Shown: positions 1 to 64,000 of the stretch, piece after piece
Layout: every line of letters begins with the position of its first letter
Position numbering within the stretch: position 1 is the first letter of the stretch
Origin: Bdellovibrio sp. 22V
GTDB taxonomy: Bacteria > Bdellovibrionota > Bdellovibrionia > Bdellovibrionales > Bdellovibrionaceae
Reading direction: 5' to 3'
Assembly: GCF_030169785.1 (NCBI RefSeq)
Contig: NZ_CP125854.1
Coordinates: 2,666,001 to 2,730,000, forward strand
DNA: 64,000 nucleotides
The notes under the pieces: generated by a model
Told to the model about the DNA's origin: nothing
The model's database searches: none
What the model saw: the letters and a program-made list of their open reading frames with translations, nothing else
Position numbers and translations under genes: made by a program

Positions 1-139
1 AATCGTTTGCGCCGGATTTTTGGATAAAAATTCGGGAACCCAAGTTTTACTCCCCAAGTCGAGTCCGCTCTTTTTTCTCCTACTCTCTTTGGTAATTTCT
101 TATCTAAAATGGCACATGCGATTTTACAAAGGAGAAAAA

Positions 140-733
140 ATGATGAAATCGGTTCTCGCAGCTTTGGTAGTTTTGTTTGGTGTACATGCTTTCGCCGCAG
201 ACGTTTACAAAGTCGACGCAAAAGCCTCTACAGTTGCTTGGAAAGGCATGAAAAAAATGGGCAGCTCTCACAATGGTGGAATCGCTGTCAAAGAAGGCCA
301 AGTTCAAGTAGATAAAAAAGGTCAGATCACGGGTGGTCTTATCACAATTGATATGGCATCAATCACAAATAACGATCTTAAAGACAGCCCTGATTATCAG
401 AAAAAACTTATCGGTCACCTTTCCAATGAAGACTTCTTCAACGTCACAAAATTCCCTACATCTTCTTTCAAGCTTTTGAGCGTCACGCCAAAATCAAAAG
501 ACGAAGTTTTGGTTAAAGGTGAATTCACAATGATCGGAAAAACAAATCCAATCGAATTCCCTGCAAAAGTAACTTTGGATAAAGGTGTTATGACCGGCGA
601 AGCTTTGGTAAAAATCGACCGCACAAAATGGGGTCTTAAATACGGCTCTGGCAACTTCTTCAAAGAACTTGCGGCTGACAAAATCATCGCTGACGAATTC
701 GAACTCAATTTGAAACTTGTTGCGAAAAAATAA
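140..733 (+). CDS. YceI family periplasmic protein
   Basis: A 197-residue exported protein of the YceI family, whose members form a lipocalin-like beta barrel that binds long isoprenoid or amphiphilic lipids in the periplasm. The N-terminus is a signal peptide with a likely cut after AFA (about residue 19). The body starts with the family's YKVDAKASTVAWKG strand and holds SFKL and TMIGKTNPIEF strands. The start at 140 is chosen because AAAGGAG lies just upstream; the reading frame stays open to base 20, but that extension has no ribosome site and would bury the signal peptide. A terminator follows at 761. A second YceI gene lies at 26426. The ligand is unknown. Confidence 0.9.
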   Translation: MMKSVLAALVVLFGVHAFAADVYKVDAKASTVAWKGMKKMGSSHNGGIAVKEGQVQVDKKGQITGGLITIDMASITNNDLKDSPDYQKKLIGHLSNEDFFNVTKFPTSSFKLLSVTPKSKDEVLVKGEFTMIGKTNPIEFPAKVTLDKGVMTGEALVKIDRTKWGLKYGSGNFFKELAADKIIADEFELNLKLVAKK

Positions 734-795
734 TTTCATTCGTTAATGAAATTCACAAAAGGCGTTGGTGCTTCCAGCGCCTTTTTTGTTTTTAC
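733..795 (+). terminator. hairpin pair with T-run after the YceI gene
   Basis: Two hairpins lie in tandem. The first is the palindrome TTTCATT/AATGAAA directly at the stop codon. The second, about 761-781, pairs GGCGTTGG with CCAGCGCC (one G-T wobble) and is followed by a T6GT5 run. This is a standard intrinsic terminator for the gene ending at 733. Confidence 0.8.
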
Positions 796-869
796 CGCGA
801 ACAACAGGTAACATTCATCATTGCGAGTATAAAACTAGGCACCAGCATTTCGGCAGAGTATGAAAAAGT

Positions 870-2387
870 ATGGGCCGAATATTTGTTGTTCTTCTTAGCT
901 TTCTTTTTGCAAAGTCACTATGGGCCTCAGATGTCTATAATACGTTCTATGGCGCTATCTCTGGCAAGAATACAGCTTACGACACTGAACTCTTCTTAGG
1001 TATTCCTTACGCTCAACCGCCCGTTGATAAACTCCGTTGGAAGGCGCCGCGCCTTCCGCGTCCGTGGAACCAGATCCTGAATGCGACGACACTTCCTCCA
1101 GCTTGCCCGCAACTTGGGAACTTTTTCGCGCGTGTGCCGAGTGATCAATTCGGTCTTCCTGTCGGTAATGAAGATTGTCTTTATTTGAATATCTGGAAGC
1201 CTCGGAAAATTTCCGAAAAACTCCCCGTCGTTTTTTGGATTCATGGAGGTTCGAACTTTAAAGGCACCGCGAAGGACCCGATGTACGATGGTGCATTTCT
1301 CGCAGCACATGCCAATGTGGTCTTCGTCAGTATTAATTATCGCATTGGATTATTGGGCGCATTTCAACACAAAATTCTTAGCGGAAATACTTTGGATCGC
1401 ACTGGCAATTATACGACATTGGATCTTATTGCGGGTTTAAAATGGGTCCGTCAAAACATCGCTGTCTTTGGCGGCGATCCCGAAAATATAACGATTATGG
1501 GTCAGTCGGCCGGCTGCATGAACGTGTGGGGTCTTCTGCAAAGTCCTCTCGCACTAGGTCTTTATGCTAAGGCTGTTTGTTCATCTGGAATGCCCAACGC
1601 TTATCCTCAAGCCATGGCGGAAAAGCGCTCCCAAAATTTTATTGAAAAATTAATTGTGAATGCCGGCTATGCCAAAGACAAAGAGACGGCAGCCCTGTTT
1701 TTAGAAAAGAAAAGTTCTGCTTGGCTTAAAAAATTTCTTTATTCGCTTTCAAGTGACGACCTCGCGCGAGCTTACACTTATACGGTCCCCCTTCAACACA
1801 TCATTGATGGCACCGTGTTTCCCCACGGCCTTGTCGGAACGACTTTAGGAGATTACAACAAAGTACCTATGATCGTGGGTTCAACTCTTGATGATGGAAG
1901 TTATCTTGTCGGCGGATTCTATTTTAAACCCGATGCTCAAACCCTTTGGCGCTGGATTCAATCTCCGCCCGATTCTCTTTCCACCGGGGACTTTGTAGAG
2001 GATATTGACAAGTTTCAATCCAGCAGCGCTGCAGCCAGCGCCTCCATCCATCTAACTCTTAACAATATTTACCGGCTTTTGCAGATACATCAAGAGCACG
2101 TGTACCACTACATCTTTAAGTGGAAGGAAACGCCTTCTCCTTGGAAAGAAATTTTTGGAGCCGTTCACGGCATGGATACCATGTTTTATTTCGGGAACTT
2201 TATCAGCAATCAGGATAACTTTGGCAGGTTCGCATGGACCTCGCAAAACAAAATGTCCCGCGAACGTCTGAGGAAAAAAATGATGCTCTATTTTAAAGGC
2301 TTTTTCTGGAAGAGCGATCCCAATGCATTTTTAGGACCGGCGGATAAAAGGTGGGAGAGCAAAATAAGTTTTGATTCCCACCTCTGA
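870..2387 (+). CDS. secreted type B carboxylesterase
   Basis: A 505-residue esterase/lipase of the carboxylesterase type B (cholinesterase-like) alpha/beta-hydrolase family, which hydrolyses carboxylic esters. A signal peptide (residues 1-19, ending SLWA) sends it out of the cytoplasm. The nucleophile elbow GQSAG places the catalytic serine at residue 213. The oxyanion-hole segment WIHGGSNF lies about 90 residues before it. The late VHGMD motif probably carries the catalytic histidine, and the family signature EDCLYLNIW is present. Length matches the family. The ribosome site is weak, so the start is less sure than the gene. It converges on the lipoprotein gene at 2390 with two bases between. 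A role in degrading prey lipids or esters is inference. Confidence 0.9.
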   Translation: MGRIFVVLLSFLFAKSLWASDVYNTFYGAISGKNTAYDTELFLGIPYAQPPVDKLRWKAPRLPRPWNQILNATTLPPACPQLGNFFARVPSDQFGLPVGNEDCLYLNIWKPRKISEKLPVVFWIHGGSNFKGTAKDPMYDGAFLAAHANVVFVSINYRIGLLGAFQHKILSGNTLDRTGNYTTLDLIAGLKWVRQNIAVFGGDPENITIMGQSAGCMNVWGLLQSPLALGLYAKAVCSSGMPNAYPQAMAEKRSQNFIEKLIVNAGYAKDKETAALFLEKKSSAWLKKFLYSLSSDDLARAYTYTVPLQHIIDGTVFPHGLVGTTLGDYNKVPMIVGSTLDDGSYLVGGFYFKPDAQTLWRWIQSPPDSLSTGDFVEDIDKFQSSSAAASASIHLTLNNIYRLLQIHQEHVYHYIFKWKETPSPWKEIFGAVHGMDTMFYFGNFISNQDNFGRFAWTSQNKMSRERLRKKMMLYFKGFFWKSDPNAFLGPADKRWESKISFDSHL

Positions 2388-2389
2388 TA

Positions 2390-2956
2390 CTAATCTTGGG
2401 CTTCGGAACTTTTTGCTTTTCTTTTCTGTGTTGCAAGTTCCATTTCACAGACTTTGACTTTGGTTTCATACTCGTCTTGGCGTTTTTCAAGAACCTTTTT
2501 ATATTCTCTGTATCTCGCCATACGATCTTTTAAATATTCTTCAGACACGCCAACAATGCGTTTTTTATCTTCAACACCTACGGAGGAATAGTCTTCTTCC
2601 GGCGTGACGTATTCACGCGCTTCGGTCCAGCGTACTTTGCCATCCCCATTATTGCCGGCATCACCTAACTGCACTCTGCAATCACGCAAAACACCGTACA
2701 AACCTCTGTTATCTAAATAACGGGGGCCGCCCAATACGCGCGCTTCCAGATCATAGACATCCAATTCAAGGCGACGAAGCTCCTCATTCATTGCAACTTT
2801 TCGCTGGTAAACCATGTCACCGTCCTTCACACCAATGACAGAGTCACCTCTTACAGGAGCTGACATATCTACATTTGTATCGACATCTTTCGCTTTGTGT
2901 TTTGATGAACAGGCTACAAATAGCAAACTCACTATAATCAATGAAATAAAGCGCAT
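2390..2956 (-). CDS. lipoprotein of unknown function
   Basis: A 188-residue predicted lipoprotein. The signal peptide MRFISLIIVSLLFVAC ends in a lipobox with the lipidated cysteine at residue 16. The mature part is charged. Its middle contains regularly spaced hydrophobics with LRRLELDVYDLEARV, and the C-terminal third (about 135-185) is lysine/arginine/glutamate-rich and probably a long helix. I recognise no family. It is transcribed away from the OmpA-like gene at 3141; the 184-base gap between them must hold both promoters. Confidence 0.75.
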   Translation of the reverse strand: MRFISLIIVSLLFVACSSKHKAKDVDTNVDMSAPVRGDSVIGVKDGDMVYQRKVAMNEELRRLELDVYDLEARVLGGPRYLDNRGLYGVLRDCRVQLGDAGNNGDGKVRWTEAREYVTPEEDYSSVGVEDKKRIVGVSEEYLKDRMARYREYKKVLEKRQDEYETKVKVCEMELATQKRKAKSSEAQD

Positions 2957-3140
2957 AGATTTCTCCTTTCCAGTGACATTAGCAACAGGTCTTGCCTATT
3001 GCATCTTCGTAATTCATAAACCGTACCTTTTGCCCAGGAAAAGCCATTTATTCCGACAAAGCCACATTCTTTGGCCCCGCAAAAAATTGAAATATTTGGC
3101 CACAGGACAATACTGAAGGCGTCCAGAAAAGGAGACTGCC

Positions 3141-4223
3141 ATGAAAACAATAATTCTCACCACACTATTAGTTGTCGGTTTCTTTGCACAGGCAAATCAG
3201 GAGGAGGCAACAACGAGCGCCCTCGAATTTACTAGAGAAGAAGCAGCGAGCGCTCCCCGTGGCCTCCTACCTTTTATCGGTCTTGGCGGTGGTTACACCG
3301 GATATGACACCGATGGCGATGTGGAAGGAACACCAGCAACACTTAAATTATTAGGTTCTTATTACTTCGACAACCCGACAGTGATCGACGTAGGTTACGG
3401 TATTAACTACCAAAACTATACGCAACTCGATGACTCCGACACCGACGGAGCTCTAGAGATTGCAGCTCGTTACCGTTGGGCCAATAGATGGCAAGCCGGC
3501 GTTGTTGCCAACCAATTCTTTGATCAAGGCCCTAACTATACTGCCGATCAAGCGGATGCTCAGTTCGTAGGTTTGCAAGTCCTTAGAGATTTCAACTTAT
3601 CTCCCGCATGGTTAGCTCGTCTTGGTGCTCGTGCCATGGCCCTTACTAACAATACGGACGGTCAAGTGTATCAATACCTTATCGACTTACAAATCGGTTG
3701 GAATCCTCAAGCTTACAGAACGACAGTAGCTTCTGAAAATCCCGTAGCCGAAGAAGAAGAAGTTGTCGCTGTCGAAGAATTCACTGAAGTAGAACCCGCT
3801 CGACCTGTTGCTGAAACAGCTCCCGGCTCCGCTCTTCAAGAAGTGAATTACGGTATGATTGCCGGCACTAGTGCGAACATCCAGTTCCAAACTGCAAAAT
3901 CAAATATCAGCTCTCAAGACCAGCAAAAAATTTCTCGAGTAGCTCAAGCATTAAGTGAAAACCCTGATCTTGTAGAAAGAGTTGAAATTCACGGATATGC
4001 CGACTCCACTGGTAGTGCTGACTTCAATCAACAACTTTCTCAACAAAGAGCTGAAAGCGTTGCTTCCATCTTAGAAAAAAATGGTGTTAACAACGTCGTC
4101 GCTGTCGGTAAAGGAACATCCGATACCACTGGCATGGCCTCGGGTGACCGCCGTGCTGAACTTGTCTTTGTCGGAGTTAAAGATGAAGAGAAGTTGCGTG
4201 AGGTTCTTTCAGAAATTGAATAG
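3141..4223 (+). CDS. OmpA family outer-membrane protein
   Basis: A 360-residue protein with a signal peptide (cut near residue 19), an N-terminal domain of about 165 residues that looks like an eight-strand beta barrel (repeated aromatic/glycine strands, for example FIGLGGGYTGYD and LKLLGSYYFDNP), an acidic linker rich in E, V and P (about 195-230), and a C-terminal OmpA/MotB peptidoglycan-binding domain. That last domain carries NIQFQTAKSNIS, EIHGYADSTGS and QRAESVASIL, the residues that grip diaminopimelate in the family. It would tether the outer membrane to the wall. AAAAGGAG stands seven bases before the ATG. A terminator follows at 4241. Confidence 0.9.
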   Translation: MKTIILTTLLVVGFFAQANQEEATTSALEFTREEAASAPRGLLPFIGLGGGYTGYDTDGDVEGTPATLKLLGSYYFDNPTVIDVGYGINYQNYTQLDDSDTDGALEIAARYRWANRWQAGVVANQFFDQGPNYTADQADAQFVGLQVLRDFNLSPAWLARLGARAMALTNNTDGQVYQYLIDLQIGWNPQAYRTTVASENPVAEEEEVVAVEEFTEVEPARPVAETAPGSALQEVNYGMIAGTSANIQFQTAKSNISSQDQQKISRVAQALSENPDLVERVEIHGYADSTGSADFNQQLSQQRAESVASILEKNGVNNVVAVGKGTSDTTGMASGDRRAELVFVGVKDEEKLREVLSEIE

Positions 4224-4240
4224 TGATAAATATTTAGTTG

Positions 4241-4274
4241 GGCGCTAGGCAAAAGCTTAGCGCCTTTTTATTTT
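4241..4274 (+). terminator. intrinsic terminator after the OmpA-like gene
   Basis: GGCGCTA pairs perfectly with TAGCGCC across a ten-base loop (4241-4264) and is followed by T5AT4. The T-run is only on the plus side, so it serves the OmpA-like gene and not the opposing peptidase gene. Confidence 0.85.
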
Positions 4275-4283
4275 GACCTGTGT

Positions 4284-4904
4284 CTATTTTTTCTTCGAGG
4301 ACAGCTGCAGAATTTGAGACAGAGTCTCTTGCATGACCGCCAGCTCCATCGTTGGCATACCGGGCTTATTAACGGCTTGTTCCGGCAAATAAGGAACATG
4401 AATAAAGCACGCCTGCATGGATACGTGTTTTTTATAAATAGCCTGAAGAGTTTTATAATAGACGTGGTTACAAACATATCCGCCGGCGCTCAGAGATATC
4501 TCCACAGGCAGATTTCTTTGCGTAAGATGCTCTTTCCATTCCGTGAGCGGTAACGACGAAAACAAAGCGGTTGCCGCTGCCTCTTGCGAATCTATTTTAC
4601 CTTGCTTAGGCGTGATACCATCTTCGTCTGGCTTTTCAGTTTCGATCCAATTTAAGGCGACTCTTTCAAGCGAAATCTTGGTTCTTCCTCCTGCCTGCCC
4701 TAGCATCAACACGATGTCGACGCTGCTTTCAGCAAGTTTGTTTTCAAGCTCCACAGAGGCATTGGCAAATGACACCGGCAACAACAAAGTCTGGACAGGA
4801 TATGAAACGGCAAAATCCTTCTTGATCCACTCAAGAAGGATTTCACTAGGATTTATTCTTTCTCCAAGGAACGGACGAAAACCCGTTACCAGAATCCTAT
4901 TCAA
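4284..4904 (-). CDS. pcp: pyroglutamyl-peptidase I (cysteine peptidase C15)
   Basis: A 206-residue cytoplasmic enzyme that removes N-terminal pyroglutamate from peptides. The fold begins with ILVTGFRPFLGERINPS, the family's N-terminal signature. The catalytic cysteine is residue 145 in GGYVCNHVYY, the glutamate lies in SLERVALNW, and the histidine lies in FIHVPYLPEQ near residue 168. Length is typical. The start codon is TTG, with GTGGAG upstream, and overlaps the stop of the upstream hydrolase gene by eight bases, so the two are probably translationally coupled. Pyroglutamyl peptidase would fit a cell that consumes prey peptides, but that is inference. Confidence 0.9.
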   Translation of the reverse strand: MNRILVTGFRPFLGERINPSEILLEWIKKDFAVSYPVQTLLLPVSFANASVELENKLAESSVDIVLMLGQAGGRTKISLERVALNWIETEKPDEDGITPKQGKIDSQEAAATALFSSLPLTEWKEHLTQRNLPVEISLSAGGYVCNHVYYKTLQAIYKKHVSMQACFIHVPYLPEQAVNKPGMPTMELAVMQETLSQILQLSSKKK

Positions 4905-6624
4905 AATTATTTCTCCACGTCATAAAGAATTCATTCTTATTCGTACCGTTCAATGGACCGCCTTGCACTCTGAATTCCACCTTCGTGTTAAATTCACGCG
5001 TCAAAGCTTGGGCTTCGGCGTCAGTGCGAGGCACACGTGCACCCATAGCTTTAAGGGATGACAGCGGTACCCAATATTCTTTTTTCGTCGTACATGAAGG
5101 ATTGGCGGACCAGGGTCCTTCTTCAAAACACTTGTCGTGAGCTCGCCAATTGAACAACCGGAAAGTAACTTTAGCCTGCTCTGATTGAGAATAGAAATTC
5201 CACGTTTGACCAATATGCTCAAACTGAGCACCCATCTTTTTAAATCCCAATGTCCAAGGGAGCTGTTGCTTCGTATTATACTCGTCTACAAACTCCGGAC
5301 TGTGATTCAAAACGAAAGTGCGCAATACAGCACCCGCCGCTTGGGCACCGTAAGCAGAAGAAAAGGCGCAGTGGTTACCGTATGTTAAATTCAAAACACC
5401 TACGTGCGGAGAGTTTTGATAGAAATCGTCATTTTCCATCACATAAGCATTAATCTTATTATTTACCACCATATCGTCTTTAGAAGCCCACACCAGCAAA
5501 GGCGTTTTTACTTCTTCTTTCCAATTCCAAAAGTTATTACTTTTAAAATAAGACTGCGGCGTGCTTGCAATACCTCGGCGTTGTAAAGAGGAAGACGCCA
5601 GCTCGCCAATATAATCGGCCATTGCATGACGGCTGCCAGGAATCTTGCTGTCGACAACAAGATCAGGAACATCCGTGATGTATTGACGAGCTTCCCTGAA
5701 ATGATCGCGCGTCATGCTGGCGAATATGCGCCCCACAATTTGGCTGCCATAAAGTTTATCCAATGTCGGTCTTAAACTGATCACAGGACAAATCGCCGTC
5801 ACAGAGTTATATACTTTACGGCCGTTTGAAAGCAGATACTTATCGTTGAATGCCGCGCCCATCACCGCCGCGTTTCCGCCTAAACTGATACCCATAAAAT
5901 GAACACTCGAAATACGATCGCGATGCTCCCATTTCTCTTGCATCCATTTCCCGATTTCGATGGCTTCATACCCCTCAGACCAACCGCCCAATGTGACCGT
6001 CTTATTCAGATAAATGTAATCCATGCCCGTTTGATTCGCGAGCAAGAGCACATTAAATGGACTTTGATCAAAAAGATGCATCATATAGCTCTTCATCGAA
6101 GCCGTCGGACCTGCCGAGCAGAAAACGCCACACTTCACGATCACCAAAGGGCGTGGGCGCGGATCCTGCTTCAAAGCCAAAATCCCAGGAATGCGCGTTC
6201 CATTAGGAAGCTTCACAAGAAATTCTTTGATTTGCGGATGCGAAAGAAAAGGATACTGATATTTTGAAAACTTAAGAAGTCCCAAGATACCGGTTGTTGA
6301 GTTCTTCGTTAACTCACTTCCGCACTTCTTAAAATAGCTCTTAGCGGTTTTATAATACTGAGCCGTTGAAAGTTTTTTACCGACAACGCTATCTTCAAAA
6401 CGGCGCGGATCACACTCTGGACTCATGTCCTTAGAGCTGAGACCATCTGGCACTTCCTCAAAGAAGCCCAGGTTTTTTGGTTGGTCTACACCCGCCTCTT
6501 TCGCCATTTCTTCGTAGAACTTGGACTCAAGATCTTGGTTGGGTGATACGCCCAGTGTTTGCGCTTGCACTACATTTACGAACAAAAAAGAACCGACAAA
6601 CATACTGAAAGTCTGAAACGTCAT
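4897..6624 (-). CDS. exported alpha/beta-hydrolase
   Basis: A 575-residue protein with a signal peptide (cut near AQA, residues 20-22). A central alpha/beta-hydrolase domain runs from about residue 140 to 430. The nucleophile elbow GISLGG puts the serine at residue 247, and a late LTYGNHCAF segment may hold the catalytic histidine. The N-terminal 130 residues and the C-terminal 140 (tryptophan-rich, with WNFYSQSEQAKVTFRLFNW) match nothing I know. It is first in a two-gene unit with pcp, overlapping its TTG start. The substrate is unknown; secretion and fold suggest an esterase or peptidase acting outside the cytoplasm. Confidence 0.8.
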   Translation of the reverse strand: MTFQTFSMFVGSFLFVNVVQAQTLGVSPNQDLESKFYEEMAKEAGVDQPKNLGFFEEVPDGLSSKDMSPECDPRRFEDSVVGKKLSTAQYYKTAKSYFKKCGSELTKNSTTGILGLLKFSKYQYPFLSHPQIKEFLVKLPNGTRIPGILALKQDPRPRPLVIVKCGVFCSAGPTASMKSYMMHLFDQSPFNVLLLANQTGMDYIYLNKTVTLGGWSEGYEAIEIGKWMQEKWEHRDRISSVHFMGISLGGNAAVMGAAFNDKYLLSNGRKVYNSVTAICPVISLRPTLDKLYGSQIVGRIFASMTRDHFREARQYITDVPDLVVDSKIPGSRHAMADYIGELASSSLQRRGIASTPQSYFKSNNFWNWKEEVKTPLLVWASKDDMVVNNKINAYVMENDDFYQNSPHVGVLNLTYGNHCAFSSAYGAQAAGAVLRTFVLNHSPEFVDEYNTKQQLPWTLGFKKMGAQFEHIGQTWNFYSQSEQAKVTFRLFNWRAHDKCFEEGPWSANPSCTTKKEYWVPLSSLKAMGARVPRTDAEAQALTREFNTKVEFRVQGGPLNGTNKNEFFMTWRNNFE

Positions 6625-6802
6625 TGCTGTTACCTCACGTACTTCATGAGGTCTATCGGACTAAATGTTAGGCTGGGTTTAGAAAAAACTCACTTTGTCT
6701 AATCCGTTTACAAATTCGGAAGACTTTCGGCGAGTCTGATTCACGATCTCAGAATGAGACAAATATTTCAAAGCTCCCCGTTGTAAGGAGCTGCTAAGAA
6801 TG

Positions 6803-6833
6803 AAAAATGCCGCAAAACTTTTGCGGCATTTTT
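6803..6833. terminator. bidirectional terminator
   Basis: A perfect inverted repeat, AAAAATGCCGCAAAA with its complement, flanked by an A-run on one side and a T-run on the other. It lies 12 bases past the stop of the minus-strand FliG-like gene and can terminate in both directions. Confidence 0.8.
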
Positions 6834-6844
6834 CGGAGTTTGTT

Positions 6845-7531
6845 CTAAGCGATTTTTTTAATTTGCGCGAGCTTATCTTTCAGCACGGAGTTTTCATGCT
6901 TCAAAGCATTTACCTCCGCAGCCAGTTGATTCATTTTGCGCTTTAAGAAATCAACTTCCTGCTGCGCGCCCGGATCCGTCGTTTCACCGATCGCATTTGG
7001 TCTCGGTTCTTTTTTCGTTACTTCGGAATCCATCACCGGTGGTGTGACGTAGCCACCGACACTTAACATCTCCTCGATGTTTTCAGGAACAAGCAACTCG
7101 GGATCGACCTTTTCCAGTTTCAATATACCTTGCGAAACAAAGCCGCGCACTTCCGAAAGAATTTTAGAAACGCACGTTCCCTTCTCCGCAGGAGTGGGAT
7201 TCGACTCTGCCATCAAATCCGTAATTTTCCTTTTCGAAATCGGCGGCAGACAGCTTAGCAATTGCTCCACCTGTTCCGGCGGATTTCCATGCAACGCATT
7301 TGAAAGAGTCAGCGGTTGCACTCGAGAGAATATCTCTACGAGGTACTGACTCTCCCACGAGTAAACCCGATTGATGGTAAGAATTCTTTTTCTTAAAGCC
7401 TCTTCCCATGCAGGACTTTCCCCTGCGATGAGACTTAAAAACTGCTCACGCTTCGCATTCGGTGATGTTTCCAAGAGTTGAAGAAGTTGAAAGAAGCCGC
7501 CCTTTTTTTTGTATCTGTCTAACATGCCCAT
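6845..7531 (-). CDS. FliG C-terminal-like protein with coiled-coil tail
   Basis: A 228-residue cytoplasmic protein. Residues about 15-140 resemble the armadillo-like middle/C-terminal region of the flagellar switch protein FliG. The stretch LVEIFSRVQPLTLSNALHG, then EQVEQLLSCLPPISKRK, then a helix ending in SKILSEVRGFVSQGIL, follows the FliG_C layout in which each motor subunit segment answers the stator. The last 40 residues form a heptad coiled coil (DFLKRKMNQLAAEVNALKHE). It is much shorter than FliG (about 330), lacks the N-terminal domain, and stands alone outside any flagellar operon. It may be a divergent scaffold. The FliG relation is by pattern only. Confidence 0.7.
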   Translation of the reverse strand: MGMLDRYKKKGGFFQLLQLLETSPNAKREQFLSLIAGESPAWEEALRKRILTINRVYSWESQYLVEIFSRVQPLTLSNALHGNPPEQVEQLLSCLPPISKRKITDLMAESNPTPAEKGTCVSKILSEVRGFVSQGILKLEKVDPELLVPENIEEMLSVGGYVTPPVMDSEVTKKEPRPNAIGETTDPGAQQEVDFLKRKMNQLAAEVNALKHENSVLKDKLAQIKKIA

Positions 7532-7742
7532 GGTGAACTTTATCGGAATCGACTTTCAGGACTAAAGGCGGAACGCGTTTTTTTTCACAAAACAAAAAAG
7601 ATTGATGTTGCTGTCCAAGAGTTCCACATTTTATTAAAGATTTTTTCGCGCACGTCTCACTTCGAGAAAACTTATCGTTACATTCCTCGAAAAGAAACAG
7701 TTTCGCCCTCGGAAACAGACCCTACCACGAGTTTAAATAAAA

Positions 7743-7773
7743 AAAGCAAGGTTGTTCAACAACCTTGCTTTGG
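7743..7773 (-). terminator. terminator of the vWA lipoprotein gene
   Basis: AAAGCAAGGTTGTT pairs with its complement through a minimal loop. Read on the minus strand it ends in a long T-run, about 25 bases after the stop of the gene at 7796. Confidence 0.8.
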
Positions 7774-7795
7774 TATTTTGATTTGTTGTGACTTC

Positions 7796-8929
7796 TTACT
7801 GAAGCGAATCACATTTATAAGAAAGACTGACGCTTGTCCCTGGATTCAAATATTGAGTGAACTTCAACGTCTTACCAGACACCGTGTAAGAGACAGGACT
7901 TCCTGAAACCGTCACGACAAGGTCTGTCGGATTAGAACAGTTCAACACGATATCTTTGATACGATCCGTGATTTGCGAACGGATTTGTCCAAGCTGGCTC
8001 GTATAGTCTGAAGAACAGATGTCTGCAGCATTACCCCAGCCTTGATTTGTGAAGGAAAGGTACACATGCCCTACACTTCCACTCACCAATCCCGTTGTTG
8101 GCCCATAACCATCCAACGTCTGACTGTTTTGCTGATTCAAACAAGTTTGGTCTTTAACCACGATTGCATGCACGCTCAATGAGTTGAATTTATCCTCACC
8201 AAGTTTGCTCTTAATATTAGAAACCAAATAAGCGGGCTGATCCATTTGATCAAGAAGGTAGCCTTGATTTGCGTAAAGACCGCTTCTTTCATCCTCGTCC
8301 GCCAAGAAGATCACCGCCAAGTGAGCGTCGTTACGGATAAAATTCGAGGGGTTGCTGTTCACAACCATATTCGCAGCATAAACACCACGCTCGTCGCCCG
8401 AAGGACAGTTTTGAGCATACTGCTGTTGATATGCCGTTGAATTGATGGAGCTTGTGTTGCCTCCATTATTACGAATCCAGTTTGCAATAAACTTTTCACA
8501 AGACAAAGTTTCCGGTCTCTGAATAGTTTGATTGAACAAAGTGTATCTGTCCGTGTTGTTTGGCGTGATGAAGGGCGTTCCCTCTTTAAAATAAATAAGG
8601 TTGCCACCGCGTGAGCCTGAAACATCCGTCGTCGTCATCGCGATACGATAGTCGATCTTGCGACTGTCCAATTCAGAGATAAAATTCGCGAATCGAGGTG
8701 CCAAGCGCGCTTGTTCAAAAGACATCGATGCCGAGTTATCGTTGACGATAAGGATATCGACCTTCCCATAACCCGCCGTCGCGGAATAATTGAACGAGTA
8801 CTTACCGTTCTGTACCACGCAGCCCGAGTCTTTACATTTACTGTCGTCCAAAGAGAACTTCACAGGGGAACATCCCACGTAAAGTCCTACCAAAAAGGAC
8901 AATGCTGCTAGTCTTGTGAGTGTATTCAT
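7796..8929 (-). CDS. vWA-domain lipoprotein
   Basis: A 377-residue predicted lipoprotein. The signal peptide MNTLTRLAALSFLVGLYVGC ends with the lipid-carrying cysteine at residue 20. A von Willebrand factor A-like domain follows: VDILIVNDNSASM carries the metal-site pattern DxSxS at Asp64, Ser66 and Ser68, and further strands run to VIFLADEDERSG. The C-terminal 80 residues (SGSPVSYTVSGKTLKF) look like a beta-sandwich. The frame is open 29 codons upstream, but GAGAGG stands right before the ATG at 8929, so that start is used. vWA lipoproteins usually bind protein partners at the envelope; the partner here is unknown. Confidence 0.8.
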   Translation of the reverse strand: MNTLTRLAALSFLVGLYVGCSPVKFSLDDSKCKDSGCVVQNGKYSFNYSATAGYGKVDILIVNDNSASMSFEQARLAPRFANFISELDSRKIDYRIAMTTTDVSGSRGGNLIYFKEGTPFITPNNTDRYTLFNQTIQRPETLSCEKFIANWIRNNGGNTSSINSTAYQQQYAQNCPSGDERGVYAANMVVNSNPSNFIRNDAHLAVIFLADEDERSGLYANQGYLLDQMDQPAYLVSNIKSKLGEDKFNSLSVHAIVVKDQTCLNQQNSQTLDGYGPTTGLVSGSVGHVYLSFTNQGWGNAADICSSDYTSQLGQIRSQITDRIKDIVLNCSNPTDLVVTVSGSPVSYTVSGKTLKFTQYLNPGTSVSLSYKCDSLQ

Positions 8930-9214
8930 AGACACCTCTCTCACTTCTTTACTTCCAAGCTCAGTGCCAGAATCCTTGGCACACTCTAAGTCCTTGTTTT
9001 CATAAGGAATTGGCACCCTCGCCCCTGTCTCTGTCTGAGCCGTAAGGTTGTCGATCTCTTTGACAAGAGCCCCTCAAAGACACTTTTTTATGTGGAATTT
9101 CAGAGGTTTACGACTTTTTAGGGAACCTGGCCGGAAGGAGCGATTTTGGTCTCCCAGAGGAAAGCCTTTGAGGCTCCTTTATTTCTTTCCAATAATAACT
9201 AAGCGAGGTGAGAA

Positions 9215-9859
9215 ATGGTTTATAAGCTTCTTGGTACGTTCATCATTGTGGCCGCTGGTATTTTAGCCTATCTAACTTTTCAAGACGAAATGGGAGGCAA
9301 GAAAGGCGCTAAAAATGCACAGCCGGAAGAGTCTTGTGTGCAACTGACTCCGGCGCAACAGCTTTCTAAAATGATCAACGACGATTTTCAAAGCTTGTCC
9401 CAACAAGGCGAGCTTCCCGCTCAGTGGAATTCCATAGCGACTGTAGAGATTCGCATGAATTCGGAACTCGCTCGCGCGATTCTCGGTAAAGAACGTCCAC
9501 AAATCCAACGCGTGAAAGAGGGCACCTCTTATCTGGAGTTGGAGTTCATGGATCTTCCTGACGAAGAAAATCCCGGCGTGATTATTCAAGCCAGTCTCTT
9601 CGACATTAAATCGAAAAACAAAATTTTCGAAATCGGTCGTACTTACACGATGAATGATTTGAATCGAGTGACTCCTCCTGCGGTTGCCGAACAGGCTCCG
9701 GTACAAAAAGAAGCTGCTCCTTCTGCTTCGGCAAATCAAGCGACACCGCCAGCTACACAGAATAACCAAAGCGCACAACCTTCTTCATCACCGACTCAGA
9801 ATCAACAAGGAACACCGCCAGCGGCGACTGCGACCCCACCTGCAGGCGCGCAAAAATAA
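9215..9859 (+). CDS. membrane-anchored protein with low-complexity tail
   Basis: A 214-residue protein with one N-terminal membrane segment (residues 4-20, LLGTFIIVAAGILAYL), a folded-looking middle (about 45-145, with IATVEIRMNSELARAILG and YLELEFMDLPDE), and a C-terminal tail of some 65 residues made almost only of A, P, Q, S, T and N. The tail is probably disordered and may cross or reach into the wall. GAGGTGAG precedes the ATG. The lipoprotein hydrolase gene starts nine bases after its stop, so the two are one unit. No family recognised. Confidence 0.75.
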   Translation: MVYKLLGTFIIVAAGILAYLTFQDEMGGKKGAKNAQPEESCVQLTPAQQLSKMINDDFQSLSQQGELPAQWNSIATVEIRMNSELARAILGKERPQIQRVKEGTSYLELEFMDLPDEENPGVIIQASLFDIKSKNKIFEIGRTYTMNDLNRVTPPAVAEQAPVQKEAAPSASANQATPPATQNNQSAQPSSSPTQNQQGTPPAATATPPAGAQK

Positions 9860-9868
9860 GGAGAAAAT

Positions 9869-10882
9869 ATGAAAACTTTCATCGCTCTTCTTGCTTCCGC
9901 TTTTTTACTTTCAGCTTGCGCGACAACACCGTCGACAAAAAAGACGGAAGCCGCCGCGATGAAAGGTTTCGATGCGGAATTGACTCAGTATCAATACCCG
10001 TTTCCAGTGAAATATTTTGCATTCAAATCTCAAGAGCAAGATTTGAAAATGGCTTATATAGATATCCCGGCCGGAAGACCCTCTGACAAAGTTATCGTTC
10101 TTCTTCACGGAAAGAATTTTCCCGGCGCTTATTTTGAACAAGTCATATTGGGTCTGAACCAAGAAGGCTATCGTGTGATTGTTCCTGATCAAATCGGTTT
10201 CGGGAAATCTTCGAAGCCTGGATACTATCAATATAGCTTTCAGACACTTGCCCAAAACACTAAGAATCTTTTGCAAAGTTTAGGTGTTGAAAAATTTAAT
10301 CTTCTGGGTCACTCGATGGGCGGAATGGTCGCGACTCGTTTTGCATTGATGTATCCCGAAAGCGTGACGAAACTTTTCTTAGTAAATCCTATCGGTCTTG
10401 AAGATTGGAAAACGATGACATCGTATAGAAATATCGATGAAGGATTTAAGGCGGAACTCGCGAGCTCACCTGAAAAAATCAAACAATACCAACTCGACAG
10501 TTATTACGATGGAAAATGGAAGTCTGAGTACGACAAGTGGTTGGAAATTCCAACAGGCTGGCTTGAAGGCCCCGACTATAAGTTGATCGCGTGGAATGCG
10601 GCTTTAACTTCAGACATGATTTTCACTCAACCGGTTTTTTATGAATTTAAAAATCTAAAAATGCCGACAGTATTAATCATCGGAGATCGCGACCGTACAG
10701 CCATCGGCAAAGCCTGGGCTTCTGATGAAATGAAAAAGAAAATGGGAAATTATCCTGTCATCAGCAAACAAGTCGCACAAATGATTCCAAAAGGAAAACT
10801 TGTGACACTGAAAGGCTTGGGTCACATGCCCTTCATCGAAGACTTCGAAGCTTTCTGGAAAGTATTAATAAAAAATCTATAG
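9869..10882 (+). CDS. lipoprotein alpha/beta-hydrolase
   Basis: A 337-residue alpha/beta-hydrolase fixed to a membrane by a lipid. The signal peptide ends in LLSAC (cysteine 17). Core motifs are in order: VIVLLHGKNFPG (oxyanion hole), DQIGFGKSSKP, the nucleophile elbow GHSMGG with serine 149, an acid in IIGDRDRTAIG, and a histidine in KGLGHMPFIED. This is the classical esterase/haloalkane-dehalogenase-like layout. AAGGAG stands before the ATG. It follows the membrane-anchored protein gene by nine bases. The substrate is unknown; an envelope esterase or lipase is likely. Confidence 0.9.
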   Translation: MKTFIALLASAFLLSACATTPSTKKTEAAAMKGFDAELTQYQYPFPVKYFAFKSQEQDLKMAYIDIPAGRPSDKVIVLLHGKNFPGAYFEQVILGLNQEGYRVIVPDQIGFGKSSKPGYYQYSFQTLAQNTKNLLQSLGVEKFNLLGHSMGGMVATRFALMYPESVTKLFLVNPIGLEDWKTMTSYRNIDEGFKAELASSPEKIKQYQLDSYYDGKWKSEYDKWLEIPTGWLEGPDYKLIAWNAALTSDMIFTQPVFYEFKNLKMPTVLIIGDRDRTAIGKAWASDEMKKKMGNYPVISKQVAQMIPKGKLVTLKGLGHMPFIEDFEAFWKVLIKNL

Positions 10883-10952
10883 TAGATCAGATTCAGAGAT
10901 TTAGATTTCTGTGTTTTGAAAACAAAAAAACCCGGATTACTTTCATATTTAA

Positions 10953-11144
10953 TACTTCTGCCCGTGTACAAAAGAACGCGTCGTGCGCGCTCTTGAAACT
11001 TTAGGAGAAGAAGAACTTCAAGACATGATCAACAAAAACGACGACGCCGCCGTCACTTGCCAAATCTGCGGCCGCCCTTACACAGTCACCGTCGCAGAAA
11101 TCGGCGAAATCAAAGGCCGCGTGCACAAAGAGTCTATGCACTAA
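10953..11144 (+). pseudogene. hslO: 3' remnant of an Hsp33 chaperone gene
   Basis: Reading from 10953 gives about 63 residues ending at TAA 11142-11144 that match the C-terminal redox switch of Hsp33. CPC comes first, then 30 residues including RALETLGEEELQDM, then CQICGRPYTV. The spacing CxC-X30-CxxC is the zinc motif of the family (CxC-X27-32-CxxC). An in-frame stop (10950-10952) sits immediately before, there is no start codon or ribosome site, and the N-terminal substrate-binding domain of some 220 residues is absent. The motif residues are intact, so the loss is probably recent. An internal ATG near 11022 could at most make a 40-residue peptide without the first cysteine pair. Confidence 0.85.
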
Positions 11145-11396
11145 ACCCTTCGCGGATTGTGACGGCGCCTTAATATAAAGGATTTTTGTCTAGGGAAAGT
11201 GCGGCCACTGTTGTTTTCTTAAGCAAGACCTATAAACTGTTTTAAGATTATAAACCAAGTATGCATTAATCAAATTTCTGTTTTATGCGATAGTTCTCCT
11301 AATTCTCAGGAAGCAAGAGACAATTATAGGGCAACTTTTCTATCGAGATTGATCAAAGTTTTTTCGTTGGAAAAGAAATAAAGTTCTGAGGTTGGG
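11145..11396 (+). other. AT-rich intergenic stretch before the triplicated genes
   Basis: Together with the Hsp33 remnant this forms a 514-base stretch without an intact gene. It is AT-rich, with several TATAAA-like sequences (for example around 11231 and 11253), and must hold the promoter of the triplicated gene cluster. I could not single out a convincing -35/-10 pair or a structured RNA. Confidence 0.5.
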
Positions 11397-12080
11397 ATGC
11401 AAAAATATTGGATATTACTCATCACCGTTTCCTATATATCCCCCGTAGGAGCGCATCTCTCTGAAACTTATCGCATTTCGAAAGAATTCCATGATTCCGG
11501 CGAGTATCGAGCGAAAGAGCCGTTGAATTGGAAGTTAAAACCTGAGGATGTTCGGGAGATGAACTCCCTCGATACGAAATATTATAGAATTAAATATCCT
11601 AAATGCTTTAAACCGGAAGATGTAAGTGAGGAGGACAACGTGCAAATGTCTCCTCACATCACGTTTAACAGAACGGAAAAATGTCCCGGATATAGAGGGG
11701 AATGGGTGGAACTATTATCCGTCTATTGGTTAGATGGCCATTTTAAAAAAGCGAAGACAGCTGATGATCTTATACTTGGAAGAAGTGTTTATGAACAGAG
11801 AGGTTTAGTTAATAATTACCCCGCCGCTTATTTGGTTACTTTGGAGAGCATAACCAGAGATATGAAAATAGGCTACGAGGTGCAGCTTAATTATAATGTT
11901 CTGATTCTCTGCAAAGGAGATGTCTACGGCATTAGCGCGAGCGCTCTACAAGGCAAACAATCCCTGGATCTTATAAAGAGCAAAAAATTTGATTTTCCGG
12001 AAGACTTTAAGAAGATTGCATCCAGCTTTGAGTGCAAAGGCATTCCAGACTCCATGAAGGTTTTGAAAAAAAACGGGTAA
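11397..12080 (+). CDS. exported paralogue, copy 1 of 3
   Basis: A 227-residue protein of no family I recognise, first of three tandem paralogues. It has a signal peptide (MQKYWILLITVSYISPVGA) and a mature part with four or more conserved cysteines (KYPKCFKP, EKCPGYRGEW, LCKGDVYG, FECKGIP). Conserved blocks are RAKEPLNWKL near residue 39, YYRIKYPKC, DMKIGYEVQLNY, and the C-terminal SLDLIKSKKFDFPEDF. Its 3' end has one more A in the poly-A tract than copy 2, so it ends KKNG instead of KKTGKK. TGAGG precedes the ATG. Probably periplasmic or surface protein. Confidence 0.75.
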   Translation: MQKYWILLITVSYISPVGAHLSETYRISKEFHDSGEYRAKEPLNWKLKPEDVREMNSLDTKYYRIKYPKCFKPEDVSEEDNVQMSPHITFNRTEKCPGYRGEWVELLSVYWLDGHFKKAKTADDLILGRSVYEQRGLVNNYPAAYLVTLESITRDMKIGYEVQLNYNVLILCKGDVYGISASALQGKQSLDLIKSKKFDFPEDFKKIASSFECKGIPDSMKVLKKNG

Positions 12081-12210
12081 GAAATAAAGAAAGAGGTGCT
12101 TGCATTTTTTGGGAATCTGACGACTTTGCGGAATGAGAAAGTTGGATGTTCAAGCGTGCTAAAGGAATCCCGCTATTTACAAAGAGGGTTTAAAAGAGTG
12201 AATGCAAAAT
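11901..12210 (+). repeat. direct repeat, unit A (partner at 12708)
   Basis: About 310 bases covering the last third of copy 1, the spacer and the first codons of copy 2. It recurs at 12708-13016 with only a handful of differences, at an offset of 807 bases before and 806 after a one-base poly-A indel. The genes' 5' parts are clearly more diverged, so this block is younger or has been homogenised. Confidence 0.85.
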
Positions 12211-12893
12211 ATTGGATATTATTCTCCATAATTTTTTCCTGCAATAATGGATGGACCACTGTTTCAGATGAAATCGGACGTATAGTCAAAGAGTTTCGCA
12301 GCTCTGGTTCTGTCCGCGCGAAAGAGCCACTGAATTGGAAATTAACTCCCGACGATGTTCGTGCGATGAATTCCCTCGATACGAAGTATTACAAAATTAA
12401 ATATCCTAAATGCCTTAAGCCGGAAGATGTAAGCGAGGAGGACAACGTCCAAATTTCTCCTCACATCACATTTAACAGAACGGAAAAATGTCCCGGGTAT
12501 AAAGGTGAGTGGGTAGACTTGCTTGCCGTCTATTGGACCAGAGAGCATTACGAGAAAGCGAAAACTGCGGATGATCTGACGCTCGGGAATGCGATCTATG
12601 ATCAAATAGGTACTGTTAATGGTTATCCCGCTGCGTATTCCATTATATTGGATAGCATTGTAAGAGACATGAAAATAGGCTACGAGGTGCAGCTTAGTTA
12701 TATTGTTCTGATTCTTTGCAAAGGAGATGTCTACGCTATTAGCGCGAGCGCTTTGCAGGGCAAACAATCCCTGGATCTTATAAAGAGCGAAAAATTTGAT
12801 TTTCCGGAAGACTTTAAGAAGATTGCATCCAGCTTTGAGTGCAAAGGCATTCCAGACTCCATGAAGGTTTTGAAAAAAACGGGTAAGAAATAA
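12198..12893 (+). CDS. exported paralogue, copy 2 of 3
   Basis: A 231-residue paralogue of the gene at 11397. I use the GTG at 12198, because the peptide from there (VNAKYWILFSIIFSCNNG) aligns with the start of copy 1 and gives a signal peptide, and GAGGG lies upstream. The frame is open back to 12096, but those 34 codons are the intergenic repeat and repeat again before copy 3. All the conserved cysteines and the RAKEPLNWKL and SLDLIK blocks are kept. It ends KKTGKK. The function is unknown. Confidence 0.72.
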   Translation: MNAKYWILFSIIFSCNNGWTTVSDEIGRIVKEFRSSGSVRAKEPLNWKLTPDDVRAMNSLDTKYYKIKYPKCLKPEDVSEEDNVQISPHITFNRTEKCPGYKGEWVDLLAVYWTREHYEKAKTADDLTLGNAIYDQIGTVNGYPAAYSIILDSIVRDMKIGYEVQLSYIVLILCKGDVYAISASALQGKQSLDLIKSEKFDFPEDFKKIASSFECKGIPDSMKVLKKTGKK

Positions 12894-13016
12894 AGAAAGA
12901 GGTGCTTGCATTTTTTGGGAATCTGACGACTTTGCGGAATGAGAAAGTTGGATGTTCAAGCGTACTAAAGGAATCCCGCTATTTACAAAGAGGGTTTAAA
13001 AGAGTGAATGCAAAAT
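12708..13016 (+). repeat. direct repeat, unit B (partner at 11901)
   Basis: Second copy of the 310-base block. It includes the identical intergenic segment (AGAAATAAAGAAAGAGGTGC onward) ahead of copy 3, with a GTGC to GTAC change, and a TATTGG to TACTGG change in the first codons. The same 3'-gene sequence recurs once more at about 13560-13672 at the end of copy 3, but not its spacer. Confidence 0.85.
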
Positions 13017-13696
13017 ACTGGGTATTATTCTTCCTAATTTTTTACGTACATAGTGGAAGCGCAACTGTTTCTGATGATATCAGTCGCATAATTAAAGAGT
13101 TTCGTGACTCTGGCTCTTTCCGCGCGAAAGAGCCGTTGAATTGGAAGTTAACTCCCGAGGATGTTCGTGAGATGAGTTCCCTTGACACGAAATATTACAG
13201 AATTAAATATCCTAAATGCTTTAAACCGGAAGACGAAAGTGAAGAAGATAATGTTCAAATCTCTCCTCACATCTCAATTGACAGAACAGACAAGTGTCCC
13301 GGGTACAAAGGCGAGTGGGTAGGCTGGCTTGCCGTGTATTGGACAAGAGGGAATTACAAGAACGCGAAAACTGCAGATGATTTGTCGCCGGGGAATGCAA
13401 TCTATGATCAAAGGGGTACCGTGAATGGATATCCCGCTGCTTATTTCATCACATTGGACAGTATTGTAAGAGATATGAAAATAGGCTACGAGATACAGCT
13501 CAATTATTCAGTGAGAATTATTTGTCGTGGTGAAGTTTACGGTGTTGGAGCCAGAGCTCACCAAGGCAAACAATCCCTGGATCTTATAAAGAGCAAAAAA
13601 TTTGATTTTCCGGAAGACTTTAAAAAGATTGCATCTAGCTTTGAGTGCAAAGGCATTCCAGACTCGATGAAGGTATCTAAAAAACCGGCTAAATAA
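13004..13696 (+). CDS. exported paralogue, copy 3 of 3
   Basis: A 230-residue paralogue of copies 1 and 2, read from GTG 13004 for the same reasons as copy 2. The signal peptide reads VNAKYWVLFFLIFYVHSGSA. The middle is the most diverged of the three (WVGWLAVYWTRGNYKNAKT, IICRGEVYGVGARAHQGK), while the final 40 residues are again almost the same. One of the blocks present in copies 1 and 2 (CKGDVY) has become CRGEVY with the cysteine kept. Its 3' flank is unlike the other two and runs into the hairpin-rich leader of the histidine kinase. Confidence 0.72.
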   Translation: MNAKYWVLFFLIFYVHSGSATVSDDISRIIKEFRDSGSFRAKEPLNWKLTPEDVREMSSLDTKYYRIKYPKCFKPEDESEEDNVQISPHISIDRTDKCPGYKGEWVGWLAVYWTRGNYKNAKTADDLSPGNAIYDQRGTVNGYPAAYFITLDSIVRDMKIGYEIQLNYSVRIICRGEVYGVGARAHQGKQSLDLIKSKKFDFPEDFKKIASSFECKGIPDSMKVSKKPAK

Positions 13697-13751
13697 AGAA
13701 AGCAATGAGACTGGGAGGATAACACTTAGGAATGCTCCGGCTTGTTGCAGT

Positions 13752-13845
13752 GTCTCGAATCGAGACGGTGCTTTGCCAAGAAAGTCACCGTCAAGGGGAT
13801 AAACACCCGCCGGCGACCACCGCGTGTTTAGGGCGGGAGCGGGAC
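13752..13845. other. cluster of strong hairpins before the histidine kinase
   Basis: Three inverted repeats follow each other. GTCTCG-AAT-CGAGAC lies at 13752-13766. ACGGTG-CTTT is paired with AAAG-T-CACCGT at about 13764-13791. AAACAC pairs with GTGTTT around a GC-rich core, with CCCGCC able to pair to the later GGCGGG, at about 13801-13836. The segment is markedly GC-richer than the AT-rich genes to its left. It could be a structured 5' leader, or a dispersed intergenic repeat. It matches no riboswitch class I know. Confidence 0.5.
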
Positions 13846-13862
13846 TTGCTGTTTTCTGGGGT

Positions 13863-15047
13863 ATGGACCCGAGTAGACTCAAAAAAATCAAATACTTGTC
13901 AAAGTCGCTTCTGGCGATTTTTATCGGTGCATGTGCGCTGGTGGCGGTATTGAGTTTTGGATTTGAGGTTCATAGCGCCAAAGCCTCCGTCGAAAAATAC
14001 GTCGGTATTTGGGAAGACGACATCGCTCAAGCCAAGATCTTTCAAGGCGATCCCAGCCTGCAAAATAAAATTTTGGAGCAGCTTAAAGAAGTGCATACGG
14101 CTGTTGCGCAAACCGAAGTACAAAGTCCAGAGAAGCTTCAATGCCGTATTTTCACTGACGTTCCGATTACGTATAATTCACTTCCAAGTGGCAGTATGCG
14201 GGTGTGCTTCAGTTCTGCAGATCTTGCGCTGAAAGCTCTTCTGTCGCCCTTGTTTATGTTGGGCATCGTCTTAGGCATGATCTTCATTGGTTTTAGTTTG
14301 CGCCGCGAGTTTCAGAATCAGTTGCACGAGCAAAAGCTTGCTGCCGAGCTGGCACTGAATAAAGAAATCGCTTCGGTCTCTCGCCAAGTGGCGCACGATA
14401 TTCGCGGTCCTTTAATGGCGTTGACGACTCTGAGTCAGCTTTCGCACGAAATGGGTTCAGATAAAAGAGAGCTTTTAAATTTGGCCGTCGCAAGAATCCG
14501 CGGTATCGCGGACGATTTGCTCAACAAAGGTCAAAAAGAAAAATCCACCGTGAGCTCAATGCGAACAAGCCAAGAGACAGACCTCACGCAGTTGTTGGAG
14601 TCGTTGCTTAAGGAATACCGTTTTGCAAATCCTAAAGTGAACTTCACATGGCACAAGCATATCCATTCAGAGAACGTGCCTGTCACGCTCGAAGCGCTGA
14701 AAGTTCAACGTGTCGTCAGCAACCTTATTAACAATTCTTTGGAAGCGCTTCCAGAAAAGGAAGCCTCTATCAATATCACTTTGATGGAGCGCCCAGAGCA
14801 TTGGCTTTTGCAAATTATGGATAATGGCAGCGGCATCCCTGAAGACATCCTGCCGTCACTTGCACAAGAGGGTGTAAGTCATGGAAAAGAAAACGGACAC
14901 GGTCTTGGACTTTACGACGCTCGTAAAACGGTAGAGTCTGTCGGTGGTGAACTGCAGATCCGCTCGCGTGTCGGTGTTGGAACTCAAGTCGTTCTTTTGT
15001 TCCCGAAGCTCAATAAAGAAATCGCTAAAAATCACGCGGCACTTTAA
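13863..15047 (+). CDS. membrane sensor histidine kinase
   Basis: A 394-residue sensor kinase. Two membrane segments (about residues 16-34 and 125-146) enclose a periplasmic sensor of some 90 residues with two cysteines (LQCRIF, MRVCFS). The phospho-acceptor histidine is residue 178 in the H-box VAHDIRGPL. The ATPase domain shows the N-box NLINNSLEAL, G1 DNGSGIP and G2 GHGLGLYDARKTVE. No response regulator is adjacent, so it is an orphan kinase by context. The start is uncertain: ATG 13863 has GGGG just two bases before it, while GTG 13824 is in frame and lengthens the protein by 13 residues. Confidence 0.88.
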   Translation: MDPSRLKKIKYLSKSLLAIFIGACALVAVLSFGFEVHSAKASVEKYVGIWEDDIAQAKIFQGDPSLQNKILEQLKEVHTAVAQTEVQSPEKLQCRIFTDVPITYNSLPSGSMRVCFSSADLALKALLSPLFMLGIVLGMIFIGFSLRREFQNQLHEQKLAAELALNKEIASVSRQVAHDIRGPLMALTTLSQLSHEMGSDKRELLNLAVARIRGIADDLLNKGQKEKSTVSSMRTSQETDLTQLLESLLKEYRFANPKVNFTWHKHIHSENVPVTLEALKVQRVVSNLINNSLEALPEKEASINITLMERPEHWLLQIMDNGSGIPEDILPSLAQEGVSHGKENGHGLGLYDARKTVESVGGELQIRSRVGVGTQVVLLFPKLNKEIAKNHAAL

Positions 15048-15062
15048 ATCAATCGCTGCAGA

Positions 15063-15980
15063 TTAGTTGTCGAGCTCAATCCCTAAAACATTTTCGATGG
15101 TTTTTTCGTAAACGTCTTTCTTGCGTATTTTCGGAGTTTCCTTTTTTCTAATTTGTCCTGCGGAGACAGGAAACGCGACAAAAAGATGCCGGGCTTCTTC
15201 ATGGGCTTTCAACTCAAACGCAAACTCGGAGTCCTTGCATGTCGCATTGAGTTTCACTGGCAATTGCAATCCCGGAGCCGGGGAGACTTGTAATTCACTG
15301 ACATTCAAAGTCGTGATCTTAATGCTCAGATTTTTTTCGTCCGGATTTTCGATATTTTCAATCGCACAGGGAAAGGTCACAAGAGTCGGACTTTTCGCTT
15401 GCACGAAAACTTCAGATTGAAACGGAGGCTCCTGCGGTGTTGAGTTTGCAAAATTCATACTTTGCACCAAAAGCCCCCACGGATTTTCCAAAGTTCTTTC
15501 GGAGTTAATCAAAGTCAGCATCACAGTCACATAAAGATCATTTCTTTTGGCGGATGTGTTTTTCGTGGCTCCATCCATCGTCTGCAAATGAACAAGGGCT
15601 TCATAAGCTCCGTTTTTAGTTTGGCGCAAAGACTGTATTTTCCCCAGTTGCGAAAAATTCTTTTGCTGAATTTTTGCGCGCAGGCGGCTGACTTCACGAA
15701 CTCGCTCTTCACCTAAAGCCGGTGCCATTAAGAAAGCCAAAGACGTTTGTGACTGCCAGAAGTTATTCGAATCATAATTAAAGAAACGATCGAGATACTG
15801 GCGTAGAAAAGTCAGCTTCTCCATTTCGCCCAGTTGCAGATTCTGCAAAGACTCTTGCCCCACGTTCATTGTGACTGCGACAACCCGCGGATTGTTTTTC
15901 AGTTTCCAGTACAAGACCGTCACCGAGACCGCCCATACTAATGAAAAAATTAACAAAGCAGACAAAATCTTTGTTTTCAT
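15063..15980 (-). CDS. membrane-anchored protein resembling TraE/VirB8
   Basis: A 305-residue protein with one N-terminal membrane segment (residues 8-26) and a large exported domain. The region from about 40 to 175 (LTFLRQYLDRFFNYDS, then a helix RVREVSRLRAKIQQK, then YEALVHLQTMDG) is arranged like the NTF2-like domain of TraE/VirB8 conjugation proteins, where a short helix is followed by curved beta strands. The second half has two cysteines (TFPCAIENIE, NATCKDSEF) and is unknown to me. It shares a TAATG stop/start with the lipoprotein gene upstream. No other transfer gene is in the window. The family call is tentative. Confidence 0.6.
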   Translation of the reverse strand: MKTKILSALLIFSLVWAVSVTVLYWKLKNNPRVVAVTMNVGQESLQNLQLGEMEKLTFLRQYLDRFFNYDSNNFWQSQTSLAFLMAPALGEERVREVSRLRAKIQQKNFSQLGKIQSLRQTKNGAYEALVHLQTMDGATKNTSAKRNDLYVTVMLTLINSERTLENPWGLLVQSMNFANSTPQEPPFQSEVFVQAKSPTLVTFPCAIENIENPDEKNLSIKITTLNVSELQVSPAPGLQLPVKLNATCKDSEFAFELKAHEEARHLFVAFPVSAGQIRKKETPKIRKKDVYEKTIENVLGIELDN

Positions 15981-16444
15981 TATTCGCTTTTCTCAAGAGG
16001 CAGAATTTCAATCATCTGATCGCGGTGATAACGCTTATTCGGGCCTTCTTCCACCCACTGATCGATTTTGTAAAGTTTGATCTTCGCTTTGCCTTTTTGA
16101 AAATACTTTTTATCCGCAGAGCCTGTGGACTCTTTCAACAAAGTCGCAGGACCATTCTGAAAAAAATCCAGCTGCGCTTTCATCTTTTCGTTTTCCAAAC
16201 GCATGACTTCCATATCTTTTTCATCGCTGAAATAATAATTGGCAGCAACGGCGGTCACAACGCCAAGAATACCGCCCCAGTAAAGCGCGTGCAGCTCGGG
16301 GCGCTCATCATCAGGAGCTGTAGCGGCGCCTACGACACCCCCCACACCGACGCCGAGAGCGGTCGCAGCCAAACGGCTTTTTTGATTTGTGGAACATGCA
16401 GAAAAAAGGAAGCCCAAACTCAGAAGCAATACTGAAAATTTCAT
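15980..16444 (-). CDS. lipoprotein with glycine-zipper membrane segment
   Basis: A 154-residue predicted lipoprotein. The signal peptide ends in FLFSAC (cysteine 17). Residues about 28-41 (ATALGVGVGGVVGAA) are glycine-zipper-like, and a second hydrophobic stretch (YWGGILGVVTAVAANYYF) follows, then a helix (MEVMRLENEKMKAQLDFF) and a small C-terminal beta part. The stop codon overlaps the start of the TraE/VirB8-like gene by one base (TAATG), so the two products are probably made in step and may work together. No family recognised. Confidence 0.75.
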   Translation of the reverse strand: MKFSVLLLSLGFLFSACSTNQKSRLAATALGVGVGGVVGAATAPDDERPELHALYWGGILGVVTAVAANYYFSDEKDMEVMRLENEKMKAQLDFFQNGPATLLKESTGSADKKYFQKGKAKIKLYKIDQWVEEGPNKRYHRDQMIEILPLEKSE

Positions 16445-16510
16445 ATAGACAATTTTAAGTTTAAAACACGGGTGCTGGCAAACGATTGCTGACTGGCTTT
16501 AGGGCTGGAA

Positions 16511-17233
16511 CTATTTCAATAAATGCTTATAGACGGGTAGGTACATGTCTTCTTGCGGGGAGACTTCCAGATCCGCTCGACGGGGAGAATCCGTAAAACT
16601 CACAGGCGCATTTTTAAGAATAGCGAGCGGGCATCTTTCCGCGGCTTCACCCATCATCAAAACTGCCGATGCGGCCAAGCTGTCGACGTGATTGATCTTG
16701 GTTGTTTTCAGCGCACGACCAAAGATGTCTTTTTCACCGACCATGTTACGCACAGGATGAAAACCTGCAAACGCCAACGCGACACCGACCACACCCAAGC
16801 GCAAGAAATTCGATTTAGAATCCGTGACAATCACACCGAACTCGCGAAGTCCCAGGCGGGCACAAATTTGACGGCGCAAATCTTCAGCCGACTTATAAGC
16901 ATCTTTGGGATAAAGAATGTAATCGCCATGCTCCGAGTTTGATTCATCAATTCCTGCCGAAGGAATCAACAAGCCGTTTTTGATCGTGAGTTGTACATTA
17001 TGTCCGATCTCGCCCAAATAATAATCAGCTTCTTTTTCGATCAAAGTTTTTTTGTCGATGGAACCAGCGGGAATAAGATTTCCCTCTGCAACGCTCAAGA
17101 TTTTCGACGTAATGGCCAGAATGGATCGCTCCCCGAGTAGAGAACGATCCACATGCTTAAGAACGAACTCCACCACATCATCGCCATGATGAAAAACCGC
17201 CGTTTGAATGGGGGAGACCGTCAAAGAGTTCAA
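16511..17233 (-). CDS. CofE/FbiB-like F420-0:gamma-glutamyl ligase family protein
   Basis: A 240-residue cytoplasmic protein of the family that in archaea and actinobacteria adds glutamate to coenzyme F420-0 (CofE). The fold is visible in SILAITSKILSVAEGN (N-terminal strand-helix), NGLLIPSAGIDESN (metal/GTP loop), GVIVTDSKSN and RLGVVGVALAFAGFHPVRN. Length fits the family. It lies three bases after the isocitrate dehydrogenase gene and must be co-transcribed. Whether this lineage makes F420 is doubtful, and no other cof/fbi gene is here, so the substrate may be another phospho-carboxylate. Function beyond family is open. Confidence 0.78.
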   Translation of the reverse strand: MNSLTVSPIQTAVFHHGDDVVEFVLKHVDRSLLGERSILAITSKILSVAEGNLIPAGSIDKKTLIEKEADYYLGEIGHNVQLTIKNGLLIPSAGIDESNSEHGDYILYPKDAYKSAEDLRRQICARLGLREFGVIVTDSKSNFLRLGVVGVALAFAGFHPVRNMVGEKDIFGRALKTTKINHVDSLAASAVLMMGEAAERCPLAILKNAPVSFTDSPRRADLEVSPQEDMYLPVYKHLLK

Positions 17234-17236
17234 CTA

Positions 17237-18235
17237 TTAGCTCAACTTCTGGATGATCGCATCTGTGAAAGAAACCGTTGTTCCTTTACCGCCAAGGTCA
17301 CCCGTACGAGCGTTCACGTCAGAAAGAGCGGCGATCAATGCTTTCATAATCGCATCCGCTTTCGCGCTTTCGCCGATGTGTTGAAGCATCATCACCGCCG
17401 ATTGCAAAAGAGCCGTCGGGTTGGCTTTGTTTTGTCCTGCGATATCAGGAGCAGACCCGTGAACCGCTTCAAAGATCGCGGCTTTTTCACCGATGTTCGC
17501 GCCAGGCACAACACCCAAACCGCCGACAAGACCTGCACAAAGATCACTTAAAATATCTCCGTAAAGATTTTCAGTCACGATCACGTCGAATTGCTGTGGC
17601 TTTGTTACAAGCTGCATACAAGCATTATCGACGATCACATCTTTTGTAGTGATGGTTGGATATTGCCAGCCCACTTCTTGCGCGACTTTCAAGAAAAGAC
17701 CGTCAGACATTTTCATGATATTCGCTTTGTGCACGATCGCCATGCGCTGCTTGCCGGTTTTTGCCGCCAAGTCGTAAGCGTAACGAGCAATACGCTCTGA
17801 ACCTTTGCGTGTGATGCGCTTGATACTCTCTGCCGTGTTTTCATCAACCATGCGCTCGATACCGGCATAAAGGTCTTCGGTATTTTCGCGCACGATAGTC
17901 AAATCCACGTCGTTACAAACACATTGCACGCCTGGCAACGAGCGCACGGGACGAACATTCGCATAAAGATCGAACTTCTGTCGCATCGTCACGTTGATAG
18001 ATTTATGACCGCCACCCACAGGAGTTGTCGTCGGGCCTTTGATCGCTAATTTTGTTTTATTGATAGAGTCCACTGTTGTTTGTGGAAGAAGATCGCCCAA
18101 ATTGTGAAGGGCTGTTTCGCCTGCTTGATGCTCTTCGTATTCAAAAGGAGCTCTTACGTGTTTAAGTACACGGATCACCTGAGTCATGATTTCAGGGCCG
18201 ATGCCATCACCGGGAATTACGGTCAGTTTCGTCAT
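17237..18235 (-). CDS. isocitrate dehydrogenase, IDH3/isopropylmalate-DH family
   Basis: A 332-residue oxidative decarboxylase of the isocitrate/isopropylmalate dehydrogenase superfamily. It opens with TVIPGDGIGPEIM. The substrate loop INVTMRQKFDLYANVRP and the following TIVRENTEDLYAG resemble NAD-dependent isocitrate dehydrogenases of the mitochondrial alpha-subunit type, not LeuB. The magnesium site motif is VTENLYGDILSDLCAG. The C-terminal loop carries HGSAPDIAGQNKANPTA. It would convert isocitrate to 2-oxoglutarate in the TCA cycle. The CofE-like gene follows at three bases. NAD rather than NADP use is inferred from the family only. Confidence 0.88.
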   Translation of the reverse strand: MTKLTVIPGDGIGPEIMTQVIRVLKHVRAPFEYEEHQAGETALHNLGDLLPQTTVDSINKTKLAIKGPTTTPVGGGHKSINVTMRQKFDLYANVRPVRSLPGVQCVCNDVDLTIVRENTEDLYAGIERMVDENTAESIKRITRKGSERIARYAYDLAAKTGKQRMAIVHKANIMKMSDGLFLKVAQEVGWQYPTITTKDVIVDNACMQLVTKPQQFDVIVTENLYGDILSDLCAGLVGGLGVVPGANIGEKAAIFEAVHGSAPDIAGQNKANPTALLQSAVMMLQHIGESAKADAIMKALIAALSDVNARTGDLGGKGTTVSFTDAIIQKLS

Positions 18236-18767
18236 TGCGGGTCCTACTTTCTCACTTTTTTATGGCCCCTATTTAACACGCGCGGACTGGCAGGGGGAGC
18301 TTTTTTAAACTCCCTACCAGGGAAGGTAGGATGGGTGATGGGTTTTGTAGGCCGCGAGGTATCCCCGAGTGGGGTGGGGCCCGGATGGTGTTTCGGGCTC
18401 CTGCCCTCAACCCCTGACGGGGCTACGCTCAAAAATGCCATCCTGGCATTTTTGTCTCAAACTGAGACTTGCTAATTGAGTAAAGCAAGCGGCTTGCCAG
18501 CGCCTTCGGAGACATTTTGCACCACACTTTGCGGCGAGGGGGTGTTCAGAGGTTGTACACTAGAAACCCCAAATAATTTCAGAGGTTTAGAGAGAAATCG
18601 CGCGCCTGTCTGGTGGAAAGACAGACGATACTCAACGAAGCCGAAATTCCTTCCAAATCGCAACTGGACATCTAAAACGCTGTTAATTCAAATGTTTAGC
18701 TTCTGTTCTGTGCTCGGCAACAGATGGTCCTGTCTTTGTAATAGAAAGCAGTGTGGAGGTCGCTCTC
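18236..18767. other. 532-base intergenic region with hairpins
   Basis: No credible gene lies here: the open frames on both strands have no ribosome sites and a proline/serine/arginine-biased composition. The left half is GC-rich (18330-18430) and ends with two perfect hairpins (see 18431-18468). A further hairpin, CTGTCT/AGACAG, lies near 18607-18625. It separates the divergent isocitrate dehydrogenase and metalloprotease genes, so it must carry both promoters. Confidence 0.6.
18431..18468. terminator. twin perfect hairpins
   Basis: AAAAATGCCA-TCC-TGGCATTTTT is directly followed by GTCTCA-AAC-TGAGAC. The first has A/T flanks like a bidirectional terminator, yet no gene ends nearby on either strand: the flanking genes diverge. 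It may be the terminator of an unseen small transcript, or one unit of a dispersed palindromic repeat. Confidence 0.5.
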
Positions 18768-19403
18768 ATGTGGAAGTGGCTTGGGATCTTTGTGGTCCTA
18801 ACATCAGTATTAACTATTCAAGCCTGCGCTCCGAAATCGCAAGAAGACTGCGGCTTCGTGCAAAACGTGTACGGCGAGCGCATTTCGTGGAAGAGCGATG
18901 TTCCTGTCACGATGCGAATTCACTCTTCCGTTCCTGACTCTATGGTTCCCGCAATTCTCTCAGCGGCGGATACGTGGGAGCGCACGGCCGGTCGCAAACT
19001 CTTTAATATTGTTCAATACCCTCGGGTGCAGGGCCCTCTGAATCCTCACAAAGACGGGGAGAACGTCATCTATCTTATGAATACATGGGAAGACAACCGG
19101 GCGTCAGAGCAAGGTCGCACGAGTGTTTACTGGATCGGTGACCTTATTAAGGAAGCGGATATTCGCCTGAATGGCGCTGACTTCGGATTTTATTGGAATA
19201 ATTCAACTTTAACGCAGTCAATTCGTCGTCAGGGCTCGGCACCGGTAAATATCGAAGCTTTGGTCCTTCATGAAATGGGACACGTGCTTGGTCTGAAACA
19301 TAAGGACGGAGCGGGTTCCGTGATGGCGACCTATTTGGCTGCCGGGGATGATCGCGTGAGAGTGGCTCTCACGGATGAACAATCCCTGCAGTGCGAGTAT
19401 TAG
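18768..19403 (+). CDS. metzincin-like zinc metalloprotease, lipoprotein
   Basis: A 211-residue predicted lipoprotein protease. The signal peptide ends in TIQAC (cysteine 20). The zinc motif HEMGHVLGLKH gives His168, Glu169, His172 and His178, the HExxHxxGxxH signature of matrixin/metzincin proteases; the methionine in GSVMATYL downstream is the likely Met-turn. The part before it (SAADTWERTAG, VIYLMNTWEDN) fits the N-terminal subdomain of matrixins. There is no propeptide cysteine switch of obvious form. The start is ATG 18768, seven bases after TGGAGG; the frame is open five codons further. An envelope or prey protein target is inference. Confidence 0.88.
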   Translation: MWKWLGIFVVLTSVLTIQACAPKSQEDCGFVQNVYGERISWKSDVPVTMRIHSSVPDSMVPAILSAADTWERTAGRKLFNIVQYPRVQGPLNPHKDGENVIYLMNTWEDNRASEQGRTSVYWIGDLIKEADIRLNGADFGFYWNNSTLTQSIRRQGSAPVNIEALVLHEMGHVLGLKHKDGAGSVMATYLAAGDDRVRVALTDEQSLQCEY

Positions 19404-19513
19404 CACTCAGCATTGTAAAAGTTCTATGTAAGTTTATTTAAGTTGTTGGAAAAGAAAAAAGGTTACTAGACTTTGAGTTCTGCGCTCGAGAAATCGAGCT
19501 AAAGGAGATCCCG

Positions 19514-19753
19514 ATGAGAATCGTAAATTTCGAAAAAAACAACGGTGTAGAAGTAGCTTCTGATTATATGGGCTCGCTGTCGTCTTCGGAATCGTCTCCT
19601 ATTACGCACAAGTCTTATCACGAAATGTCGGATGTTCCTGTGGTTGAGGCGGATGCTTTGGCACAGCTTCACCGCAATCTTGAAATGCTCACGGATCTTC
19701 AATCTCGTCTTTCTTTTGTGATGAGAGAAGTCCGCTATCTCATGAAGGTTTAA
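19514..19753 (+). CDS. small protein upstream of a LuxR-type regulator
   Basis: A 79-residue protein with a strong ribosome site (AAAGGAG, seven bases before ATG). The first half is serine-rich and polar; the second half (about 45-79, ALAQLHRNLEMLTDLQSRLSFVMREVRYLM) is an amphipathic helix likely to form a coiled coil. I recognise no family. It lies 49 bases ahead of the LuxR-type gene and is probably in one unit with it. A hairpin CTCGA/TCGAG sits in its leader around 19486-19499. Confidence 0.65.
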   Translation: MRIVNFEKNNGVEVASDYMGSLSSSESSPITHKSYHEMSDVPVVEADALAQLHRNLEMLTDLQSRLSFVMREVRYLMKV

Positions 19754-19802
19754 TTTCCCGAATCTCGCCGAGCAGTTCTGCTCCACCCAAGGTGGAAAAG
19801 AC

Positions 19803-20120
19803 ATGAACTGCGAACGCATGTTAGATGACAGCCCTTTAAATACCCTATTAAATCTCCGTATGGGAAAAAACCTCGGAGAATTCCGAAAATTAATTGAGGA
19901 TCACTTCGTCCAGTGGAAGCTTACGAAAACCGAAGCGGAGATTGGCCTTCTTATTCTGAAAGGAATGAGTTTGAAAGAGATCTCAATTCAACGAGGGACT
20001 TCGGAAACCACAACACGGCAACAAGCTTTGAGTTTGTATAAAAAGGCGTCCTTAGAGGGGCGCCATCAGTTGTCCGCTTTTTTTATTGAGCATTTGCTTG
20101 CCGAGTCTGCAGACTCTTAG
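19803..20120 (+). CDS. LuxR-type helix-turn-helix regulator without receiver domain
   Basis: A 105-residue DNA-binding protein. From residue 38 it shows the LuxR/GerE fold: LTKTEAEIGLLILKGMSLKEI, then the turn and recognition helix SETTTRQQALSLYKKAS. The N-terminal 37 residues are too short for a receiver or ligand domain, so regulation must come through a partner, perhaps the small coiled-coil protein before it. AAGGTGG lies eight bases before the ATG. Its stop TAG shares bases with the stop of the convergent gene at 20117. Targets are unknown. Confidence 0.8.
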   Translation: MNCERMLDDSPLNTLLNLRMGKNLGEFRKLIEDHFVQWKLTKTEAEIGLLILKGMSLKEISIQRGTSETTTRQQALSLYKKASLEGRHQLSAFFIEHLLAESADS

Positions 20121-21397
20121 GCTTTTTTGCTTAAGCGCGGAATCCCCTTGGGAATTCTATATTCAACCCAATCACCATCGCGCTCGCGAGTAAGGCCTTC
20201 TGTAATAACGGGTGTTTCGAAAGGAAACTCTTCACGGAATGTCTGATAGTTGGAGCTTGAAACGATTTTGCCGTTTTCTTCAATCTTATCTTTGAAAGAG
20301 CGTTGTCCCGTCACCGTCGCTTTGTCATTTTGGATCGACACCTTTACAGCGTCTTTTTCATGCTCGGGAACATAAGCGCGAAGAACGTAGAAATCGGAAC
20401 TTTCACGCAAGTAGCTGCCGCGATCCTCAACTTTGTAGAAAGGATCTTGTTCTTTATTATCGTACTTCGCCGCGGCCTTCACGAAATCACGGCGTGTTTC
20501 CGCCATTTGTTTCACGTAGCGTTCGTTTTGAATATCGAGAGACTCGCGGTTGGCTTGTTCGTTTTTTTGATAGCGATCTTTAAAATGCTCTTGCTGCATT
20601 TTCAGCTGATTCTCGTTTGCTTTCTTTGAGTGCATGATGCGCTCAGAGTATTGCTGATTCAAACGTTGTTCTTTGCTGTCCCATTGGCGTTGTTGTTGCT
20701 CGTATTTTTTGGCTGAGCTTTCTGACAAACGGTTCAACTTTTGTTCTTGAGTTTCTTGCTCGCTGGCGATCATACGCTCGCCTTTGGCTTGCAGTTCACC
20801 GACTTCTTTTTCGTTGCGGGCACGCACTTTTTCCTGCACGTGTCGGCCACGCTCGATTTCGTTTCCTAGGACGGCATCGTTTTGTTCGCGCTGACGTTCC
20901 AGGCGTTTTTGGCTGAACTCATTGATCTGTGTCATGTCGCGGTTGTATTTCTGTTTGGCAGAGCGAATGTCTTCCGAACTGCGCGCACGAACTTCTTCGA
21001 TACGAGATTCCGCATTGTTTTCTACTTCTTTGACTTTTTGACGAGCGCCTTCTTGCGCAAGGGCAACTTGCTTTTGTCTTTTCTCACGCGTTTCGTTGAG
21101 CTTGGTTTCGTAATTTTTTAACATCGCCGAGGATTTGGCGTTGTACGTTTCCGTCAGACGTTGACGCTCGGAAGAAGCTTCTTCCATTTGTTCTTTTTGT
21201 CTGTGCCGAATGTGATTGATGGCAGCTTCGTTTTGCTCGGCCAGAGTCGCTCTTTTGTCGCCATAATAGTCTTTAAGATCGGCGAGCTCCGCCTCGTTTT
21301 CTCTGACGTATTCTTTCTTTTTGCGCGCGTAATCCGCTTGAAGCTCGTTCAATTCTGCTTGTTGGGCTTTTCGCGTGGAAGAGTCAATAGACGACAT
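20117..21397 (-). CDS. long coiled coil fused to an Hsp20-like domain
   Basis: A 426-residue cytoplasmic protein. Residues 1 to about 325 are an almost unbroken charged helix, rich in E, K, Q and R with many alanines and almost no proline, which should form a long coiled coil. The last 95 residues look like a small heat-shock alpha-crystallin domain: FYVLRAYVPEHEKDAVKVSIQNDKATVTG is the Hsp20 beta-strand pattern (a peptide seen as P..D..V.V...N..L.I.G), followed by FREEFPFETPV and a final YRIPKG where Hsp20 ends L.PK. Normal Hsp20 has a short N-terminal arm; here it is a rod of perhaps 45 nm. No neighbour hints at the role. Confidence 0.75.
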   Translation of the reverse strand: MSSIDSSTRKAQQAELNELQADYARKKKEYVRENEAELADLKDYYGDKRATLAEQNEAAINHIRHRQKEQMEEASSERQRLTETYNAKSSAMLKNYETKLNETREKRQKQVALAQEGARQKVKEVENNAESRIEEVRARSSEDIRSAKQKYNRDMTQINEFSQKRLERQREQNDAVLGNEIERGRHVQEKVRARNEKEVGELQAKGERMIASEQETQEQKLNRLSESSAKKYEQQQRQWDSKEQRLNQQYSERIMHSKKANENQLKMQQEHFKDRYQKNEQANRESLDIQNERYVKQMAETRRDFVKAAAKYDNKEQDPFYKVEDRGSYLRESSDFYVLRAYVPEHEKDAVKVSIQNDKATVTGQRSFKDKIEENGKIVSSSNYQTFREEFPFETPVITEGLTRERDGDWVEYRIPKGIPRLSKKA

Positions 21398-21435
21398 AAA
21401 GCTAGTGTATCAAAAAGACACACCGGCCTTAAACA

Positions 21436-21738
21436 TCACTCCTGTGGCGCGTTTGGAATCTGGCCTTTGGGGTTGGGGCAGTGAGGCTTGAAGTCATCCG
21501 TGCGCCCATAACAGCGCCAGGTATCGATGTAGGTAACCTCTTCATTGGGAGCCACGGGATAATAATAGCGATACTGAACGTGATCCAATGTGCTTTCCAC
21601 CAGACGGAAGTCTTGGGAGGCCGGAGCGCGGGGATCCGCGGGTTTCTTTGAAATTTTCAGTAAAAACACTCGGTACTCGGCGTGCCCGCAGAGGGGAAGA
21701 AGAAAAAAGAAAGCCGATAAGAAAATCCGATATTTCAC
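21436..21738 (-). CDS. small exported protein of unknown function
   Basis: A 100-residue protein with a signal peptide (VKYRIFLSAFFFLLPLCGHA) and a short mature domain with two cysteines (WRCYG, KPHCPN) that may form a disulfide. The start is GTG 21738, with GGGAG six bases before it; the open frame reaches 27 codons further but lacks a ribosome site and would place a charged stretch before the signal peptide. It lies 38 bases after the coiled-coil/Hsp20 gene in the same direction (upstream of it) and may lead that unit. No family recognised. Confidence 0.6.
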   Translation of the reverse strand: MKYRIFLSAFFFLLPLCGHAEYRVFLLKISKKPADPRAPASQDFRLVESTLDHVQYRYYYPVAPNEEVTYIDTWRCYGRTDDFKPHCPNPKGQIPNAPQE

Positions 21739-22005
21739 AAATCTCCCTATCGGCTTTGCGGTGGGAAACTTAATTCCAAACCTGAAGCTCTTGCTCAGAA
21801 TACCATTCCCGCAAAGCATTGCAGTAATTATCGCTGACGGTGTCGATTTAAAACTCTAAGACTTCGACACATTTTTTTAAATGTGCTCGCGACAACCTAA
21901 TGCAAGATGAATGTTATAAATTTCGCTCAATCTTTTGACAGTGCGGATGCCCAAAGGTTGTCGACATATTTTTCAGGGAGTACTTTTAAAGTCAAAGGAG
22001 CTTCT

Positions 22006-23013
22006 ATGAAAGCAGTCGCATGTGTGTACGACGAAAAACAGGGACGAAGTCTTTTCAAGGAAATGACGGTCGAAAAGCTTCCCTTAGGCCCTTATGATCT
22101 GCGGGTGCAAGTGAAAGCTCTTTCCGTTAATCCCGTCGATTACAAACAAGCGCGCACGATCGATGCTAAAAATCCGGGACCCCGTGTTCTTGGTTGGGAT
22201 GCAGCGGGAACAGTCGTTGAAATCGGCGAGCGCGTGAAAACATTTTTTCCGGGAATGGATGTGTTTTATGCAGGGGCTGTGAATCGACCCGGCACAAACT
22301 CGGAATTTCACGTCGTCGATGAGCGCCTTGTGGGGCGCATGCCGAAAAATCTTTCTTATCAGGAAGCGGCGGCCTTGCCACTGACGACGATCACCGCTTA
22401 CGAATGCCTTTTCGAGAAAGTTCGGTTGGATCGCCAGGTTGAAAAGAAAATTCTTGTGATCGGCGGGGCGGGGGGTGTTGGCTCAATGGCTCTGCAGTTG
22501 ATAAAGCAACTCACACGTTCGCAAGTGGCGGCCACAGCGGTTCGGCCCGAATCTGTGGCATGGGTTCGTGAAATGGGCGCGAATGAGGTGATCAGCTATA
22601 AAGAAGATTTCAAAACGCAGTTAGAGCAAAAAGGCTGGCCCGGCGTTGACGTGATTCTTTGTTTCAACGACACAGCCATGCATTATGATAACATGGCTCG
22701 CGCGATAAATCCTTTCGGGGAGATCTGTTCGATTGTCGATATGAATACGGCGGTCGACAGCAATCCCTTAAAAGCGAAGAGTGTCACCTTTCATTGGGAG
22801 TCGATGTTCACGCGATCTCTTTATCAATTGCCCGATATGATTGAACAGCATCGACTGCTTAATGAAGTGGCAGATTTAGTCGAGGCAGGAAAGATTCGTT
22901 CAACGAAGACCACGGAGCTGGGAGTTCTGAATGCGGAAAATCTCAGCGAAGCGCACCGGCTGCTGCAAACAAATACGATGATTGGGAAGATCACTTTAAA
23001 AGGCATTACGTAA
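22006..23013 (+). CDS. zinc-type alcohol dehydrogenase / quinone oxidoreductase family
   Basis: A 335-residue NAD(P)-dependent reductase of the medium-chain dehydrogenase family. The GroES-like N-terminal domain holds VKALSVNPVDYKQ and VLGWDAAGTVVEIG; the Rossmann domain starts at VIGGAGGVGSMALQL (about residue 150). The zinc ligands of true alcohol dehydrogenases are absent, which points to the zinc-free quinone oxidoreductase (ZADH-like) branch that reduces enones or quinones. The start is ATG 22006 directly after AAAGGAG; the frame is open 33 codons more. It stands alone, in the same direction as no close neighbour. Confidence 0.88.
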   Translation: MKAVACVYDEKQGRSLFKEMTVEKLPLGPYDLRVQVKALSVNPVDYKQARTIDAKNPGPRVLGWDAAGTVVEIGERVKTFFPGMDVFYAGAVNRPGTNSEFHVVDERLVGRMPKNLSYQEAAALPLTTITAYECLFEKVRLDRQVEKKILVIGGAGGVGSMALQLIKQLTRSQVAATAVRPESVAWVREMGANEVISYKEDFKTQLEQKGWPGVDVILCFNDTAMHYDNMARAINPFGEICSIVDMNTAVDSNPLKAKSVTFHWESMFTRSLYQLPDMIEQHRLLNEVADLVEAGKIRSTKTTELGVLNAENLSEAHRLLQTNTMIGKITLKGIT

Positions 23014-23082
23014 AGGAAGACCGTGGAGCTTTATCGCCCCACGTATTCGTAACATAATGCAAACAAACTCTTCTCTCGAGTG

Positions 23083-23400
23083 CTAGTGACGATGCTCGTG
23101 GTTCGCACGCACTGTATTTTCCACAATGTGGAAATACGCGCGAACTAGCATTTGGTAGGATTCGGGATCTAGAGCTTGAAGATACGCCATCTTTTCGAAG
23201 TACGTTTTCTTCGCTATGAGTTCCGTCATCACGTCCTGGACTTTTTTCATCTTATCAAAGCTGTAAAAGTCCTTATCGTCTTTCACTTCCTTGAGAACAT
23301 CCGCGATTGCTTTATTGTCAAAAAGAACATGAACACCCATGGCGGAATGAGAGAGCAACGCCTCCATTCTTTCCAAACTTGTCTCTTCTATATTGACCAA
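23083..23400 (-). CDS. small helical protein of unknown function
   Basis: A 105-residue, mainly helical, cytoplasmic protein that starts with TTG. The start is well supported by AAGGAGG five bases before it. It has the patterns LERMEALLSHSAMGVHVLF, DKMKKVQDVMTELIAKKTYFEKMAYLQ and a histidine-rich end (HEHRH). I know no family for it. It diverges from the nuclease-fold gene at 23560, with which it shares a 159-base promoter region. Confidence 0.65.
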   Translation of the reverse strand: MVNIEETSLERMEALLSHSAMGVHVLFDNKAIADVLKEVKDDKDFYSFDKMKKVQDVMTELIAKKTYFEKMAYLQALDPESYQMLVRAYFHIVENTVRANHEHRH

Positions 23401-23507
23401 GATCGCCTCCTTGCGACGTCTTACTTCCGATGGTGAGGAATAATTCTTTCCGTTGCAAGACCAAAAGTAGGCCTTTGACGGGGCTCGTCGAGCGGCTTTC
23501 TTTCTAG

Positions 23508-23536
23508 TTGTTGGGTGTCGCGAATGACTCGATAAT
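23508..23536 (+). promoter_or_regulatory. candidate housekeeping promoter
   Basis: TTGTTG, a 17-base spacer and GATAAT (one base from TATAAT) give a plausible sigma-70-type promoter whose transcript would begin near 23543, about 17 bases before the ATG of the gene at 23560. The -35 box is only half matched. Confidence 0.4.
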
Positions 23537-23559
23537 AAAAGTGAAGGAATACGAATTAT

Positions 23560-24426
23560 ATGGCGAAGACAAAATCCCGAGCAAAGAAGAAAACCCCCTC
23601 CTCCTCTGGCGAGAAGGAGCTCATCATCGTAGATGAAGCGGCGGGACTTATTTTTGAATCAGAGAAAGAGTTGTTTGGATATTTTCAAGAAGCCATCAAT
23701 AAACTGGAATCTGAGTATCAATCTTTGCGTTCTGACGACGATTTTTCTGATGAAGAACAAATTGCCCGTGAAAACTACCTGGAAGCGACACTCGACGAAC
23801 CGGATGAAGTATGGATGGATGACAAAACGATAGAAGACTATCCTTTGTATCATTTCATTCGCTCTTTTGAAGAAGGCGATGAAGCTTTCAAGTATGTCGC
23901 CGTAGCGTACGTTTCCCAAGAGGACGAATATCCGACGTTTGTATTTATTCACTATCCAACTAAAGACAGCCGCTTGTGGCAAAACAACCAGCGCGGCGAG
24001 TTGGTTTATGACAAGACTTACGAAGAAGTGTCTGGCGGCAGCATCGAAGGCGATGCTCTGGGCGAAGGCGATCCTTTGGCGATGGGACTTTATCTTGCCA
24101 TGCTCAAAGTGCGCGGCGAAAAAGACATTCCGCAAGACAAGTTTCAAGAATTCGCAACTCTTCGCGAAGAAACCATCGAAAGTGCCGACGAGATTTGGCG
24201 CAAGAATGATCTCGACGGCAATGTGCTTGTCAGCTTCATCAAAGAATTTCCCGATCATGAGACAGTGAAGGATTTGACTTATATCGCGGTCACACAAGAA
24301 GACGAAGATTCCAATGTGCATTCGCTCTTATTCTCGTTTCCAACGACAGATCGCACACTGGTCGATCGCTACCGACAAGGCGAAAATCTACAAGCAGACG
24401 AAGTCAGCCAAGAATCAGCTCACTAA
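23560..24426 (+). CDS. duplicated-domain protein resembling PBECR nuclease fold
   Basis: A 288-residue acidic protein without signal peptide after a lysine-rich first 15 residues. It holds two copies of a unit of about 75 residues. Copy one (about 83-155) starts LDEPDEVWMDD and ends RLWQNNQRGELVY. Copy two (about 201-280) starts IESADEIWRKND and ends TLVDRYRQGENLQ. The unit (DE[VI]W at the start, Y[IV]AV strands, FxxPT, then an arginine-glycine end) resembles the PBECR2 domain of the Barnase-EndoU-ColicinE5/RelE-like fold found in phage and toxin proteins. That match is from memory of the pattern. A terminator follows directly. Confidence 0.65.
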   Translation: MAKTKSRAKKKTPSSSGEKELIIVDEAAGLIFESEKELFGYFQEAINKLESEYQSLRSDDDFSDEEQIARENYLEATLDEPDEVWMDDKTIEDYPLYHFIRSFEEGDEAFKYVAVAYVSQEDEYPTFVFIHYPTKDSRLWQNNQRGELVYDKTYEEVSGGSIEGDALGEGDPLAMGLYLAMLKVRGEKDIPQDKFQEFATLREETIESADEIWRKNDLDGNVLVSFIKEFPDHETVKDLTYIAVTQEDEDSNVHSLLFSFPTTDRTLVDRYRQGENLQADEVSQESAH

Positions 24427-24431
24427 AAACA

Positions 24432-24459
24432 AAAAGCCCGGGAGACCGGGCTTTTCGTT
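24432..24459 (+). terminator. intrinsic terminator
   Basis: AAAAGCCCGG-GAGA-CCGGGCTTTT, a perfect stem beginning six bases after the stop of the gene at 23560, followed by further T residues. Confidence 0.85.
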
Positions 24460-24486
24460 TATCAGGGGTGGGGGCTTTTGTTTTTA

Positions 24487-25230
24487 TTAGAAGCAGAAGT
24501 TATTAGCCATGCTTTGGAATTGTGCTGAAGAGAAGCCTTGGTTCGTGTAAGAAGCGAAAGGGTGCAAACCTTGAAGAGCTTGGGCGCGAGCGGAACCGTT
24601 TGACTCTACAGCGTAGTCCGCAGGGTTTGCGTAGAACATCGGCAAAAGAGCGTCGGTTTGTGTGATCGCTTTGTTTGTAGAAACGTCGTAGTTTGCAATT
24701 TTCAATACGTCGTATTCACCGTTAGCATCTTTAAGATCAACAAGGATGTTCACGCGGTTAAAGAATGTTTGTACGTCAGTGATACCAAGTGCAGATGCCG
24801 TTGTAACAACATCAGACCAGCGAAGAGTCGTTTTCCAGTCAGTCAACGCTTTGCCTGTTGATACGTCGATCAAGAAGAAGCGAAGAGCTGTGTTATCAAG
24901 ATATGTAGAACCGCTTGAGTTTGCCAACCACTTCCACATAGTGATGTAAGAGTTGTCGTTTTTAAAGCTTGTAGGAAGAGCAGTCAGTCTCACGTAAACA
25001 AGGTCCATGCGAACAGAGTTTGAAGATTCAGTGTAAACTTTAAGTTTAGCTGAAACCTCACCGTTTGCTTGATTGCAATAAGCAAGAGGTTTGGAAGTTG
25101 AACCGCTTGTTGAAGGTACGCGGCTGGAAAGATCTGTTGAAGCCATTTGGTTGCTAGAACCACATGCAGTCAAGAAAGCGACTGCCGTCATTGTTAAGAT
25201 CGTTGTGAAGATTTGTTTCGTATTTTTCAT
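24487..25230 (-). CDS. lipoprotein of unknown function
   Basis: A 247-residue predicted lipoprotein. The signal peptide ends in FLTAC (cysteine 23), followed by a serine/threonine-rich linker (NQMASTDLSSRVPSTSGSTS). The mature domain has two distant cysteines (LAYCNQANG and the terminal FCF) that could link the ends. Patterns such as LRFFLIDVSTGKALTDW, TLRWSDVVTTAS and INRVNILVDLKDANGEYDVLKI suggest a compact alpha/beta fold. ATG 25230 follows AGGGGG; the frame is open 14 codons more. I recognise no family. Confidence 0.75.
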   Translation of the reverse strand: MKNTKQIFTTILTMTAVAFLTACGSSNQMASTDLSSRVPSTSGSTSKPLAYCNQANGEVSAKLKVYTESSNSVRMDLVYVRLTALPTSFKNDNSYITMWKWLANSSGSTYLDNTALRFFLIDVSTGKALTDWKTTLRWSDVVTTASALGITDVQTFFNRVNILVDLKDANGEYDVLKIANYDVSTNKAITQTDALLPMFYANPADYAVESNGSARAQALQGLHPFASYTNQGFSSAQFQSMANNFCF

Positions 25231-25469
25231 AAAGCCCCCTGATGCCAGACTATAAAGCAACGTCGGTGCCATATTTCACTCTGATACGAACTTAAAAATC
25301 TTGTGATTTCAGCAGTTTGGAAAAAGCGGCATTCTCACTCTGAGGCGGTCCCAGAGTGAGCCGTCAAACTTCTGGGATGGTGCCGCACAAGGGACGTCAC
25401 TTTGTGCATATAAACACCTTGAAGAACGAAGGGGAGTGTCTCGAAATAGCTCTTCAGAGAGGTGATTTT

Positions 25470-26390
25470 ATGAAAGCAAAGTGGGTCTTTCTTATTCTGA
25501 GTTTAGCGGTGGGAGTGAGTGCGGCTCAGAACAAATCTGCGCCAGCGAAACCCAACATGAAATCAGAGTACACGGCGACATTGAAGGAAATTAAAAGCGT
25601 CTTCGGCGCAGTTCCTACTTTTATGAAAGAGTTTCCACCCGAAGCTTTACCGGGAGCCTGGCAGGAATTCCGGGACGTGCAATTGAGTCCCGGTACGGAG
25701 TTGGACCCGAAAACGAAAGAACTGATTGGCTTAGCGGTTTCTTCGCAAATCCCGTGTCGTTATTGTATCTACTTTCATAAGAAGGCCGCGACCTTCAACG
25801 GCGCAAAACCGGAAGAAATTAAAATGGCAATCGCCGTCGCCGCGAGCACACGCAAATGGAGCACACATCTTTACGGCGCGCAGCTGGATCTGATGAAATT
25901 TAAAAACGACATCGATAAAATCATTGTCATGGCTAAGAACAAAACCGACAAAGTTCCGGAACCTGTTGTCGTGACGAATGCGGAAACAGCTATGGCCGAC
26001 ATGGAAAACACGTTAGGGTTCGTGCCGGAGTTCATGAAAGCATATTCGCAAGAAGGCTTGCCTGGCGCGTGGAAGGCGTTTAAAGGCATGGATATGAATC
26101 CGCAAACGGTGTTGACTCCAAAAACAAAAGATTTAATCAGTCTTGCCGTCTCAAGCCAAATTCCATGTCAGTACTGCATTTATGCGGACACCGAATTTGC
26201 CAAAGCAGACGGGGCGACACCGAATGAAATTTCTGAAGCGATCACCATGGCCGGCATCGTTCGTCATTGGAGTACGGTGCTGAACGGTCTTCGTCAGGAT
26301 GAAAAAGCCTTTGAAAGAGAAATTGACCAGGCTTTTAGATATCTGGAGCGCTCTAAGCGAGTCTCCCCTAAAAAGATTTCGGCGCAATAA
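25470..26390 (+). CDS. exported protein with two AhpD-like (carboxymuconolactone decarboxylase) domains
   Basis: A 306-residue protein with a signal peptide (cut near AQ, residues 20-22) and two tandem copies of the alkylhydroperoxidase AhpD/CMD fold. Domain one (about 33-150) has PCRYCIYFH: Cys96, Cys99 and His103, the CxxCxxxH redox site. Domain two (about 170-290) has PCQYCIYAD: Cys233 and Cys236, but Asp240 where the histidine belongs. Both domains share FVPEFMKAY/AVPTFMKEF and LSPGTELDPKTKELI/MNPQTVLTPKTKDLI. The start is ATG 25470 after AGAGAGGTGA. It may reduce peroxides outside the cytoplasm. A YceI gene follows on the other strand. Confidence 0.88.
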   Translation: MKAKWVFLILSLAVGVSAAQNKSAPAKPNMKSEYTATLKEIKSVFGAVPTFMKEFPPEALPGAWQEFRDVQLSPGTELDPKTKELIGLAVSSQIPCRYCIYFHKKAATFNGAKPEEIKMAIAVAASTRKWSTHLYGAQLDLMKFKNDIDKIIVMAKNKTDKVPEPVVVTNAETAMADMENTLGFVPEFMKAYSQEGLPGAWKAFKGMDMNPQTVLTPKTKDLISLAVSSQIPCQYCIYADTEFAKADGATPNEISEAITMAGIVRHWSTVLNGLRQDEKAFEREIDQAFRYLERSKRVSPKKISAQ

Positions 26391-26422
26391 AAAAAGGGCG
26401 AGACTGTTGTCTCGCCCTTTTT
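26391..26422. terminator. bidirectional terminator between convergent genes
   Basis: AAAAAGGGCGAGAC-TGTT-GTCTCGCCCTTTTT, a perfect 14-base stem with A and T runs on the two sides, placed exactly between the AhpD-like and the YceI genes and serving both. Confidence 0.9.
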
Positions 26423-26425
26423 AGA

Positions 26426-26953
26426 TTAAACTTTCTTTGCGAACTGAACATCGAGAGAAATGGTTACGTCATCACCGACCAGAACTCCGCCGGCTTCAAG
26501 AGCCGCATTCCAGCTCAGACCGAAATCTTTGCGTTTTATTTTGGTCGTCGCCGAAATTCCGATTTTGATATTTCCATACGGGTCTTTCATTTCCTCAGAA
26601 GGACCTTCCACTTGAAGAGCCACCTCTTTCGTCACGCCGTGAATTGTTAAGTCGCCGGTGACTTTCAAGTCATCGCCGTCTTTTTCAACTTTTTTCGACT
26701 TAAATTGAATGGTCGGATACTTTTCGACATCAAAAAAGTCGGCGCTTTTTAAATGCGTGTCTCTTTGCGGTTCGCGAGTATTGATGCTTGAGGCATCAAT
26801 AGTGGCTTCAATAGACGATTTTGTCACATCGGCAGGATCGTATTGCAAAACGCCTGAAAGCTTTTCGAAACCTCCGTGAACTTTCGCAATCATCATGTGT
26901 TTGATAGAGAAGTTCGCACTCGAGTGAGCTGTATCAATATTCCAAGTAGACAT
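26426..26953 (-). CDS. YceI family protein without signal peptide
   Basis: A 175-residue second YceI protein. It begins directly with the family core (STWNIDTAHSSANFSIKHM) and so appears to be cytoplasmic, unlike the exported copy at 140. It shows KVHGGFEKLSGVL, SINTREPQRDTHLKSADFFDVEKYP, IHGVTKEVAL and the final RKDFGLSWNA strand, all typical of the lipid-binding barrel. GAGGAGG-like sequence precedes the ATG. The neighbour across the terminator is a peroxidase-like protein; YceI genes are often near oxidative stress genes, but that is only context. Confidence 0.92.
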   Translation of the reverse strand: MSTWNIDTAHSSANFSIKHMMIAKVHGGFEKLSGVLQYDPADVTKSSIEATIDASSINTREPQRDTHLKSADFFDVEKYPTIQFKSKKVEKDGDDLKVTGDLTIHGVTKEVALQVEGPSEEMKDPYGNIKIGISATTKIKRKDFGLSWNAALEAGGVLVGDDVTISLDVQFAKKV

Positions 26954-27077
26954 AGTATTCCTCCTCAGGAAAGTGTGTATCTATGCTCTTAGAATCGCCG
27001 AAAATTCACTGTTGCAGTAGAGGACATTATTGCAAATCATTGTTGCAAATATGTTCCCCCATGATTCAGGTGGCTTT

Positions 27078-27983
27078 TTAAGCCGCTTTGACGGATTTGA
27101 TTTCCTTCTTTAGCTGCAAAAAGAGACGCTCTTCCAAACCGTCAATCATGCTAAGAAGTTTTTTGCGGTGAAGTCCCAGTCGCTTGCGAAGAGGATCGCT
27201 CATGGTCGTCACGATAAGACTGACTACAGTCAAACCAAGGCCGACGATGAATGTCGCGATATAAATGTCTTTGCGCGAAGGTTGAGGCGGAAAGAAACCG
27301 TAAAAACTTTTACCCAGTTTTTCACCAAGAAAGAAATTAGACGCGGCTTTGTCGCGCGCAAATTTCCTCGCGATGCGATCACCAAGACCGCCAATAGAAA
27401 GCGACTTGTCGCCAAAGAAAATCCAGCCGGTTCCCAATGTTGCCAAAGAACTCGCAAGGTCCGAGATCATCGTTTGACTTGAGCTGTACTTTTCAATTTC
27501 TTTTCGCACTTCCAGTTGGATCAGATCTCGAACCATGAATTCGTTTCGATCGAGGTATCCTTGCAGTGCTGGAGAATCGTTGAGCTTGCGCCATAAAGCG
27601 CCTTCTTTGTCGGCATCTAACAATTCGCGATAAATAAGATTTTCGATTTCCTTTTGATAGCGTGTTTTAAACCCTGACGGAATTTTTTCTAAAAAGGGTG
27701 TGGGCTTTGTCCAGCCCATTTTGTCGGAGGTCTCGATCAGTTTTTTAAGAGTCAAATAGGGGATTGACCACAAGGCATTCAGCGGATTTAAAAGGAGATC
27801 GGCTAAAAAGTGTTTCTTTTGCAGGTCGATACTTTCTTGTAAGGAAAAGTGCCGCTCGATAAAAGTATCAACAGCTTGGCGACGTTCGTCACAGTATTGA
27901 GAAATGCATTCGTCGAGAGCTCCCAGGGCCAGGGCTTTATTTTGCTCAGTCATGAAGGGCTTTTCCTTTGTGGATAAAGCCAT
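27078..27983 (-). CDS. membrane protein resembling DUF6635
   Basis: A 301-residue protein. The N-terminal part holds QAVDTFIERHFSLQESIDLQKKHFLADLLLNPLNALWSIPYL, which resembles the conserved block of the DUF6635 family (a helix ending in a hydrophobic hairpin). The C-terminal part has one or two membrane segments (about 175-200 and 245-268, IATFIVGLGLTVVSLIV), then a short helical tail. The function is unknown. The upstream ATG is used; an ATG ten codons downstream (27953) is equally possible, as neither has a strong ribosome site. The lipase-maturation-factor gene lies 66 bases upstream in the same direction. Confidence 0.65.
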   Translation of the reverse strand: MALSTKEKPFMTEQNKALALGALDECISQYCDERRQAVDTFIERHFSLQESIDLQKKHFLADLLLNPLNALWSIPYLTLKKLIETSDKMGWTKPTPFLEKIPSGFKTRYQKEIENLIYRELLDADKEGALWRKLNDSPALQGYLDRNEFMVRDLIQLEVRKEIEKYSSSQTMISDLASSLATLGTGWIFFGDKSLSIGGLGDRIARKFARDKAASNFFLGEKLGKSFYGFFPPQPSRKDIYIATFIVGLGLTVVSLIVTTMSDPLRKRLGLHRKKLLSMIDGLEERLFLQLKKEIKSVKAA

Positions 27984-28049
27984 TTTTCCAAAATTTTAAA
28001 ACATGAAAAGAGAAATACCGAAGGCTGGACCTTTATAGAAGCAAAGTTC

Positions 28050-29507
28050 CTACGAAGGTCCCGATTTCTCGGCGGGCTCTTCCTCGCTTTCTTTTTCAAA
28101 GACAGGGCTGTAAGGACCCTTGAGCTCGCGGGACCACCAGGCGCCGGTTTCTCGCCATTCCTTAAAAGAGGAAAACTGGTAAGTGTAAAGTTGAATGCGA
28201 AGAAATTGCGGAGCTTTTCCCTGAAACGGATCTTTCGCAAAAAGAGAAAGCACATCCTGCGATTCCTGAAAAATCCGAGTCATTAGATTTTGCAGCCACA
28301 GATTTTCGTAAAAATTTTCCAGAGCCGCAAACCACATCTGCCAATCCAAGCGCGGCTGATGAGGAGCCACAATAGGCGGCATTTTTTTCGTCGAGACAGG
28401 TTTATAGCTAAATTCGTACTCCTTCCAGTGGACGCCGTCGTCACTGCCTTCAAGCACCAGTTCCGGACGCGTGCGGGTCATGACGGCGAAAAGACCATAG
28501 GGATTTGAGATACGAAACGGATACCAAAAGCGCATGTACGGTAAAAGAAAATCCAGAGACTTGCTTTTCTCCGACAAGGTTTTGAAAATCCAAAAAAGAG
28601 AAGCCGGGACAAGTAAAACAACCGGAACCATCGCAAGCCAAAATGGGATTGTCGTGTTTTCAACCCAATTGATCTTAAAGCCCCAGGTAGAATCGGGAAG
28701 CACAGCGAGGCTCAGCCCCAATGTGATGATATTAAAGAAGCAGTAGTTGCCGGTCAAAAAAATCAAAACTTGCAAAAGTACTAAGAACACGACAGCCGCC
28801 GTTTGCGCAGGCCCTGGGATAAAAATAAAAAATGGCGTCACCAGTTCGACAAAGAACATGAAAAGCGTACTGAGCTTTTGCACCGTGAGCGGCATTTTAT
28901 TCATAAAGTATGCAAGGGGCGTCGGAAGAGGTTGAGTCCAATAGTGATAGGTGAGTGCGGTAAAGTCGCGCCAGCAGGTATCCTTGTGAGTCAGCTTTAC
29001 AACGCCGGAAAGAAACATCAGTTTAAAAAGCAAAAGAAGCACTAAACCATAGACCATCGGATGAAGAAGGTGTGTGCCCAAAGGGAGCCATTCCCACTTC
29101 CAGGGAGCAAAAAACAATCCCAAAAATCCGAGCTCCAAAAGCAAACTGTCCCACTGATAACTTAAGAATATTTGTCCACAGCTGACGAATGATAAATAAC
29201 AAAGAAAACAAACGGCGAACATGATGCTTTGGCTAAAACCAAGAAACGCCAGCGATGAAGCCATCATGCCGATAAAGCAAGTCGCTTTCAGCGTGAAGTC
29301 CGTCGAGGAAAACCAAAAAAACGAAGGTACGTGATAGAAGCGTTCGCCTTTAAGTTCTTTATCCAGAAGATTTAAAAGATGATCGATCGAAAGAATGCCT
29401 TGTTGGCCATAGAGTCCCAGCACTTGTGGAAGCAAAGACAAGAACGCGATGAAGTAGCTGATGCTTAAAGTTTTCGAAATGATCCAGCTTGAAATGTTGT
29501 AATCCAT
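28050..29507 (-). CDS. lipase maturation factor family membrane protein
   Basis: A 485-residue protein with about eight membrane segments in the first 320 residues and a soluble C-terminal domain. It follows the LMF1/LMF2 family: the early LPQVLGLYGQQGIL, the QWDSLLLELGFLGLFFAP block (the family signature that replaces 'WDSLLLETGFL'), FKLMFLSGVVKLTHKDTCW, then HYWTQPLPTPLAYFMNKMP. The C-terminal part has the typical YPFRISNPYGLFAVMTRTRPELVLEGSDDG and PRLDWQMWFAALENF. In animals the family helps lipases fold; in bacteria the role is unknown. Assignment to family is firm, function is not. Confidence 0.9.
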   Translation of the reverse strand: MDYNISSWIISKTLSISYFIAFLSLLPQVLGLYGQQGILSIDHLLNLLDKELKGERFYHVPSFFWFSSTDFTLKATCFIGMMASSLAFLGFSQSIMFAVCFLCYLSFVSCGQIFLSYQWDSLLLELGFLGLFFAPWKWEWLPLGTHLLHPMVYGLVLLLLFKLMFLSGVVKLTHKDTCWRDFTALTYHYWTQPLPTPLAYFMNKMPLTVQKLSTLFMFFVELVTPFFIFIPGPAQTAAVVFLVLLQVLIFLTGNYCFFNIITLGLSLAVLPDSTWGFKINWVENTTIPFWLAMVPVVLLVPASLFWIFKTLSEKSKSLDFLLPYMRFWYPFRISNPYGLFAVMTRTRPELVLEGSDDGVHWKEYEFSYKPVSTKKMPPIVAPHQPRLDWQMWFAALENFYENLWLQNLMTRIFQESQDVLSLFAKDPFQGKAPQFLRIQLYTYQFSSFKEWRETGAWWSRELKGPYSPVFEKESEEEPAEKSGPS

Positions 29508-29593
29508 GACTTCTCACACTCTTCCGCAAAATAATTGGTAAGCTTCAGTCTCTCTCTTTTACCTTCTTACCCGAACAACATAAGGAGGTTCCA

Positions 29594-29881
29594 ATGAAGT
29601 TTGTTCTAGCGCTTTTGGCTGCGGCGACTTTGCTCGCAAGTACAATGGCACATGCCACTGAAGAAATCACCAATATCTCTAACATTCAAGAGCCGTTTGT
29701 GATTGAACCGATCGAATACGGATTGCAGATCTCATGCCCGCCTATGCACGAAAGAGTCGTGAAATATTGCTGGTTGAATCCAAGCACAGGCGGCCGTCTG
29801 GTTCGTTGCGGTTATGTTTGCAAACCGATCCGCGGCGGGGGTGAACCTGAGCCCTCTATGTCATCCACAGCCCAAGAATAA
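29594..29881 (+). CDS. small cysteine-containing exported protein
   Basis: A 95-residue protein with a signal peptide (cut near AHA, residue 21) and a mature part of some 74 residues with four cysteines (ISCPP, KYCWL, VRCGY, YVCKP) that probably make two disulfides. The tail is glycine, proline and serine-rich. AAGGAGG stands in front of the ATG. A terminator follows eight bases after the stop. I know no family for it. Confidence 0.75.
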   Translation: MKFVLALLAAATLLASTMAHATEEITNISNIQEPFVIEPIEYGLQISCPPMHERVVKYCWLNPSTGGRLVRCGYVCKPIRGGGEPEPSMSSTAQE

Positions 29882-29886
29882 AAAAG

Positions 29887-29917
29887 AAAAAGCCCTTCGT
29901 TTCGCGAAGGGCTTTTT
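29887..29917. terminator. bidirectional terminator
   Basis: AAAAAGCCCTTCG pairs with CGAAGGGCTTTTT over a five-base loop. It lies between the convergent small secreted-protein gene and mutS2 and works in both directions. Confidence 0.9.
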
Positions 29918-29920
29918 AGT

Positions 29921-32251
29921 TTAAGCTTCTCCTAATTCCACCCATGTGATGCCGTCTCCACCGCTTTCCGGCGAACCGGCCTTCCACTTTTTGACATAAA
30001 TAGAGCGCGACAAATAAGTGCGCACTGCTTTTTTCAAAGCCTCGGTGCCATGTCCGTGAATGACTTTCATGCGGTCTTCGCGCGCTTGAGCGGCTTTATC
30101 AAGAGCTATCTCAAGTTCCTGCAAAGCATCCTCAACGGTTTTGCCGCGCAAATCCAAAGTACGATCCTGGTCAGCAAGTGACACTGAAAAAGAAGAACTT
30201 TGGCGAACAAGCTGGGAAGTTGGATTCTGCGGTTTTCCCGGTGGGCGCAAATCCTGCCAGTTTAACTGCAGGCGCACAGAGCCGGAAAGAATCAAAACTT
30301 CGCCTTTGTTATTCGGCGTGCTTTGCACAATCCCATCTTGGTTCAGTGTTGGAACAAAGACTTTTGTTCCTGGTGGAAATTTCTTGGCGAAATCTTCCGC
30401 ATTTTCCGGAGCTCCCGGTTGCGTGACAGGTTTTGCTTTCACGATTTCCGGTAGTTTGTATTTAATCTCCTGCAAAGCCGTGTGACGCTTAAACGTTTCC
30501 GTGACCTTCGCTTGAGCAATGGCCTCTTCTACTTTGCGCTCCGCCTTTTTAAGAGTTCTTTGCAGCCACTCTTCTTTGTCACGATTGAATTGCTCAAGAA
30601 GACCTTCGTACTTCTTTTTCATCTCAAGAGCTTTGTGGGTCTCTTTGCGCAGGTGATCCTGCAAAAGAGAGATATCGCTTTTCAGTTTTTCGATCTGTTC
30701 CAGACCTTCCAAGCGGGCCCGCGTCGCTGGAGCTAAAACTTCAAGAGCTCTTTGCACGATCGACTGCGCAACACCCACGCGTTTCGCCGTTTGAATAGCC
30801 AAAGAATCCCCGGGAATGCCGGCGATAAACTGATATGTCGGACGGCCTGTCTTTGGATCGTATTCAAGGCTTCCATTCAACACGCGGCTTGTCTCGTCCC
30901 ATCCAGACTTGAGCGGACCCAAGTGCGATGTGATGACGGCGAAAACATCATTCGTGGAAAAGGCTTCGATAAAACTGCGCGCGAGGGCACTGCCTTCTTC
31001 CGGGTCCGTTGAACCGCAGATCTCATCGATCAGGATCAAATTCTCGCGTCCTTTGACGGAAGCCGCCTTACCAAGAATTTTTAAATGCGCGGCGAAGGTG
31101 CTGAGCTCTTCATCCACGCTTTGTGCATCTCCAATACCGATGAGAACGTTTTTGAAGAATGGAATCTTTGAAGTTTCGCTGGCGCAAATCGGGAGTCCAC
31201 AACGCGCCATCTGTGCGGCAAGACCGATGGACTTGAGGAGGACGGTTTTACCGCCGGCATTAGGGCCGCTCAGTAAAAGAATGCTCTTCGTGCCTTCAAG
31301 AAGAACAGAGTTCGAAACAACGCTTTTGCCGGACAGTTGCAAAAGAGGATGGCGAACTTCGATCAGCTCCATACTGTCGGTTGAAAAATGAATCGGTTGC
31401 GCGTTCACGTGAGTAGCGAACTGCGCTTGCGAGAAACGCACGTCACACTCTTCCATCAAAACGCGCGTGCTTTCAATGTCGACGGCCTTCGAGGAAAGAT
31501 AGCGCGAAAGATCCGTAAGAAGTCTTTCGATTTCATCTTCAATTTCAACTTCGATTTGACGAAGACGGTTGTTTGCAGGAATGACTTTTTCAGGCTCCAT
31601 GAAGACCGTTTGTTTTGTCTGAGAAGAGCCATGAATGACGCCCGGCAGATGATGTTGCATTCCGGAGCGAACGGGCAGCACCCAACGTCCATCGCGAGTC
31701 GTGACGTACTTGTCTTGTAAAACGTTTTCCATCTGGTGATCTTTCACCAAACGATCCAGCGTGCTTTGTACTTCGCGTGCTAAGCGTTCTTTTTCTTTGA
31801 AAAGACGATACAGCGTTTCGCTGGCGTCAGAACGAATTTCTCCGCCCGGAGTCAGAATTTGGTCAATCGCGGAAACCGGCTCGTCGGCTTTCATGAGGCT
31901 TGCCGAGATTCTTTGCGCCCAATCGTTTTCGACCGTGTTAAGAGCTTCTTTCAGAGCCAAAGCCTCTAAGCAGAAACTGCGAACGTCTTTGATCTCTAAA
32001 GTTTTTAAGACCGCGTTCTTTTTAAGACGTGTGATCCAGGTGGAGTAAAGATCCAAACTTTGCATGTAGGGGCGCACGCCTTGGTTTAAAACTTCCGTGG
32101 CGTCGGCGATTTCTTTAAAGCTGGCGTAACACTCTTCTTGAGATGAAAGAGGTTTAGTCAGCATCACCGCTTCGCGGCCCGCTTCACTTGTTGCGTGTGA
32201 GCGGATTTTTTCTAAAATTTCGACCCAATCAAGAACGACGAGATCTTGCAT
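29921..32251 (-). CDS. mutS2: MutS2 family DNA/ribosome-associated ATPase
   Basis: A 776-residue protein of the MutS2 family. The N-terminal core and clamp (1-300) are followed by the ABC-type ATPase with Walker A SGPNAGGKTVLLK (Lys335), LIDEICGSTDPEEG (Walker B and signature) and a long coiled coil (about 500-590). The C-terminal Smr nuclease domain begins LDLRGKTVEDALQELE and has the catalytic-type KVIHGHGTEALKKAV. MutS2 acts on branched DNA or on collided ribosomes. The start is ATG 32251, seven bases after CAGGAG and 23 bases inside the end of lnt; an earlier in-frame start at 32272 lacks a ribosome site. Confidence 0.93.
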   Translation of the reverse strand: MQDLVVLDWVEILEKIRSHATSEAGREAVMLTKPLSSQEECYASFKEIADATEVLNQGVRPYMQSLDLYSTWITRLKKNAVLKTLEIKDVRSFCLEALALKEALNTVENDWAQRISASLMKADEPVSAIDQILTPGGEIRSDASETLYRLFKEKERLAREVQSTLDRLVKDHQMENVLQDKYVTTRDGRWVLPVRSGMQHHLPGVIHGSSQTKQTVFMEPEKVIPANNRLRQIEVEIEDEIERLLTDLSRYLSSKAVDIESTRVLMEECDVRFSQAQFATHVNAQPIHFSTDSMELIEVRHPLLQLSGKSVVSNSVLLEGTKSILLLSGPNAGGKTVLLKSIGLAAQMARCGLPICASETSKIPFFKNVLIGIGDAQSVDEELSTFAAHLKILGKAASVKGRENLILIDEICGSTDPEEGSALARSFIEAFSTNDVFAVITSHLGPLKSGWDETSRVLNGSLEYDPKTGRPTYQFIAGIPGDSLAIQTAKRVGVAQSIVQRALEVLAPATRARLEGLEQIEKLKSDISLLQDHLRKETHKALEMKKKYEGLLEQFNRDKEEWLQRTLKKAERKVEEAIAQAKVTETFKRHTALQEIKYKLPEIVKAKPVTQPGAPENAEDFAKKFPPGTKVFVPTLNQDGIVQSTPNNKGEVLILSGSVRLQLNWQDLRPPGKPQNPTSQLVRQSSSFSVSLADQDRTLDLRGKTVEDALQELEIALDKAAQAREDRMKVIHGHGTEALKKAVRTYLSRSIYVKKWKAGSPESGGDGITWVELGEA

Positions 32252-33839
32252 GAAGAGCTCCTGTAATAACAACCGCTGCCAGAGCGAGAAGTATCAAAAT
32301 CCAATCATAATGGCCCCAAGTAACATAGAAAGTAGTGGGGGCGTCTTTCAAATATTTTACCACGAACTGACCGCTCCATTCTTTGTGAAGCGGTGATTTA
32401 TGTAGAACGTCACCATTCGCAAGAACGGCGGTGCTAATGCCCGTGTTTGTTGAACGCACCAGTGGGCGGCGCACTTCAATCGCGCGGGCCAAGGTCATAT
32501 ACAAATGTTGTTGTGGCTCAAAGGTTTGGCCGAACCAAGAGTCATTTGTCACGTTCACTAAAATCTCCGCACCCTTTTTAGAAAGGCCGCGCGTGAAAGC
32601 GGGGTAAAGACCTTCGTAACAAATTTGCCCGCCCCAATGAATGGTTTCACCACCGTGTTGCCAAGCCATCGCGTGCGGCCCGTCGCCTCTCCCAAAGTTC
32701 GAAACAAAAGGCAGAAGACTGAGAAGAAAAGGAAAACGTTCACTCAACGGCAAATACTCTCCGAAAGCGAGCAGCTCCGTTTTGCGATAAGGCTTGTCCA
32801 AATTGTTTGTGTTCGCATCGACTAAGAAAAGAGCGTTGTAAGTCGACTTATCCAGTTTTTCATCAGACTGAGGATCTTTAGAGTAGGCTCCGGTGATCAG
32901 CGGTTTTCCCAAAGGGCTGAGCCCCTCCGCCAAAAGTTGCGTGTGTTTTCGTCCCAAAAGATGCTGATCCAAGTAATCGGGGAATGCGGTTTCGGGCCAA
33001 ATGAAAATGTCCGTTTGCGGAAATTTCTGGGCCGCATCGCGGGTCAGCTCGATGAACTTGTTGGTGATCGCCTCTTGGTAACCGCGGCCTTGTTCCGCAT
33101 AAACTTTCTCAAGATTTCCGATGTTGGCTTGAACCACGGTCGCGCGAATCTCACGATCGAAGCGATTCCACTGCTGGCCATGCCAATAGCCAATGCCCAC
33201 TAAAGCGGCAAAAGTCAGAGTGAGAAGACTTAATTGAGTTAAAGATTTTTTCACGTAACTTTGCTTAAGCCAAATCGCTCCCATCCACGCATTGAAAAGA
33301 AGAATGATCGTGGACAATCCCAAAAATCCGACGAGATCCGCAAGATGATAAATCGGGATTTTCACCCAGAAGAGAGTATAGCCAAGATGCCAGTCAAAAA
33401 TCACCGGCCAAGCACGCTCCAGCAGGGAATGGAGGAGGGCTATTGTAAACAGACTTTGTGTCGCTGACAGCGAGAACTTCAAGCGCAGCCAGGCTCCAAT
33501 GGCGATGGCCACAGGGATATACAAATGCATGAACGCACAAAAAAGCAGCAGGGCAAGAATGGAAACGGACCACGGTATTTGACCGAATTCGTGAGCGGTG
33601 TAGGCGATCCAGTGAAAGCCGATCAAGCTCAACACAAACTGAGTCACCCATCCTGCCCAGAAAGAATCTTTCACAGAACGATTTTCTTCAGTCACATAAA
33701 GCCACAAAGGCGTGTAGCAAAAGATCAAAGCCCATGGAGGAAAAGGAATGTAGCTTGTGCCGACTAAAATGCCCGAGAGAATCGCCCAACGAAAATCGTA
33801 GGCTTTATGCTTGAAAAATTGAAACCATCTCTTCATCAT
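32229..33839 (-). CDS. lnt: apolipoprotein N-acyltransferase
   Basis: A 536-residue inner-membrane enzyme that adds the third acyl chain to lipoproteins. Six to seven membrane segments fill residues 15-215, and the nitrilase-like periplasmic domain follows: IWPETAFPDYL (catalytic glutamate), TGAYS, LLAFGEYLP, and QICYEGLYP with the nucleophile Cys407. A last membrane segment (ILILLALAAVVITGAL) closes it. The many lipoproteins in this window are its clients. The start is uncertain: ATG 33839 (used), ATG 33836 and a GTG at 33872 are in frame. It overlaps mutS2 by 23 bases. Confidence 0.92.
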   Translation of the reverse strand: MMKRWFQFFKHKAYDFRWAILSGILVGTSYIPFPPWALIFCYTPLWLYVTEENRSVKDSFWAGWVTQFVLSLIGFHWIAYTAHEFGQIPWSVSILALLLFCAFMHLYIPVAIAIGAWLRLKFSLSATQSLFTIALLHSLLERAWPVIFDWHLGYTLFWVKIPIYHLADLVGFLGLSTIILLFNAWMGAIWLKQSYVKKSLTQLSLLTLTFAALVGIGYWHGQQWNRFDREIRATVVQANIGNLEKVYAEQGRGYQEAITNKFIELTRDAAQKFPQTDIFIWPETAFPDYLDQHLLGRKHTQLLAEGLSPLGKPLITGAYSKDPQSDEKLDKSTYNALFLVDANTNNLDKPYRKTELLAFGEYLPLSERFPFLLSLLPFVSNFGRGDGPHAMAWQHGGETIHWGGQICYEGLYPAFTRGLSKKGAEILVNVTNDSWFGQTFEPQQHLYMTLARAIEVRRPLVRSTNTGISTAVLANGDVLHKSPLHKEWSGQFVVKYLKDAPTTFYVTWGHYDWILILLALAAVVITGALHARSRRS

Positions 33840-33872
33840 GGTATTAGTAACACAAAGAGTGAGTGAGTCCAC

Positions 33873-34664
33873 GTGAAATTGAAGATCAGATGCCCGAGCT
33901 GCGTGAAATTATATGAAGTTGAGAGTGATGAAATTCACTCTGAAAATCCGCTTTTTGCGTGCATTTCTTGCGAGACACGATTCAGTTTCGAGTTTCCTCC
34001 TTCGGACCCCGCAAACATTCTTTGTTTTCCAGTGACAGTGGCGACTGCGGCAGCCGTTTCTAGTGCTGCTGAGCAGCAAGAGGCGGCGTCAGTGGCTGTC
34101 GAGCCTGGTGCACAGGAGATGAAATCCTGCCCTAAGTGTGGCGCTTTGAACGGTCGTCGCGCAAAAGAGTGTTACTCTTGCCACGTTCTTTTTGAAAAGC
34201 TCGAGGGTCTTCCCAAAGATCCCGCTCTCAAGGCACAACCGAGCTTGGTCAGAAAATGGAAAAATCTTTTGGATAATTTCGAAAATGACAGTCTTCATGA
34301 CGAGTTTATCCGCGCTTGCCACGAGTTGGATGCTCTGCGCTTCGCGACGTTGAAGTATGAAGAGTTGAAGGCCGCTCAAGGCGGGGATCCTCTTTGTGAT
34401 CAAATGATCGCAAGAATCAACAGCCTTATGATGGTTGGCTTGTCTCAAAAGCCGGTTGCAAAGACGGAAGCAGCCGCGCGCCCTAAGTGGCAAAAGTACA
34501 TGTACTGGGGACCTTTCGGTCTCAGTGCGTTTCTGATTTTATTGGGAATGATCAATCTTGCTCACCGCAACCTGATCGGTGTTGGCGTCGCCTTGGCATT
34601 TATGGCGGCGGGACTGATCGTCATGATTCGCGGAAAGATCAGCCTGTCAGATTTTATAGATTAA
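33873..34664 (+). CDS. double zinc-ribbon membrane protein
   Basis: A 263-residue protein beginning with GTG. The first 35 residues form a zinc ribbon of the MJ0042 type (RCPSCVKLYEV ... FACISCETRFSFE). A second ribbon is at about 87-108 (SCPKCGALNGRRAKECYSCHVLFE). A helical middle (about 115-185) and two membrane segments (about 210-229 and 233-250) follow, so the ribbons face the cytoplasm. Such proteins in related bacteria are often in surface or motility-linked gene sets, but I cannot say more. It starts back-to-back with lnt, and converges on the subtilase gene, leaving one base between stops. Confidence 0.75.
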   Translation: MKLKIRCPSCVKLYEVESDEIHSENPLFACISCETRFSFEFPPSDPANILCFPVTVATAAAVSSAAEQQEAASVAVEPGAQEMKSCPKCGALNGRRAKECYSCHVLFEKLEGLPKDPALKAQPSLVRKWKNLLDNFENDSLHDEFIRACHELDALRFATLKYEELKAAQGGDPLCDQMIARINSLMMVGLSQKPVAKTEAAARPKWQKYMYWGPFGLSAFLILLGMINLAHRNLIGVGVALAFMAAGLIVMIRGKISLSDFID

Positions 34665-34665
34665 A

Positions 34666-36042
34666 CTAAAAACTTTCGGAGCCTTGTTTTGTGCCGAGTT
34701 TTGGGGTGCGGGTTTTGGTGCCCATGGCATCGATCAAAGAACGGCCGAAGTGGGACATTTCTTTCGCGGCGGTATCAACGCCGTCTTCACCTGTCGAATT
34801 TTTTTCGTTTGGATCGGCAGAGAAGTACTTCATGTTTTGGGTGTTCACTGCGATCACGCCGGAAGCGGAAACGCCCTGGTCTAGAATCGTCAGTGCTTTG
34901 TAGAGATTTAACTGACGGGACGTTCGTGTCTTTGAGGCCAGCTGTGTTTGCGCATCACCCGTTGCAAGAATGTATTTTTTAACACCTTCTGCATCGAAGG
35001 ATTGTTTGTGCGCCATCACCAAAGCCGCGGCACCACTCACGAAAGCGGTCGCTTGCGAAGTTCCAGTCATATATCCATAAGAGTTTCCAGGAAGGCACGA
35101 CAAAATATTTTGTCCAGGCGCTGCGATATCCACTGTCTCAACACCATAATTGGAAGACGCCAAAACTTGTGTTGAAGGATCGATCGCTGTCACAGAGATA
35201 ATATTGCGAAGTTTGTAATCTGCAGGGTAGTAGTGATGCTGATCCGAGTTGGATCTTTCATTTCCCGCGGCCGCGACAAAAAGAACTCCTTTTTTCTCGG
35301 CTTCCGCAATGGCATCGTGCTCTTCTTGTGAAAACTCCGTACCACCACCGGAATAGTTGATAATGTGCGCGCCCATTTTCACGGCGTACTTAATAGAGGC
35401 GACCGTATTCTTTAAGTTGTCGGTGCCCGCTACTTTTGGATCATAGTATTTAAGAATCATCAGACTGACTTCAGGTGCGATGCCTGTAATACCTTTGCCG
35501 TTACCAGCTTGTGCTCCAATGATTCCGGCGATGTGAGTGCCGTGACCGTGATTGTCGTCGAGTTTGTTATTGTTCGAAACAAAGTTCCAACCGTAAACGT
35601 CATCAACAAAACCATTGCCGTCGTCATCAATACCGTTTGTCGCTTTGTCGCGACCTTGCGCATCTTTGCCGGTCTCGCCCGGATTGCGCCAAAGATTTCC
35701 CGCCATGTCTTCGTGTTTCACGTCAATGCCCGTGTCGATGACGGCAACGACGATATCACGACTCCCTTTGGTGACGGACCAAGCGCGAGCGGCATCGGAT
35801 TTTTTCAAACCCCAAGCCTGGCTAATTGCGGGATCATTAAATAGAGCACTGGGTTCATCTTCAACTTTGTCTGTTTTCGATGTGATAAAAGAATTTTCAA
35901 AAAGACGGTTGTTGTCTTTCTTGCTGGAGCTTTGCGTACGAGAAGGGGAGTGTTCTTCAATGGAGAGAAGGTATAGTCCTAACCCGCCAAAAAACACTAA
36001 ACCGACACAACCAGCTGCAATCCACAATTTGCGAGAAAACAT
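34666..36042 (-). CDS. subtilisin-like serine protease (S8)
   Basis: A 458-residue protease with an N-terminal membrane segment (residues 7-28) that either anchors it or serves as signal. The catalytic triad is complete: Asp103 in VIDTGIDV, His167 in GHGTHIAG, Ser329 in MTGTSQATAF. The oxyanion asparagine lies in VAAAGNERSN. Between Asp and His is a calcium-type loop DDDGNGFVDDVYG. A C-terminal extension of some 80 residues (TQNMKYFSADPNE to the end) has no known domain. There is no obvious long propeptide. Predatory bacteria use many such proteases; the target is unknown. Confidence 0.93.
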   Translation of the reverse strand: MFSRKLWIAAGCVGLVFFGGLGLYLLSIEEHSPSRTQSSSKKDNNRLFENSFITSKTDKVEDEPSALFNDPAISQAWGLKKSDAARAWSVTKGSRDIVVAVIDTGIDVKHEDMAGNLWRNPGETGKDAQGRDKATNGIDDDGNGFVDDVYGWNFVSNNNKLDDNHGHGTHIAGIIGAQAGNGKGITGIAPEVSLMILKYYDPKVAGTDNLKNTVASIKYAVKMGAHIINYSGGGTEFSQEEHDAIAEAEKKGVLFVAAAGNERSNSDQHHYYPADYKLRNIISVTAIDPSTQVLASSNYGVETVDIAAPGQNILSCLPGNSYGYMTGTSQATAFVSGAAALVMAHKQSFDAEGVKKYILATGDAQTQLASKTRTSRQLNLYKALTILDQGVSASGVIAVNTQNMKYFSADPNEKNSTGEDGVDTAAKEMSHFGRSLIDAMGTKTRTPKLGTKQGSESF

Positions 36043-36207
36043 GAAATGTCCCCTTTTCCATTAGGACTTATCGGTCTTTGAAATTTTATCTAAACCGGTC
36101 TCTGCGATAGTCGCGTATCAATCTGAGACAAAAAGCGGGATAATGAGAATGAAGTCGATAAAAGTTCTCAGCTTAAAGTGGAAACTCCTGCCTCCGAAGA
36201 GAAGAAC

Positions 36208-36729
36208 ATGAAAAAGTTTACCTTTATTTCATTGGTGGCGTTCCTCATGGCTTGCAGTCAAAAACCTGAAAGCGGTTCTTCCGATTTCAGCAGTTTGGAT
36301 CAAGACGTGAGTTATCACAATCAAACAGAAAGTCTGACTCTTGATAAGGCGTTTTCTTACACTCGCGTTGATATGAAAGCGAATGGTGATTTCGCACAAT
36401 CCGAAGCTGTTTGGGATGATGAGACAGGCGTCGGTACAAAATGTTCTTTGACGGGAACGTGGGCTATTCCCGTTCCCGATGCTCATTCCGCCGAAGGTAA
36501 CGAGCTTGTTGCGACGATTACGCATGTTAATGGCGTGGCGTTGGGAACTCCGGTCGAGAAGCGCTACGACCTGCGTGAAGTCAGCTATGAAAGTCTGAAG
36601 TGGAAGCCAGAGACTGTGGAGGACGATGCGGATCTGGTTGATATGACAAACATCAATTACGCCACCTACCCCGAATACGATGCTCTCGATACCGGGGCTT
36701 TGGCGCCAGACACTTTCTGTGACCGTTAA
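36208..36729 (+). CDS. lipoprotein of unknown function
   Basis: A 173-residue predicted lipoprotein. The signal peptide ends in FLMAC (cysteine 16), and the next residues are serine-rich. The mature part has a beta-rich pattern (SLTLDKAFSYTRVDMKANGDFAQS, CSLTGTWAIPV, EGNELVATITHVNG) like a small lipocalin-type or beta-sandwich fold, and two more cysteines (KCSL, TFCDR). The start is ATG 36208; the frame is open ten codons more but the signal peptide starts here. Its stop TAA shares four bases with the stop of the convergent transglycosylase gene. No family recognised. Confidence 0.7.
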   Translation: MKKFTFISLVAFLMACSQKPESGSSDFSSLDQDVSYHNQTESLTLDKAFSYTRVDMKANGDFAQSEAVWDDETGVGTKCSLTGTWAIPVPDAHSAEGNELVATITHVNGVALGTPVEKRYDLREVSYESLKWKPETVEDDADLVDMTNINYATYPEYDALDTGALAPDTFCDR

Positions 36730-38894
36730 TTATACTTTTTAAGAGAAAGAAGCTCTTCGGGGAAAGCTGTTGGTTTTTCCTGATTGAGCAGTCTTTGATA
36801 GAACACGTAGTTGCGCATCACAAGCTTGATGTAAGCGCGTGTCTCTTCGTAAGGAACTTCTTCGATAAACTCTACAGAGTCGGGACGATAACGCGTTTTC
36901 AACCAGCCGCGAATAGCGCTGTCATTGGCGTTGTAACCCGATACTGCCAGAATAAACTGATTGTCATACTTCTTCATCAAGGACTTCAATTCAAAAGCCC
37001 CCAGTGGAATATTCACTTCAGGTTTAAAAAGATCCAGGGCTTCTTTATATTCAAGTGAATTCGACTTCGCGAGATTCTTCGCCACGCTCGGAAGAAGCTG
37101 CATCAAACCGAAGGCATCGACGGAACTGCGCGCTTCGGGATTAAATGCCGACTCCTGGCGAATGATGGAGTAAATAAATTCCTGCGGCGTTCCGCTTTTA
37201 TTGGAGGCTTCAGAAATAATATCTGAAAAAGGCTGAGGGAAAAGCAAATCCGGATGGTCATTAAGCAAGCGGTCTTTCACTTCCGGCTGCAAATTTCCTA
37301 AAGCAGAGAACAGAGGAAGATAAAGACCTGTTCTCGCGTAACCAGAAGAAATGGCAAGCCAAGTTTCTTCCGAAGTGATGTTGCGTTTTTTAAGATCTTC
37401 GACGGCGCTGTTAAGAACTTTCTCTGCGAAAGGTTTTTCATTCACGGAAATAAGCCATTCCGTCGTAAGGCGAGTTTGGGGCGTTAATTCTTGAACACCT
37501 AAAAGACTGAGACCCGACAAGTCCTTTGTTTCTGTTTTTAGAGGTCCAAAATTCTGTTTCAACTCACGCACAGCGACCACGCCATAATATCCGAGAGGAT
37601 CTTCTTTGATCAGCTCTTGCAACTCGTTATTTGCTTTATCCTTTAATCCCTGTTTGTCATAAGCGCGAGCCAACCAGAAGCGAGCCCGGGATTTATCAGC
37701 TGGATCCTTTACGGTGTCCTTCATTTGCTCGAAACTTGTTTGAGCTTCACTCCATTTTTCAAGCTTGTAGTAGTTCCAGGACTTCAACCACGAAATCTTA
37801 TCGCGCAAACCGGCCAAGCTCACAGGTTGTTGGTAACTGGCCTCGAAATATTCAATGGCTTTAGTGAAATTGCCTTTCTCTTCTTCGATACGACCCAAGA
37901 TGAAGTACACCTCATCCATGGGATAAGAACCGCGCAACAAACGGTGAGTTTCTTTAAGTACCTTCACGGCTTGCGACGTTTGATCCTCTGTCCATAGTGT
38001 TTTGGCGAAAAGAACCTGGGCATCATGATAGCGCGTGATAGCGCGACGGTCTTTTTTGTTTTTCTGGAATTGTTTCTTTGACCAATTCACAAGGTCCGCT
38101 GTCGCGTTGATATAGTCTGTGCGCTTTTGTGCCACCTTGTAAGTTTGGCGGATGTTTTTCAAAGTTTGGAAAGTATCATCCACCGAAGCTTCTTTGGAAT
38201 TTAAGATCTGCTTGTAAGTTTTAAGGGCGTTGTCGAAATCGCGATGAAAGCGATAGTCTCCAGCAACACCGCTTAAATCTTTGTAAGTCGGAAGAGGATT
38301 CAGACGGGGAGAGTTCTTATACAGAAGGGCTTGAATCTCTGCCGTTTCTTCTTTGAGTTCTAATTTTTGCGCGATCAAAAGAGCCTTCATGTAGAAGTCT
38401 TCTTTGTTCTTCTTGTTGCTATCCGCTTTGGCTTTGTCGATGTAAGCCGCCAGATCGTCACGCAAGTCCGGCGTCTCGAGAGCTTTTTTCAATTTGATGT
38501 CGATAAAAAGATCGCGATACCACGGTGCTGCGCTTGCTGGCAGGTCCGCGAGGTTTTCGTTTTTAGCGCACACTTCATAAGCGCGCAAAAGAGCCAAGTC
38601 ATGCAACGGGAAATTCGCGGCTGTGCTAAGAAGCTTAAAGCCTTCGCAAGATTGCGTCGGTGCGGATTCTTTTTTTGCCAGAGCCAGCGTATAAGTTTTC
38701 CACCAAAGAATATTATCTTCCTTCGATCCTACTTCGAGTTTCTCAAGTTCGGAAAGAGGCGCGTTTTTCCATTTGCTTTGAAAGCTCGCGATGGGAGGAG
38801 TCAGGCGCTTATCAATGCGCGTGTCGAAACGCGACGTTGTCGCGCAACCCATAAGAACAGAAAAAAATGAAAGTGTGATTATTATTCGGGGCAT
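36726..38894 (-). CDS. Slt-type lytic transglycosylase, lipoprotein
   Basis: A 722-residue enzyme that cleaves peptidoglycan between MurNAc and GlcNAc with anhydro-ring formation. The signal peptide ends in VLMGC (cysteine 17), so it is lipid-anchored. Residues about 60-540 are helical TPR-like repeats (for example YFILGRIEEEKGNFTKAIEYFEAS) that form the superhelical U seen in Slt70. The C-terminal SLT domain has the catalytic Glu581 in RQESAFNPEA, AFGLMQLLPS, and GYNANDSAI. In predators such enzymes remodel prey or self wall; which of the two is not visible. Confidence 0.92.
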   Translation of the reverse strand: MPRIIITLSFFSVLMGCATTSRFDTRIDKRLTPPIASFQSKWKNAPLSELEKLEVGSKEDNILWWKTYTLALAKKESAPTQSCEGFKLLSTAANFPLHDLALLRAYEVCAKNENLADLPASAAPWYRDLFIDIKLKKALETPDLRDDLAAYIDKAKADSNKKNKEDFYMKALLIAQKLELKEETAEIQALLYKNSPRLNPLPTYKDLSGVAGDYRFHRDFDNALKTYKQILNSKEASVDDTFQTLKNIRQTYKVAQKRTDYINATADLVNWSKKQFQKNKKDRRAITRYHDAQVLFAKTLWTEDQTSQAVKVLKETHRLLRGSYPMDEVYFILGRIEEEKGNFTKAIEYFEASYQQPVSLAGLRDKISWLKSWNYYKLEKWSEAQTSFEQMKDTVKDPADKSRARFWLARAYDKQGLKDKANNELQELIKEDPLGYYGVVAVRELKQNFGPLKTETKDLSGLSLLGVQELTPQTRLTTEWLISVNEKPFAEKVLNSAVEDLKKRNITSEETWLAISSGYARTGLYLPLFSALGNLQPEVKDRLLNDHPDLLFPQPFSDIISEASNKSGTPQEFIYSIIRQESAFNPEARSSVDAFGLMQLLPSVAKNLAKSNSLEYKEALDLFKPEVNIPLGAFELKSLMKKYDNQFILAVSGYNANDSAIRGWLKTRYRPDSVEFIEEVPYEETRAYIKLVMRNYVFYQRLLNQEKPTAFPEELLSLKKYN

Positions 38895-38943
38895 AGCCTT
38901 GATAGGCTACGCCCTTTTAGAGAAAAGAACAACTTACTAACGA

Positions 38944-39840
38944 CTAGATGCGTGCGCGTTGCAAAGCTTCAATACGAACTTCGAGTGGCGGGTGAGTCAT
39001 GAACAATTTTGCAAGACCACCTTTGTCGCGATTTGAAATCATCAACGTCGCCGTTTGCCCCTCTTCCGGAGGAATTGGCAGATCATAAACGGAGCGCAAC
39101 TTTTGTAAAGCCGCTACCATGTTATCGCGGGAAGAGTACTTCGCTCCGCCAGCGTCCGCACGGAACTCACGACGGCGAGAGAAGTAGTTCACGACGATAG
39201 AGCCCAACAATGTGAAGGCGATGTCGCCCAGGATAGTTACGGCAAAGCGCACGATCTCCCGGTATCTTTCCTCGACGTTGGACGCAACCAAGTTGGCCAA
39301 AATACGAGAGAAAAACATCGCAAACGCGTTCACGATACCTTGGATCAAAGTCATTGTGACCATGTCACCGTTCGCGATATGCGCCACTTCGTGGGCCAAA
39401 ACCCCTTCGACTTCTTTGTCATTCATTCTTTGCAAAAGCCCCGTAGACACGGCAACAAGCGAATTGCCTTTGGAAGGGCCTGTCGCAAAGGCGTTGATGT
39501 CGATGGATTCATAAACACCGACCTCTGGCATTTTTGGAAGTTGAGCGCGGCGAGCAAGTTCGTGAACTTTATTAACCAGCGCGCGAAGTTCTGGATTTGG
39601 ATTGTTGGATTCAATGACTTTTACGCCATGGAACATTTTCGCCATCCACTTTGACATGAGCAAAGAGATGAATGCTCCACCCATACCCCAAACCAAACAG
39701 AACGCCATCAAGAATGGGATGTAAGAGTTAAGACCTGCGAGACCAAGGAATCGGCTCACAAGAGACCAAACGATACCAATAGTCACCATGACCAGAATGT
39801 TTGTGAGAACAAATAAACCGATACGTTTTAAAAATGCCAT
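38944..39840 (-). CDS. htpX: HtpX-type membrane zinc metalloprotease
   Basis: A 298-residue inner-membrane protease (M48B) that degrades misfolded membrane proteins. Two membrane segments open it (about 8-28 and 36-60), the zinc motif HEVAH (His150, Glu151, His154) follows in VLAHEVAHIANGD, two more membrane segments lie at 165-215, and the third ligand glutamate is in REFRADAGGAKY. It ends in HPPLEVRIEAL, as E. coli HtpX does. It sits alone between the transglycosylase and clpA genes, all on the same strand. Confidence 0.95.
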   Translation of the reverse strand: MAFLKRIGLFVLTNILVMVTIGIVWSLVSRFLGLAGLNSYIPFLMAFCLVWGMGGAFISLLMSKWMAKMFHGVKVIESNNPNPELRALVNKVHELARRAQLPKMPEVGVYESIDINAFATGPSKGNSLVAVSTGLLQRMNDKEVEGVLAHEVAHIANGDMVTMTLIQGIVNAFAMFFSRILANLVASNVEERYREIVRFAVTILGDIAFTLLGSIVVNYFSRRREFRADAGGAKYSSRDNMVAALQKLRSVYDLPIPPEEGQTATLMISNRDKGGLAKLFMTHPPLEVRIEALQRARI

Positions 39841-39908
39841 TTAAGTACACTCCTTCTAGAGTCACCATTAATAATGATAACTCTAAAAGGAATGTCAATG
39901 CCATCACA

Positions 39909-42242
39909 TCACGTCGTGACGGGTTGTTTTTGATTCTTTTGGCCGGTGCCATTAGGGGTGGTGCTAAAATGGAACTTGAGGACGTCTTTTTCCAGTTCCA
40001 CATTGACACGACCACCGTCAACCAAACGTCCAAAAAGAAGTTCGTCGACCAGAGCTTTTTTCAGATGTTCATCCACGCAGCGAGCTAAAGGACGAGCTCC
40101 GTAAACTTTGTCGTAGCCTTTTTTCATTAGCCACTTAATCACATCGCTCGAAACATTCAGTTCCACTTTTTTCTCGAGAAGAGTCATTTTCAACTCATCC
40201 ACGAATTTCTGAGTGATTTTGAGAACCATATCTTCACTCAAATCGCGGAACGAGACCACCGCATCCAAACGGTTGATGAACTCTGGAGAAAACGCTTTTT
40301 TAATCGCGTCCATAGAAAGCGAACTGCGGTTTTCTTCGACCATGCTGATCGTGCCGCGCGATGTTTCCAAAGCGCCGGCATTGGATGTCATAACAAGGAT
40401 CACGTTTTTGAAATCAGCAACCCGGCCGTTAGAGTCGGTGAGGCGACCCGCATCCATGACTTGCAACAAAACGTTGGTTACATCCGGATGCGCTTTCTCG
40501 ATCTCGTCGAGCAGCAGAACGCCATAGGGATTTTTTGTCACGGCCTCTGTCAAAAGACCGCCTTCTTCGTAACCAACGTAGCCCGGAGGCGCGCCAACAA
40601 GGCGAGCGACCGCATGTTTCTCCATGTACTCAGACATGTCGAAGCGCTCAAAATGGACTCCCATAATTTGCGCGAGCTGACGGCAGACTTCGGTTTTACC
40701 GACACCGGTCGGGCCGGTGAAAAGGAAACTTCCGATCGGTTTGTTCGGTCGTCCCAAACCGCTACGCGCAAATTTAATATTTGCAACAAGGCGATCAATC
40801 GCATCGTCTTGACCGAAGATGAGAGCTTTGAGTTTCTTATCAAGATCTTTAAGTTGCGTTTTTTCACTCGAAGAAATGCTCGCGATAGGCAAGGCTGTCA
40901 TTTTCGCAATGACTTCTTCAATCTCGGCAGAGTCGATTTTAATCTCTTCCGCATTTTCAAATTTCAAACGGAAGTGAGCTCCGGCCTCGTCCAAAACGTC
41001 GATCGCTTTGTCGGGAAGAAGTTTTCCATGAATATGTTTTTGCGAAAGTTCTACGGCCGAACGCAGAGCCTCGTCCGTGTATTTCACGTGATGGAAGTCT
41101 TCGTAAGAGCCGCGCAGACCTTTGAGGATTTTAATACAGTCTTCTTTTGAAGGCTCATTGACATCAATCTTTTGGAAACGACGGTTGAGCGCACGGTCTT
41201 TTTCAAAGTACTGACGATATTCACTGTGCGTGGTCGAACCAATACAGCTGACATCACCACTTGCAAGCGCCGGCTTCAAAAGATTGGAAGCGTCCATCGA
41301 GCCGCCGCTAGTGGCGCCCGCTCCGACGATCGTATGAATTTCGTCAATGAACAAGATAGAGTTCGGGCGTTTGCCGATCTCTTTCACGACCGCTTTAAGT
41401 CGGCCTTCGAAGTCACCGCGGAATTTTGTTCCCGCCAGCAAGCCTCCAAGATCCAGAGAGTAAATGACGGCGTTTTTTAATTTCTCGGGCACTTTTCCTT
41501 GCACGATTTTCTGCGCAAGGCCTTCCGCGATCGCCGTTTTACCAACACCGGGTTCGCCAATCAGAAGTGGATTGTTTTTTGTTCGGCGGCACAGGACCTG
41601 GATCGTGCGATCGATAATATCTTCGCGCCCGATCAAAGGATCGAGTTTGCCTTGCTTGGCGCGGTCATTGAGATTCACACAAAAACTTTCAAGCGGTGAG
41701 CCGCGTCCTTCCTCGTACGCTTCGCCTTGATAATCGGCGGCGCGAGGCGTGGAAGATCCTGCAGGAGGAATGTCATGCTCTTTACCGTCTTTAGTAATTC
41801 CGTGCGAGATGTAATTGATAATGTCAAATTGCGTGAGACCTTGTTTTGCCAAAGCAAAAGTCGCGTGTGAATCCTGTTCATAGAACAAAGATACAAGCAA
41901 ACTTCCTTCGCTGATCTGATTTCGTCCTGCGCTTTTCATTTGAATCGCAGCCCGTTGAATCAGTCGATGGCAAGCCAAAGTGAACTCCGGTGTCCAAGAA
42001 TCAAAGCCGCCGTAAGAAGACAATTGATCATCGGTGATTTGAGGAATTCCGACTTTAAGATGATCTTTGAGATCTTGTCTGAGTTTCTGCACGTTCACGG
42101 CGCAGGCTTCGAGAATTTCAACCATCACAGGAGATTCAGTGAGGACAAGTAGGATATGTTCGAGAGTCACAAACTCGTGGCGATGACGCTTGGCGAGTTC
42201 CGTAGCTTCCGCGAGCTTGCGCTCAAGTTCTCGGCTCATCAT
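39909..42242 (-). CDS. clpA: ClpA ATP-dependent unfoldase of the ClpAP protease
   Basis: A 777-residue AAA+ unfoldase. The N-terminal repeat domain (1-150) begins [20 protein letters not shown] and is where ClpS docks. The first ATPase domain has Walker [14 protein letters not shown] (near residue 227) and [13 protein letters not shown]; the second has [13 protein letters not shown] (near 510) and [13 protein letters not shown]. The short ClpA-type layout, without the long middle coiled coil of ClpB, and the adjacent clpS gene settle the identity. The start overlaps the clpS stop by four bases. ClpP is not in the window. Confidence 0.96.
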
Positions 42243-42583
42243 GCTTCCTCCTCCAGTGTACTCTTAAGGGGATACTGATTGAGTTGGCCGAATTGGTTCA
42301 CTTGCATCACTTTCATCTCGGCAATCTCAAGACTGTAGACCCCAGCGACACCTGCACCCTTCTTATGTACATCTAACATGATTTGCGTCGCTTGCTCTTC
42401 TGTTTTCGCGAAAAAACGACGCAATACAAGAACGACAAAATCCATGGGAGTGTAATCATCATTGAGAAGAATCACTTTATACATCTTCGGAGTGTCTAGT
42501 TTTGGAACAATCTGGACGCCCGCTTCCCCTTCGGGATTCGAAAATGGATAGTTGCTGTTGTTATTATTGTTGTTGTCACCCAT
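42239..42583 (-). CDS. clpS: ClpS adaptor for N-degron substrates
   Basis: A 114-residue adaptor that hands N-degron proteins to ClpA. After an asparagine-rich arm (NNNNNSNYPFSNPEGE) come the family residues MYKVILLNDDYTPMDFVVLVL, then the FFAKTEEQATQIMLDVHKKGAGVAGVYSLEIAE block, with the hydrophobic pocket and the H in VHKKG. It overlaps clpA by ATGA-type coupling. Divergent to the pilin gene at 42804. Confidence 0.95.
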   Translation of the reverse strand: MGDNNNNNNSNYPFSNPEGEAGVQIVPKLDTPKMYKVILLNDDYTPMDFVVLVLRRFFAKTEEQATQIMLDVHKKGAGVAGVYSLEIAEMKVMQVNQFGQLNQYPLKSTLEEEA

Positions 42584-42803
42584 ATGTTTATTCTACCTTA
42601 TGCCTCAATTTGAGCACTCTTTCGTCTTTGACAAGTCTAGGGGAGAAACAAAAGCTGGTTTTTCGTCGAGGGAGAGTGTTCCGTCGAGTGAGTGTTACAC
42701 CGAATACATTCTCGGTTCATATTAGAGACAGTACCTTGCAATTACCATTTACATTTGACACACTTATGTTGGTAAACAGAAAAAAAGAACCATGGAGGTC
42801 TTA

Positions 42804-43379
42804 ATGTTTTCATCTAGAAATTCTCAACGAGGTTTCTCGCTTGTTGAGTTGATGGTTGTGGTGGCAATCATCGGTGTGTTGGCGTCGATCGCCGTTCCTG
42901 CTGTTAATAAATATCTTGCAAAGGCACGTCAGTCTGAAGCTAAAACTAATTTGTCTTCGCTATATACATCTGAAAAAGCTTTTTATGCTGAGTATACTGC
43001 TTATCACAGTATGTTCGGGGCTGTTGGTTTTTCTCCTGAAGGGAAATTGAGATATAATGTGGGCTTTTCAACTTCAACTGGTGATGCTGGTGCAGCGAAT
43101 GGTTATCAGAATCAGCCAGTGGCTCCTGGTAACGTGCGAAACACCATGGCATATTGCACTCAAACTGGTACTATTGGAGCTACGGGATGTACAATTCTTC
43201 GTGGCGCCACAAATGCTTTGCCGGGAGCGCTACCTGGAACGGCTACGGTAACAGCTCCGGCTACAGGTTCAACATTCCGAGCAGAAGCTCTAGCTGTCAT
43301 TCATACTAATGGCGGAAATGATCAGTGGTTTATTGATCACAACAAAGATTTACAAAACTACCGAAATGGTATTCCTTAA
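42804..43379 (+). CDS. pilA: type IV pilin (major pilin PilA)
   Basis: A 191-residue prepilin. The leader MFSSRNSQRG is cut by the prepilin peptidase before FSLVELMVVVAIIG; the mature residue 5 is the glutamate needed for assembly (Glu15 of the precursor). The hydrophobic helix continues to about residue 55, and a C-terminal globular part with two cysteines (MAYCTQTG, TGCTILRG) forms the usual disulfide loop. It closely follows the pilin of Bdellovibrio bacteriovorus that is needed for prey invasion. GGAGG lies eight bases ahead of the ATG; another ATG at 42792 is in frame but precedes the ribosome site. Confidence 0.95.
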   Translation: MFSSRNSQRGFSLVELMVVVAIIGVLASIAVPAVNKYLAKARQSEAKTNLSSLYTSEKAFYAEYTAYHSMFGAVGFSPEGKLRYNVGFSTSTGDAGAANGYQNQPVAPGNVRNTMAYCTQTGTIGATGCTILRGATNALPGALPGTATVTAPATGSTFRAEALAVIHTNGGNDQWFIDHNKDLQNYRNGIP

Positions 43380-43385
43380 GGAATT

Positions 43386-44060
43386 ATGGCTATCTATAAA
43401 AAAGATTGCGTAAAAGAAAAAATCCCAAGCGTAATACTTGGGATTTTTTCTTTTTTGTTAATTGTGTACTCAACATCACTGCCCAAGACACAGATAGAGA
43501 CGAGGCGTCAGCTTATTGCGCCTCCGCCGATGCTCGAACGTTTCTCTTTTGGATTTTCGGAAATTGTGGCAGACAGCTTGTGGATTAGAACACTTCAAGA
43601 CTTTGATTATTGTGACCAAGAAGTGGCTAAGAAAGTGTGCCGTAATAATTCTTGGTTGTACCAGATGCTAGATGCAATTACAAATTTATCTCCGCATTTT
43701 AGGATTCCCTATGCAGCTGGGGCATTGGCTTTAACTGTTTTAATAACGGACGTAGACGGTGCGACAAAAATATTTGATAAAGGTGTAAAAGCCTTTCCTA
43801 AAGATTGGCCGATTCTGTATCGAGCTGCCTACCATTATCTCTATGAAGTGAAGGACAAGAAGCGCGCTGCCGAACTGTTAATTCAGGCGGGGCAAAACGG
43901 AGCTCCCCAATGGGTGTTCACTCTTGCGGGTCGTCTTTATTCGGACTCCGGGCATCTCGAGTTGGCAGAATCACTGCTACAAGAAATGATCGCAACAAAC
44001 CAAGACCCGGTTCTCATCAAGCGTCTTCAAGACAAAATCAACTCAATAAAATTCAAATAA
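43386..44060 (+). CDS. membrane-anchored TPR-like protein downstream of pilA
   Basis: A 224-residue protein. A lysine-rich start is followed by one membrane segment (about residues 14-31, IPSVILGIFSFLLIVYST), then the helix RRQLIAPPPMLERFSFGFSEI and paired helices of TPR type (AAGALALTVLITDVDGATKIF; ILYRAAYHYLYEVKDKKRAAELL; FTLAGRLYSDSGHLELAESLL). AAGGAAT stands before the ATG, six bases after pilA. Similar proteins often follow pilin genes and may aid pilus or secretion assembly; that is inference. The first 64 bases of the gene contain a strong terminator hairpin. Confidence 0.75.
   Translation: MAIYKKDCVKEKIPSVILGIFSFLLIVYSTSLPKTQIETRRQLIAPPPMLERFSFGFSEIVADSLWIRTLQDFDYCDQEVAKKVCRNNSWLYQMLDAITNLSPHFRIPYAAGALALTVLITDVDGATKIFDKGVKAFPKDWPILYRAAYHYLYEVKDKKRAAELLIQAGQNGAPQWVFTLAGRLYSDSGHLELAESLLQEMIATNQDPVLIKRLQDKINSIKFK
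43417..43456 (+). terminator. terminator hairpin inside the start of the gene after pilA
   Basis: AAAAAATCCCAAG pairs perfectly with CTTGGGATTTTTT across seven bases (43417-43449), followed by CTTTTTTG. This is as strong as any terminator in the window, but it lies 31 bases into the reading frame of the gene at 43386, in the codons of its membrane segment. It probably ends most pilA transcripts and lets only a part continue. Confidence 0.75.
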
Positions 44061-44230
44061 AAAAGCTGATATTGATCGGTTCTCTTTTACGGTTTGTTGT
44101 TCAAGATTGCGCGACTTTGCGGGGTAGCAACAAACTTTAAACAAGTAGGTATTGATTTGAAATCTAGGTATTGATTGCGGAGAACAGTACATTTTTAATT
44201 CATAAATAAATCATTATTTATGGGGTGAAA
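44061..44230 (+). other. AT-rich spacer before the RHS gene
   Basis: 170 bases, AT-rich, with a repeated AGGTATTGATT element (AAGTAGGTATTGATTTGAAATCTAGGTATTGATTGCGG) around 44144-44178. The repeat may be a protein-binding site for control of the RHS gene. No terminator of the kind found elsewhere is seen here. Confidence 0.5.
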
Positions 44231-47200
44231 ATGCGGCTTATCTTCTTAAATACCAGTATTTTTTGTTTTTTATTTGGATATTCAAGTTTTTCTCGGTCTC
44301 AAACTTGTGAGGAAGGAAGGGCAGACACAATTAAAGCATTTAGTGAGGGATGCACTAGTCAGTGTTGGACTGCTCCAGGCTGGCAATCTTGTGCCACATA
44401 TGAGCCGATGCAAATTACTCATGTCGATTCATCAACAGACCGTCTCTCATGCAAGGTCAAATATGTTGAGGATTCGTGGGATATAGTGAATGATCCTCCT
44501 TATCCTCCCTATCATAACGAGTGGGAGGATGAGCATATTCTTTTAGTTCCGAGATGTTTTATGGTACCTCCTGCCGAACCAATTAATCCGCCTCCGGGCG
44601 GGCCAGGTGGCCCTGGCGGTCCCCCTGGCGGATGTCCTGTCTCCGGATCGATAGTTCATATTGAAAGTCAGTCTTTGTCAGAAGAAATCCGAATAACGGG
44701 AGTGAAGGAGCCGCTCGTTTATAATTCAGTATTTCAGCCCGGACGAGAAGATGATTTCAGAATAAAGGTTAAGATATCTGGAGACACTCCGAGGGATTAC
44801 ATTCAATCTTTTTCAATTGAAACGAAACGAGATGGTGTTGTCGTAGATACGGCTTCATTCTCTAATACAACTCCGAATCAAACATATCAGTATGTCTGGA
44901 ACGGTCTCGATGCAAGCAATACGTTTCCTGTTTTATCTGCGAAATTTCAGGTGCGTATGGTTGAAACGTCACCGGCGGGAAGTTTCCCCAATATATTCAA
45001 TGTTTCGTTAGGTCACTTCAATGCCAGAGATATTGGGCTTGGAGGCTGGTTGCCAAAGAATTTTAGACTCTACGATCCATTTTTGAAACGAATTTATTTT
45101 GCCGAAGGTGGATTTAAGGATGTCGAAGCAAAACCCTATAGTGTATCTCAGCTTTATATCGCTTCGGCAGCAGGAAATGAAGTTTATATATTCGACTTAA
45201 ACGGGAGACATTTATATACAAAGACTGCGCTTCTGGGTACCAACATTTACTCATTTAATTATGACAGTCAGGGACGTTTGATCTCGATTGCTGAACCATT
45301 TGGTAAAGTCACAACTTTTAACCGTGATTCCTCAGGCAACTTTAATTCAATTCAAGCACCCAGTGGTCAGTTAACTCTCGTTGGTCTTGATTCAAATGGC
45401 TATATCTCCTCCATAAAGAATCCACGCAACGAAATATATAGTATGAGTTATTATTCTTCAGGTGGCTTGCTGCACACATTTCAGAAGCCAAATGGTGAAA
45501 TTAGTACGTTCGAATATGACCTCGGTGGTAAATTAACAAAAGACTCTCATTCTGGCGGATATTTTTTTGAATTAATTAAGAATATTAATTCTAGCTATGC
45601 GTTTGATATTTCCATGAATACGGCGTTGGGGCGCATGAGCCAAATACAAACAAGCTCGCTCCAAGATGGCAGCATTTCAAGGAATGTAAATAACTCGATG
45701 GGCACGGCTACGTCAGTTTCTTATACGCCACAAGGACCAAATCACAGTTTAAATGAAACGTCGTACGGAGTAACTCGAGCGGTGACATCGATCGAGGATG
45801 CACGCTTTGGAGGAATGGTTAGATTTCCCCAATCGGAAAGTGTATCCAAAGGAGGCGGTACTCGCACAATCGACCGTACACAAAGTGTTATGCTTGCGAA
45901 TATGAACGATCCTTTCTCAATCACGAGCTGGCAGGAAACCTCGCAACTTTCAGGTGAAAACACCAAAATCACAACAGTATTCGATCCGCTTACGAAAAAG
46001 TTTACGGCCACGTCTTTCCTCGGAAAGGTAAAAGAGTGGGCGATAGATTCATATGAAAGAATTGTCTCGGCGAAACAAGGTAATTTGAATGCGGTTAATT
46101 TCATCTATACGAATGAAAACTTAACTTCGATCGTTAATGGAACACGAACGACAACTCTTGGTTACAATGCTTTGGGTCTTCTCGAAAGTATTACGAACCC
46201 TTTGAACCAAACGACCTCCTACGTTTACGATACGGCGAACAGAGTGGCGTCAAAGGTCTTGCCTGACAGTCGCGTGATCTCATTTATTTATGATGGTGTT
46301 GGAAACTTGACGGGAGTGACTCCGCCGGGGCGTCCTCTTCATGCGTTTTCTCTCAATGGCCATGGTTTAGTTGGAGCTTACGAGCCTCCAGTGCTATCTG
46401 GAGTCTCCCTCGTTAACACGACTTACACGTATAATCTCGACAAGCAACTCACTGCGATTGCGCGTCCCGATGGCGGTTTTGTTAATTATAATTTTAACGC
46501 CACGACGGGAGTTCTAGAGAACTATGAAACTCCTGATGGTTTTTATTATCAATATCTTGATACAACAGTGGGGCTTCCTTCCTCTGTTGAGACTCCGTTT
46601 GGAGTTAGTACGCAAATCACCTATATTGGAAGAGAGCCTGCTGGATACAACACATATATTTCCGGCAATAGTGTTGGCAGCTATTCTTCTATTTATGGCG
46701 CAGGTAATCGCAAGGACTCTGATACAGTCATGAATCCAATCGGTACAACATCGACGGTTACTTATTTGTACAACGATGACGAAGATCTTAAGAAGGCGGG
46801 AGACGTTAATCTCACTTATAACGTACCAGACGGTCAGTTGACTGGGACGACAATGGGAACGGGTACGACTGGTTTTTCGGATACATACACGTACAATACC
46901 TATGGTGAAATTGTTGGCTACCAAGCTAAACGAGGCACGACAGTTATCTATGATTTGACGTTGAATCGCGATGCCATGGGAAGAATTGACGGCAAAACCC
47001 AAACAATGAACGGAGCTACGGATAACTACGTTTATACCTTCGACAACTCAGGTCGGCTAAGTCAAACGGACAAGAATTCCGCTGTAGCCGCCACGTATAC
47101 TTATGACACGAATAGTAACCGCAACGGTGGTACTATCGGCGCTCAGCCAACATCGGCAACATATGACGATCAAGATCGTTTGCTCACGTATAACACTTAT

Positions 47201-48274
47201 TCTTTTACATATAATGCGAACGGAGATCTTGTCAGTAAGCTGAACAATACGACAAGCGCACTGACTCAGTATGTGTACGATGTTTTCGGTAATTTGACTC
47301 AAGTAACACTGCCAAATGGAACTGTGATTTCTTACGAGATCGATGGCCTTAACAGAAGAATCGGCAAAAAAGTAAACGGAGTCGTCCAAAAGCGTTGGAT
47401 CTACATGGATCAATATCGAATCGCTGCGGAGTTAAACGCGGCAGGCGCGATCACAAAAAGATTCATCTACGGATCGAAAGCAAACATTCCTGATTACATG
47501 ATCGCTTCAGGAGTAAAATACAGAATCATCTCTGACCACCTGGGCTCGCCAAGACTTGTAGTGAAACAATCCGATGGAGCGGTCATCCAAAGGATGGATC
47601 ATGATGAGTTTGGTAGAGTTATCGTTGATACGAATCCTGGGTATTTGCCGTTTGGGTTTGCGGGTGGGGTTTATGATAACCAAACTAGTTTGGTGAGATT
47701 CGGTGCGAGGGATTTTGATCCGGAGATTGGAAGATGGACATTAAAGGACCCGATTCTCTTCAAGGGGCAAATGGTCAATCTTTATAGCTACGTTTTCAAT
47801 GACCCAGTTAACTACTTTGATCAAAATGGAAGGCTTCCTTGGCTCGTTTCCGGTGCTGTAGGTGGCATTATCGGTGCGGTGGCTGGGGGTATTGGGGCGT
47901 ATGCTACCAATCAAAGTATTCTGGCTGGAATTGCGATGGGAGGAGTTACGGGCTTTGCTGCCGGATCGGGTGGTGCTCTTTTGCTGAAAGCGGCAGCTAT
48001 CATGGAAGTAGGGCTTGGAGGACAGATTCTATCGTCTGCGTTTGGAGCTGGGCAAGCGGCATTCACAAGTAATATCTTGAGCCAACACTTTTTCAATAAT
48101 AAGGTTGACGTTAAGGCAGCAGCAGTAAGCGCGGGCTTATGCGCCATTGGAGGCGCGGGGGGACCAGCTTTAGGCAGTGGGTTATCGGGCGGCGGAGCTG
48201 CTGCCGTTGATATCGGGTTAGGAATAGCGACCCAGCCTTTAGACATTCTGAGTACAATTCTTATGAGTAAATAA
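44231..48274 (+). CDS. Sec-exported RHS/YD-repeat protein with hydrophobic tip
   Basis: A 1347-residue RHS-family protein. A signal peptide (about 1-24) is followed by a cysteine-rich head (30-125) and a proline/glycine linker (NPPPGGPGGPGGPPGG). YD repeats run from about 330 to 1120 (for example YNALGLLESITNPLNQTTSYVYD; YDTNSNRNGGT) and build the closed shell. The RHS core signature FGARDFDPEIGRWTLKDP starts near 1155 and ends in DQNG near 1199. The last 149 residues are a separate, glycine- and alanine-rich hydrophobic tip (VSGAVGGIIGAVAGGIGAY). Such tips are usually toxins. GGGGTG precedes the ATG; a GTG two codons earlier is possible. The cell export is by Sec, not the usual T6SS PAAR fusion. 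Confidence 0.9.
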   Translation: MRLIFLNTSIFCFLFGYSSFSRSQTCEEGRADTIKAFSEGCTSQCWTAPGWQSCATYEPMQITHVDSSTDRLSCKVKYVEDSWDIVNDPPYPPYHNEWEDEHILLVPRCFMVPPAEPINPPPGGPGGPGGPPGGCPVSGSIVHIESQSLSEEIRITGVKEPLVYNSVFQPGREDDFRIKVKISGDTPRDYIQSFSIETKRDGVVVDTASFSNTTPNQTYQYVWNGLDASNTFPVLSAKFQVRMVETSPAGSFPNIFNVSLGHFNARDIGLGGWLPKNFRLYDPFLKRIYFAEGGFKDVEAKPYSVSQLYIASAAGNEVYIFDLNGRHLYTKTALLGTNIYSFNYDSQGRLISIAEPFGKVTTFNRDSSGNFNSIQAPSGQLTLVGLDSNGYISSIKNPRNEIYSMSYYSSGGLLHTFQKPNGEISTFEYDLGGKLTKDSHSGGYFFELIKNINSSYAFDISMNTALGRMSQIQTSSLQDGSISRNVNNSMGTATSVSYTPQGPNHSLNETSYGVTRAVTSIEDARFGGMVRFPQSESVSKGGGTRTIDRTQSVMLANMNDPFSITSWQETSQLSGENTKITTVFDPLTKKFTATSFLGKVKEWAIDSYERIVSAKQGNLNAVNFIYTNENLTSIVNGTRTTTLGYNALGLLESITNPLNQTTSYVYDTANRVASKVLPDSRVISFIYDGVGNLTGVTPPGRPLHAFSLNGHGLVGAYEPPVLSGVSLVNTTYTYNLDKQLTAIARPDGGFVNYNFNATTGVLENYETPDGFYYQYLDTTVGLPSSVETPFGVSTQITYIGREPAGYNTYISGNSVGSYSSIYGAGNRKDSDTVMNPIGTTSTVTYLYNDDEDLKKAGDVNLTYNVPDGQLTGTTMGTGTTGFSDTYTYNTYGEIVGYQAKRGTTVIYDLTLNRDAMGRIDGKTQTMNGATDNYVYTFDNSGRLSQTDKNSAVAATYTYDTNSNRNGGTIGAQPTSATYDDQDRLLTYNTYSFTYNANGDLVSKLNNTTSALTQYVYDVFGNLTQVTLPNGTVISYEIDGLNRRIGKKVNGVVQKRWIYMDQYRIAAELNAAGAITKRFIYGSKANIPDYMIASGVKYRIISDHLGSPRLVVKQSDGAVIQRMDHDEFGRVIVDTNPGYLPFGFAGGVYDNQTSLVRFGARDFDPEIGRWTLKDPILFKGQMVNLYSYVFNDPVNYFDQNGRLPWLVSGAVGGIIGAVAGGIGAYATNQSILAGIAMGGVTGFAAGSGGALLLKAAAIMEVGLGGQILSSAFGAGQAAFTSNILSQHFFNNKVDVKAAAVSAGLCAIGGAGGPALGSGLSGGGAAAVDIGLGIATQPLDILSTILMSK

Positions 48275-48275
48275 A

Positions 48276-48725
48276 GTGTATATAACTAATAAACGGATTT
48301 TAAACATTATATGGCCTTTTGCTCTCGCTGGCGTTGCAGTGGGAGCATTTTTTATCTATATCGGCCATTGCGATATCAACCATGCAAAAAAACTAGATGC
48401 TGAGCAAGGAGGATTCGCATTAGTACTCATGGCATTATTCGGATTGTATCTCAAGTTTGCTCATGAAAAAGAGATCGACATTCAGGGTGACAGTATTACC
48501 CTTCGCAGCAGAGGAATCTTTCTTACACAAAAAGTTATGAGTGTGAAATTTAGCGATATAAGGGGAATTGAGCGAAACGATTTCAATACTCGTTTAGTGA
48601 TTTTCACGAACAGTGGGCAAATAGTTTTGCCATCTTTAGACGATTTCTCCATGCCAGAGGATCTCGGTGATCAAAGAAAATTAGATTACTTAGAAGGTCT
48701 TCTTAGGAAAAAATTAAGTAAGTAA
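48276..48725 (+). CDS. small membrane protein, candidate immunity partner of the RHS tip
   Basis: A 149-residue protein starting with GTG one base after the RHS stop. It has two membrane segments (about 9-29 and 46-61) with a short charged loop (CDINHAKKLDAEQGG), then a cytoplasmic-facing beta-rich part of some 80 residues (IDIQGDSITLRSRG, VKFSDIRGIERND, GQIVLPSLDDF) like a PH or bPH2-type domain. Tight coupling to a toxin-like RHS gene and a membrane location opposite to a membrane-seeking tip suggest immunity. I recognise no named immunity family, so the role is inference. Confidence 0.65.
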   Translation: MYITNKRILNIIWPFALAGVAVGAFFIYIGHCDINHAKKLDAEQGGFALVLMALFGLYLKFAHEKEIDIQGDSITLRSRGIFLTQKVMSVKFSDIRGIERNDFNTRLVIFTNSGQIVLPSLDDFSMPEDLGDQRKLDYLEGLLRKKLSK

Positions 48726-48762
48726 TTTAGCATCACTCTAGAAAAACCGCTTTGCAGAAGCC

Positions 48763-48900
48763 ATGAGTCGAAAATCTATTTGTAATGAAATTTTTCTTGC
48801 CGTGGTTTTCGTGTTTTTAGGATCGCATCTATCGCTACTTAAAAAGTTTCATGAGAACCCGCTGCCGAGAAGGAAAAAGTCTTCACCATGCCCTTCTTAA
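48763..48900 (+). CDS. possible 45-residue membrane peptide
   Basis: ATG 48763 opens a short frame with one hydrophobic segment (EIFLAVVFVFLGSHLSLL) and a lysine/arginine-rich tail (PRRKKSS) ending at 48900. There is no good ribosome site, and it lies in the 295-base gap between the RHS unit and the HNH gene. It could be chance. Apart from this I see nothing in the gap except AT-rich sequence upstream of the HNH gene. Confidence 0.2.
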   Translation: MSRKSICNEIFLAVVFVFLGSHLSLLKKFHENPLPRRKKSSPCPS

Positions 48901-49020
48901 GCGCTCTAAACATCCTCTAAAGCTCAATTGAAATTTCATCTTCACTTCAAGAAAACCGTCAAAAATACATTTCGAAAACCCATGTTATGGTGCCTTTGTT
49001 CGCGATCAAAAGGAGTCAAA

Positions 49021-50007
49021 GTGGATTTCAAAAACATTTCAAATAATGAGCTCACGCAACGCCTAGAAAAATTGGTGCGTACCGAAAGGAAGATCACGCA
49101 TCTTATTCTTCTGCACCTCAACGAAATTGAATCGCGCAAAATTTATGCGGAACTTGGCTACGATGGTATGTTTTCTTATCTTACAAAAAGCCTTGAGTCG
49201 AGCGCTTACCGACGGCTGCAGTCGGCGCGCCTCTTAAAACAAATTCCGTCTGTCGCGGAAAAGCTTGAAACCGGCGCCTTGAATTTGTCCCAACTGACGC
49301 AAGTTCAGAAATGCCTCAAAGAAGAAAAGCGAGCAACGGGTGCCGCCGTTTCTCCACTGCAAACTCAGAAGATTCTTCACGAGATTGAACATAAAAATAC
49401 TTTTGAAACGCAAAAAGTTTTGGCGGTGGAATTTAACAAACCAGTCCAAGCACACGAATCTCTAAAGCCTCAGGCTGACGAAACGATTCGTTTGGAGATC
49501 ACGCTCTCCAAGGAAGAATTTGAAGAACTCAAGAAAGCTAAGGAACTGCTTTCACATATTTGCCCACACGGTTCCTGGAGTGATGTCATCACGATGCTGG
49601 CTCAGAAATACAACAAGGCTAAACTAGGAAATAAAAGCGACGACAGTGTTACGCAGAGCTTCGCCGCTTCGAAGGCAGAATCGCGCAAAACAAAAAAATC
49701 CATTTCGCAGAATTTGAATAAGAACCCATCATCGCAATCCAAGCAATCCGAGCAAATCGCAAGAGGAGCCAACTCTCGACCGTACATTTCCATCAAAACA
49801 AAACGCGCTTTGCTCACGGCTGCGAATCATCGATGTCAGTACAAACATAAAAACGGCAAAACTTGTGGTTCCAACTACCAACTTCAGATGGATCACATCG
49901 TTCCCAAGGCGCTGGGTGGTTCGGATGATTCTAGCAATTTAAGAATTCTCTGTCGCACTCACAATAATCTTATGGCGGAAAAATTGGGGTTAAAAAGGAG
50001 GATATAA
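49021..50007 (+). CDS. HNH endonuclease domain protein
   Basis: A 328-residue protein. The N-terminal 200 residues are helical (ERKITHLILLHLNEIESRKIYAELGYDGMFSYL, then a coiled coil through VLAVEFNK) and a lysine/serine-rich linker follows. The HNH nuclease sits at the end (about 262-325): two CxxxxxxxxC zinc-type residues in CQYKHKNGKTC, then QMDHIVPKALGGSDDSSNLRILCRTHNNLM with the catalytic histidine in DHI. GTG 49021 follows AAAGGAG by five bases; the frame is open 31 codons further without a site. Proteins of this build occur in several copies in Bdellovibrio genomes; they may be mobile or phage-linked. Nothing here proves transposition. Confidence 0.85.
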   Translation: MDFKNISNNELTQRLEKLVRTERKITHLILLHLNEIESRKIYAELGYDGMFSYLTKSLESSAYRRLQSARLLKQIPSVAEKLETGALNLSQLTQVQKCLKEEKRATGAAVSPLQTQKILHEIEHKNTFETQKVLAVEFNKPVQAHESLKPQADETIRLEITLSKEEFEELKKAKELLSHICPHGSWSDVITMLAQKYNKAKLGNKSDDSVTQSFAASKAESRKTKKSISQNLNKNPSSQSKQSEQIARGANSRPYISIKTKRALLTAANHRCQYKHKNGKTCGSNYQLQMDHIVPKALGGSDDSSNLRILCRTHNNLMAEKLGLKRRI

Positions 50008-50256
50008 GCGTTTGTTGGTCGCCCTCCTGCTGCCGACGATACTCTTGAGAGTCTGACTCTTAAATTTCCACCCCTTAAGTCGGAAGAGACTTTGTTAACG
50101 AGTCCATTAGACGCCCCGCGCGACGAAATCGCGAGATCCTAACAAGCAACTTCGAAAGTAAGCGACAATTTTCCACGAACCCATTGACGGCTGCGGTTTT
50201 AACACCATATTTTGTCCTATCTGACAATTAGCGCACAACGTTAGGTTCGACAGAAT
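50008..50256 (+). other. promoter region of dnaJ
   Basis: About 250 bases without a gene. No CIRCE operator (TTAGCACTC-N9-GAGTGCTAA) is present, and I found no convincing -35/-10 pair. Confidence 0.45.
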
Positions 50257-51372
50257 ATGAGCAAAAGAGACTACTACGAAATTCTGGGCGTCGCCCGCGA
50301 TGCAGACCAAGATACGATCAAAAAAGCGTATCGCAAATTGGCCATGCAACTCCATCCTGATAAAAATCCGGGCAATAAAGAGGCGGAGGAAAAATTCAAA
50401 GAAGCCGCTGGCGCTTATGAGGTTCTCAGTGATCCACAAAAACGTGCGCAGTACGATCGTTTCGGTCACGACGCTTTCTCGGGCCGCGGTGGTGGAGCGG
50501 GCTTCCAGGATGTCGACGACATCTTTGCTCACTTCGGTGATATCTTTGGCGACTTTTTCGGTGGAGGCATGGGCGGTCAACGTCAGCGCCGTCAAAGCCG
50601 CAATGAGCCTCGTCGTGGATCAGATCTTCGCTACGTCACAGAAATCACTCTGAAAGACGTGATCACGGGTCTTGAAAAAGAAATCGAATTCGACACAGAG
50701 AAAAACTGCGACGAGTGTAAAGGCACCGGCGCAGAAAAAGGCTCGCAAGTTTCTACATGCGGAACATGCGGCGGCTCGGGCCAAGTGGTGCGCTCTCAAG
50801 GTTTCTTTGCGATGGCTTCGACATGTCCAACGTGTCACGGGCAAGGCACTGTGATCAAAAATCCGTGCAAGTCGTGCAAAGGCAAAGGCCGTCAACCTGA
50901 ACACAGAAAAATCCGTCTTAACATTCCGGCGGGAGTCGACACAGGCACACGTCTGCGTGTTGCGACCGAAGGCGAAGGCGGTTACATGGGAGGTCCTCCG
51001 GGAGATCTCTATGTCGAAATCCGCGTAAAACAACATCCTCATTTTGAACGTCGTGGAGACGATCTGTTCGCGGAAGTTTCCATCCCGTACGTGCAAATGC
51101 TTTTGGGCGCGGAGGTCGAAGTACCGACAGTGATGGGTAAAGCAACGCTCGAAATTCCTCGCGGCGCTCACCCTGGCGACAACGTGAAACTTTCCGGAGA
51201 AGGTTTGCCTTCACTTCGCGGCAGCCGTCGCGGTGATATCTATTTCCATGTGAACGTGCAGTTCCCGGAAAAACTCCACAAGGATGAGGAAAAAGCGTTA
51301 AGAGAAATCGCGAAAGCACGCGGTTTAAAAGTCGCAGCGGAAGGCGGCGGTTTGTTCGGACGTAAAAAATAG
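50257..51372 (+). CDS. dnaJ: DnaJ (Hsp40) co-chaperone
   Basis: A 371-residue class I J-protein that loads clients on DnaK. The J-domain (1-70) has the HPD at residues 33-35. The glycine/phenylalanine part follows. The zinc-finger region has four CxxCxGxG motifs: [24 protein letters not shown] and CKSCKGKG (about 148-211). The C-terminal substrate domain and dimer tail complete it. It comes before dnaK, with 233 bases between, an order opposite to the usual dnaK-dnaJ. Confidence 0.97.
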
Positions 51373-51385
51373 GCGCTTGAAATTG

Positions 51386-51419
51386 AGGCCCCAGCGTTGA
51401 AGGGTTTGCGCCGGGGCCT
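51386..51419 (+). terminator. stem after dnaJ without clear T-run
   Basis: AGGCCCC pairs with GGGGCCT and inner GCG with CGC, starting 13 bases after the dnaJ stop. The lack of a T-run makes intrinsic termination uncertain. It could also be a stabilising 3' structure that divides dnaJ from dnaK. Confidence 0.45.
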
Positions 51420-51605
51420 GAGAGAGAGGGGCTGTTGTGAGGTCACATCATGCCCAAAGCTGCCCGATAACACGAGTTAAATGTCCGTAACATATTGATA
51501 TTATTTGTTAAAATATTGTCATGTTTTTTTAAGTTGGGCACCTTGACGAATGCGAATGGAGCCCCACATTGAAAGTATCTAAAAGAGCTTAATAGGAGAC
51601 TTGGT

Positions 51606-53513
51606 ATGGGTAAAATTATTGGTATCGACTTAGGAACGACGAATTCATGCGTCGCGATTATGGAGGGCGGTGAGCCTAAAGTTCTCGTGAACGAAGAAGG
51701 CGCGCGTACCACTCCTTCCGTTGTCGCGTACACGAAAGACGGCGACCGTTTGGTGGGTCAAATTGCTAAACGTCAGGCTGTAACAAATCCTGAAAACACG
51801 ATCTACTCTGCAAAACGTTTCATCGGTCGCAGATTCGAAGAAATTTCTGAAGAAATCAAACTTGTTCCTTACACTGTAGTTGCTAAAGGCAACGACTGTG
51901 CTTTCAAAGTTCAAGGCAAACAAGTTTCTCCGGAAGAGATCGGTGCAGCTGTTCTCGCGAAATTGAAAAAAGTGGCTGAAGACTACTTGGGTGAACCTGT
52001 AACGGAAGCCGTTGTGACTGTTCCTGCTTACTTCAACGATGCGCAAAGACAGGCGACAAAAGACGCCGGTCGTATCGCAGGTCTTGACGTAAAACGTATT
52101 ATCAACGAACCGACAGCAGCAGCGCTTGCTTACGGTCTTGATAGAAAGAAAGACGAAAAGATCGCTATCTATGACTTCGGTGGAGGTACATTCGATATCT
52201 CTATCCTTGAAGTCGGTGACGGTGTTGTCGAAGTTCGTGCGACGAACGGGGACACTCACTTGGGTGGTGACAACTTCGATACAGTGATCTTGGAATGGTT
52301 GATTTCTGAATTCAAAAAAGATCAAGGTATTGATCTTAAGAATGACAAAATGGCTTTGCAGCGTCTGAAAGAGGCGGCTGAAAAAGCGAAGATCGAACTT
52401 TCTTCAACACAAGAAACAGAGATCAATTTGCCATTCATCACGGCTGACCAATCTGGTCCGAAACATTTGCAAACAAGACTTTCTCGCGCAAAGTTCGATC
52501 AGATGACGGAAGACCTTGTAAAACGCTCTATGGAGCCTTGCCGTAAGGCTTTGGCGGATGCGGGATTGAAAGCTTCTGAGATCGACGAAGTCGTTCTTGT
52601 GGGTGGTTCAACACGCATTCCTTCTATCCAAAAAGCAGTGAAAGACTTCTTCGGTAAAGAGCCAAACCGCACAGTGAATCCAGATGAAGTTGTGGCCGTT
52701 GGTGCCGCAGTTCAAGGTGGTGTCCTTGCGGGTGAAGTGAAAGACGTTCTTCTTCTTGACGTAACTCCGCTCAGCCTCGGTATCGAGACTTTGGGTGGCG
52801 TGATGACGACATTGATCGAGAGAAACACAGCGATTCCTACAAAGAAATCACAAGTGTTCTCGACAGCGGCAGACAACCAACCTGCGGTGGACATCCATGT
52901 CCTGCAAGGTGAGCGTAAGATGGCGACAGACAACAAAACTTTGGGACGCTTTGAGCTTGTTGGTATCCCACCAGCTCCGCGCGGTGTTCCTCAAGTCGAG
53001 GTGACTTTCGATATCGACGCCAATGGTATCTTGCACGTGAGTGCGAAAGACATGTCGTCTGGTAAGACTCAGCAAATCAAGATCACGGCGCAATCCGGTC
53101 TTTCTGAAGAAGAGATCAAGCGCGCAGTGAACGATGCTGAAGGTCACGCGGAAGAAGATAAGCGTAAAGCGGAAGCAGCAACGCAAAGAAACAACCTCGA
53201 CAACTTGGTTTACCAAACTGAGAAGTTGATCAAAGATTCTGGCGCACAAATCCCAGAAGCTGAGGTGAAATCTGCGAATGAAGCGATCGCTGACGCGAAA
53301 AAAGTTCTTGAGAACAAAGGCTCTTCAGCTGATGAACTCAAAGCTTCTTTCGAAAAGTTGCAAGCTTTGACACACAAATTGACTTCTGAGCTTTATAAAA
53401 AGCAAGGAGCTCAAGGTGGCGATCAAGGCGCTGGCGGCGGACAGCAAGAGCCGTCTGAGCCGAACAAAGGCGGCGACGACGTGATCGATGCTGACTACAA
53501 AGACGTCAACTAA
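51606..53513 (+). CDS. dnaK: DnaK (Hsp70) chaperone
   Basis: A 635-residue Hsp70. The ATPase domain starts [15 protein letters not shown] and has [14 protein letters not shown] and [10 protein letters not shown]. The linker [21 protein letters not shown] lies near residue 380. The substrate domain and lid follow, then a glycine/glutamine-rich tail. The end, [14 protein letters not shown], is a variant of the EEVD-like bacterial tail. It has its own 233-base upstream region and terminator, so it can be controlled apart from dnaJ. AGGAG lies seven bases ahead of the ATG. No grpE or hrcA gene is in the window. Confidence 0.98.
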
Positions 53514-53534
53514 GACTGATTAAAATCTAAATAC

Positions 53535-53568
53535 AAAAAAGCCGGGTTCGAAAGAATCCGGCTTTTTT
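53535..53568. terminator. bidirectional terminator after dnaK
   Basis: AAAAAAGCCGGGTTC pairs with GAATCCGGCTTTTTT. It lies between the convergent dnaK and metallo-hydrolase genes and acts both ways. Confidence 0.9.
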
Positions 53569-53591
53569 ATTTTCAGGATCTTGAATTAGGA

Positions 53592-54401
53592 CTAGATGCG
53601 GCCAGCGCGAATATTCACTTTGATGCTGGGAATAAGCAGCTTCGGCGCGGCCAAAGTTTTGTCGCGCTCCGTTCTAAACTTCACAAACTCTTCTTTTTTC
53701 GTTGTGTCTTTCAGATGAATATTCTGTGTTTTTTCTTCTTTCACCGTCGTTTGAAATTTCAGATCGCGGCCTTGCGGTTGATAGTCGTGACCGACAAAGA
53801 TGCGGGTGGAGTCAGGCAAAGAATAAATTTTATTTTCAATGGAATTGTAAAGATCTTCGGCGCTGCCCTTAGGAAAATCACAGCGGCCTGTGCCGGAGTC
53901 GGGCATAAAAATGGCATCTCCGGTGAAAAGCGCATCCTCAATCAGATAACAAGCGCAGGCCGGTGTGTGGCCGGGGGTGAACATGACTTTGAATTTTAAC
54001 GATCCTGCTTGCAAGGTGTCGCCGTCTTTTAAAAGAACGTCGAACTCTTTTCCGTGCACGTCCAAGTCAGGCAGGTTCAAAACTTCTTTGAAGGCGGCTT
54101 GAACTTCCGTGATGCGCTCGCCGATGGCGACCTTGATGTTCGGATAATAGTTTTTAAAAAGTTGCGAGCTCGACAAGTGGTCGGCATGGGCATGAGTTTC
54201 CATCACGTAGTGCGGAGTAAGATGATTTTCGCGCAGATACGCGACGACGGCGTCCAAAGATTCGGTGGACCGTGTTTCTGACGTGAGATCGAAATTCCAA
54301 ACTGGATCAATAACGACGGCATCTTTGGTTGCAGGATCCGCTACGACATAAGTAAGTGTCGAAGTCCCACGATCAAAAAAATGCTGAATCTGCAGAGCCA
54401 T
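53592..54401 (-). CDS. metallo-beta-lactamase fold hydrolase, persulfide-dioxygenase-like
   Basis: A 269-residue enzyme of the MBL superfamily. The metal motif HAHADH lies at His70, His72, Asp74 and His75 (THAHADHLSSS); later ligands are in FTPGHTPACACY, LFTGDAIFMPDSGTGRCDFP and FVGHDYQPQG. These blocks follow the ETHE1/Blh branch, where GRCDFP and the single-iron site serve persulfide oxidation (glutathione persulfide to sulfite). It is divergent from two YeeE/YedE half-transporters, a setting typical of Blh. The substrate is by analogy; glyoxalase II would be the main alternative. Confidence 0.85.
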   Translation of the reverse strand: MALQIQHFFDRGTSTLTYVVADPATKDAVVIDPVWNFDLTSETRSTESLDAVVAYLRENHLTPHYVMETHAHADHLSSSQLFKNYYPNIKVAIGERITEVQAAFKEVLNLPDLDVHGKEFDVLLKDGDTLQAGSLKFKVMFTPGHTPACACYLIEDALFTGDAIFMPDSGTGRCDFPKGSAEDLYNSIENKIYSLPDSTRIFVGHDYQPQGRDLKFQTTVKEEKTQNIHLKDTTKKEEFVKFRTERDKTLAAPKLLIPSIKVNIRAGRI

Positions 54402-54518
54402 GGTTTTTCTCCTCGGAAGTGAGCGTCTTTAGTTTTAGGACAGCGTAGAATGAAGTCAACGAAATCATCGACGTGCGCTCTCAGGGTCGGTTAGTATATT
54501 TTTAAAAAGAGGTTTCCT

Positions 54519-54941
54519 ATGCCAGATAATATATTATGGGCTTTGCTTGGCGGAGCGTTGATTGGATTCGCGTCTTCGCTGATGCTGGTGTTTAACGGAC
54601 GCGTGACAGGTATCAGTGGCATTCTCAATGGATTTTTAGGATTTTCTTCTGGCGAAAAACTGTGGCGCGGACTTTTTATCGCGGGACTCGTGCTGGGCGG
54701 TTTTGCCATGAACCAATGGCGACCGGCTTTATTTGCAAACGCTACAAATCGCACGACGTGGATGATTGCGTTGGCGGGCGTGATCGTGGGTTTTGGAACT
54801 GTTCTGGGAAGTGGTTGTACAAGTGGCCATGGCGTCTGCGGAATATCGCGCTTTTCGGTGCGTTCTATCGTCGCTACATTGATCTTTATGATAGTGGGGA
54901 TTGTAACCGCGACGGCTTTTAAATATTGGGCGGGATTTTGA
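54519..54941 (+). CDS. YeeE/YedE family half-transporter
   Basis: A 140-residue membrane protein with about four membrane segments. It has GFASSLMLVFNGRVTGISGIL and VIVGFGTVLGSGCTSGHGVCGISRFS, the conserved cysteine loop of the YeeE/YedE sulfur carrier family; the two cysteines are at about 105 and 111. It is the size of the single-domain forms (PmpA type), which pair with a second small protein. The partner gene begins one base after its stop. AGAGG lies upstream of the ATG. Transport of thiosulfate or a related sulfur species is expected from the family. Confidence 0.9.
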   Translation: MPDNILWALLGGALIGFASSLMLVFNGRVTGISGILNGFLGFSSGEKLWRGLFIAGLVLGGFAMNQWRPALFANATNRTTWMIALAGVIVGFGTVLGSGCTSGHGVCGISRFSVRSIVATLIFMIVGIVTATAFKYWAGF

Positions 54942-54942
54942 T

Positions 54943-55374
54943 ATGCAAAAGTACGGACAGCTTTTTATCGCTTTTTTTGTTGGAGTGATTTTTTCTATCG
55001 GTCTTGCGATTGCGGGAATGACTCAACCGCAAAAAGTTATCGGCTTTTTGCAATGGGGGGAGGGTTGGGATCCATCGTTGCTCTTTGTGATGATGGCGGC
55101 AATCCCGGTTCATGCGTTGTCCTATTTGTGGATTCGCGGGAAAAGAAGTCCTCTTTTTGATTCTCAATGGCATATTCCAAAGGCGAAGGAGTTAAACAAA
55201 CCTCTTATGGTAGGAAGCGCGCTTTTTGGATTTGGCTGGGCCCTAGGAGGCTATTGTCCCGGACCCGGTTTGTCCTCTTTAGGATCCGGAAATTTTCAAG
55301 CAGGCATTTTTGTCGCGGCGATGATTGTAGGGATGTCTCTACATCGTCTCTATCAGAGTCGTACCAAAATATAA
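54943..55374 (+). CDS. DUF6691/YeeE-type partner half-transporter
   Basis: A 143-residue membrane protein with about four membrane segments, second half of the split transporter (PmpB type). It has FSIGLAIAGMTQPQKVIGFLQ near the start and LFGFGWALGGYCPGPGLSSLGSG, the family's cysteine-bearing loop, near residue 100. It starts one base after the first half, so both must be made together. A stop at 55374 is followed by the acs leader with no clear terminator. Confidence 0.9.
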   Translation: MQKYGQLFIAFFVGVIFSIGLAIAGMTQPQKVIGFLQWGEGWDPSLLFVMMAAIPVHALSYLWIRGKRSPLFDSQWHIPKAKELNKPLMVGSALFGFGWALGGYCPGPGLSSLGSGNFQAGIFVAAMIVGMSLHRLYQSRTKI

Positions 55375-55441
55375 TCCTGCATCTGCGTGTAAACATTTGA
55401 CCTCGTGACCTTAGGAGTTACGATTTAGTTACGAGGTTGTT

Positions 55442-57379
55442 ATGCAGAAAGAACTTTATCCTGTCCCTGCGGACGTTGCGAAAAATGCATTGATCAACGA
55501 GGCAAAGTACAAAGAAATGTACGAACGCTCTGTCAAAGACCCCGAAGGTTTTTGGGCCGAGCAAGGCGAGCGTCTGCACTGGTTTAAGAAGTGGGATAAA
55601 GTCAAAGAAACCAGCTTTCACAAACCGGTGAGCATCAAGTGGTACCAGGGTGGAAAGCTGAATGTCTCTTACAACTGCATTGATCGCCATCTTAAGGACC
55701 GTGGCGACAAAGTCGCCCTTTTGTGGGAGCCGGATCTTCCCGAAATTCCCGTTAGAAAAATCACCTACAAAGAATTGCACCACGAAGTTTGCAAGCTTGC
55801 GAACGTGCTAAAAAAAATGGGCGTTAAAAAAGGCGACGTCGTGACGATCTATATGCCGATGATTCCTGAGACTGCTTATGCGATGCTCGCATGTGCGCGT
55901 ATCGGTGCGGTTCACTCGGTTGTCTTCGGAGGTTTTGCTCCTGATTCCATCGCGGATCGTATGATTGACGGTCAATCACGTTTCGTCATCACAGCAGACG
56001 CGGGCTTTCGCGGCAGCAAGGTTATTCATCTTAAGGACAACGTCGACAAGGCGCTCGCAAAAGTATCTAATCTCGAAAGCGTTTTAGTTTTTAAGTACGC
56101 AGATCAAAACGTCGATATGCAAAGTGGCCGCGATATCTGGTATCACGATATTGTTAAAACCGTGAACGATCAGTGTGAAGCCGAGCCGATGGATGCGGAA
56201 GATCCTCTTTTCATTCTTTACACATCCGGTTCAACAGGAAAACCCAAAGGCGTGATGCACACGACAGGCGGCTATCTGGTTTATGCCAGTATGACTCACC
56301 AATATGTTTTCGACTATCGCGAAAACGATATTTACTGGTGCAGTGCTGACGTAGGGTGGGTCACAGGGCACAGTTATATTGTCTATGGCCCTCTAGCGAA
56401 TGGTTCTACGTCTCTCTTTTTTGAAGGTGTTCCGAACTATCCAACGCCGGCGCGCTTCTGGGAAATTATTGATAAACATCATGTGACGATTTTCTATACT
56501 TCTCCGACGGCGATTCGTTCGTTGATGCGGGAAGGAGATGCCTTTGTTAAACAAACCTCTCGTAAAACATTGCGAGTTTTGGGTTCTGTGGGAGAGCCGA
56601 TTAATCCCGAAGCTTGGTACTGGTATCACGATGTTGTGGGTGAGGGGCGATGTCCTATTGTCGATACCTGGTGGCAGACAGAGACAGGTGGTATTCTGAT
56701 CACCGCGTTGCCGGGAGCTATCGCGACGAAGCCAGGTTCTGCGACCTTGCCATTTTTCGGAGTGCAACCGAAGCTTCTTTCCAACGAAGGACAAGAGATT
56801 CACGGAGCCGGTGAGGGTGTCTTGGTCATCGCGGATTCCTGGCCTGGACAAATGCGCTCGGTCTATCGCGATCACAAGCGTTTCGAAGAGACTTATTTTT
56901 CGACCTATGCCGGTTACTATTTTACAGGTGATGGATGTCGCCGCGATAAAGATGGATATTATTGGATCACCGGTCGCGTGGACGATGTTATCAATGTCTC
57001 GGGTCATCGTCTGGGAACGGCCGAGATTGAGTCAGCGTTAGTGGCACACGCTAAAGTCGCAGAGGCTGCTGTGGTGGGATATCCTCACGATATCAAAGGG
57101 CAAGGAATCTATGCCTTCGTCACTTTGAAGACGGGAGAAACGCCTTCTGAGGATCTGCGTAAAGAGCTGATCCAGACAGTTCGTAAGGAAATTGGCCCGA
57201 TCGCCACGCCGGATTTGATCCAGTGGGCGCCCCGTTTGCCAAAGACAAGATCAGGTAAAATCATGCGCAGAATTTTGCGAAAAATCGCGGAAAATCAACC
57301 AGATCAGTTGGGGGACATCACCACTCTTTCAGAGCCGGGAGTCGTCCAAGAACTGGTAGACAATAGAATGAATCGATGA
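55442..57379 (+). CDS. acs: acetyl-CoA synthetase
   Basis: A 645-residue AMP-forming ligase that activates acetate to acetyl-CoA. The adenylation loop [18 protein letters not shown], the motif WWQTETGG and the C-terminal [12 protein letters not shown] (whose lysine, near 610, is the acetylation-controlled one in the family) are all present. Length matches Acs exactly. No acetyltransferase or sirtuin gene adjoins it. It feeds the TCA enzymes found elsewhere in the window (isocitrate dehydrogenase, fumarase). Confidence 0.97.
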
Positions 57380-57432
57380 TAATTTCGCCCCGCACAAATA
57401 GAGAGTCGAAAGCCTTTTAAAGGGAGTTTGAG

Positions 57433-57951
57433 ATGAAGAAAACTCAGTTGATCACGTTGGTATTGATGGTTCTTGCAGCGGCATTCAGCCGTTTGATTCC
57501 TCATCCTTGGAACTTCACTGCGATCGGAGCGATGGCTCTTTTCGGTGGTGCGAACTTTCCTTCAAAAAAGCTTTCCCTGATTCTTCCTTTGGCGGCCTTG
57601 TTGGTCAGTGACTTTGTTTTGGGGTTCCACTCAACCATGCTTTTTGTTTATTTCGCATTTTCTTTGATCGTGATTTTGGGCTGGAATTTGCGTGAACAAA
57701 AATCAGTTTTCCGCGTTGGTACCTTTGCTCTTGTTTCGAGTTCTGTCTTCTTTTTGATCTCAAATTTGGGCGTCTGGTTGATGGAAGGTTTCTATGCGCC
57801 GACATGGGCTGGTCTGGTTCAGTGTTACGTTGCTGCGATCCCGTTCTTTGATAACCAGATCTATGGCGATCTTTTCTTCTCGGGAATTTTGTTTGGTGGC
57901 TATGAAGCTTTAAAACGCTGGGCCTTAAATCCAGTCGCGTCGCGCGTATAG
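57433..57951 (+). CDS. DUF6580-like membrane protein
   Basis: A 172-residue integral membrane protein with five or so membrane segments. It starts with a short tail and the segment LITLVLMVLAAAFSRL, then PHPWNFTAIGAMALFGGANF, the conserved block of the DUF6580 family, and LPLAALLVSDFVLGFHSTMLFVY. Size and pattern recall the S-components of ECF vitamin transporters, but no ECF ATPase or T-component is nearby. AAAGGGAG is placed in front of the ATG. Function unknown. Confidence 0.8.
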   Translation: MKKTQLITLVLMVLAAAFSRLIPHPWNFTAIGAMALFGGANFPSKKLSLILPLAALLVSDFVLGFHSTMLFVYFAFSLIVILGWNLREQKSVFRVGTFALVSSSVFFLISNLGVWLMEGFYAPTWAGLVQCYVAAIPFFDNQIYGDLFFSGILFGGYEALKRWALNPVASRV

Positions 57952-58071
57952 TAAGTAGTAATGCCTTTGATGAAACGACGAAGAACACTTTAAAGTTTCA
58001 TCTTTTAAAAATACGATATTCCTTTCTCAAAAAAATCCGATAAGCGGGGAACTCGATGAAATGGTGTCCCC

Positions 58072-58551
58072 GTGAGCAAAGCGCAGTTTACAATTCAAAA
58101 TCTTCCTCAGCACCTCTTGCTTGAAATCAGTGGCATCATTGATGAGCATGTGGACTTTCCGGAGCTTGTTCTTGCCGAAAATCGTGACGTCTTGGTGGAC
58201 CTTTCTCGTTTTGAAAGCATCAACTCTGTCGGAATCCGCTCTTGGATTGAATGGATCAGCAAACAGAAATTTCGCTGGATGTTTTTGCAGAAATGCCCGC
58301 GCGTTTTTATCGATCAGGTAAATAACGTGCATGGATTTCTTCCGGAAAACTCCGTGATTCTGTCTTTCTATGCGCCTTATTACTCCGAAGTGACGGACGA
58401 GGAAGCGCAGATTCTTTTCCGCCAGGGCGAGCATTTCAGTAAAGGGAAGATCATCGAAATGCCTTTTGTCTTAGACTCGGATTTGAATCGCATGTCTTTG
58501 GACGTGTTTCCCGAAAAATATTTACGCTTTTTGCCGCGTTTTACCCGTTAA
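58072..58551 (+). CDS. STAS-like domain protein
   Basis: A 159-residue cytoplasmic protein starting with GTG. The N-terminal 95 residues carry a STAS-like fold: FTIQNLPQHLLLEISGIIDEH, NRDVLVDLSRFESINSVGIRSWIEWISK, as in anti-sigma antagonists, with a serine at VGIRSW where SpoIIAA is phosphorylated one residue further. The C-terminal 65 residues (SFYAPYYSEVTDEEAQILFRQ, EMPFVLDSDLNRMSLDVFP) are specific. No kinase or sigma gene adjoins it. The start has no strong ribosome site, but no better one is in frame. Confidence 0.72.
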   Translation: MSKAQFTIQNLPQHLLLEISGIIDEHVDFPELVLAENRDVLVDLSRFESINSVGIRSWIEWISKQKFRWMFLQKCPRVFIDQVNNVHGFLPENSVILSFYAPYYSEVTDEEAQILFRQGEHFSKGKIIEMPFVLDSDLNRMSLDVFPEKYLRFLPRFTR

Positions 58552-58600
58552 TGTGACTCGCTCATTGCAAGTATAAAGGCTTCTTTGGTACAAGCTTGGC

Positions 58601-59689
58601 ATGGCATTAGACTCAATGGGCTCTTCGAAAATGAAACTCGGTTTGCATCGTCCTATCTTGGATGGAAGGGTGAACTTTCCTTTGTGTCTGGCGCCTATGG
58701 TGGGTTTGACTCACGTTGCTTTACGTGAGGTCATGCGCGCCTATCTCCCGCAAAATGCGTTTACGATTTGGCCGACAGAGATGCTCAACTCGCGCCGTAT
58801 TCCCGCTGAAAATCTTGAAAAAACACCCGAGACTTTGCGAGCCGCCCATGAAACTGGTCTCGTTCCGCAAATTCTTGGCAACGAAGAAATCCCGATTGCA
58901 GAGAGCGTGAAAAGACTTGTCGAATGGGGAGCGGAAGCCATCGACATCAATATGGGTTGTCCCGTGCAAAAAGCCTTGAAGCACAACTACGGAGTCGCGT
59001 TGATGGGAGATCCTGCCTACGCCGCGGAAGTCGTGCGTATGACTGTCAAAAACTCAACGGTGCCTGTCAGTGTTAAGCTGCGTGCCGTGGGTAGCACTAA
59101 GGAATTTGACGAGCTTCTTTCATTTGTGACAGGGCTTCGCAACTCCGGAGCTGCGTGGGTGTGTTTGCATCCGCGAACAGCGGCGCAAAAACGCCGTGGT
59201 TCCGCAGACTGGGAACAAATCAAACAACTGCATGCGGCGGTTGATTTTCCTGTCATTGGCAATGGCGATATTCAAACGGCGGAAGACGCGATGTTGATGT
59301 TGCAAGAAACCGGCTGTGACATGGCGATGGCGGGTCGTGGTTTAGCCGCCCGTCCTTGGATGATGTGGCAGTTGGGTGAGGACCTGGGCTTTGCACCTCC
59401 CGCAGGGAAAGAGGGTATGAAAGCGCCGCGGACTCCGGAAGAGGAAGGTTCTGAATACGGTCGCTGCCTTTTGCATTTGATTGAATTATCCCGTCAGTAT
59501 TTTGGCGAAGATCTGGCGATGCGTAAGGTGCGTTTTTACGTGCGCACAACCAGTGTATGGCTCGTGTTTGGAAATGCTCTTGTCGGTGTTTGTGCGAAAG
59601 CGAAAAATATCGATGAGATGATCGAAGGGGTTCGCAAATTCTTCGAGGGCCCTGTTGAGATGAGCCCTCGCACCGAATTAAGACAATAG
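58601..59689 (+). CDS. tRNA-dihydrouridine synthase (Dus family)
   Basis: A 362-residue FMN enzyme that reduces uridines in tRNA. The barrel starts LCLAPMVGLTHVALRE; the catalytic cysteine is in DINMGCPVQKALKHNYG; flavin contacts are in PVSVKLRAVG, VCLHPRTAAQKRRGSADW and IGNGDIQTAEDAMLML. An insert before the C-terminal helical domain (LGFAPPAGKEGMKAPRTPEEEG) lengthens it. The HPRT-AQ pattern follows DusB-type enzymes. The start is the upstream ATG; a later ATG at codon 11 is possible. Promoter-like CATTGCAAGTATAAA is 23 bases ahead. A second Dus gene lies at 60761. Confidence 0.9.
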   Translation: MALDSMGSSKMKLGLHRPILDGRVNFPLCLAPMVGLTHVALREVMRAYLPQNAFTIWPTEMLNSRRIPAENLEKTPETLRAAHETGLVPQILGNEEIPIAESVKRLVEWGAEAIDINMGCPVQKALKHNYGVALMGDPAYAAEVVRMTVKNSTVPVSVKLRAVGSTKEFDELLSFVTGLRNSGAAWVCLHPRTAAQKRRGSADWEQIKQLHAAVDFPVIGNGDIQTAEDAMLMLQETGCDMAMAGRGLAARPWMMWQLGEDLGFAPPAGKEGMKAPRTPEEEGSEYGRCLLHLIELSRQYFGEDLAMRKVRFYVRTTSVWLVFGNALVGVCAKAKNIDEMIEGVRKFFEGPVEMSPRTELRQ

Positions 59690-59805
59690 ATTAAGGAAAA
59701 TGCGCCGGGCGTGGAGTACGATCGGGCTCGCCATAAGCAGAACGTCGGACTTCGTAGTTCTTATCAGAGCCCAAAGAATCGACTTCATAAAGGTCTTCTT
59801 AAAAA

Positions 59806-60063
59806 TTATTTTCCTTCAAGCATCGGCGTCAGTTTGCCTTCGTCATCCAGAGCTTTTAGATCCGTGTAACCACCGATCAATTGCCCATTGATAAGAATGA
59901 TAGGCACCGTTCTCCAGCCGGTTTCGTTTTTAATTCGGTCGATCTCTTCCTGTTTGTCAGTGAGATCAACAACGTCGTAAGCAATCCCTTTTCCCTCGAG
60001 GAAATTGATCGCACGATCACAATAAGGACACGGGTTCTTTTTATAGATAAGTACTTTAGCCAT
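59806..60063 (-). CDS. glutaredoxin
   Basis: An 85-residue thiol-disulfide oxidoreductase. The dithiol active site CPYC is at residues 12-15, the cis-proline in WRTVPIIL and the glutathione-binding end in IGGYTDLKAL, as in GrxC. ATG 60063 is used because it gives the usual short N-terminus (AKVLIYKKNPCPYC); ATG 60078 in frame is possible. It diverges from the methyltransferase gene, 47 bases apart. Confidence 0.93.
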   Translation of the reverse strand: MAKVLIYKKNPCPYCDRAINFLEGKGIAYDVVDLTDKQEEIDRIKNETGWRTVPIILINGQLIGGYTDLKALDDEGKLTPMLEGK

Positions 60064-60110
60064 AATTCTTTTTGACATAGCCACCACACAGAGACAAGGA
60101 TTCAAATGCG

Positions 60111-60767
60111 ATGCTATGTTTACTCTGCCAATCCCCACATTCAGAAGCCTTTAAAGTCGAGAAGAAGCCTGAGCGCAGTTATTTTCATTGTGCAGAGTGC
60201 GATTTGATCTTTATGAACCCCGCAGAGCGTCTTGATCCTCAACAGGAAAAAGCGCGCTACGATCATCATGAAAACCAAGAAAGTGCGGGTTACGTGTCCT
60301 TCTTGGAACCTTTGGTGAACGAAATAGATAAGTATTTTAAAGCGGCGAATCTTGATCCTGCGCAATTGTCGGTGTTGGATTTTGGTTGCGGTCCGACGGC
60401 GGTCCTATCGAAACTCTTCGCGCAAAAAGGATATCGCGTTGCGAACTACGATCTTTACTACAATCCTAATCAGGAACTTTTAAAAAAACAGTATCATCTG
60501 ATCACAAGCACGGAAGTGTGGGAGCATTTATACAACCCACGCGAAGAAATTGAACGGCAACTCAAGATGCTCAAGGCAGGCGGCCTTTTAGGAATTATGA
60601 CCTCTGCCCACCGAGGCGAAGGCGCATTTCATGATTGGCACTACCGTCGCGATCTCACACACGTCGTTTTCTTTTCTGAAAAAACCATGCAGTGGTTGGC
60701 GGAGCACTTCAGGCTGCATGTGATCAAAGCCAAAAGCCCGTACTGGATCTTTCAAAAGCTTTACTGA
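60111..60767 (+). CDS. class I SAM-dependent methyltransferase with N-terminal zinc ribbon
   Basis: A 218-residue enzyme. The first 30 residues have CLLC and CAEC pairs that make a zinc ribbon. The methyltransferase domain starts at LSVLDFGCGPTAVLSKLF (motif I), with YRVANYDLYYNP (acidic end of strand 2), TSTEVWEHLYNPREEI (the 'EVIEHL' motif IV of the UbiE/methyltransf_23 type) and GGLLGIMTSAH (motif VI). AAGGA lies about ten bases ahead of the ATG. It overlaps the convergent dusC gene by seven bases. The substrate is unknown. Confidence 0.88.
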   Translation: MLCLLCQSPHSEAFKVEKKPERSYFHCAECDLIFMNPAERLDPQQEKARYDHHENQESAGYVSFLEPLVNEIDKYFKAANLDPAQLSVLDFGCGPTAVLSKLFAQKGYRVANYDLYYNPNQELLKKQYHLITSTEVWEHLYNPREEIERQLKMLKAGGLLGIMTSAHRGEGAFHDWHYRRDLTHVVFFSEKTMQWLAEHFRLHVIKAKSPYWIFQKLY

Positions 60768-61711
60768 CAAATGCGCTCAAGGTTTGCGCGGAACTCGACC
60801 GGTTTTTTGAGGATTTTGATTTCGTCGAAAACGTTTTTGGCTTCGGCGTTTTTCAAAGACAAAGCTTTGAGCCATTGTTTTGTGCGCGAGACGGCGAAGT
60901 AGTCGTTGATATACAAGGTGCTTGCTTCAAAGAATTGCGGCAAAAGTGGTTTGGCTCTTTGCCAATTCATTTCTTCGACCGGTTCTTGTGACAGGCTTTG
61001 TTTGATTTGGCGGAAGATAAAAGGATTGCTCATCACGCCTCGGCCGATCATGTAGTCCTGGCAGTTCGTGACCTCTACGCAGCGATGAAAGTCTGCGACG
61101 TTCCAGATCTCGCCATTGGCGATGATTTTTGTATTCACTTTTTCTTTGATACGCGGGATCCATTCCCAATACGCCGGTGGTTTGTAACCGTCGGTTTTCG
61201 TGCGGCAGTGGATGGTGAGCCATGTGGCATTGGCTTGTTCTACGGCTTGCGCGATTTCGATACACTTCGTTGGATCATCAAAGCCTAAACGGATTTTTGC
61301 GGTGACGGGAATCTCCGCCGGAATGGCTTTGCGAACGGTGTCGACGATTGTAAACACGCGATCGCAGGATTTCAGCAATGAAGCTCCGCCATCGTGACGG
61401 TTCACCGTTTTTGCCGGGCAACCGAAGTTCAGATCAATCCCCAAAGCACCCAGTTTTACGGCTCGCTGTGCATTTAAAGCCAAAGGCTCGGCATGACCGC
61501 CAAGCAGTTGCACGAAAACAGGAGTGCCCCAGCGCGTGCGTGAACCGGTTTTAAGTTCAGGGCAGTTTTTATAAAAAACGCTCTCGGGATGCAGGCGATC
61601 GGTGACGCGCAAAAACTCGGTCACGCATTGATCAATGCCGCCGATACGAGTGAGCGTATCGCGCATCACCCAATCAACAACACCTTCCATCGGAGCCAAA
61701 AACAACTTCAT
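60761..61711 (-). CDS. dusC: tRNA-dihydrouridine(16) synthase DusC
   Basis: A 316-residue FMN enzyme of the Dus family, second in the window. It begins MKLFLAPMEGVVDWVMRDTLT, with the catalytic cysteine in IDLNFGCPAKTVNRHDGG, then TAKIRLGFDD, LTIHCRTKTDGYKPPAYWEW and IIANGEIWNVADFHRC. The PPAYWEW insert and RHDGGASLL match DusC, which modifies U16. The EVE and YchJ genes lie just upstream in the same direction, so all three may be one unit. Confidence 0.9.
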   Translation of the reverse strand: MKLFLAPMEGVVDWVMRDTLTRIGGIDQCVTEFLRVTDRLHPESVFYKNCPELKTGSRTRWGTPVFVQLLGGHAEPLALNAQRAVKLGALGIDLNFGCPAKTVNRHDGGASLLKSCDRVFTIVDTVRKAIPAEIPVTAKIRLGFDDPTKCIEIAQAVEQANATWLTIHCRTKTDGYKPPAYWEWIPRIKEKVNTKIIANGEIWNVADFHRCVEVTNCQDYMIGRGVMSNPFIFRQIKQSLSQEPVEEMNWQRAKPLLPQFFEASTLYINDYFAVSRTKQWLKALSLKNAEAKNVFDEIKILKKPVEFRANLERICQ

Positions 61712-61717
61712 GAAAAC

Positions 61718-62173
61718 CTAGCCGCCCATTTTTTTGACGATGTCGAAATGTTTTTTATCGACCGGCTGAACAGAAAGACGCGAGCCTTTTTGCAGCACCA
61801 CCATGTCGGCAAGTTTGTCGTTCTCGCGAAGGTCCGCAAGGCTCACAAGATTTTTGAATTTCTTGACGAACTCGACTTCGACGCAAAACCAGATCGGTTT
61901 TTCTTTCGTCGCTTTTTCATCGTAGTACTCGGATTTTTTATCAAACTGAGTTTTGTCGGCGGCAGCGGCTTTAGAAACACGGGCAAGACCTGCCACGCCC
62001 GGTGGCTCGGCATTGGAGTGATAGAACAAAACTTCGTCTCCGACTTGCATGTCTTTCATCATGAAGTTGCGGGCTTGATAATTGCGAACGCCTTCCCACC
62101 ATGTCGTCTTGTCTTTGTGAAGTTGATCAATCGAAAAGACATCTGGTTCTGATTTCATGAGCCAGTATTTCAT
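61718..62173 (-). CDS. EVE domain protein
   Basis: A 151-residue protein of the EVE (THYN1-like) family, a PUA-related fold thought to read modified bases in RNA or DNA. Signature parts are KYWLMKSEPDVFSIDQL, TWWEGVRNYQARNFM, GDEVLFYHSNAEPPGVAGLARV and WFCVEVEFVKKF. It is short and single-domain, as typical for proteobacteria. It overlaps YchJ by four bases and precedes dusC by six; the common theme may be RNA modification. Confidence 0.92.
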   Translation of the reverse strand: MKYWLMKSEPDVFSIDQLHKDKTTWWEGVRNYQARNFMMKDMQVGDEVLFYHSNAEPPGVAGLARVSKAAAADKTQFDKKSEYYDEKATKEKPIWFCVEVEFVKKFKNLVSLADLRENDKLADMVVLQKGSRLSVQPVDKKHFDIVKKMGG

Positions 62174-62574
62174 TTTGTTTTCTCCGCTTTGATTTTGCCG
62201 GATTTAAAGAACCACTCTCCCGCTTGTTTGCGGAAGGTGCTCACTTCGTGATGAATGTAGTCTTCATCGTCGACAGAGTAAAAAGCTTTGAACTCGACAA
62301 TGCCTTTGGTTGCCTTTTCTTCGGCATGAACGATCTCGAGCTTAAGGAACTTCGCGCGCTCGGCCCACTCCTTGTTCGCGTCGTCATCGATAAGATCCAA
62401 AGTCTGAGGATCCGTCGTATCACGCAGGAACTGCATTTGATTTTTCGCAAAAGCGCTATAACGAGCTCGCATTAGAGCTTCGGCCGTGGGAGCCAAAGCT
62501 TTTCCTGAATGGTAAACACCACAACATTCTGTATATTTCTTTTCGGAACCGCAGGGACATTTCATGCGGGGCAA
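62170..62574 (-). CDS. YchJ family SEC-C motif protein
   Basis: A 134-residue protein. It begins with a SEC-C zinc motif (CPCGSEKKYTECC) and continues with the UPF0225/YchJ core PTAEALMRARYSAFAKN, FLRDTTDPQTL, VEFKAFYSVDDEDYIHHEVSTF, of NTF2-like type. The molecular role is unknown. Its stop overlaps the start of the EVE gene (four bases). Confidence 0.92.
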   Translation of the reverse strand: MPRMKCPCGSEKKYTECCGVYHSGKALAPTAEALMRARYSAFAKNQMQFLRDTTDPQTLDLIDDDANKEWAERAKFLKLEIVHAEEKATKGIVEFKAFYSVDDEDYIHHEVSTFRKQAGEWFFKSGKIKAEKTK

Positions 62575-62681
62575 AATACCAGAACTCCCTCGAGAGAGGC
62601 AGTAAGGACTCTTATAAAATGCACTGCGCCAGGGGTGCCAGGGATTTATTTCACTGTTATCGTCTTAGGTGAGGTGAATTT

Positions 62682-63443
62682 ATGGCAAAATGGGCTCTTA
62701 TCACAGGGGCGACTGCAGGGATCGGCTGGGCGACAGCGCATGCCTTGGCAGAACATGGTTATTCGATTTTTGCGACGGGCCGTCGCTTGGACCGTCTCCA
62801 AGAACTGGGCAAACACATTCAACAGACTTTCCCGAACGTGGAATTCAAAATGGCGCAATTCGATCTTTCCGATCGTTTCGAGGTCAGTGAATTTTTGAAA
62901 GCGCATTATGCCGAACTCGCGCATTTGGATGTTCTCGTCAACAATGCGGGACTTGCGAAGGGTGTCGACAAAATGCAAGACGCTTCCCTGGATGACTGGG
63001 AAGACATGATCGACACGAACATCAAGGGCCTTCTTTTCATGACCCGCGGAGTGATCGGCCACATGGTTCGCAAAAATTCCGGGCACATCGTCAACCTGGG
63101 TTCTGTTGCGGGACGCTGGACTTATCCAGGTGGCGGAGTTTATTGCGCAACCAAGTTTGCCGTGCGAGCCCTTTCAGAGGGTTTGCGCATGGATCTTCTT
63201 GGCACGAACATTCGTGTGACGAATATCGAGCCCGGCATGGTGAACAGCGAATTTTCATTAGTTCGTTTGCGAGATCAAGCCAAGGCCGACAAAGTTTATG
63301 AAGGCATGACTCCGCTTCAGCCGAAGGATATTGCCGATACTATCGCGTGGTGCGTGGCGCGCCCTGCGCATGTCAACATTCAGGAGCTTGTCATTTATCC
63401 AACTGATCAAGCCCACGTAGGCCAAGTAGCACGCAAAGGTTAA
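62682..63443 (+). CDS. short-chain dehydrogenase/reductase
   Basis: A 253-residue NADP-type SDR resembling YdfG (serine/3-hydroxy acid dehydrogenase). The nucleotide motif is [13 protein letters not shown] with [10 protein letters not shown] (arginine pair for NADP) and [10 protein letters not shown]; the catalytic tetrad includes serine in [13 protein letters not shown], Tyr and Lys in YCATK. It is followed closely by fumC (24 bases). GGTGAGGTG stands ahead of the ATG. The exact substrate is not visible. Confidence 0.92.
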
Positions 63444-63466
63444 GGTTTAACTCTGAGGAGGCCGTG

Positions 63467-64000
63467 ATGGCACAAAATGGATTTCGCATCGAAAAAGACA
63501 CCATGGGTGAAGTGAAAGTTCCCGCAGATAAATTCTGGGGAGCGCAAACACAAAGGTCCTCTGAAAACTTTCGTATCGGCGGAGATCACTTCCCACGCGA
63601 GATGATTCGCGCTCTGGGAATTCTTAAAAAATCGGCGGCACTGACGAACCAACGCCTTGGGCTTTTGGATGCAAAAAAAGCTGACATGATCGTGAAGGCG
63701 GCGGATGAGGTGATTTCAGGAAAACTCGATGCGCATTTTCCTTTGGTCGTGTGGCAGACAGGTTCGGGAACGCAAACAAACATGAATGCGAATGAAGTCA
63801 TCGCCAATCGGGCGATGGATATGATGGGCCTTAAGCTTCCCAACAAAGAAATTCATCCCAATGATGACGTGAACAAGGGGCAAAGTTCAAACGACACGTT
63901 CCCGACCGCAATGCACATCGCAGTGGCGGAGCAGGTCCATCATCGTCTTTTGCCGATGATGGAGAAACTGTATAAAGCTTTGCACAAAAAACAGGATGAA
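63467..64000 (+). CDS. fumC: class II fumarate hydratase, N-terminal part (cut by window edge)
   Basis: The first 178 residues of fumarase C, running off the right edge. They show [26 protein letters not shown], the [21 protein letters not shown] block (substrate residues TGSGTQ), and [23 protein letters not shown], all near-invariant in the family. GAGGAGG is seven bases ahead of the ATG. It hydrates fumarate to malate in the TCA cycle. The SDR gene upstream is 24 bases away. Confidence 0.96.

Follow-up and report, generated by a model that had tools for sequence, protein, structure and literature searches.

Three genes arranged in tandem on the same (+) strand of the window, as we call the whole stretch of 64,000 nucleotides analyzed here, code for paralogous proteins whose genes diverged long ago and have very probably since recombined with one another at their junctions. 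The explanation that best accounts for the observations as a whole, to which we assign a probability of about 0.48, is that the array is a recombining family of orphan immunity-type partners of C39-like enzymes.

Results

Copy 1 (11397-12080) has an ATG start and specifies an exported protein of 227 amino acids. Copy 2 (12198-12893) starts with a GTG that aligns with the start of copy 1 and specifies 231 amino acids, and copy 3 (13004-13696), also with a GTG start, specifies 230. Longer GTG-initiated frames are alternatives for copy 2 (from 12096) and for copy 3 (from 12902). The proteins encoded by copies 2 and 3 share 76% and 72% identity, respectively, with that of copy 1. Gene and spacer together form direct repeats with a spacing of 807 and 806 bases; spacer 1 (12081-12197, +) is non-coding, ends with a ribosome-binding site and the GTG start, and recurs almost identically as spacer 2 (12894-13003, +). 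All three N-termini are hydrophobic and resemble signal peptides as read from the sequence, and four cysteines (C70, C96, C172 and C213 in the numbering of copy 1) are kept in four of four known members of the family, including the distant relative described below. The proteins are probably exported to the periplasm. The analysis of this 2.3-kb array confirms the initial annotation, which had reported three exported paralogues in a row with conserved cysteines. A scan of the array for promoters found three promoter-like sites, against 5.7 expected, and a scan for terminators found eight, against 2.9 expected (sd 2.3); three of these eight overlap at 11036-11058 on the minus strand, and two pairs are copies of each other within the repeats. 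No weight was placed on either scan.

The segment shared by the two junctions comprises the end of copy 1, spacer 1 and the start of copy 2 in its first occurrence (11952-12211, +) and the end of copy 2, spacer 2 and the start of copy 3 in its second (12759-13017, +). In these 260 bases there are two substitutions (11982 and 12158) and one indel, located in a run of A residues that has eight members (A8) in copy 1 and seven (A7) in copy 2. The 117-nt spacer after copy 1 differs from the spacer after copy 2 by a single substitution. When the block was widened to 310 bases (11902-12211), the mismatch lists gave eight substitutions plus the indel, and this confirmed the near-identical block that had been noticed earlier across the copy 1/2 and copy 2/3 junctions. 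The difference in the A-run also puts the end of copy 1 (12063-12080 in the window) in another frame than the end of copy 2, and because of this shift the C-terminus of copy 1 is KKNG instead of KKTGKK.

Silent divergence was computed in windows by the Nei-Gojobori method. Between copies 1 and 2, dS falls from 1.50 (codons 1-157) to 0.13 (codons 158-225); the corresponding values are 0.63 and 0.55 for copies 2 and 3, and 1.77 and 0.58 for copies 1 and 3. By this measure, the closest relation of copy 2 is with copy 3 over the first 157 codons and with copy 1 over codons 158-225. Even divergence along the copies, which the initial annotation had named as the pattern incompatible with recent homogenization, was not found, as the two values for copies 1 and 2 illustrate. 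These two copies have 110 mismatches in total over 11471-12066, and their cleanest windows contain one mismatch per 100 bases and six per 150 bases; when the 110 mismatches were placed at random, none of 10,000 placements reached either minimum. The 3′ end of copy 3 shares the homogenization in part (dS 0.26-0.35 over codons 186-225), and there are smaller mosaic tracts, such as codons 81-100, where pS is 0.25 between copies 1 and 2 versus 0.56-0.66 in the other pairs. The neighbors have diverged except in blocks where their identity is high, at silent as well as non-coding sites, and this is the pattern of a recombining array.

This pattern is best explained by recombination between the paralogues, be it conversion or unequal crossing-over, and we hold this with high confidence. 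As had been proposed, there is good support for recent local exchange on top of old divergence: the silent sites of the block and the spacer are nearly identical, while those outside are saturated or old. A constraint at the protein level or a regulatory one could be invoked instead to account for the 3′ identity, and conservation in the family is indeed highest in the C-terminal motif, also when the member found in another genome of the genus (G002) is counted. However, the silent sites (dS 0.13 vs 1.50) and the non-coding spacer are conserved too, and only between the copies. Constraint on the protein cannot cause the identity of the block, because the 117-base spacer does not code for protein and has one substitution; we find this alternative hardly credible. 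Another possibility is that unequal crossing-over alone converted an array of two genes into one of three with a chimeric middle gene, with no separate gene conversion. The 5′ part of copy 2 does resemble copy 3 (dS 0.63 vs 1.50) and its 3′ part copy 1 (0.13 vs 0.55), and such a crossover leaves a repeated junction, but a single event predicts equal ages for both halves and the spacers, and these ages differ several-fold. Crossing-over alone is an improbable account, since the unequal ages (0.63 in the 5′ part of copies 2/3, 0.13 in the 3′ part of copies 1/2 and 1 in 117 nt in the spacer) imply at least two events.

We infer from these values an older expansion and, after it, one or more younger exchanges through the block formed by gene end and spacer, whether these were conversions or further crossovers. 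The tracts at codons 81-100 and the partial identity at the end of copy 3 fit repeated exchange. The family expanded through tandem duplication of a unit composed of spacer and gene, and its paralogues are now very probably shaped by recombination among themselves, the latest event having made the segment from gene end through spacer to the start of the next gene nearly identical for 1/2 and 2/3. The recombination result stands by itself, yet the process is of a known kind.

Pairwise dN/dS lies between 0.07 and 0.38 in all 15 region-by-pair estimates. Over the 20-codon windows (12 for each of three pairs, 36 in all) pN is lower than pS with one exception, codons 201-220 of copies 1 and 2, where there are no differences of either kind. 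The array is under strong purifying selection. The earlier suggestion of selection for varied central regions was not borne out, as every dN/dS is below 0.4 and no window has pN higher than pS, in a test that saturated dS weakens. Tandem duplication, mosaic structure, local identity and purifying selection are thus direct observations on the array.

The array adjoins a 3′ fragment of hslO (10947-11144, +), which is separated from the rest of the gene and covers the last 65 or so codons of Hsp33 (residues about 240-304), and is bordered on the right by a histidine kinase gene (13824-15047, +). The hslO gene is split, and its residues 1-279 are encoded at a distance of 1.0 Mb, on the minus strand (G000:C1:1669641-1670477; L077/L085, where G000 is the genome of the window). 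A 120-bp piece of hslO (118/120 identical) is present at both places of the break, and the distant half is flanked by a poly-G-rich stretch some 100 bp long (L085:5552-5636). To the left of the array, an alpha/beta-hydrolase lipoprotein gene borders the hslO fragment (9869-10950). This lipoprotein gene is far from hslO in relatives, and in one of them (G020, L061:2663-7866) it borders a complete rRNA operon; a single SSU rRNA gene was seen in the genome of the window. The break, which is about 250 bp upstream of the array, may be an inversion through hslO or an assembly misjoin. The placement of the array in this interval is independent of the answer, since no break separates the array from either the hslO end or the kinase gene, a pair that encloses variable gene content in relatives.

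These irregularities bear on the alternative that the identity of the block is an artefact of assembly or polishing, in which the reads of one spacer corrected the other and the assembly shows the two occurrences of the block as more alike than they are in the cell. The poly-G stretch at the distant hslO break is a suspicious assembly spot, although located elsewhere, and the 120 bp present at both breaks and the one SSU rRNA gene could be read in the same sense. Against this, private differences persist in or beside the block (11982, 12158 and the A-run), there is no low-complexity run within the 64-kb window, and correction can affect only stretches that resemble each other closely to begin with; the diverged parts of the genes could not have come about by it. 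We consider an artefact very unlikely.

The gene content of the interval between hslO and the kinase gene varies in the seven relatives examined (L062, L063, L066, L068, L069, L072 and L074). A phospholipase-D-like lipoprotein is encoded there in G020, G017 and G002, a small exported protein in G001, G018 and G008 (with further genes in the latter two), and helicase/ligase-type genes are found in G014. Judged by its gene content, the interval is a spot of gene exchange.

Profile searches with the array family found no family in Pfam (E<=1), NCBIfam (E<=5) or PADLOC (E<=1), and the matches in PHROGs were noise (best E 0.048). The profiles did not match the EsaG, TipC or TsaI families or the ankyrin Bd3460-type families either. 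The best sequence matches in the PDB, to microcompartment-shell proteins (E 0.38), were taken as chance. The initial annotation had recognized no family; this stood as far as curated libraries are concerned, but one relative, in G002, does provide genomic context. Among 24 genomes of the genus, all of different species, the family was found in two, with three copies in the genome of the window and one in G002, and was not detected in the other 22. Copy number is not fixed among these species, so the fixed copy number that the initial annotation had named as incompatible with recent homogenization was not found. A phylum-wide search of 368 genomes produced matches in three, one of which (G140) was dropped; its matches (E 0.00098 and 0.0049) were short and partial, in ORFs that do not have the pattern of the family, and were attributed to chance. 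Weak matches in G000 (E 0.39) and G020 (E 0.42) were also dropped. No member was found by tblastn of plasmids and phages, or in viral and genome contigs, where the search, with short patterns back-translated from three to four sequences, had limited sensitivity. Among the titles listed for the open-access papers searched, on Bdellovibrio with polymorphic toxins and immunity, with gene conversion and tandem paralogs, or with Rhs toxins, none concerned the array family.

The mean pLDDT of AlphaFold models was 42.3 for the three proteins of the window together and 37.9 for copy 2 alone, and Foldseek with the three-protein model returned nothing at E <= 0.001. In the C-terminal half, the poor model of the array proteins has four antiparallel strands followed by a helix, as do Mog1/PsbP/DcrB-type folds; however, DcrB ranked sixth in Foldseek with a non-significant E of 0.39, and all the models are of low confidence. 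A Mog1/PsbP/DcrB-like fold is to be taken as a lead only.

The relative in G002 (L009:9419-10087, minus strand), a protein of 222 amino acids, shares 29, 33 and 29% identity with copies 1, 2 and 3, respectively (E 9e-22 to 6e-26). There is a 4-nt overlap between its start and the end of a gene for an exported protein of 841 amino acids (L009:10084-12609, minus strand). This protein matches Peptidase_C39_2 with E 0.0013 and 19.8 bits, which is below the curated Pfam cut-off of 24; candidate Cys, His and Asp residues are visible, which may correspond to the C39 motif. The G002 relative is located immediately downstream of the enzyme gene, and the three copies of the window are not next to such a gene. 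At the corresponding site in G006, a gap of 67 bp separates the flanking genes, which are 93-97% identical, neither the enzyme nor the partner gene lies between them, and the junctions are clean, so enzyme and partner came or went as one two-gene cassette. Inheritance as a pair with the putative effector was observed in this one comparison, G002 vs G006. The pair is also absent from the cassette site in G023, G015, G000 and G001. Genes for VWA lipoproteins occur near the array and near the G002 cassette; this shared context was considered and treated as coincidence. Taken together, the arrangement suggests that the array family is probably paired in function with the C39-like enzyme in G002.

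The N-terminal module of the enzyme, about 200 amino acids long, is exported, has conserved cysteines and is apparently absent from Pfam. It recurs in a protein of G019 (L084:3592-5631; E 1e-11) and in a second protein of G002 (L092:2781-6497; E 1.5e-6), and there is a weak match in G010 (L093:3344-4558; E 0.0019). The G019 protein, which has no Pfam match, is presumably transglycosylase-like to judge from its motifs, and we take the repeats of the second G002 protein to be an Rhs core. What we assume to be transposase-like genes directly follow the latter gene (L092:1538-2742). The G010 transglycosylase-like gene (L093:3344-5423) is in two overlapping frames of 404 and 307 amino acids; both match one continuous G019 protein, so the G010 gene looks frameshifted. 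The transglycosylase-like enzymes of G019 and G010 are each followed by homologous exported genes of 343 amino acids (31% identity, E 3e-34), a partner family with no relation to the array family. In these few cases the partner family seems to follow the enzyme domain attached to the common N-module, with C39-like enzyme and array family in G002, and transglycosylase-like enzyme and 343-amino-acid protein in G019 and G010, where the module match of G010 is weak. The genome of the window has no match to the 841-amino-acid enzyme or to the N-module, and its three array genes are therefore orphans.

Discussion

The position of the G002 relative suggests that members of the array family are partners, encoded downstream, of an exported enzyme that resembles C39 peptidases. 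By a further step, this partner may be an inhibitor or immunity protein that shields the cell envelope from the enzyme. The genome of the window would then keep three orphan copies without the enzyme as a protection against the enzymes of other strains or species, and recombination would reshuffle and renew these antidote copies. An immunity or inhibitor role is a tentative proposal, to which we give somewhat less than an even chance. The pairing comes from a single relative, found in G002 alone, the match of the enzyme to C39 falls short of the Pfam cut-off and its activity is a prediction. In addition, the neighbors of the array (the hslO fragment and the kinase gene) are unrelated to toxins, no immunity model was matched in PADLOC or Pfam, and the predicted fold cannot be placed at mean pLDDT values of 42 and 38. 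Strong purifying selection without diversification is also not the simplest expectation for an arms race.

Some of these observations would suit a different role in the envelope, with tandem duplication and concerted evolution of, for example, a secreted or surface protein related to predation, the adjacency in G002 being due to a common secretory or metabolic pathway (substrate binding or chaperone). The array stands alone with no enzyme nearby, the purifying selection is like that of housekeeping genes, no immunity family was matched, and the hslO-kinase interval of relatives has varied exported genes and no toxins. On the other side are the 4-nt overlap and the joint gain as a two-gene cassette, as well as the change of the partner gene with the enzyme domain behind the common N-module. 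We see such a role as a serious but less probable alternative.

The immunity reading finds its closest published behavior, among the reports found and to the extent of what they describe, in the esaG and tipC arrays of the type VII secretion systems of Staphylococcus and Streptococcus; this is an analogy. According to the description in PMC9484751, tandem esaG and tipC immunity genes recombine via homology blocks, one of which consists of gene end and intergenic region. As in the array, the copies are tandem paralogues that are not identical, separated by spacers much alike in length and sequence, the genes are mosaics, gene end and intergenic region form a homology block, and copy number changes between genomes (PMC9484751), which for the array means between different species. 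However, EsaG is described as countering a nuclease toxin encoded beside its array, and no toxin is near the array of the window, which has three copies only, signal-peptide-like N-termini and conserved cysteines; the likeness drawn here is one of behavior. Arrays of orphan immunity genes are also described in Vibrio cholerae, where several putative immunity genes lack an effector (PMC5361080). Those arrays are attributed to displacement of effectors at T6SS clusters, in contrast with the paralogues of one family found here, with no T6SS gene seen nearby. In Bdellovibrio, purified Bd3460 is reported to inhibit the exported endopeptidase Bd3459 (PMC4686830). Bd3460 of Bdellovibrio bacteriovorus is likewise a small exported protein, and its gene directly follows that of an exported peptidase that targets the cell wall, but it is described as an ankyrin-repeat protein paired with DD-endopeptidases (PMC4686830), unlike the array family, for which neither ankyrin repeats nor any other Pfam domain was matched and whose G002 partner is C39-like.

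A broader scheme is conceivable, although unlikely in its entirety. Lineage-restricted exported modular enzymes would carry interchangeable C-terminal domains (C39-like, transglycosylase-like or Rhs core) behind the common N-module and would be used between related cells, probably predators, each with its own exported antidote family. The array of the window would then be a set of orphan antidotes that is kept working and varied by recombination through blocks of gene ends and spacers.

If the immunity reading is true, the array would represent an unannotated protein family tied to a modular weapon system of exported enzymes, in a genus of apparently predatory bacteria, and it would be a miniature of the recombination known from the immunity arrays of firmicutes.

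What the first reader, a model, noticed from the sequence alone, without database searches (positions are those of the whole stretch)
44231..48725. Sec-exported RHS protein with a glycine-zipper tip and a coupled membrane protein, next to pilA
The RHS shell (residues about 330-1200) ends at a core signature and is followed by a 149-residue tip of quite different make-up: almost only G, A, I, L, V and S with several glycine-zipper stretches, as in pore-forming toxins. The next gene starts one base after the stop and encodes a two-segment membrane protein with a beta-rich tail, the layout expected of an immunity protein to a membrane toxin. The RHS protein has a normal signal peptide and no PAAR or VgrG-like part, so it would be placed on the cell's own surface. 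Next to the prey-invasion pilin, it could be a weapon or a self/prey marker. The toxin and immunity roles are inference.
Basis: partly seen in the sequence, partly recalled or inferred. Interest (0 to 1): 0.75.

Follow-up and report, generated by a model that had tools for sequence, protein, structure and literature searches.

The report
Stapled pore-toxin RHS with immunity partner
A predatory Bdellovibrio carries a secreted protein cage, related to the bacterial ancestors of animal teneurins, that very probably holds a membrane-piercing toxin with its antidote gene alongside, and a cysteine pattern shared by over a hundred such toxins suggests each one is stapled inside its cage by a single disulfide bond.

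Summary
In detail: a Sec-exported RHS protein (44231-48274) with a 147-residue glycine-zipper tip, followed after one base by a 149-residue protein of two membrane helices and a PH-like tail. Toxin/immunity is well supported. HD100- and Tiberius-sized genomes carry the same shell (84-85% identical) at the same locus with unrelated tips and partners. A genome with a 50%-identical shell elsewhere carries the matching tip plus matching partner. Seven tips of this type each precede a two-helix-plus-tail partner. Other tips are known effector domains (Tlde1, M91). No T6SS sheath or PAAR was found. Sequence and fold place the shell nearest bacterial teneurin-like proteins (TLP), without the NHL propeller. 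Pore formation is inferred. pilA adjacency is an insertion site shared by few relatives, not a conserved link. Beyond the finding: 108 of 113 tips from many phyla carry an odd number of cysteines, 74 exactly one; shells are nearly cysteine-free; 57 of 60 proteins have a cysteine just before the plug cleavage site. This generalises the single disulfide seen in BiTLP into a family-wide, testable staple holding the toxin to its N-terminal plug.

The parts
44231..48274 (+). RHS/teneurin-like toxin gene (alternative start GTG 44225; residue numbers here count from 44225)
44231..44302 (+). Sec signal peptide (MRLIFLNTSIFCFLFGYSSFSRSQ), no lipobox
   Evidence: direct reading
44303..44638 (+). N-terminal region with seven cysteines (28, 43, 47, 56, 76, 111, 137), Pro/Gly-rich at its end
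44633..44635 (+). Cys137, aligned with BiTLP C719; predicted half of the disulfide staple
   Evidence: PMC13018210
44645..44650 (+). Gly141-Ser142, aligned with the BiTLP plug autocleavage site G723|S724
44639..45124 (+). FN-plug-like domain (about residues 139-300); no NHL propeller follows
   Evidence: aligns with BiTLP 704-922, then YD-shell at 1265
45149..47830 (+). YD/RHS shell with core (about residues 309-1202), no cysteine
47708..47710 (+). Arg1162, aligned with catalytic-site R2103 of BiTLP
47747..47749 (+). Asp1175, aligned with autoprotease D2116 of BiTLP
47819..47821 (+). Asp1199, aligned with autoprotease D2140 of BiTLP; motif here DQNG instead of DPxG
47831..48271 (+). glycine-zipper tip, 147 residues, predicted membrane-depolarising toxin
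48140..48142 (+). Cys1306, the only cysteine after Cys137; predicted other half of the staple
48276..48725 (+). predicted immunity protein: two membrane helices plus PH-like tail

Best explanation
This is a polymorphic toxin/immunity module on a short, NHL-less teneurin-like (TLP) RHS carrier. The carrier is exported by Sec and oxidised in the periplasm (shown: signal peptide; inferred: export and oxidation). It is predicted to cut itself at G141|S142 in the plug and near R1203 with the R1162/D1175/D1199 aspartyl protease (shown: residues conserved; inferred: cleavage). The glycine-zipper tip is stored in the YD shell and stays tied to the N-terminal fragment through a Cys137-Cys1306 disulfide (inferred from the family-wide odd-cysteine pattern and the BiTLP precedent). 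On contact with another cell the tip is released, inserts in the inner membrane and depolarises it; the two-helix, PH-tailed partner protects the producer and its kin. Because a matched immunity gene travels with the tip, the likely targets include close relatives, for example rival Bdellovibrio at the same prey, rather than prey alone.
For: (1) Same-locus shells in HD100- and Tiberius-sized genomes are 84-85% identical over residues 901-1203, yet their tips score no better than shuffles; G016 with a 50% shell has a matching tip (score 185 against shuffle maximum 102) and matching partner. (2) Seven tips of the window's type (G000, G016, G076, G026, G142, G191, G222) each precede a 145-175-aa two-helix-plus-tail gene on the same strand; the partner sets match by profile, hhalign 96%, E 2.7e-9. 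Glycine-zipper tips precede a small two-helix gene in 13 of 16 cases against 14 of 45 for other tips, Fisher p 9e-4. (3) Other tips in the family match Tlde1, Peptidase_M91, YkuD, DUF6973 and DUF4329. (4) Shell closest to BiTLP by sequence, E 1.7e-111, and by fold, E 5.6e-70; the catalytic Arg and both Asp align. (5) Tip cysteines: 108 of 113 odd, 74 exactly one; plug cysteine in 57 of 60 against about 8.7 expected. (6) No T6SS sheath or PAAR match.
Against: No toxicity, pore, cleavage or disulfide data exist for this protein. AF2 gave no structure for the tip (pLDDT about 20), so encapsulation is by analogy. The tip has no significant match to Tse5-CT, EsxX or any known pore former. The second core motif is DQNG, not DPxG. 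The route from periplasm to target is unknown. HD100 keeps only a 442-aa remnant and Tiberius an IS-split gene, so the system is dispensable.
Confidence: 0.72

Rival explanations
1. The tip is not a toxin but a hydrophobic anchor or translocation segment, and the downstream gene is an assembly or anchoring partner; the protein is an adhesin or self/prey marker, as animal teneurins are.
For: Glycine-zipper segments are common membrane anchors; metazoan teneurins are adhesion receptors (PMC13018210); the tip fills the whole C-terminus with no separate enzymatic domain.
Against: The tip is swapped at one locus with effector-type tips and changes together with its partner, which an anchor would not do; orphan core+tip cassettes with their own partners occur.
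Confidence: 0.12
2. The tip lost its toxic domain: only the translocation-type glycine-rich segment remains and the module is a decaying relic.
For: HD100 and Tiberius copies of the locus are broken; the window tip lacks the near-terminal Cys found in most tips of this type.
Against: The window ORF is intact over 1349 aa; six other tips of the same type have about the same length, with the same partner type; one Cys is still present.
Confidence: 0.08
3. The odd cysteine serves something else: a tip-tip disulfide dimer, a thioester or lipid attachment to the surface, or redox sensing, rather than a tie to the plug.
For: Parity shows only that one Cys is left unpaired within the tip; only one structure shows the pairing (BiTLP C719-C2216, PMC13018210). 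In 36 of 63 tips a Cys is within the last 12 residues.
Against: A cysteine lies just before the plug cleavage site in nearly all proteins checked, and L215 lacks both plug and tip Cys.
Confidence: 0.2

Closest known systems
Bacterial teneurin-like proteins (BiTLP, PDB 9IFO/9PT5; PMC13018210)
   Same: Signal peptide, FN-plug with Cxxx-G|S site, YD shell, aspartyl-protease core, polymorphic tip, downstream immunity gene; the hydrophobic BiTLP tip permeabilises E. coli only when sent to the periplasm.
   Different: Window protein lacks the NHL propeller and the adhesin modules; Bdellovibrionota are not among the six phyla of that study; tip sequence unrelated beyond hydrophobic character.
Tse5/Tsi5 of Pseudomonas aeruginosa (PMC9637101, PMC10684867)
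   Same: RHS cage with a C-terminal pore-forming tip released by the same kind of aspartyl protease; immunity protein with two transmembrane regions.
   Different: T6SS-delivered with PAAR-like N-terminus; here Sec export, no T6SS; no detectable tip similarity.
Glycine-zipper depolarising toxins EsxX/TelE/TspA (PMC12744356) and CDI ionophore toxins (PMC11630599)
   Same: Zipper helices; membrane-protein immunity; CDI ionophore immunity proteins are 72-100-residue two-helix hairpins like the short partners found here.
   Different: Carriers are T7SS LXG or CdiA proteins; the PH-like tail of the window partner is not described there.
STM3941 family (NCBIfam NF041635)
   Same: Weak similarity of the partner and of the G016 partner over the membrane part and strands.
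   Different: Far below the curated cut-off (17 and 22 bits against 40), so not a member.

Membership tests
Bacterial teneurin-like proteins (TLP) | YD shell homologous to teneurin/TLP | tested here: met
   TEN_YD-shell E 7.6e-36; 9PT5 E 1.7e-111; Foldseek top hit 9IFO
Bacterial teneurin-like proteins (TLP) | FN-plug domain N-terminal of the shell | tested here: met
   residues about 119-300 align with BiTLP 704-922, E 5.5e-13
Bacterial teneurin-like proteins (TLP) | NHL beta-propeller between plug and shell (required in the founding study) | tested here: not met
   BiTLP 923-1264 has no counterpart, no NHL match in Pfam; so a TLP-like variant, not a TLP in the strict definition
Bacterial teneurin-like proteins (TLP) | autoproteolytic Arg and two Asp of the core | tested here: met
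   R1162, D1175, D1199 align with R2103, D2116, D2140; cleavage itself untested
Polymorphic RHS toxin/immunity module | conserved carrier with C-terminal region replaced between strains | tested here: met
Polymorphic RHS toxin/immunity module | immunity gene directly downstream, varying with the tip | tested here: met
   (position and co-variation only; protection untested)
Polymorphic RHS toxin/immunity module | tip toxic, partner protective | not testable with these tools
   needs expression assay
T6SS Rhs effector (Tse5-like) | PAAR/VgrG link or T6SS in the genome | tested here: not met
   no TssC or PAAR match; the protein has a signal peptide
Glycine-zipper membrane toxin | GxxxG-type zippers in hydrophobic helices | tested here: met
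   relaxed zippers enriched over shuffles, strict ones only weakly
Glycine-zipper membrane toxin | membrane depolarisation | not testable with these tools
   no assay
STM3941 family (partner) | score above the NCBIfam cut-off | tested here: not met
   17.1 bits against 40

The most novel reading that the evidence does not exclude
Across Sec-exported RHS/teneurin-like toxins of many phyla, every toxin tip, whatever its fold, must keep one cysteine unpaired so that it is stapled by a disulfide to the N-terminal plug; after both self-cleavages this bond is the only covalent tie, so release is redox-gated and export to an oxidising compartment is built into the design.
Probability: 0.5. Interest if true: 0.75.

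Novelty: new variant of a known kind. Interest (0 to 1): 0.62.

Why it matters
How TLP-type toxins hold, carry and release their tips without a known delivery machine is an open question named in the 2026 TLP paper. The odd-cysteine pattern, found here in tips of unrelated sequence, points to one shared mechanical element that can be tested by a single cysteine mutation. It also puts these toxins in Bdellovibrio, where no RHS toxin study was found in the library searched, and suggests that predators fight each other with polymorphic pore toxins.

Tried and rejected
pilA as functional partner: rejected, the position is an insertion site used by a minority. Lipoprotein anchoring: no lipobox before Cys28. 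STM3941 membership: below cut-off. Near-terminal Cys as a sorting signal: first idea, replaced by the parity pattern because the Cys is mid-tip in many tips, the window included. Similarity of the BiTLP tip start to the window tip: low-complexity match, not used. Profile hits of the tip to NDUA11, Tim22 and SGS4: compositional, not used. AF2 of the tip: no confidence. HD100 tip matched by BLAST up to residue 1334: compositional, its score equals shuffles. Literature on the HD100 locus tags Bd1291-Bd1294 and on STM3941 gave nothing usable.

Full report
Observation. The window holds an intact 1349-codon RHS gene (44225/44231-48274) and, one base after its stop, a 149-codon gene (48276-48725). 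Pfam and NCBIfam find the teneurin YD shell, RHS repeats and the RHS-associated core up to residue 1202. The tip, residues 1203-1349, is 74% G/A/I/L/V/S against 43% in the shell; relaxed zipper motifs number 15 against 6.7 in shuffles of the same letters, reached in 0.07% of shuffles, while strict GxxxGxxxG is only weakly enriched (4 against 1.2, 5%). No Pfam or NCBIfam family is matched by the tip.

Genome. The window lies in a 3.60 Mb genome. Two genus relatives have the exact contig lengths known to me for B. bacteriovorus HD100 (3,782,950, G004) and Tiberius (3,988,594, G010) (identification by size, from my own knowledge).

Polymorphism at one locus. G004 and G010 carry clpA, clpS, (pilA), TPR, RHS, small membrane gene, dnaJ, dnaK in the same order. 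Over residues 901-1203 the shells are 84 and 85% identical to the window; the tips score 51 and 25, equal to the means of shuffled tips (52 and 25). G015 at the same place: shell 73%, tip at shuffle level. G016, whose RHS gene lies elsewhere and whose shell is only 50% identical, has a tip scoring 185 against a shuffle maximum of 102, and a 160-aa partner of the same layout. So tip and partner move together and independently of the shell.

Tip-partner pairing. Seven tips of the window's type (G000, G016, G076, G026 third cassette, G142, G191, G222; alignment) are each followed on the same strand by a 145-175-aa protein of two hydrophobic segments and a beta-rich tail. About ten further glycine-rich tips are followed by shorter two-helix proteins, mostly 63-92 aa. 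The profile of three partners and the profile of five others match with 96% probability (few sequences, most of the five chosen because they follow such tips). In 369 genomes of the phylum the strong matches of the partner profile are the three sequences it was built from, and one further clear match, in G026, lies 1.3 kb behind an RHS gene with another tip, as expected of a retained orphan immunity gene. Overall, glycine-zipper tips precede a small two-helix protein in 13 of 16 cases and other tips in 14 of 45, p 9e-4 (at that threshold the window partner was scored with one helix; the tips are not all independent). G026 has an array of three core+tip cassettes, each with its own partner. Other tips match Tlde1, Peptidase_M91, YkuD (weak), DUF6973 and DUF4329.

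Partner. AF2 from the single sequence (pLDDT 62) gives two helices, six strands and a C-terminal helix; the best PDB matches are PH domains, none below E 0.001. It resembles the STM3941 family weakly and below cut-off.

Carrier family. The nearest solved proteins are the bacterial teneurin-like protein of Bacillus inaquosorum (E 1.7e-111; Foldseek E 5.6e-70), then animal teneurins, then T6SS Rhs proteins. The window plug aligns with BiTLP 704-922 and the shell resumes at 1265, so the NHL propeller is missing. Short NHL-less forms predominate in the Bdellovibrionota loci read here, some Acidobacteriota loci look the same, and long NHL-type forms also occur in Bdellovibrionota (judged from lengths). 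BiTLP catalytic residues R2103, D2116 and D2140 align with R1162, D1175 and D1199. The BiTLP tip is hydrophobic, permeabilises E. coli when sent to the periplasm, and is tied by a C719-C2216 disulfide to the plug next to the G723|S724 cut (PMC13018210). The window has C137-PVS-G141-S142 at the aligned place.

Cysteine pattern. In the window protein there is no cysteine between 137 and 1306, the latter being the only one in the tip. Among 63 distinct Bdellovibrionota tips 61 have an odd number; in 17 shells there are 4 cysteines in 17,871 residues. I then tested loci from other phyla, fetched afterwards: 45 of 48 tips odd. Combined: 108 of 113 odd (0:3, 1:74, 2:1, 3:25, 4:1, 5:5, 7:3, 11:1); among tips with two or more, 34 of 36 odd; 55 of 59 similarity clusters odd, p 1.7e-12; nearby ORFs of 80-180 aa, 149 of 332 odd. 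A cysteine lies within 14 residues before the plug G[S/C] (nearly always within 8) or just after it in 57 of 60 mapped proteins, about 8.7 expected. L215 has neither; G142, which reads without a signal peptide, has no tip cysteine (not in the 113). E. coli K-12 RhsA-D have six to ten cysteines before the tip and 3, 6, 9 and 6 in it: a small contrast, not a full control. Limits: tips were picked by a regular expression for the core, and about 20 of 80 loci gave no complete ORF; parity does not show the partner of the odd cysteine. The TLP paper reports the bond in BiTLP as a surprise and its text does not mention conservation; whether it is noted elsewhere was only searched once.

Surroundings. 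pilA (42792-43379) is separated from RHS by a conserved 224-aa TPR gene. In most genus genomes TPR and dnaJ lie about 120-320 bp apart; RHS lies between them in G000, G004, G010 and G015, and just after dnaJ in G024, G006 and G020. The adjacency is an insertion site. No TssC or PAAR match exists in the genome.

Mechanism. Shown: gene layout, polymorphism, tip-partner co-variation, conserved catalytic and plug residues, cysteine pattern. Inferred: Sec export and oxidation; two self-cleavages; storage of the tip in the shell, for which mosquito SGS1 offers a precedent of membrane-type helices stored in an RHS cocoon (PMC10792529); staple; release and membrane insertion; immunity. Delivery across the outer membranes is unknown.

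Verdict. A real, probably functional polymorphic toxin/immunity module; a new variant (NHL-less, glycine-zipper tip, PH-tailed partner) of a known kind. The cysteine pattern is the part most likely to surprise a specialist.

Noticed in passing
113 tips; window residues 137 and 1306: RHS/TLP tips carry an odd number of cysteines (108 of 113) while shells have almost none; fits a conserved plug-tip disulfide.
   Followed up: yes
Plug cleavage site, loci (e.g. L171, L173, L189): The residue after the conserved Gly is Ser or Cys (GS or GC). That swap fits a nucleophile in an N-to-O/S acyl-shift self-cleavage, as in SEA domains (my comparison, untested).
   Followed up: no
L046 4274-5526 (G010, Tiberius-sized genome): The same-locus RHS gene is split by an IS3-type transposase pair; in the HD100-sized genome only a 442-aa 3' part remains (L051 6601-7929).
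   Followed up: partly
L042 4696-5965 (own genome, G000:C1 about 503.7-505.0 kb): Orphan core+tip cassette with a DUF6973 tip followed by a 167-aa two-helix protein.
   Followed up: partly
L043 4383-6942 (own genome, G000:C1 about 1.76 Mb): A 550-aa secreted YD-repeat protein sits directly beside a TadC/T2SS-F-like gene (by eye), suggesting an RHS protein in a pilus cluster.
   Followed up: no
L050 2714-9138 (G026): Array of three core+glycine-zipper cassettes, each with its own two-helix partner; the third has the long, tailed partner type.
   Followed up: yes
window 48928-50007: 359-aa gene with a C-terminal HNH motif, weakly like IscB/Cas9d HNH but far below cut-off; lies between the partner and dnaJ.
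   Followed up: no
L014/L096 (G070, another family): A relative of the post-pilA TPR gene lies directly upstream of an RHS gene with a glycine-zipper tip, so this insertion site is used outside the genus too.
   Followed up: partly
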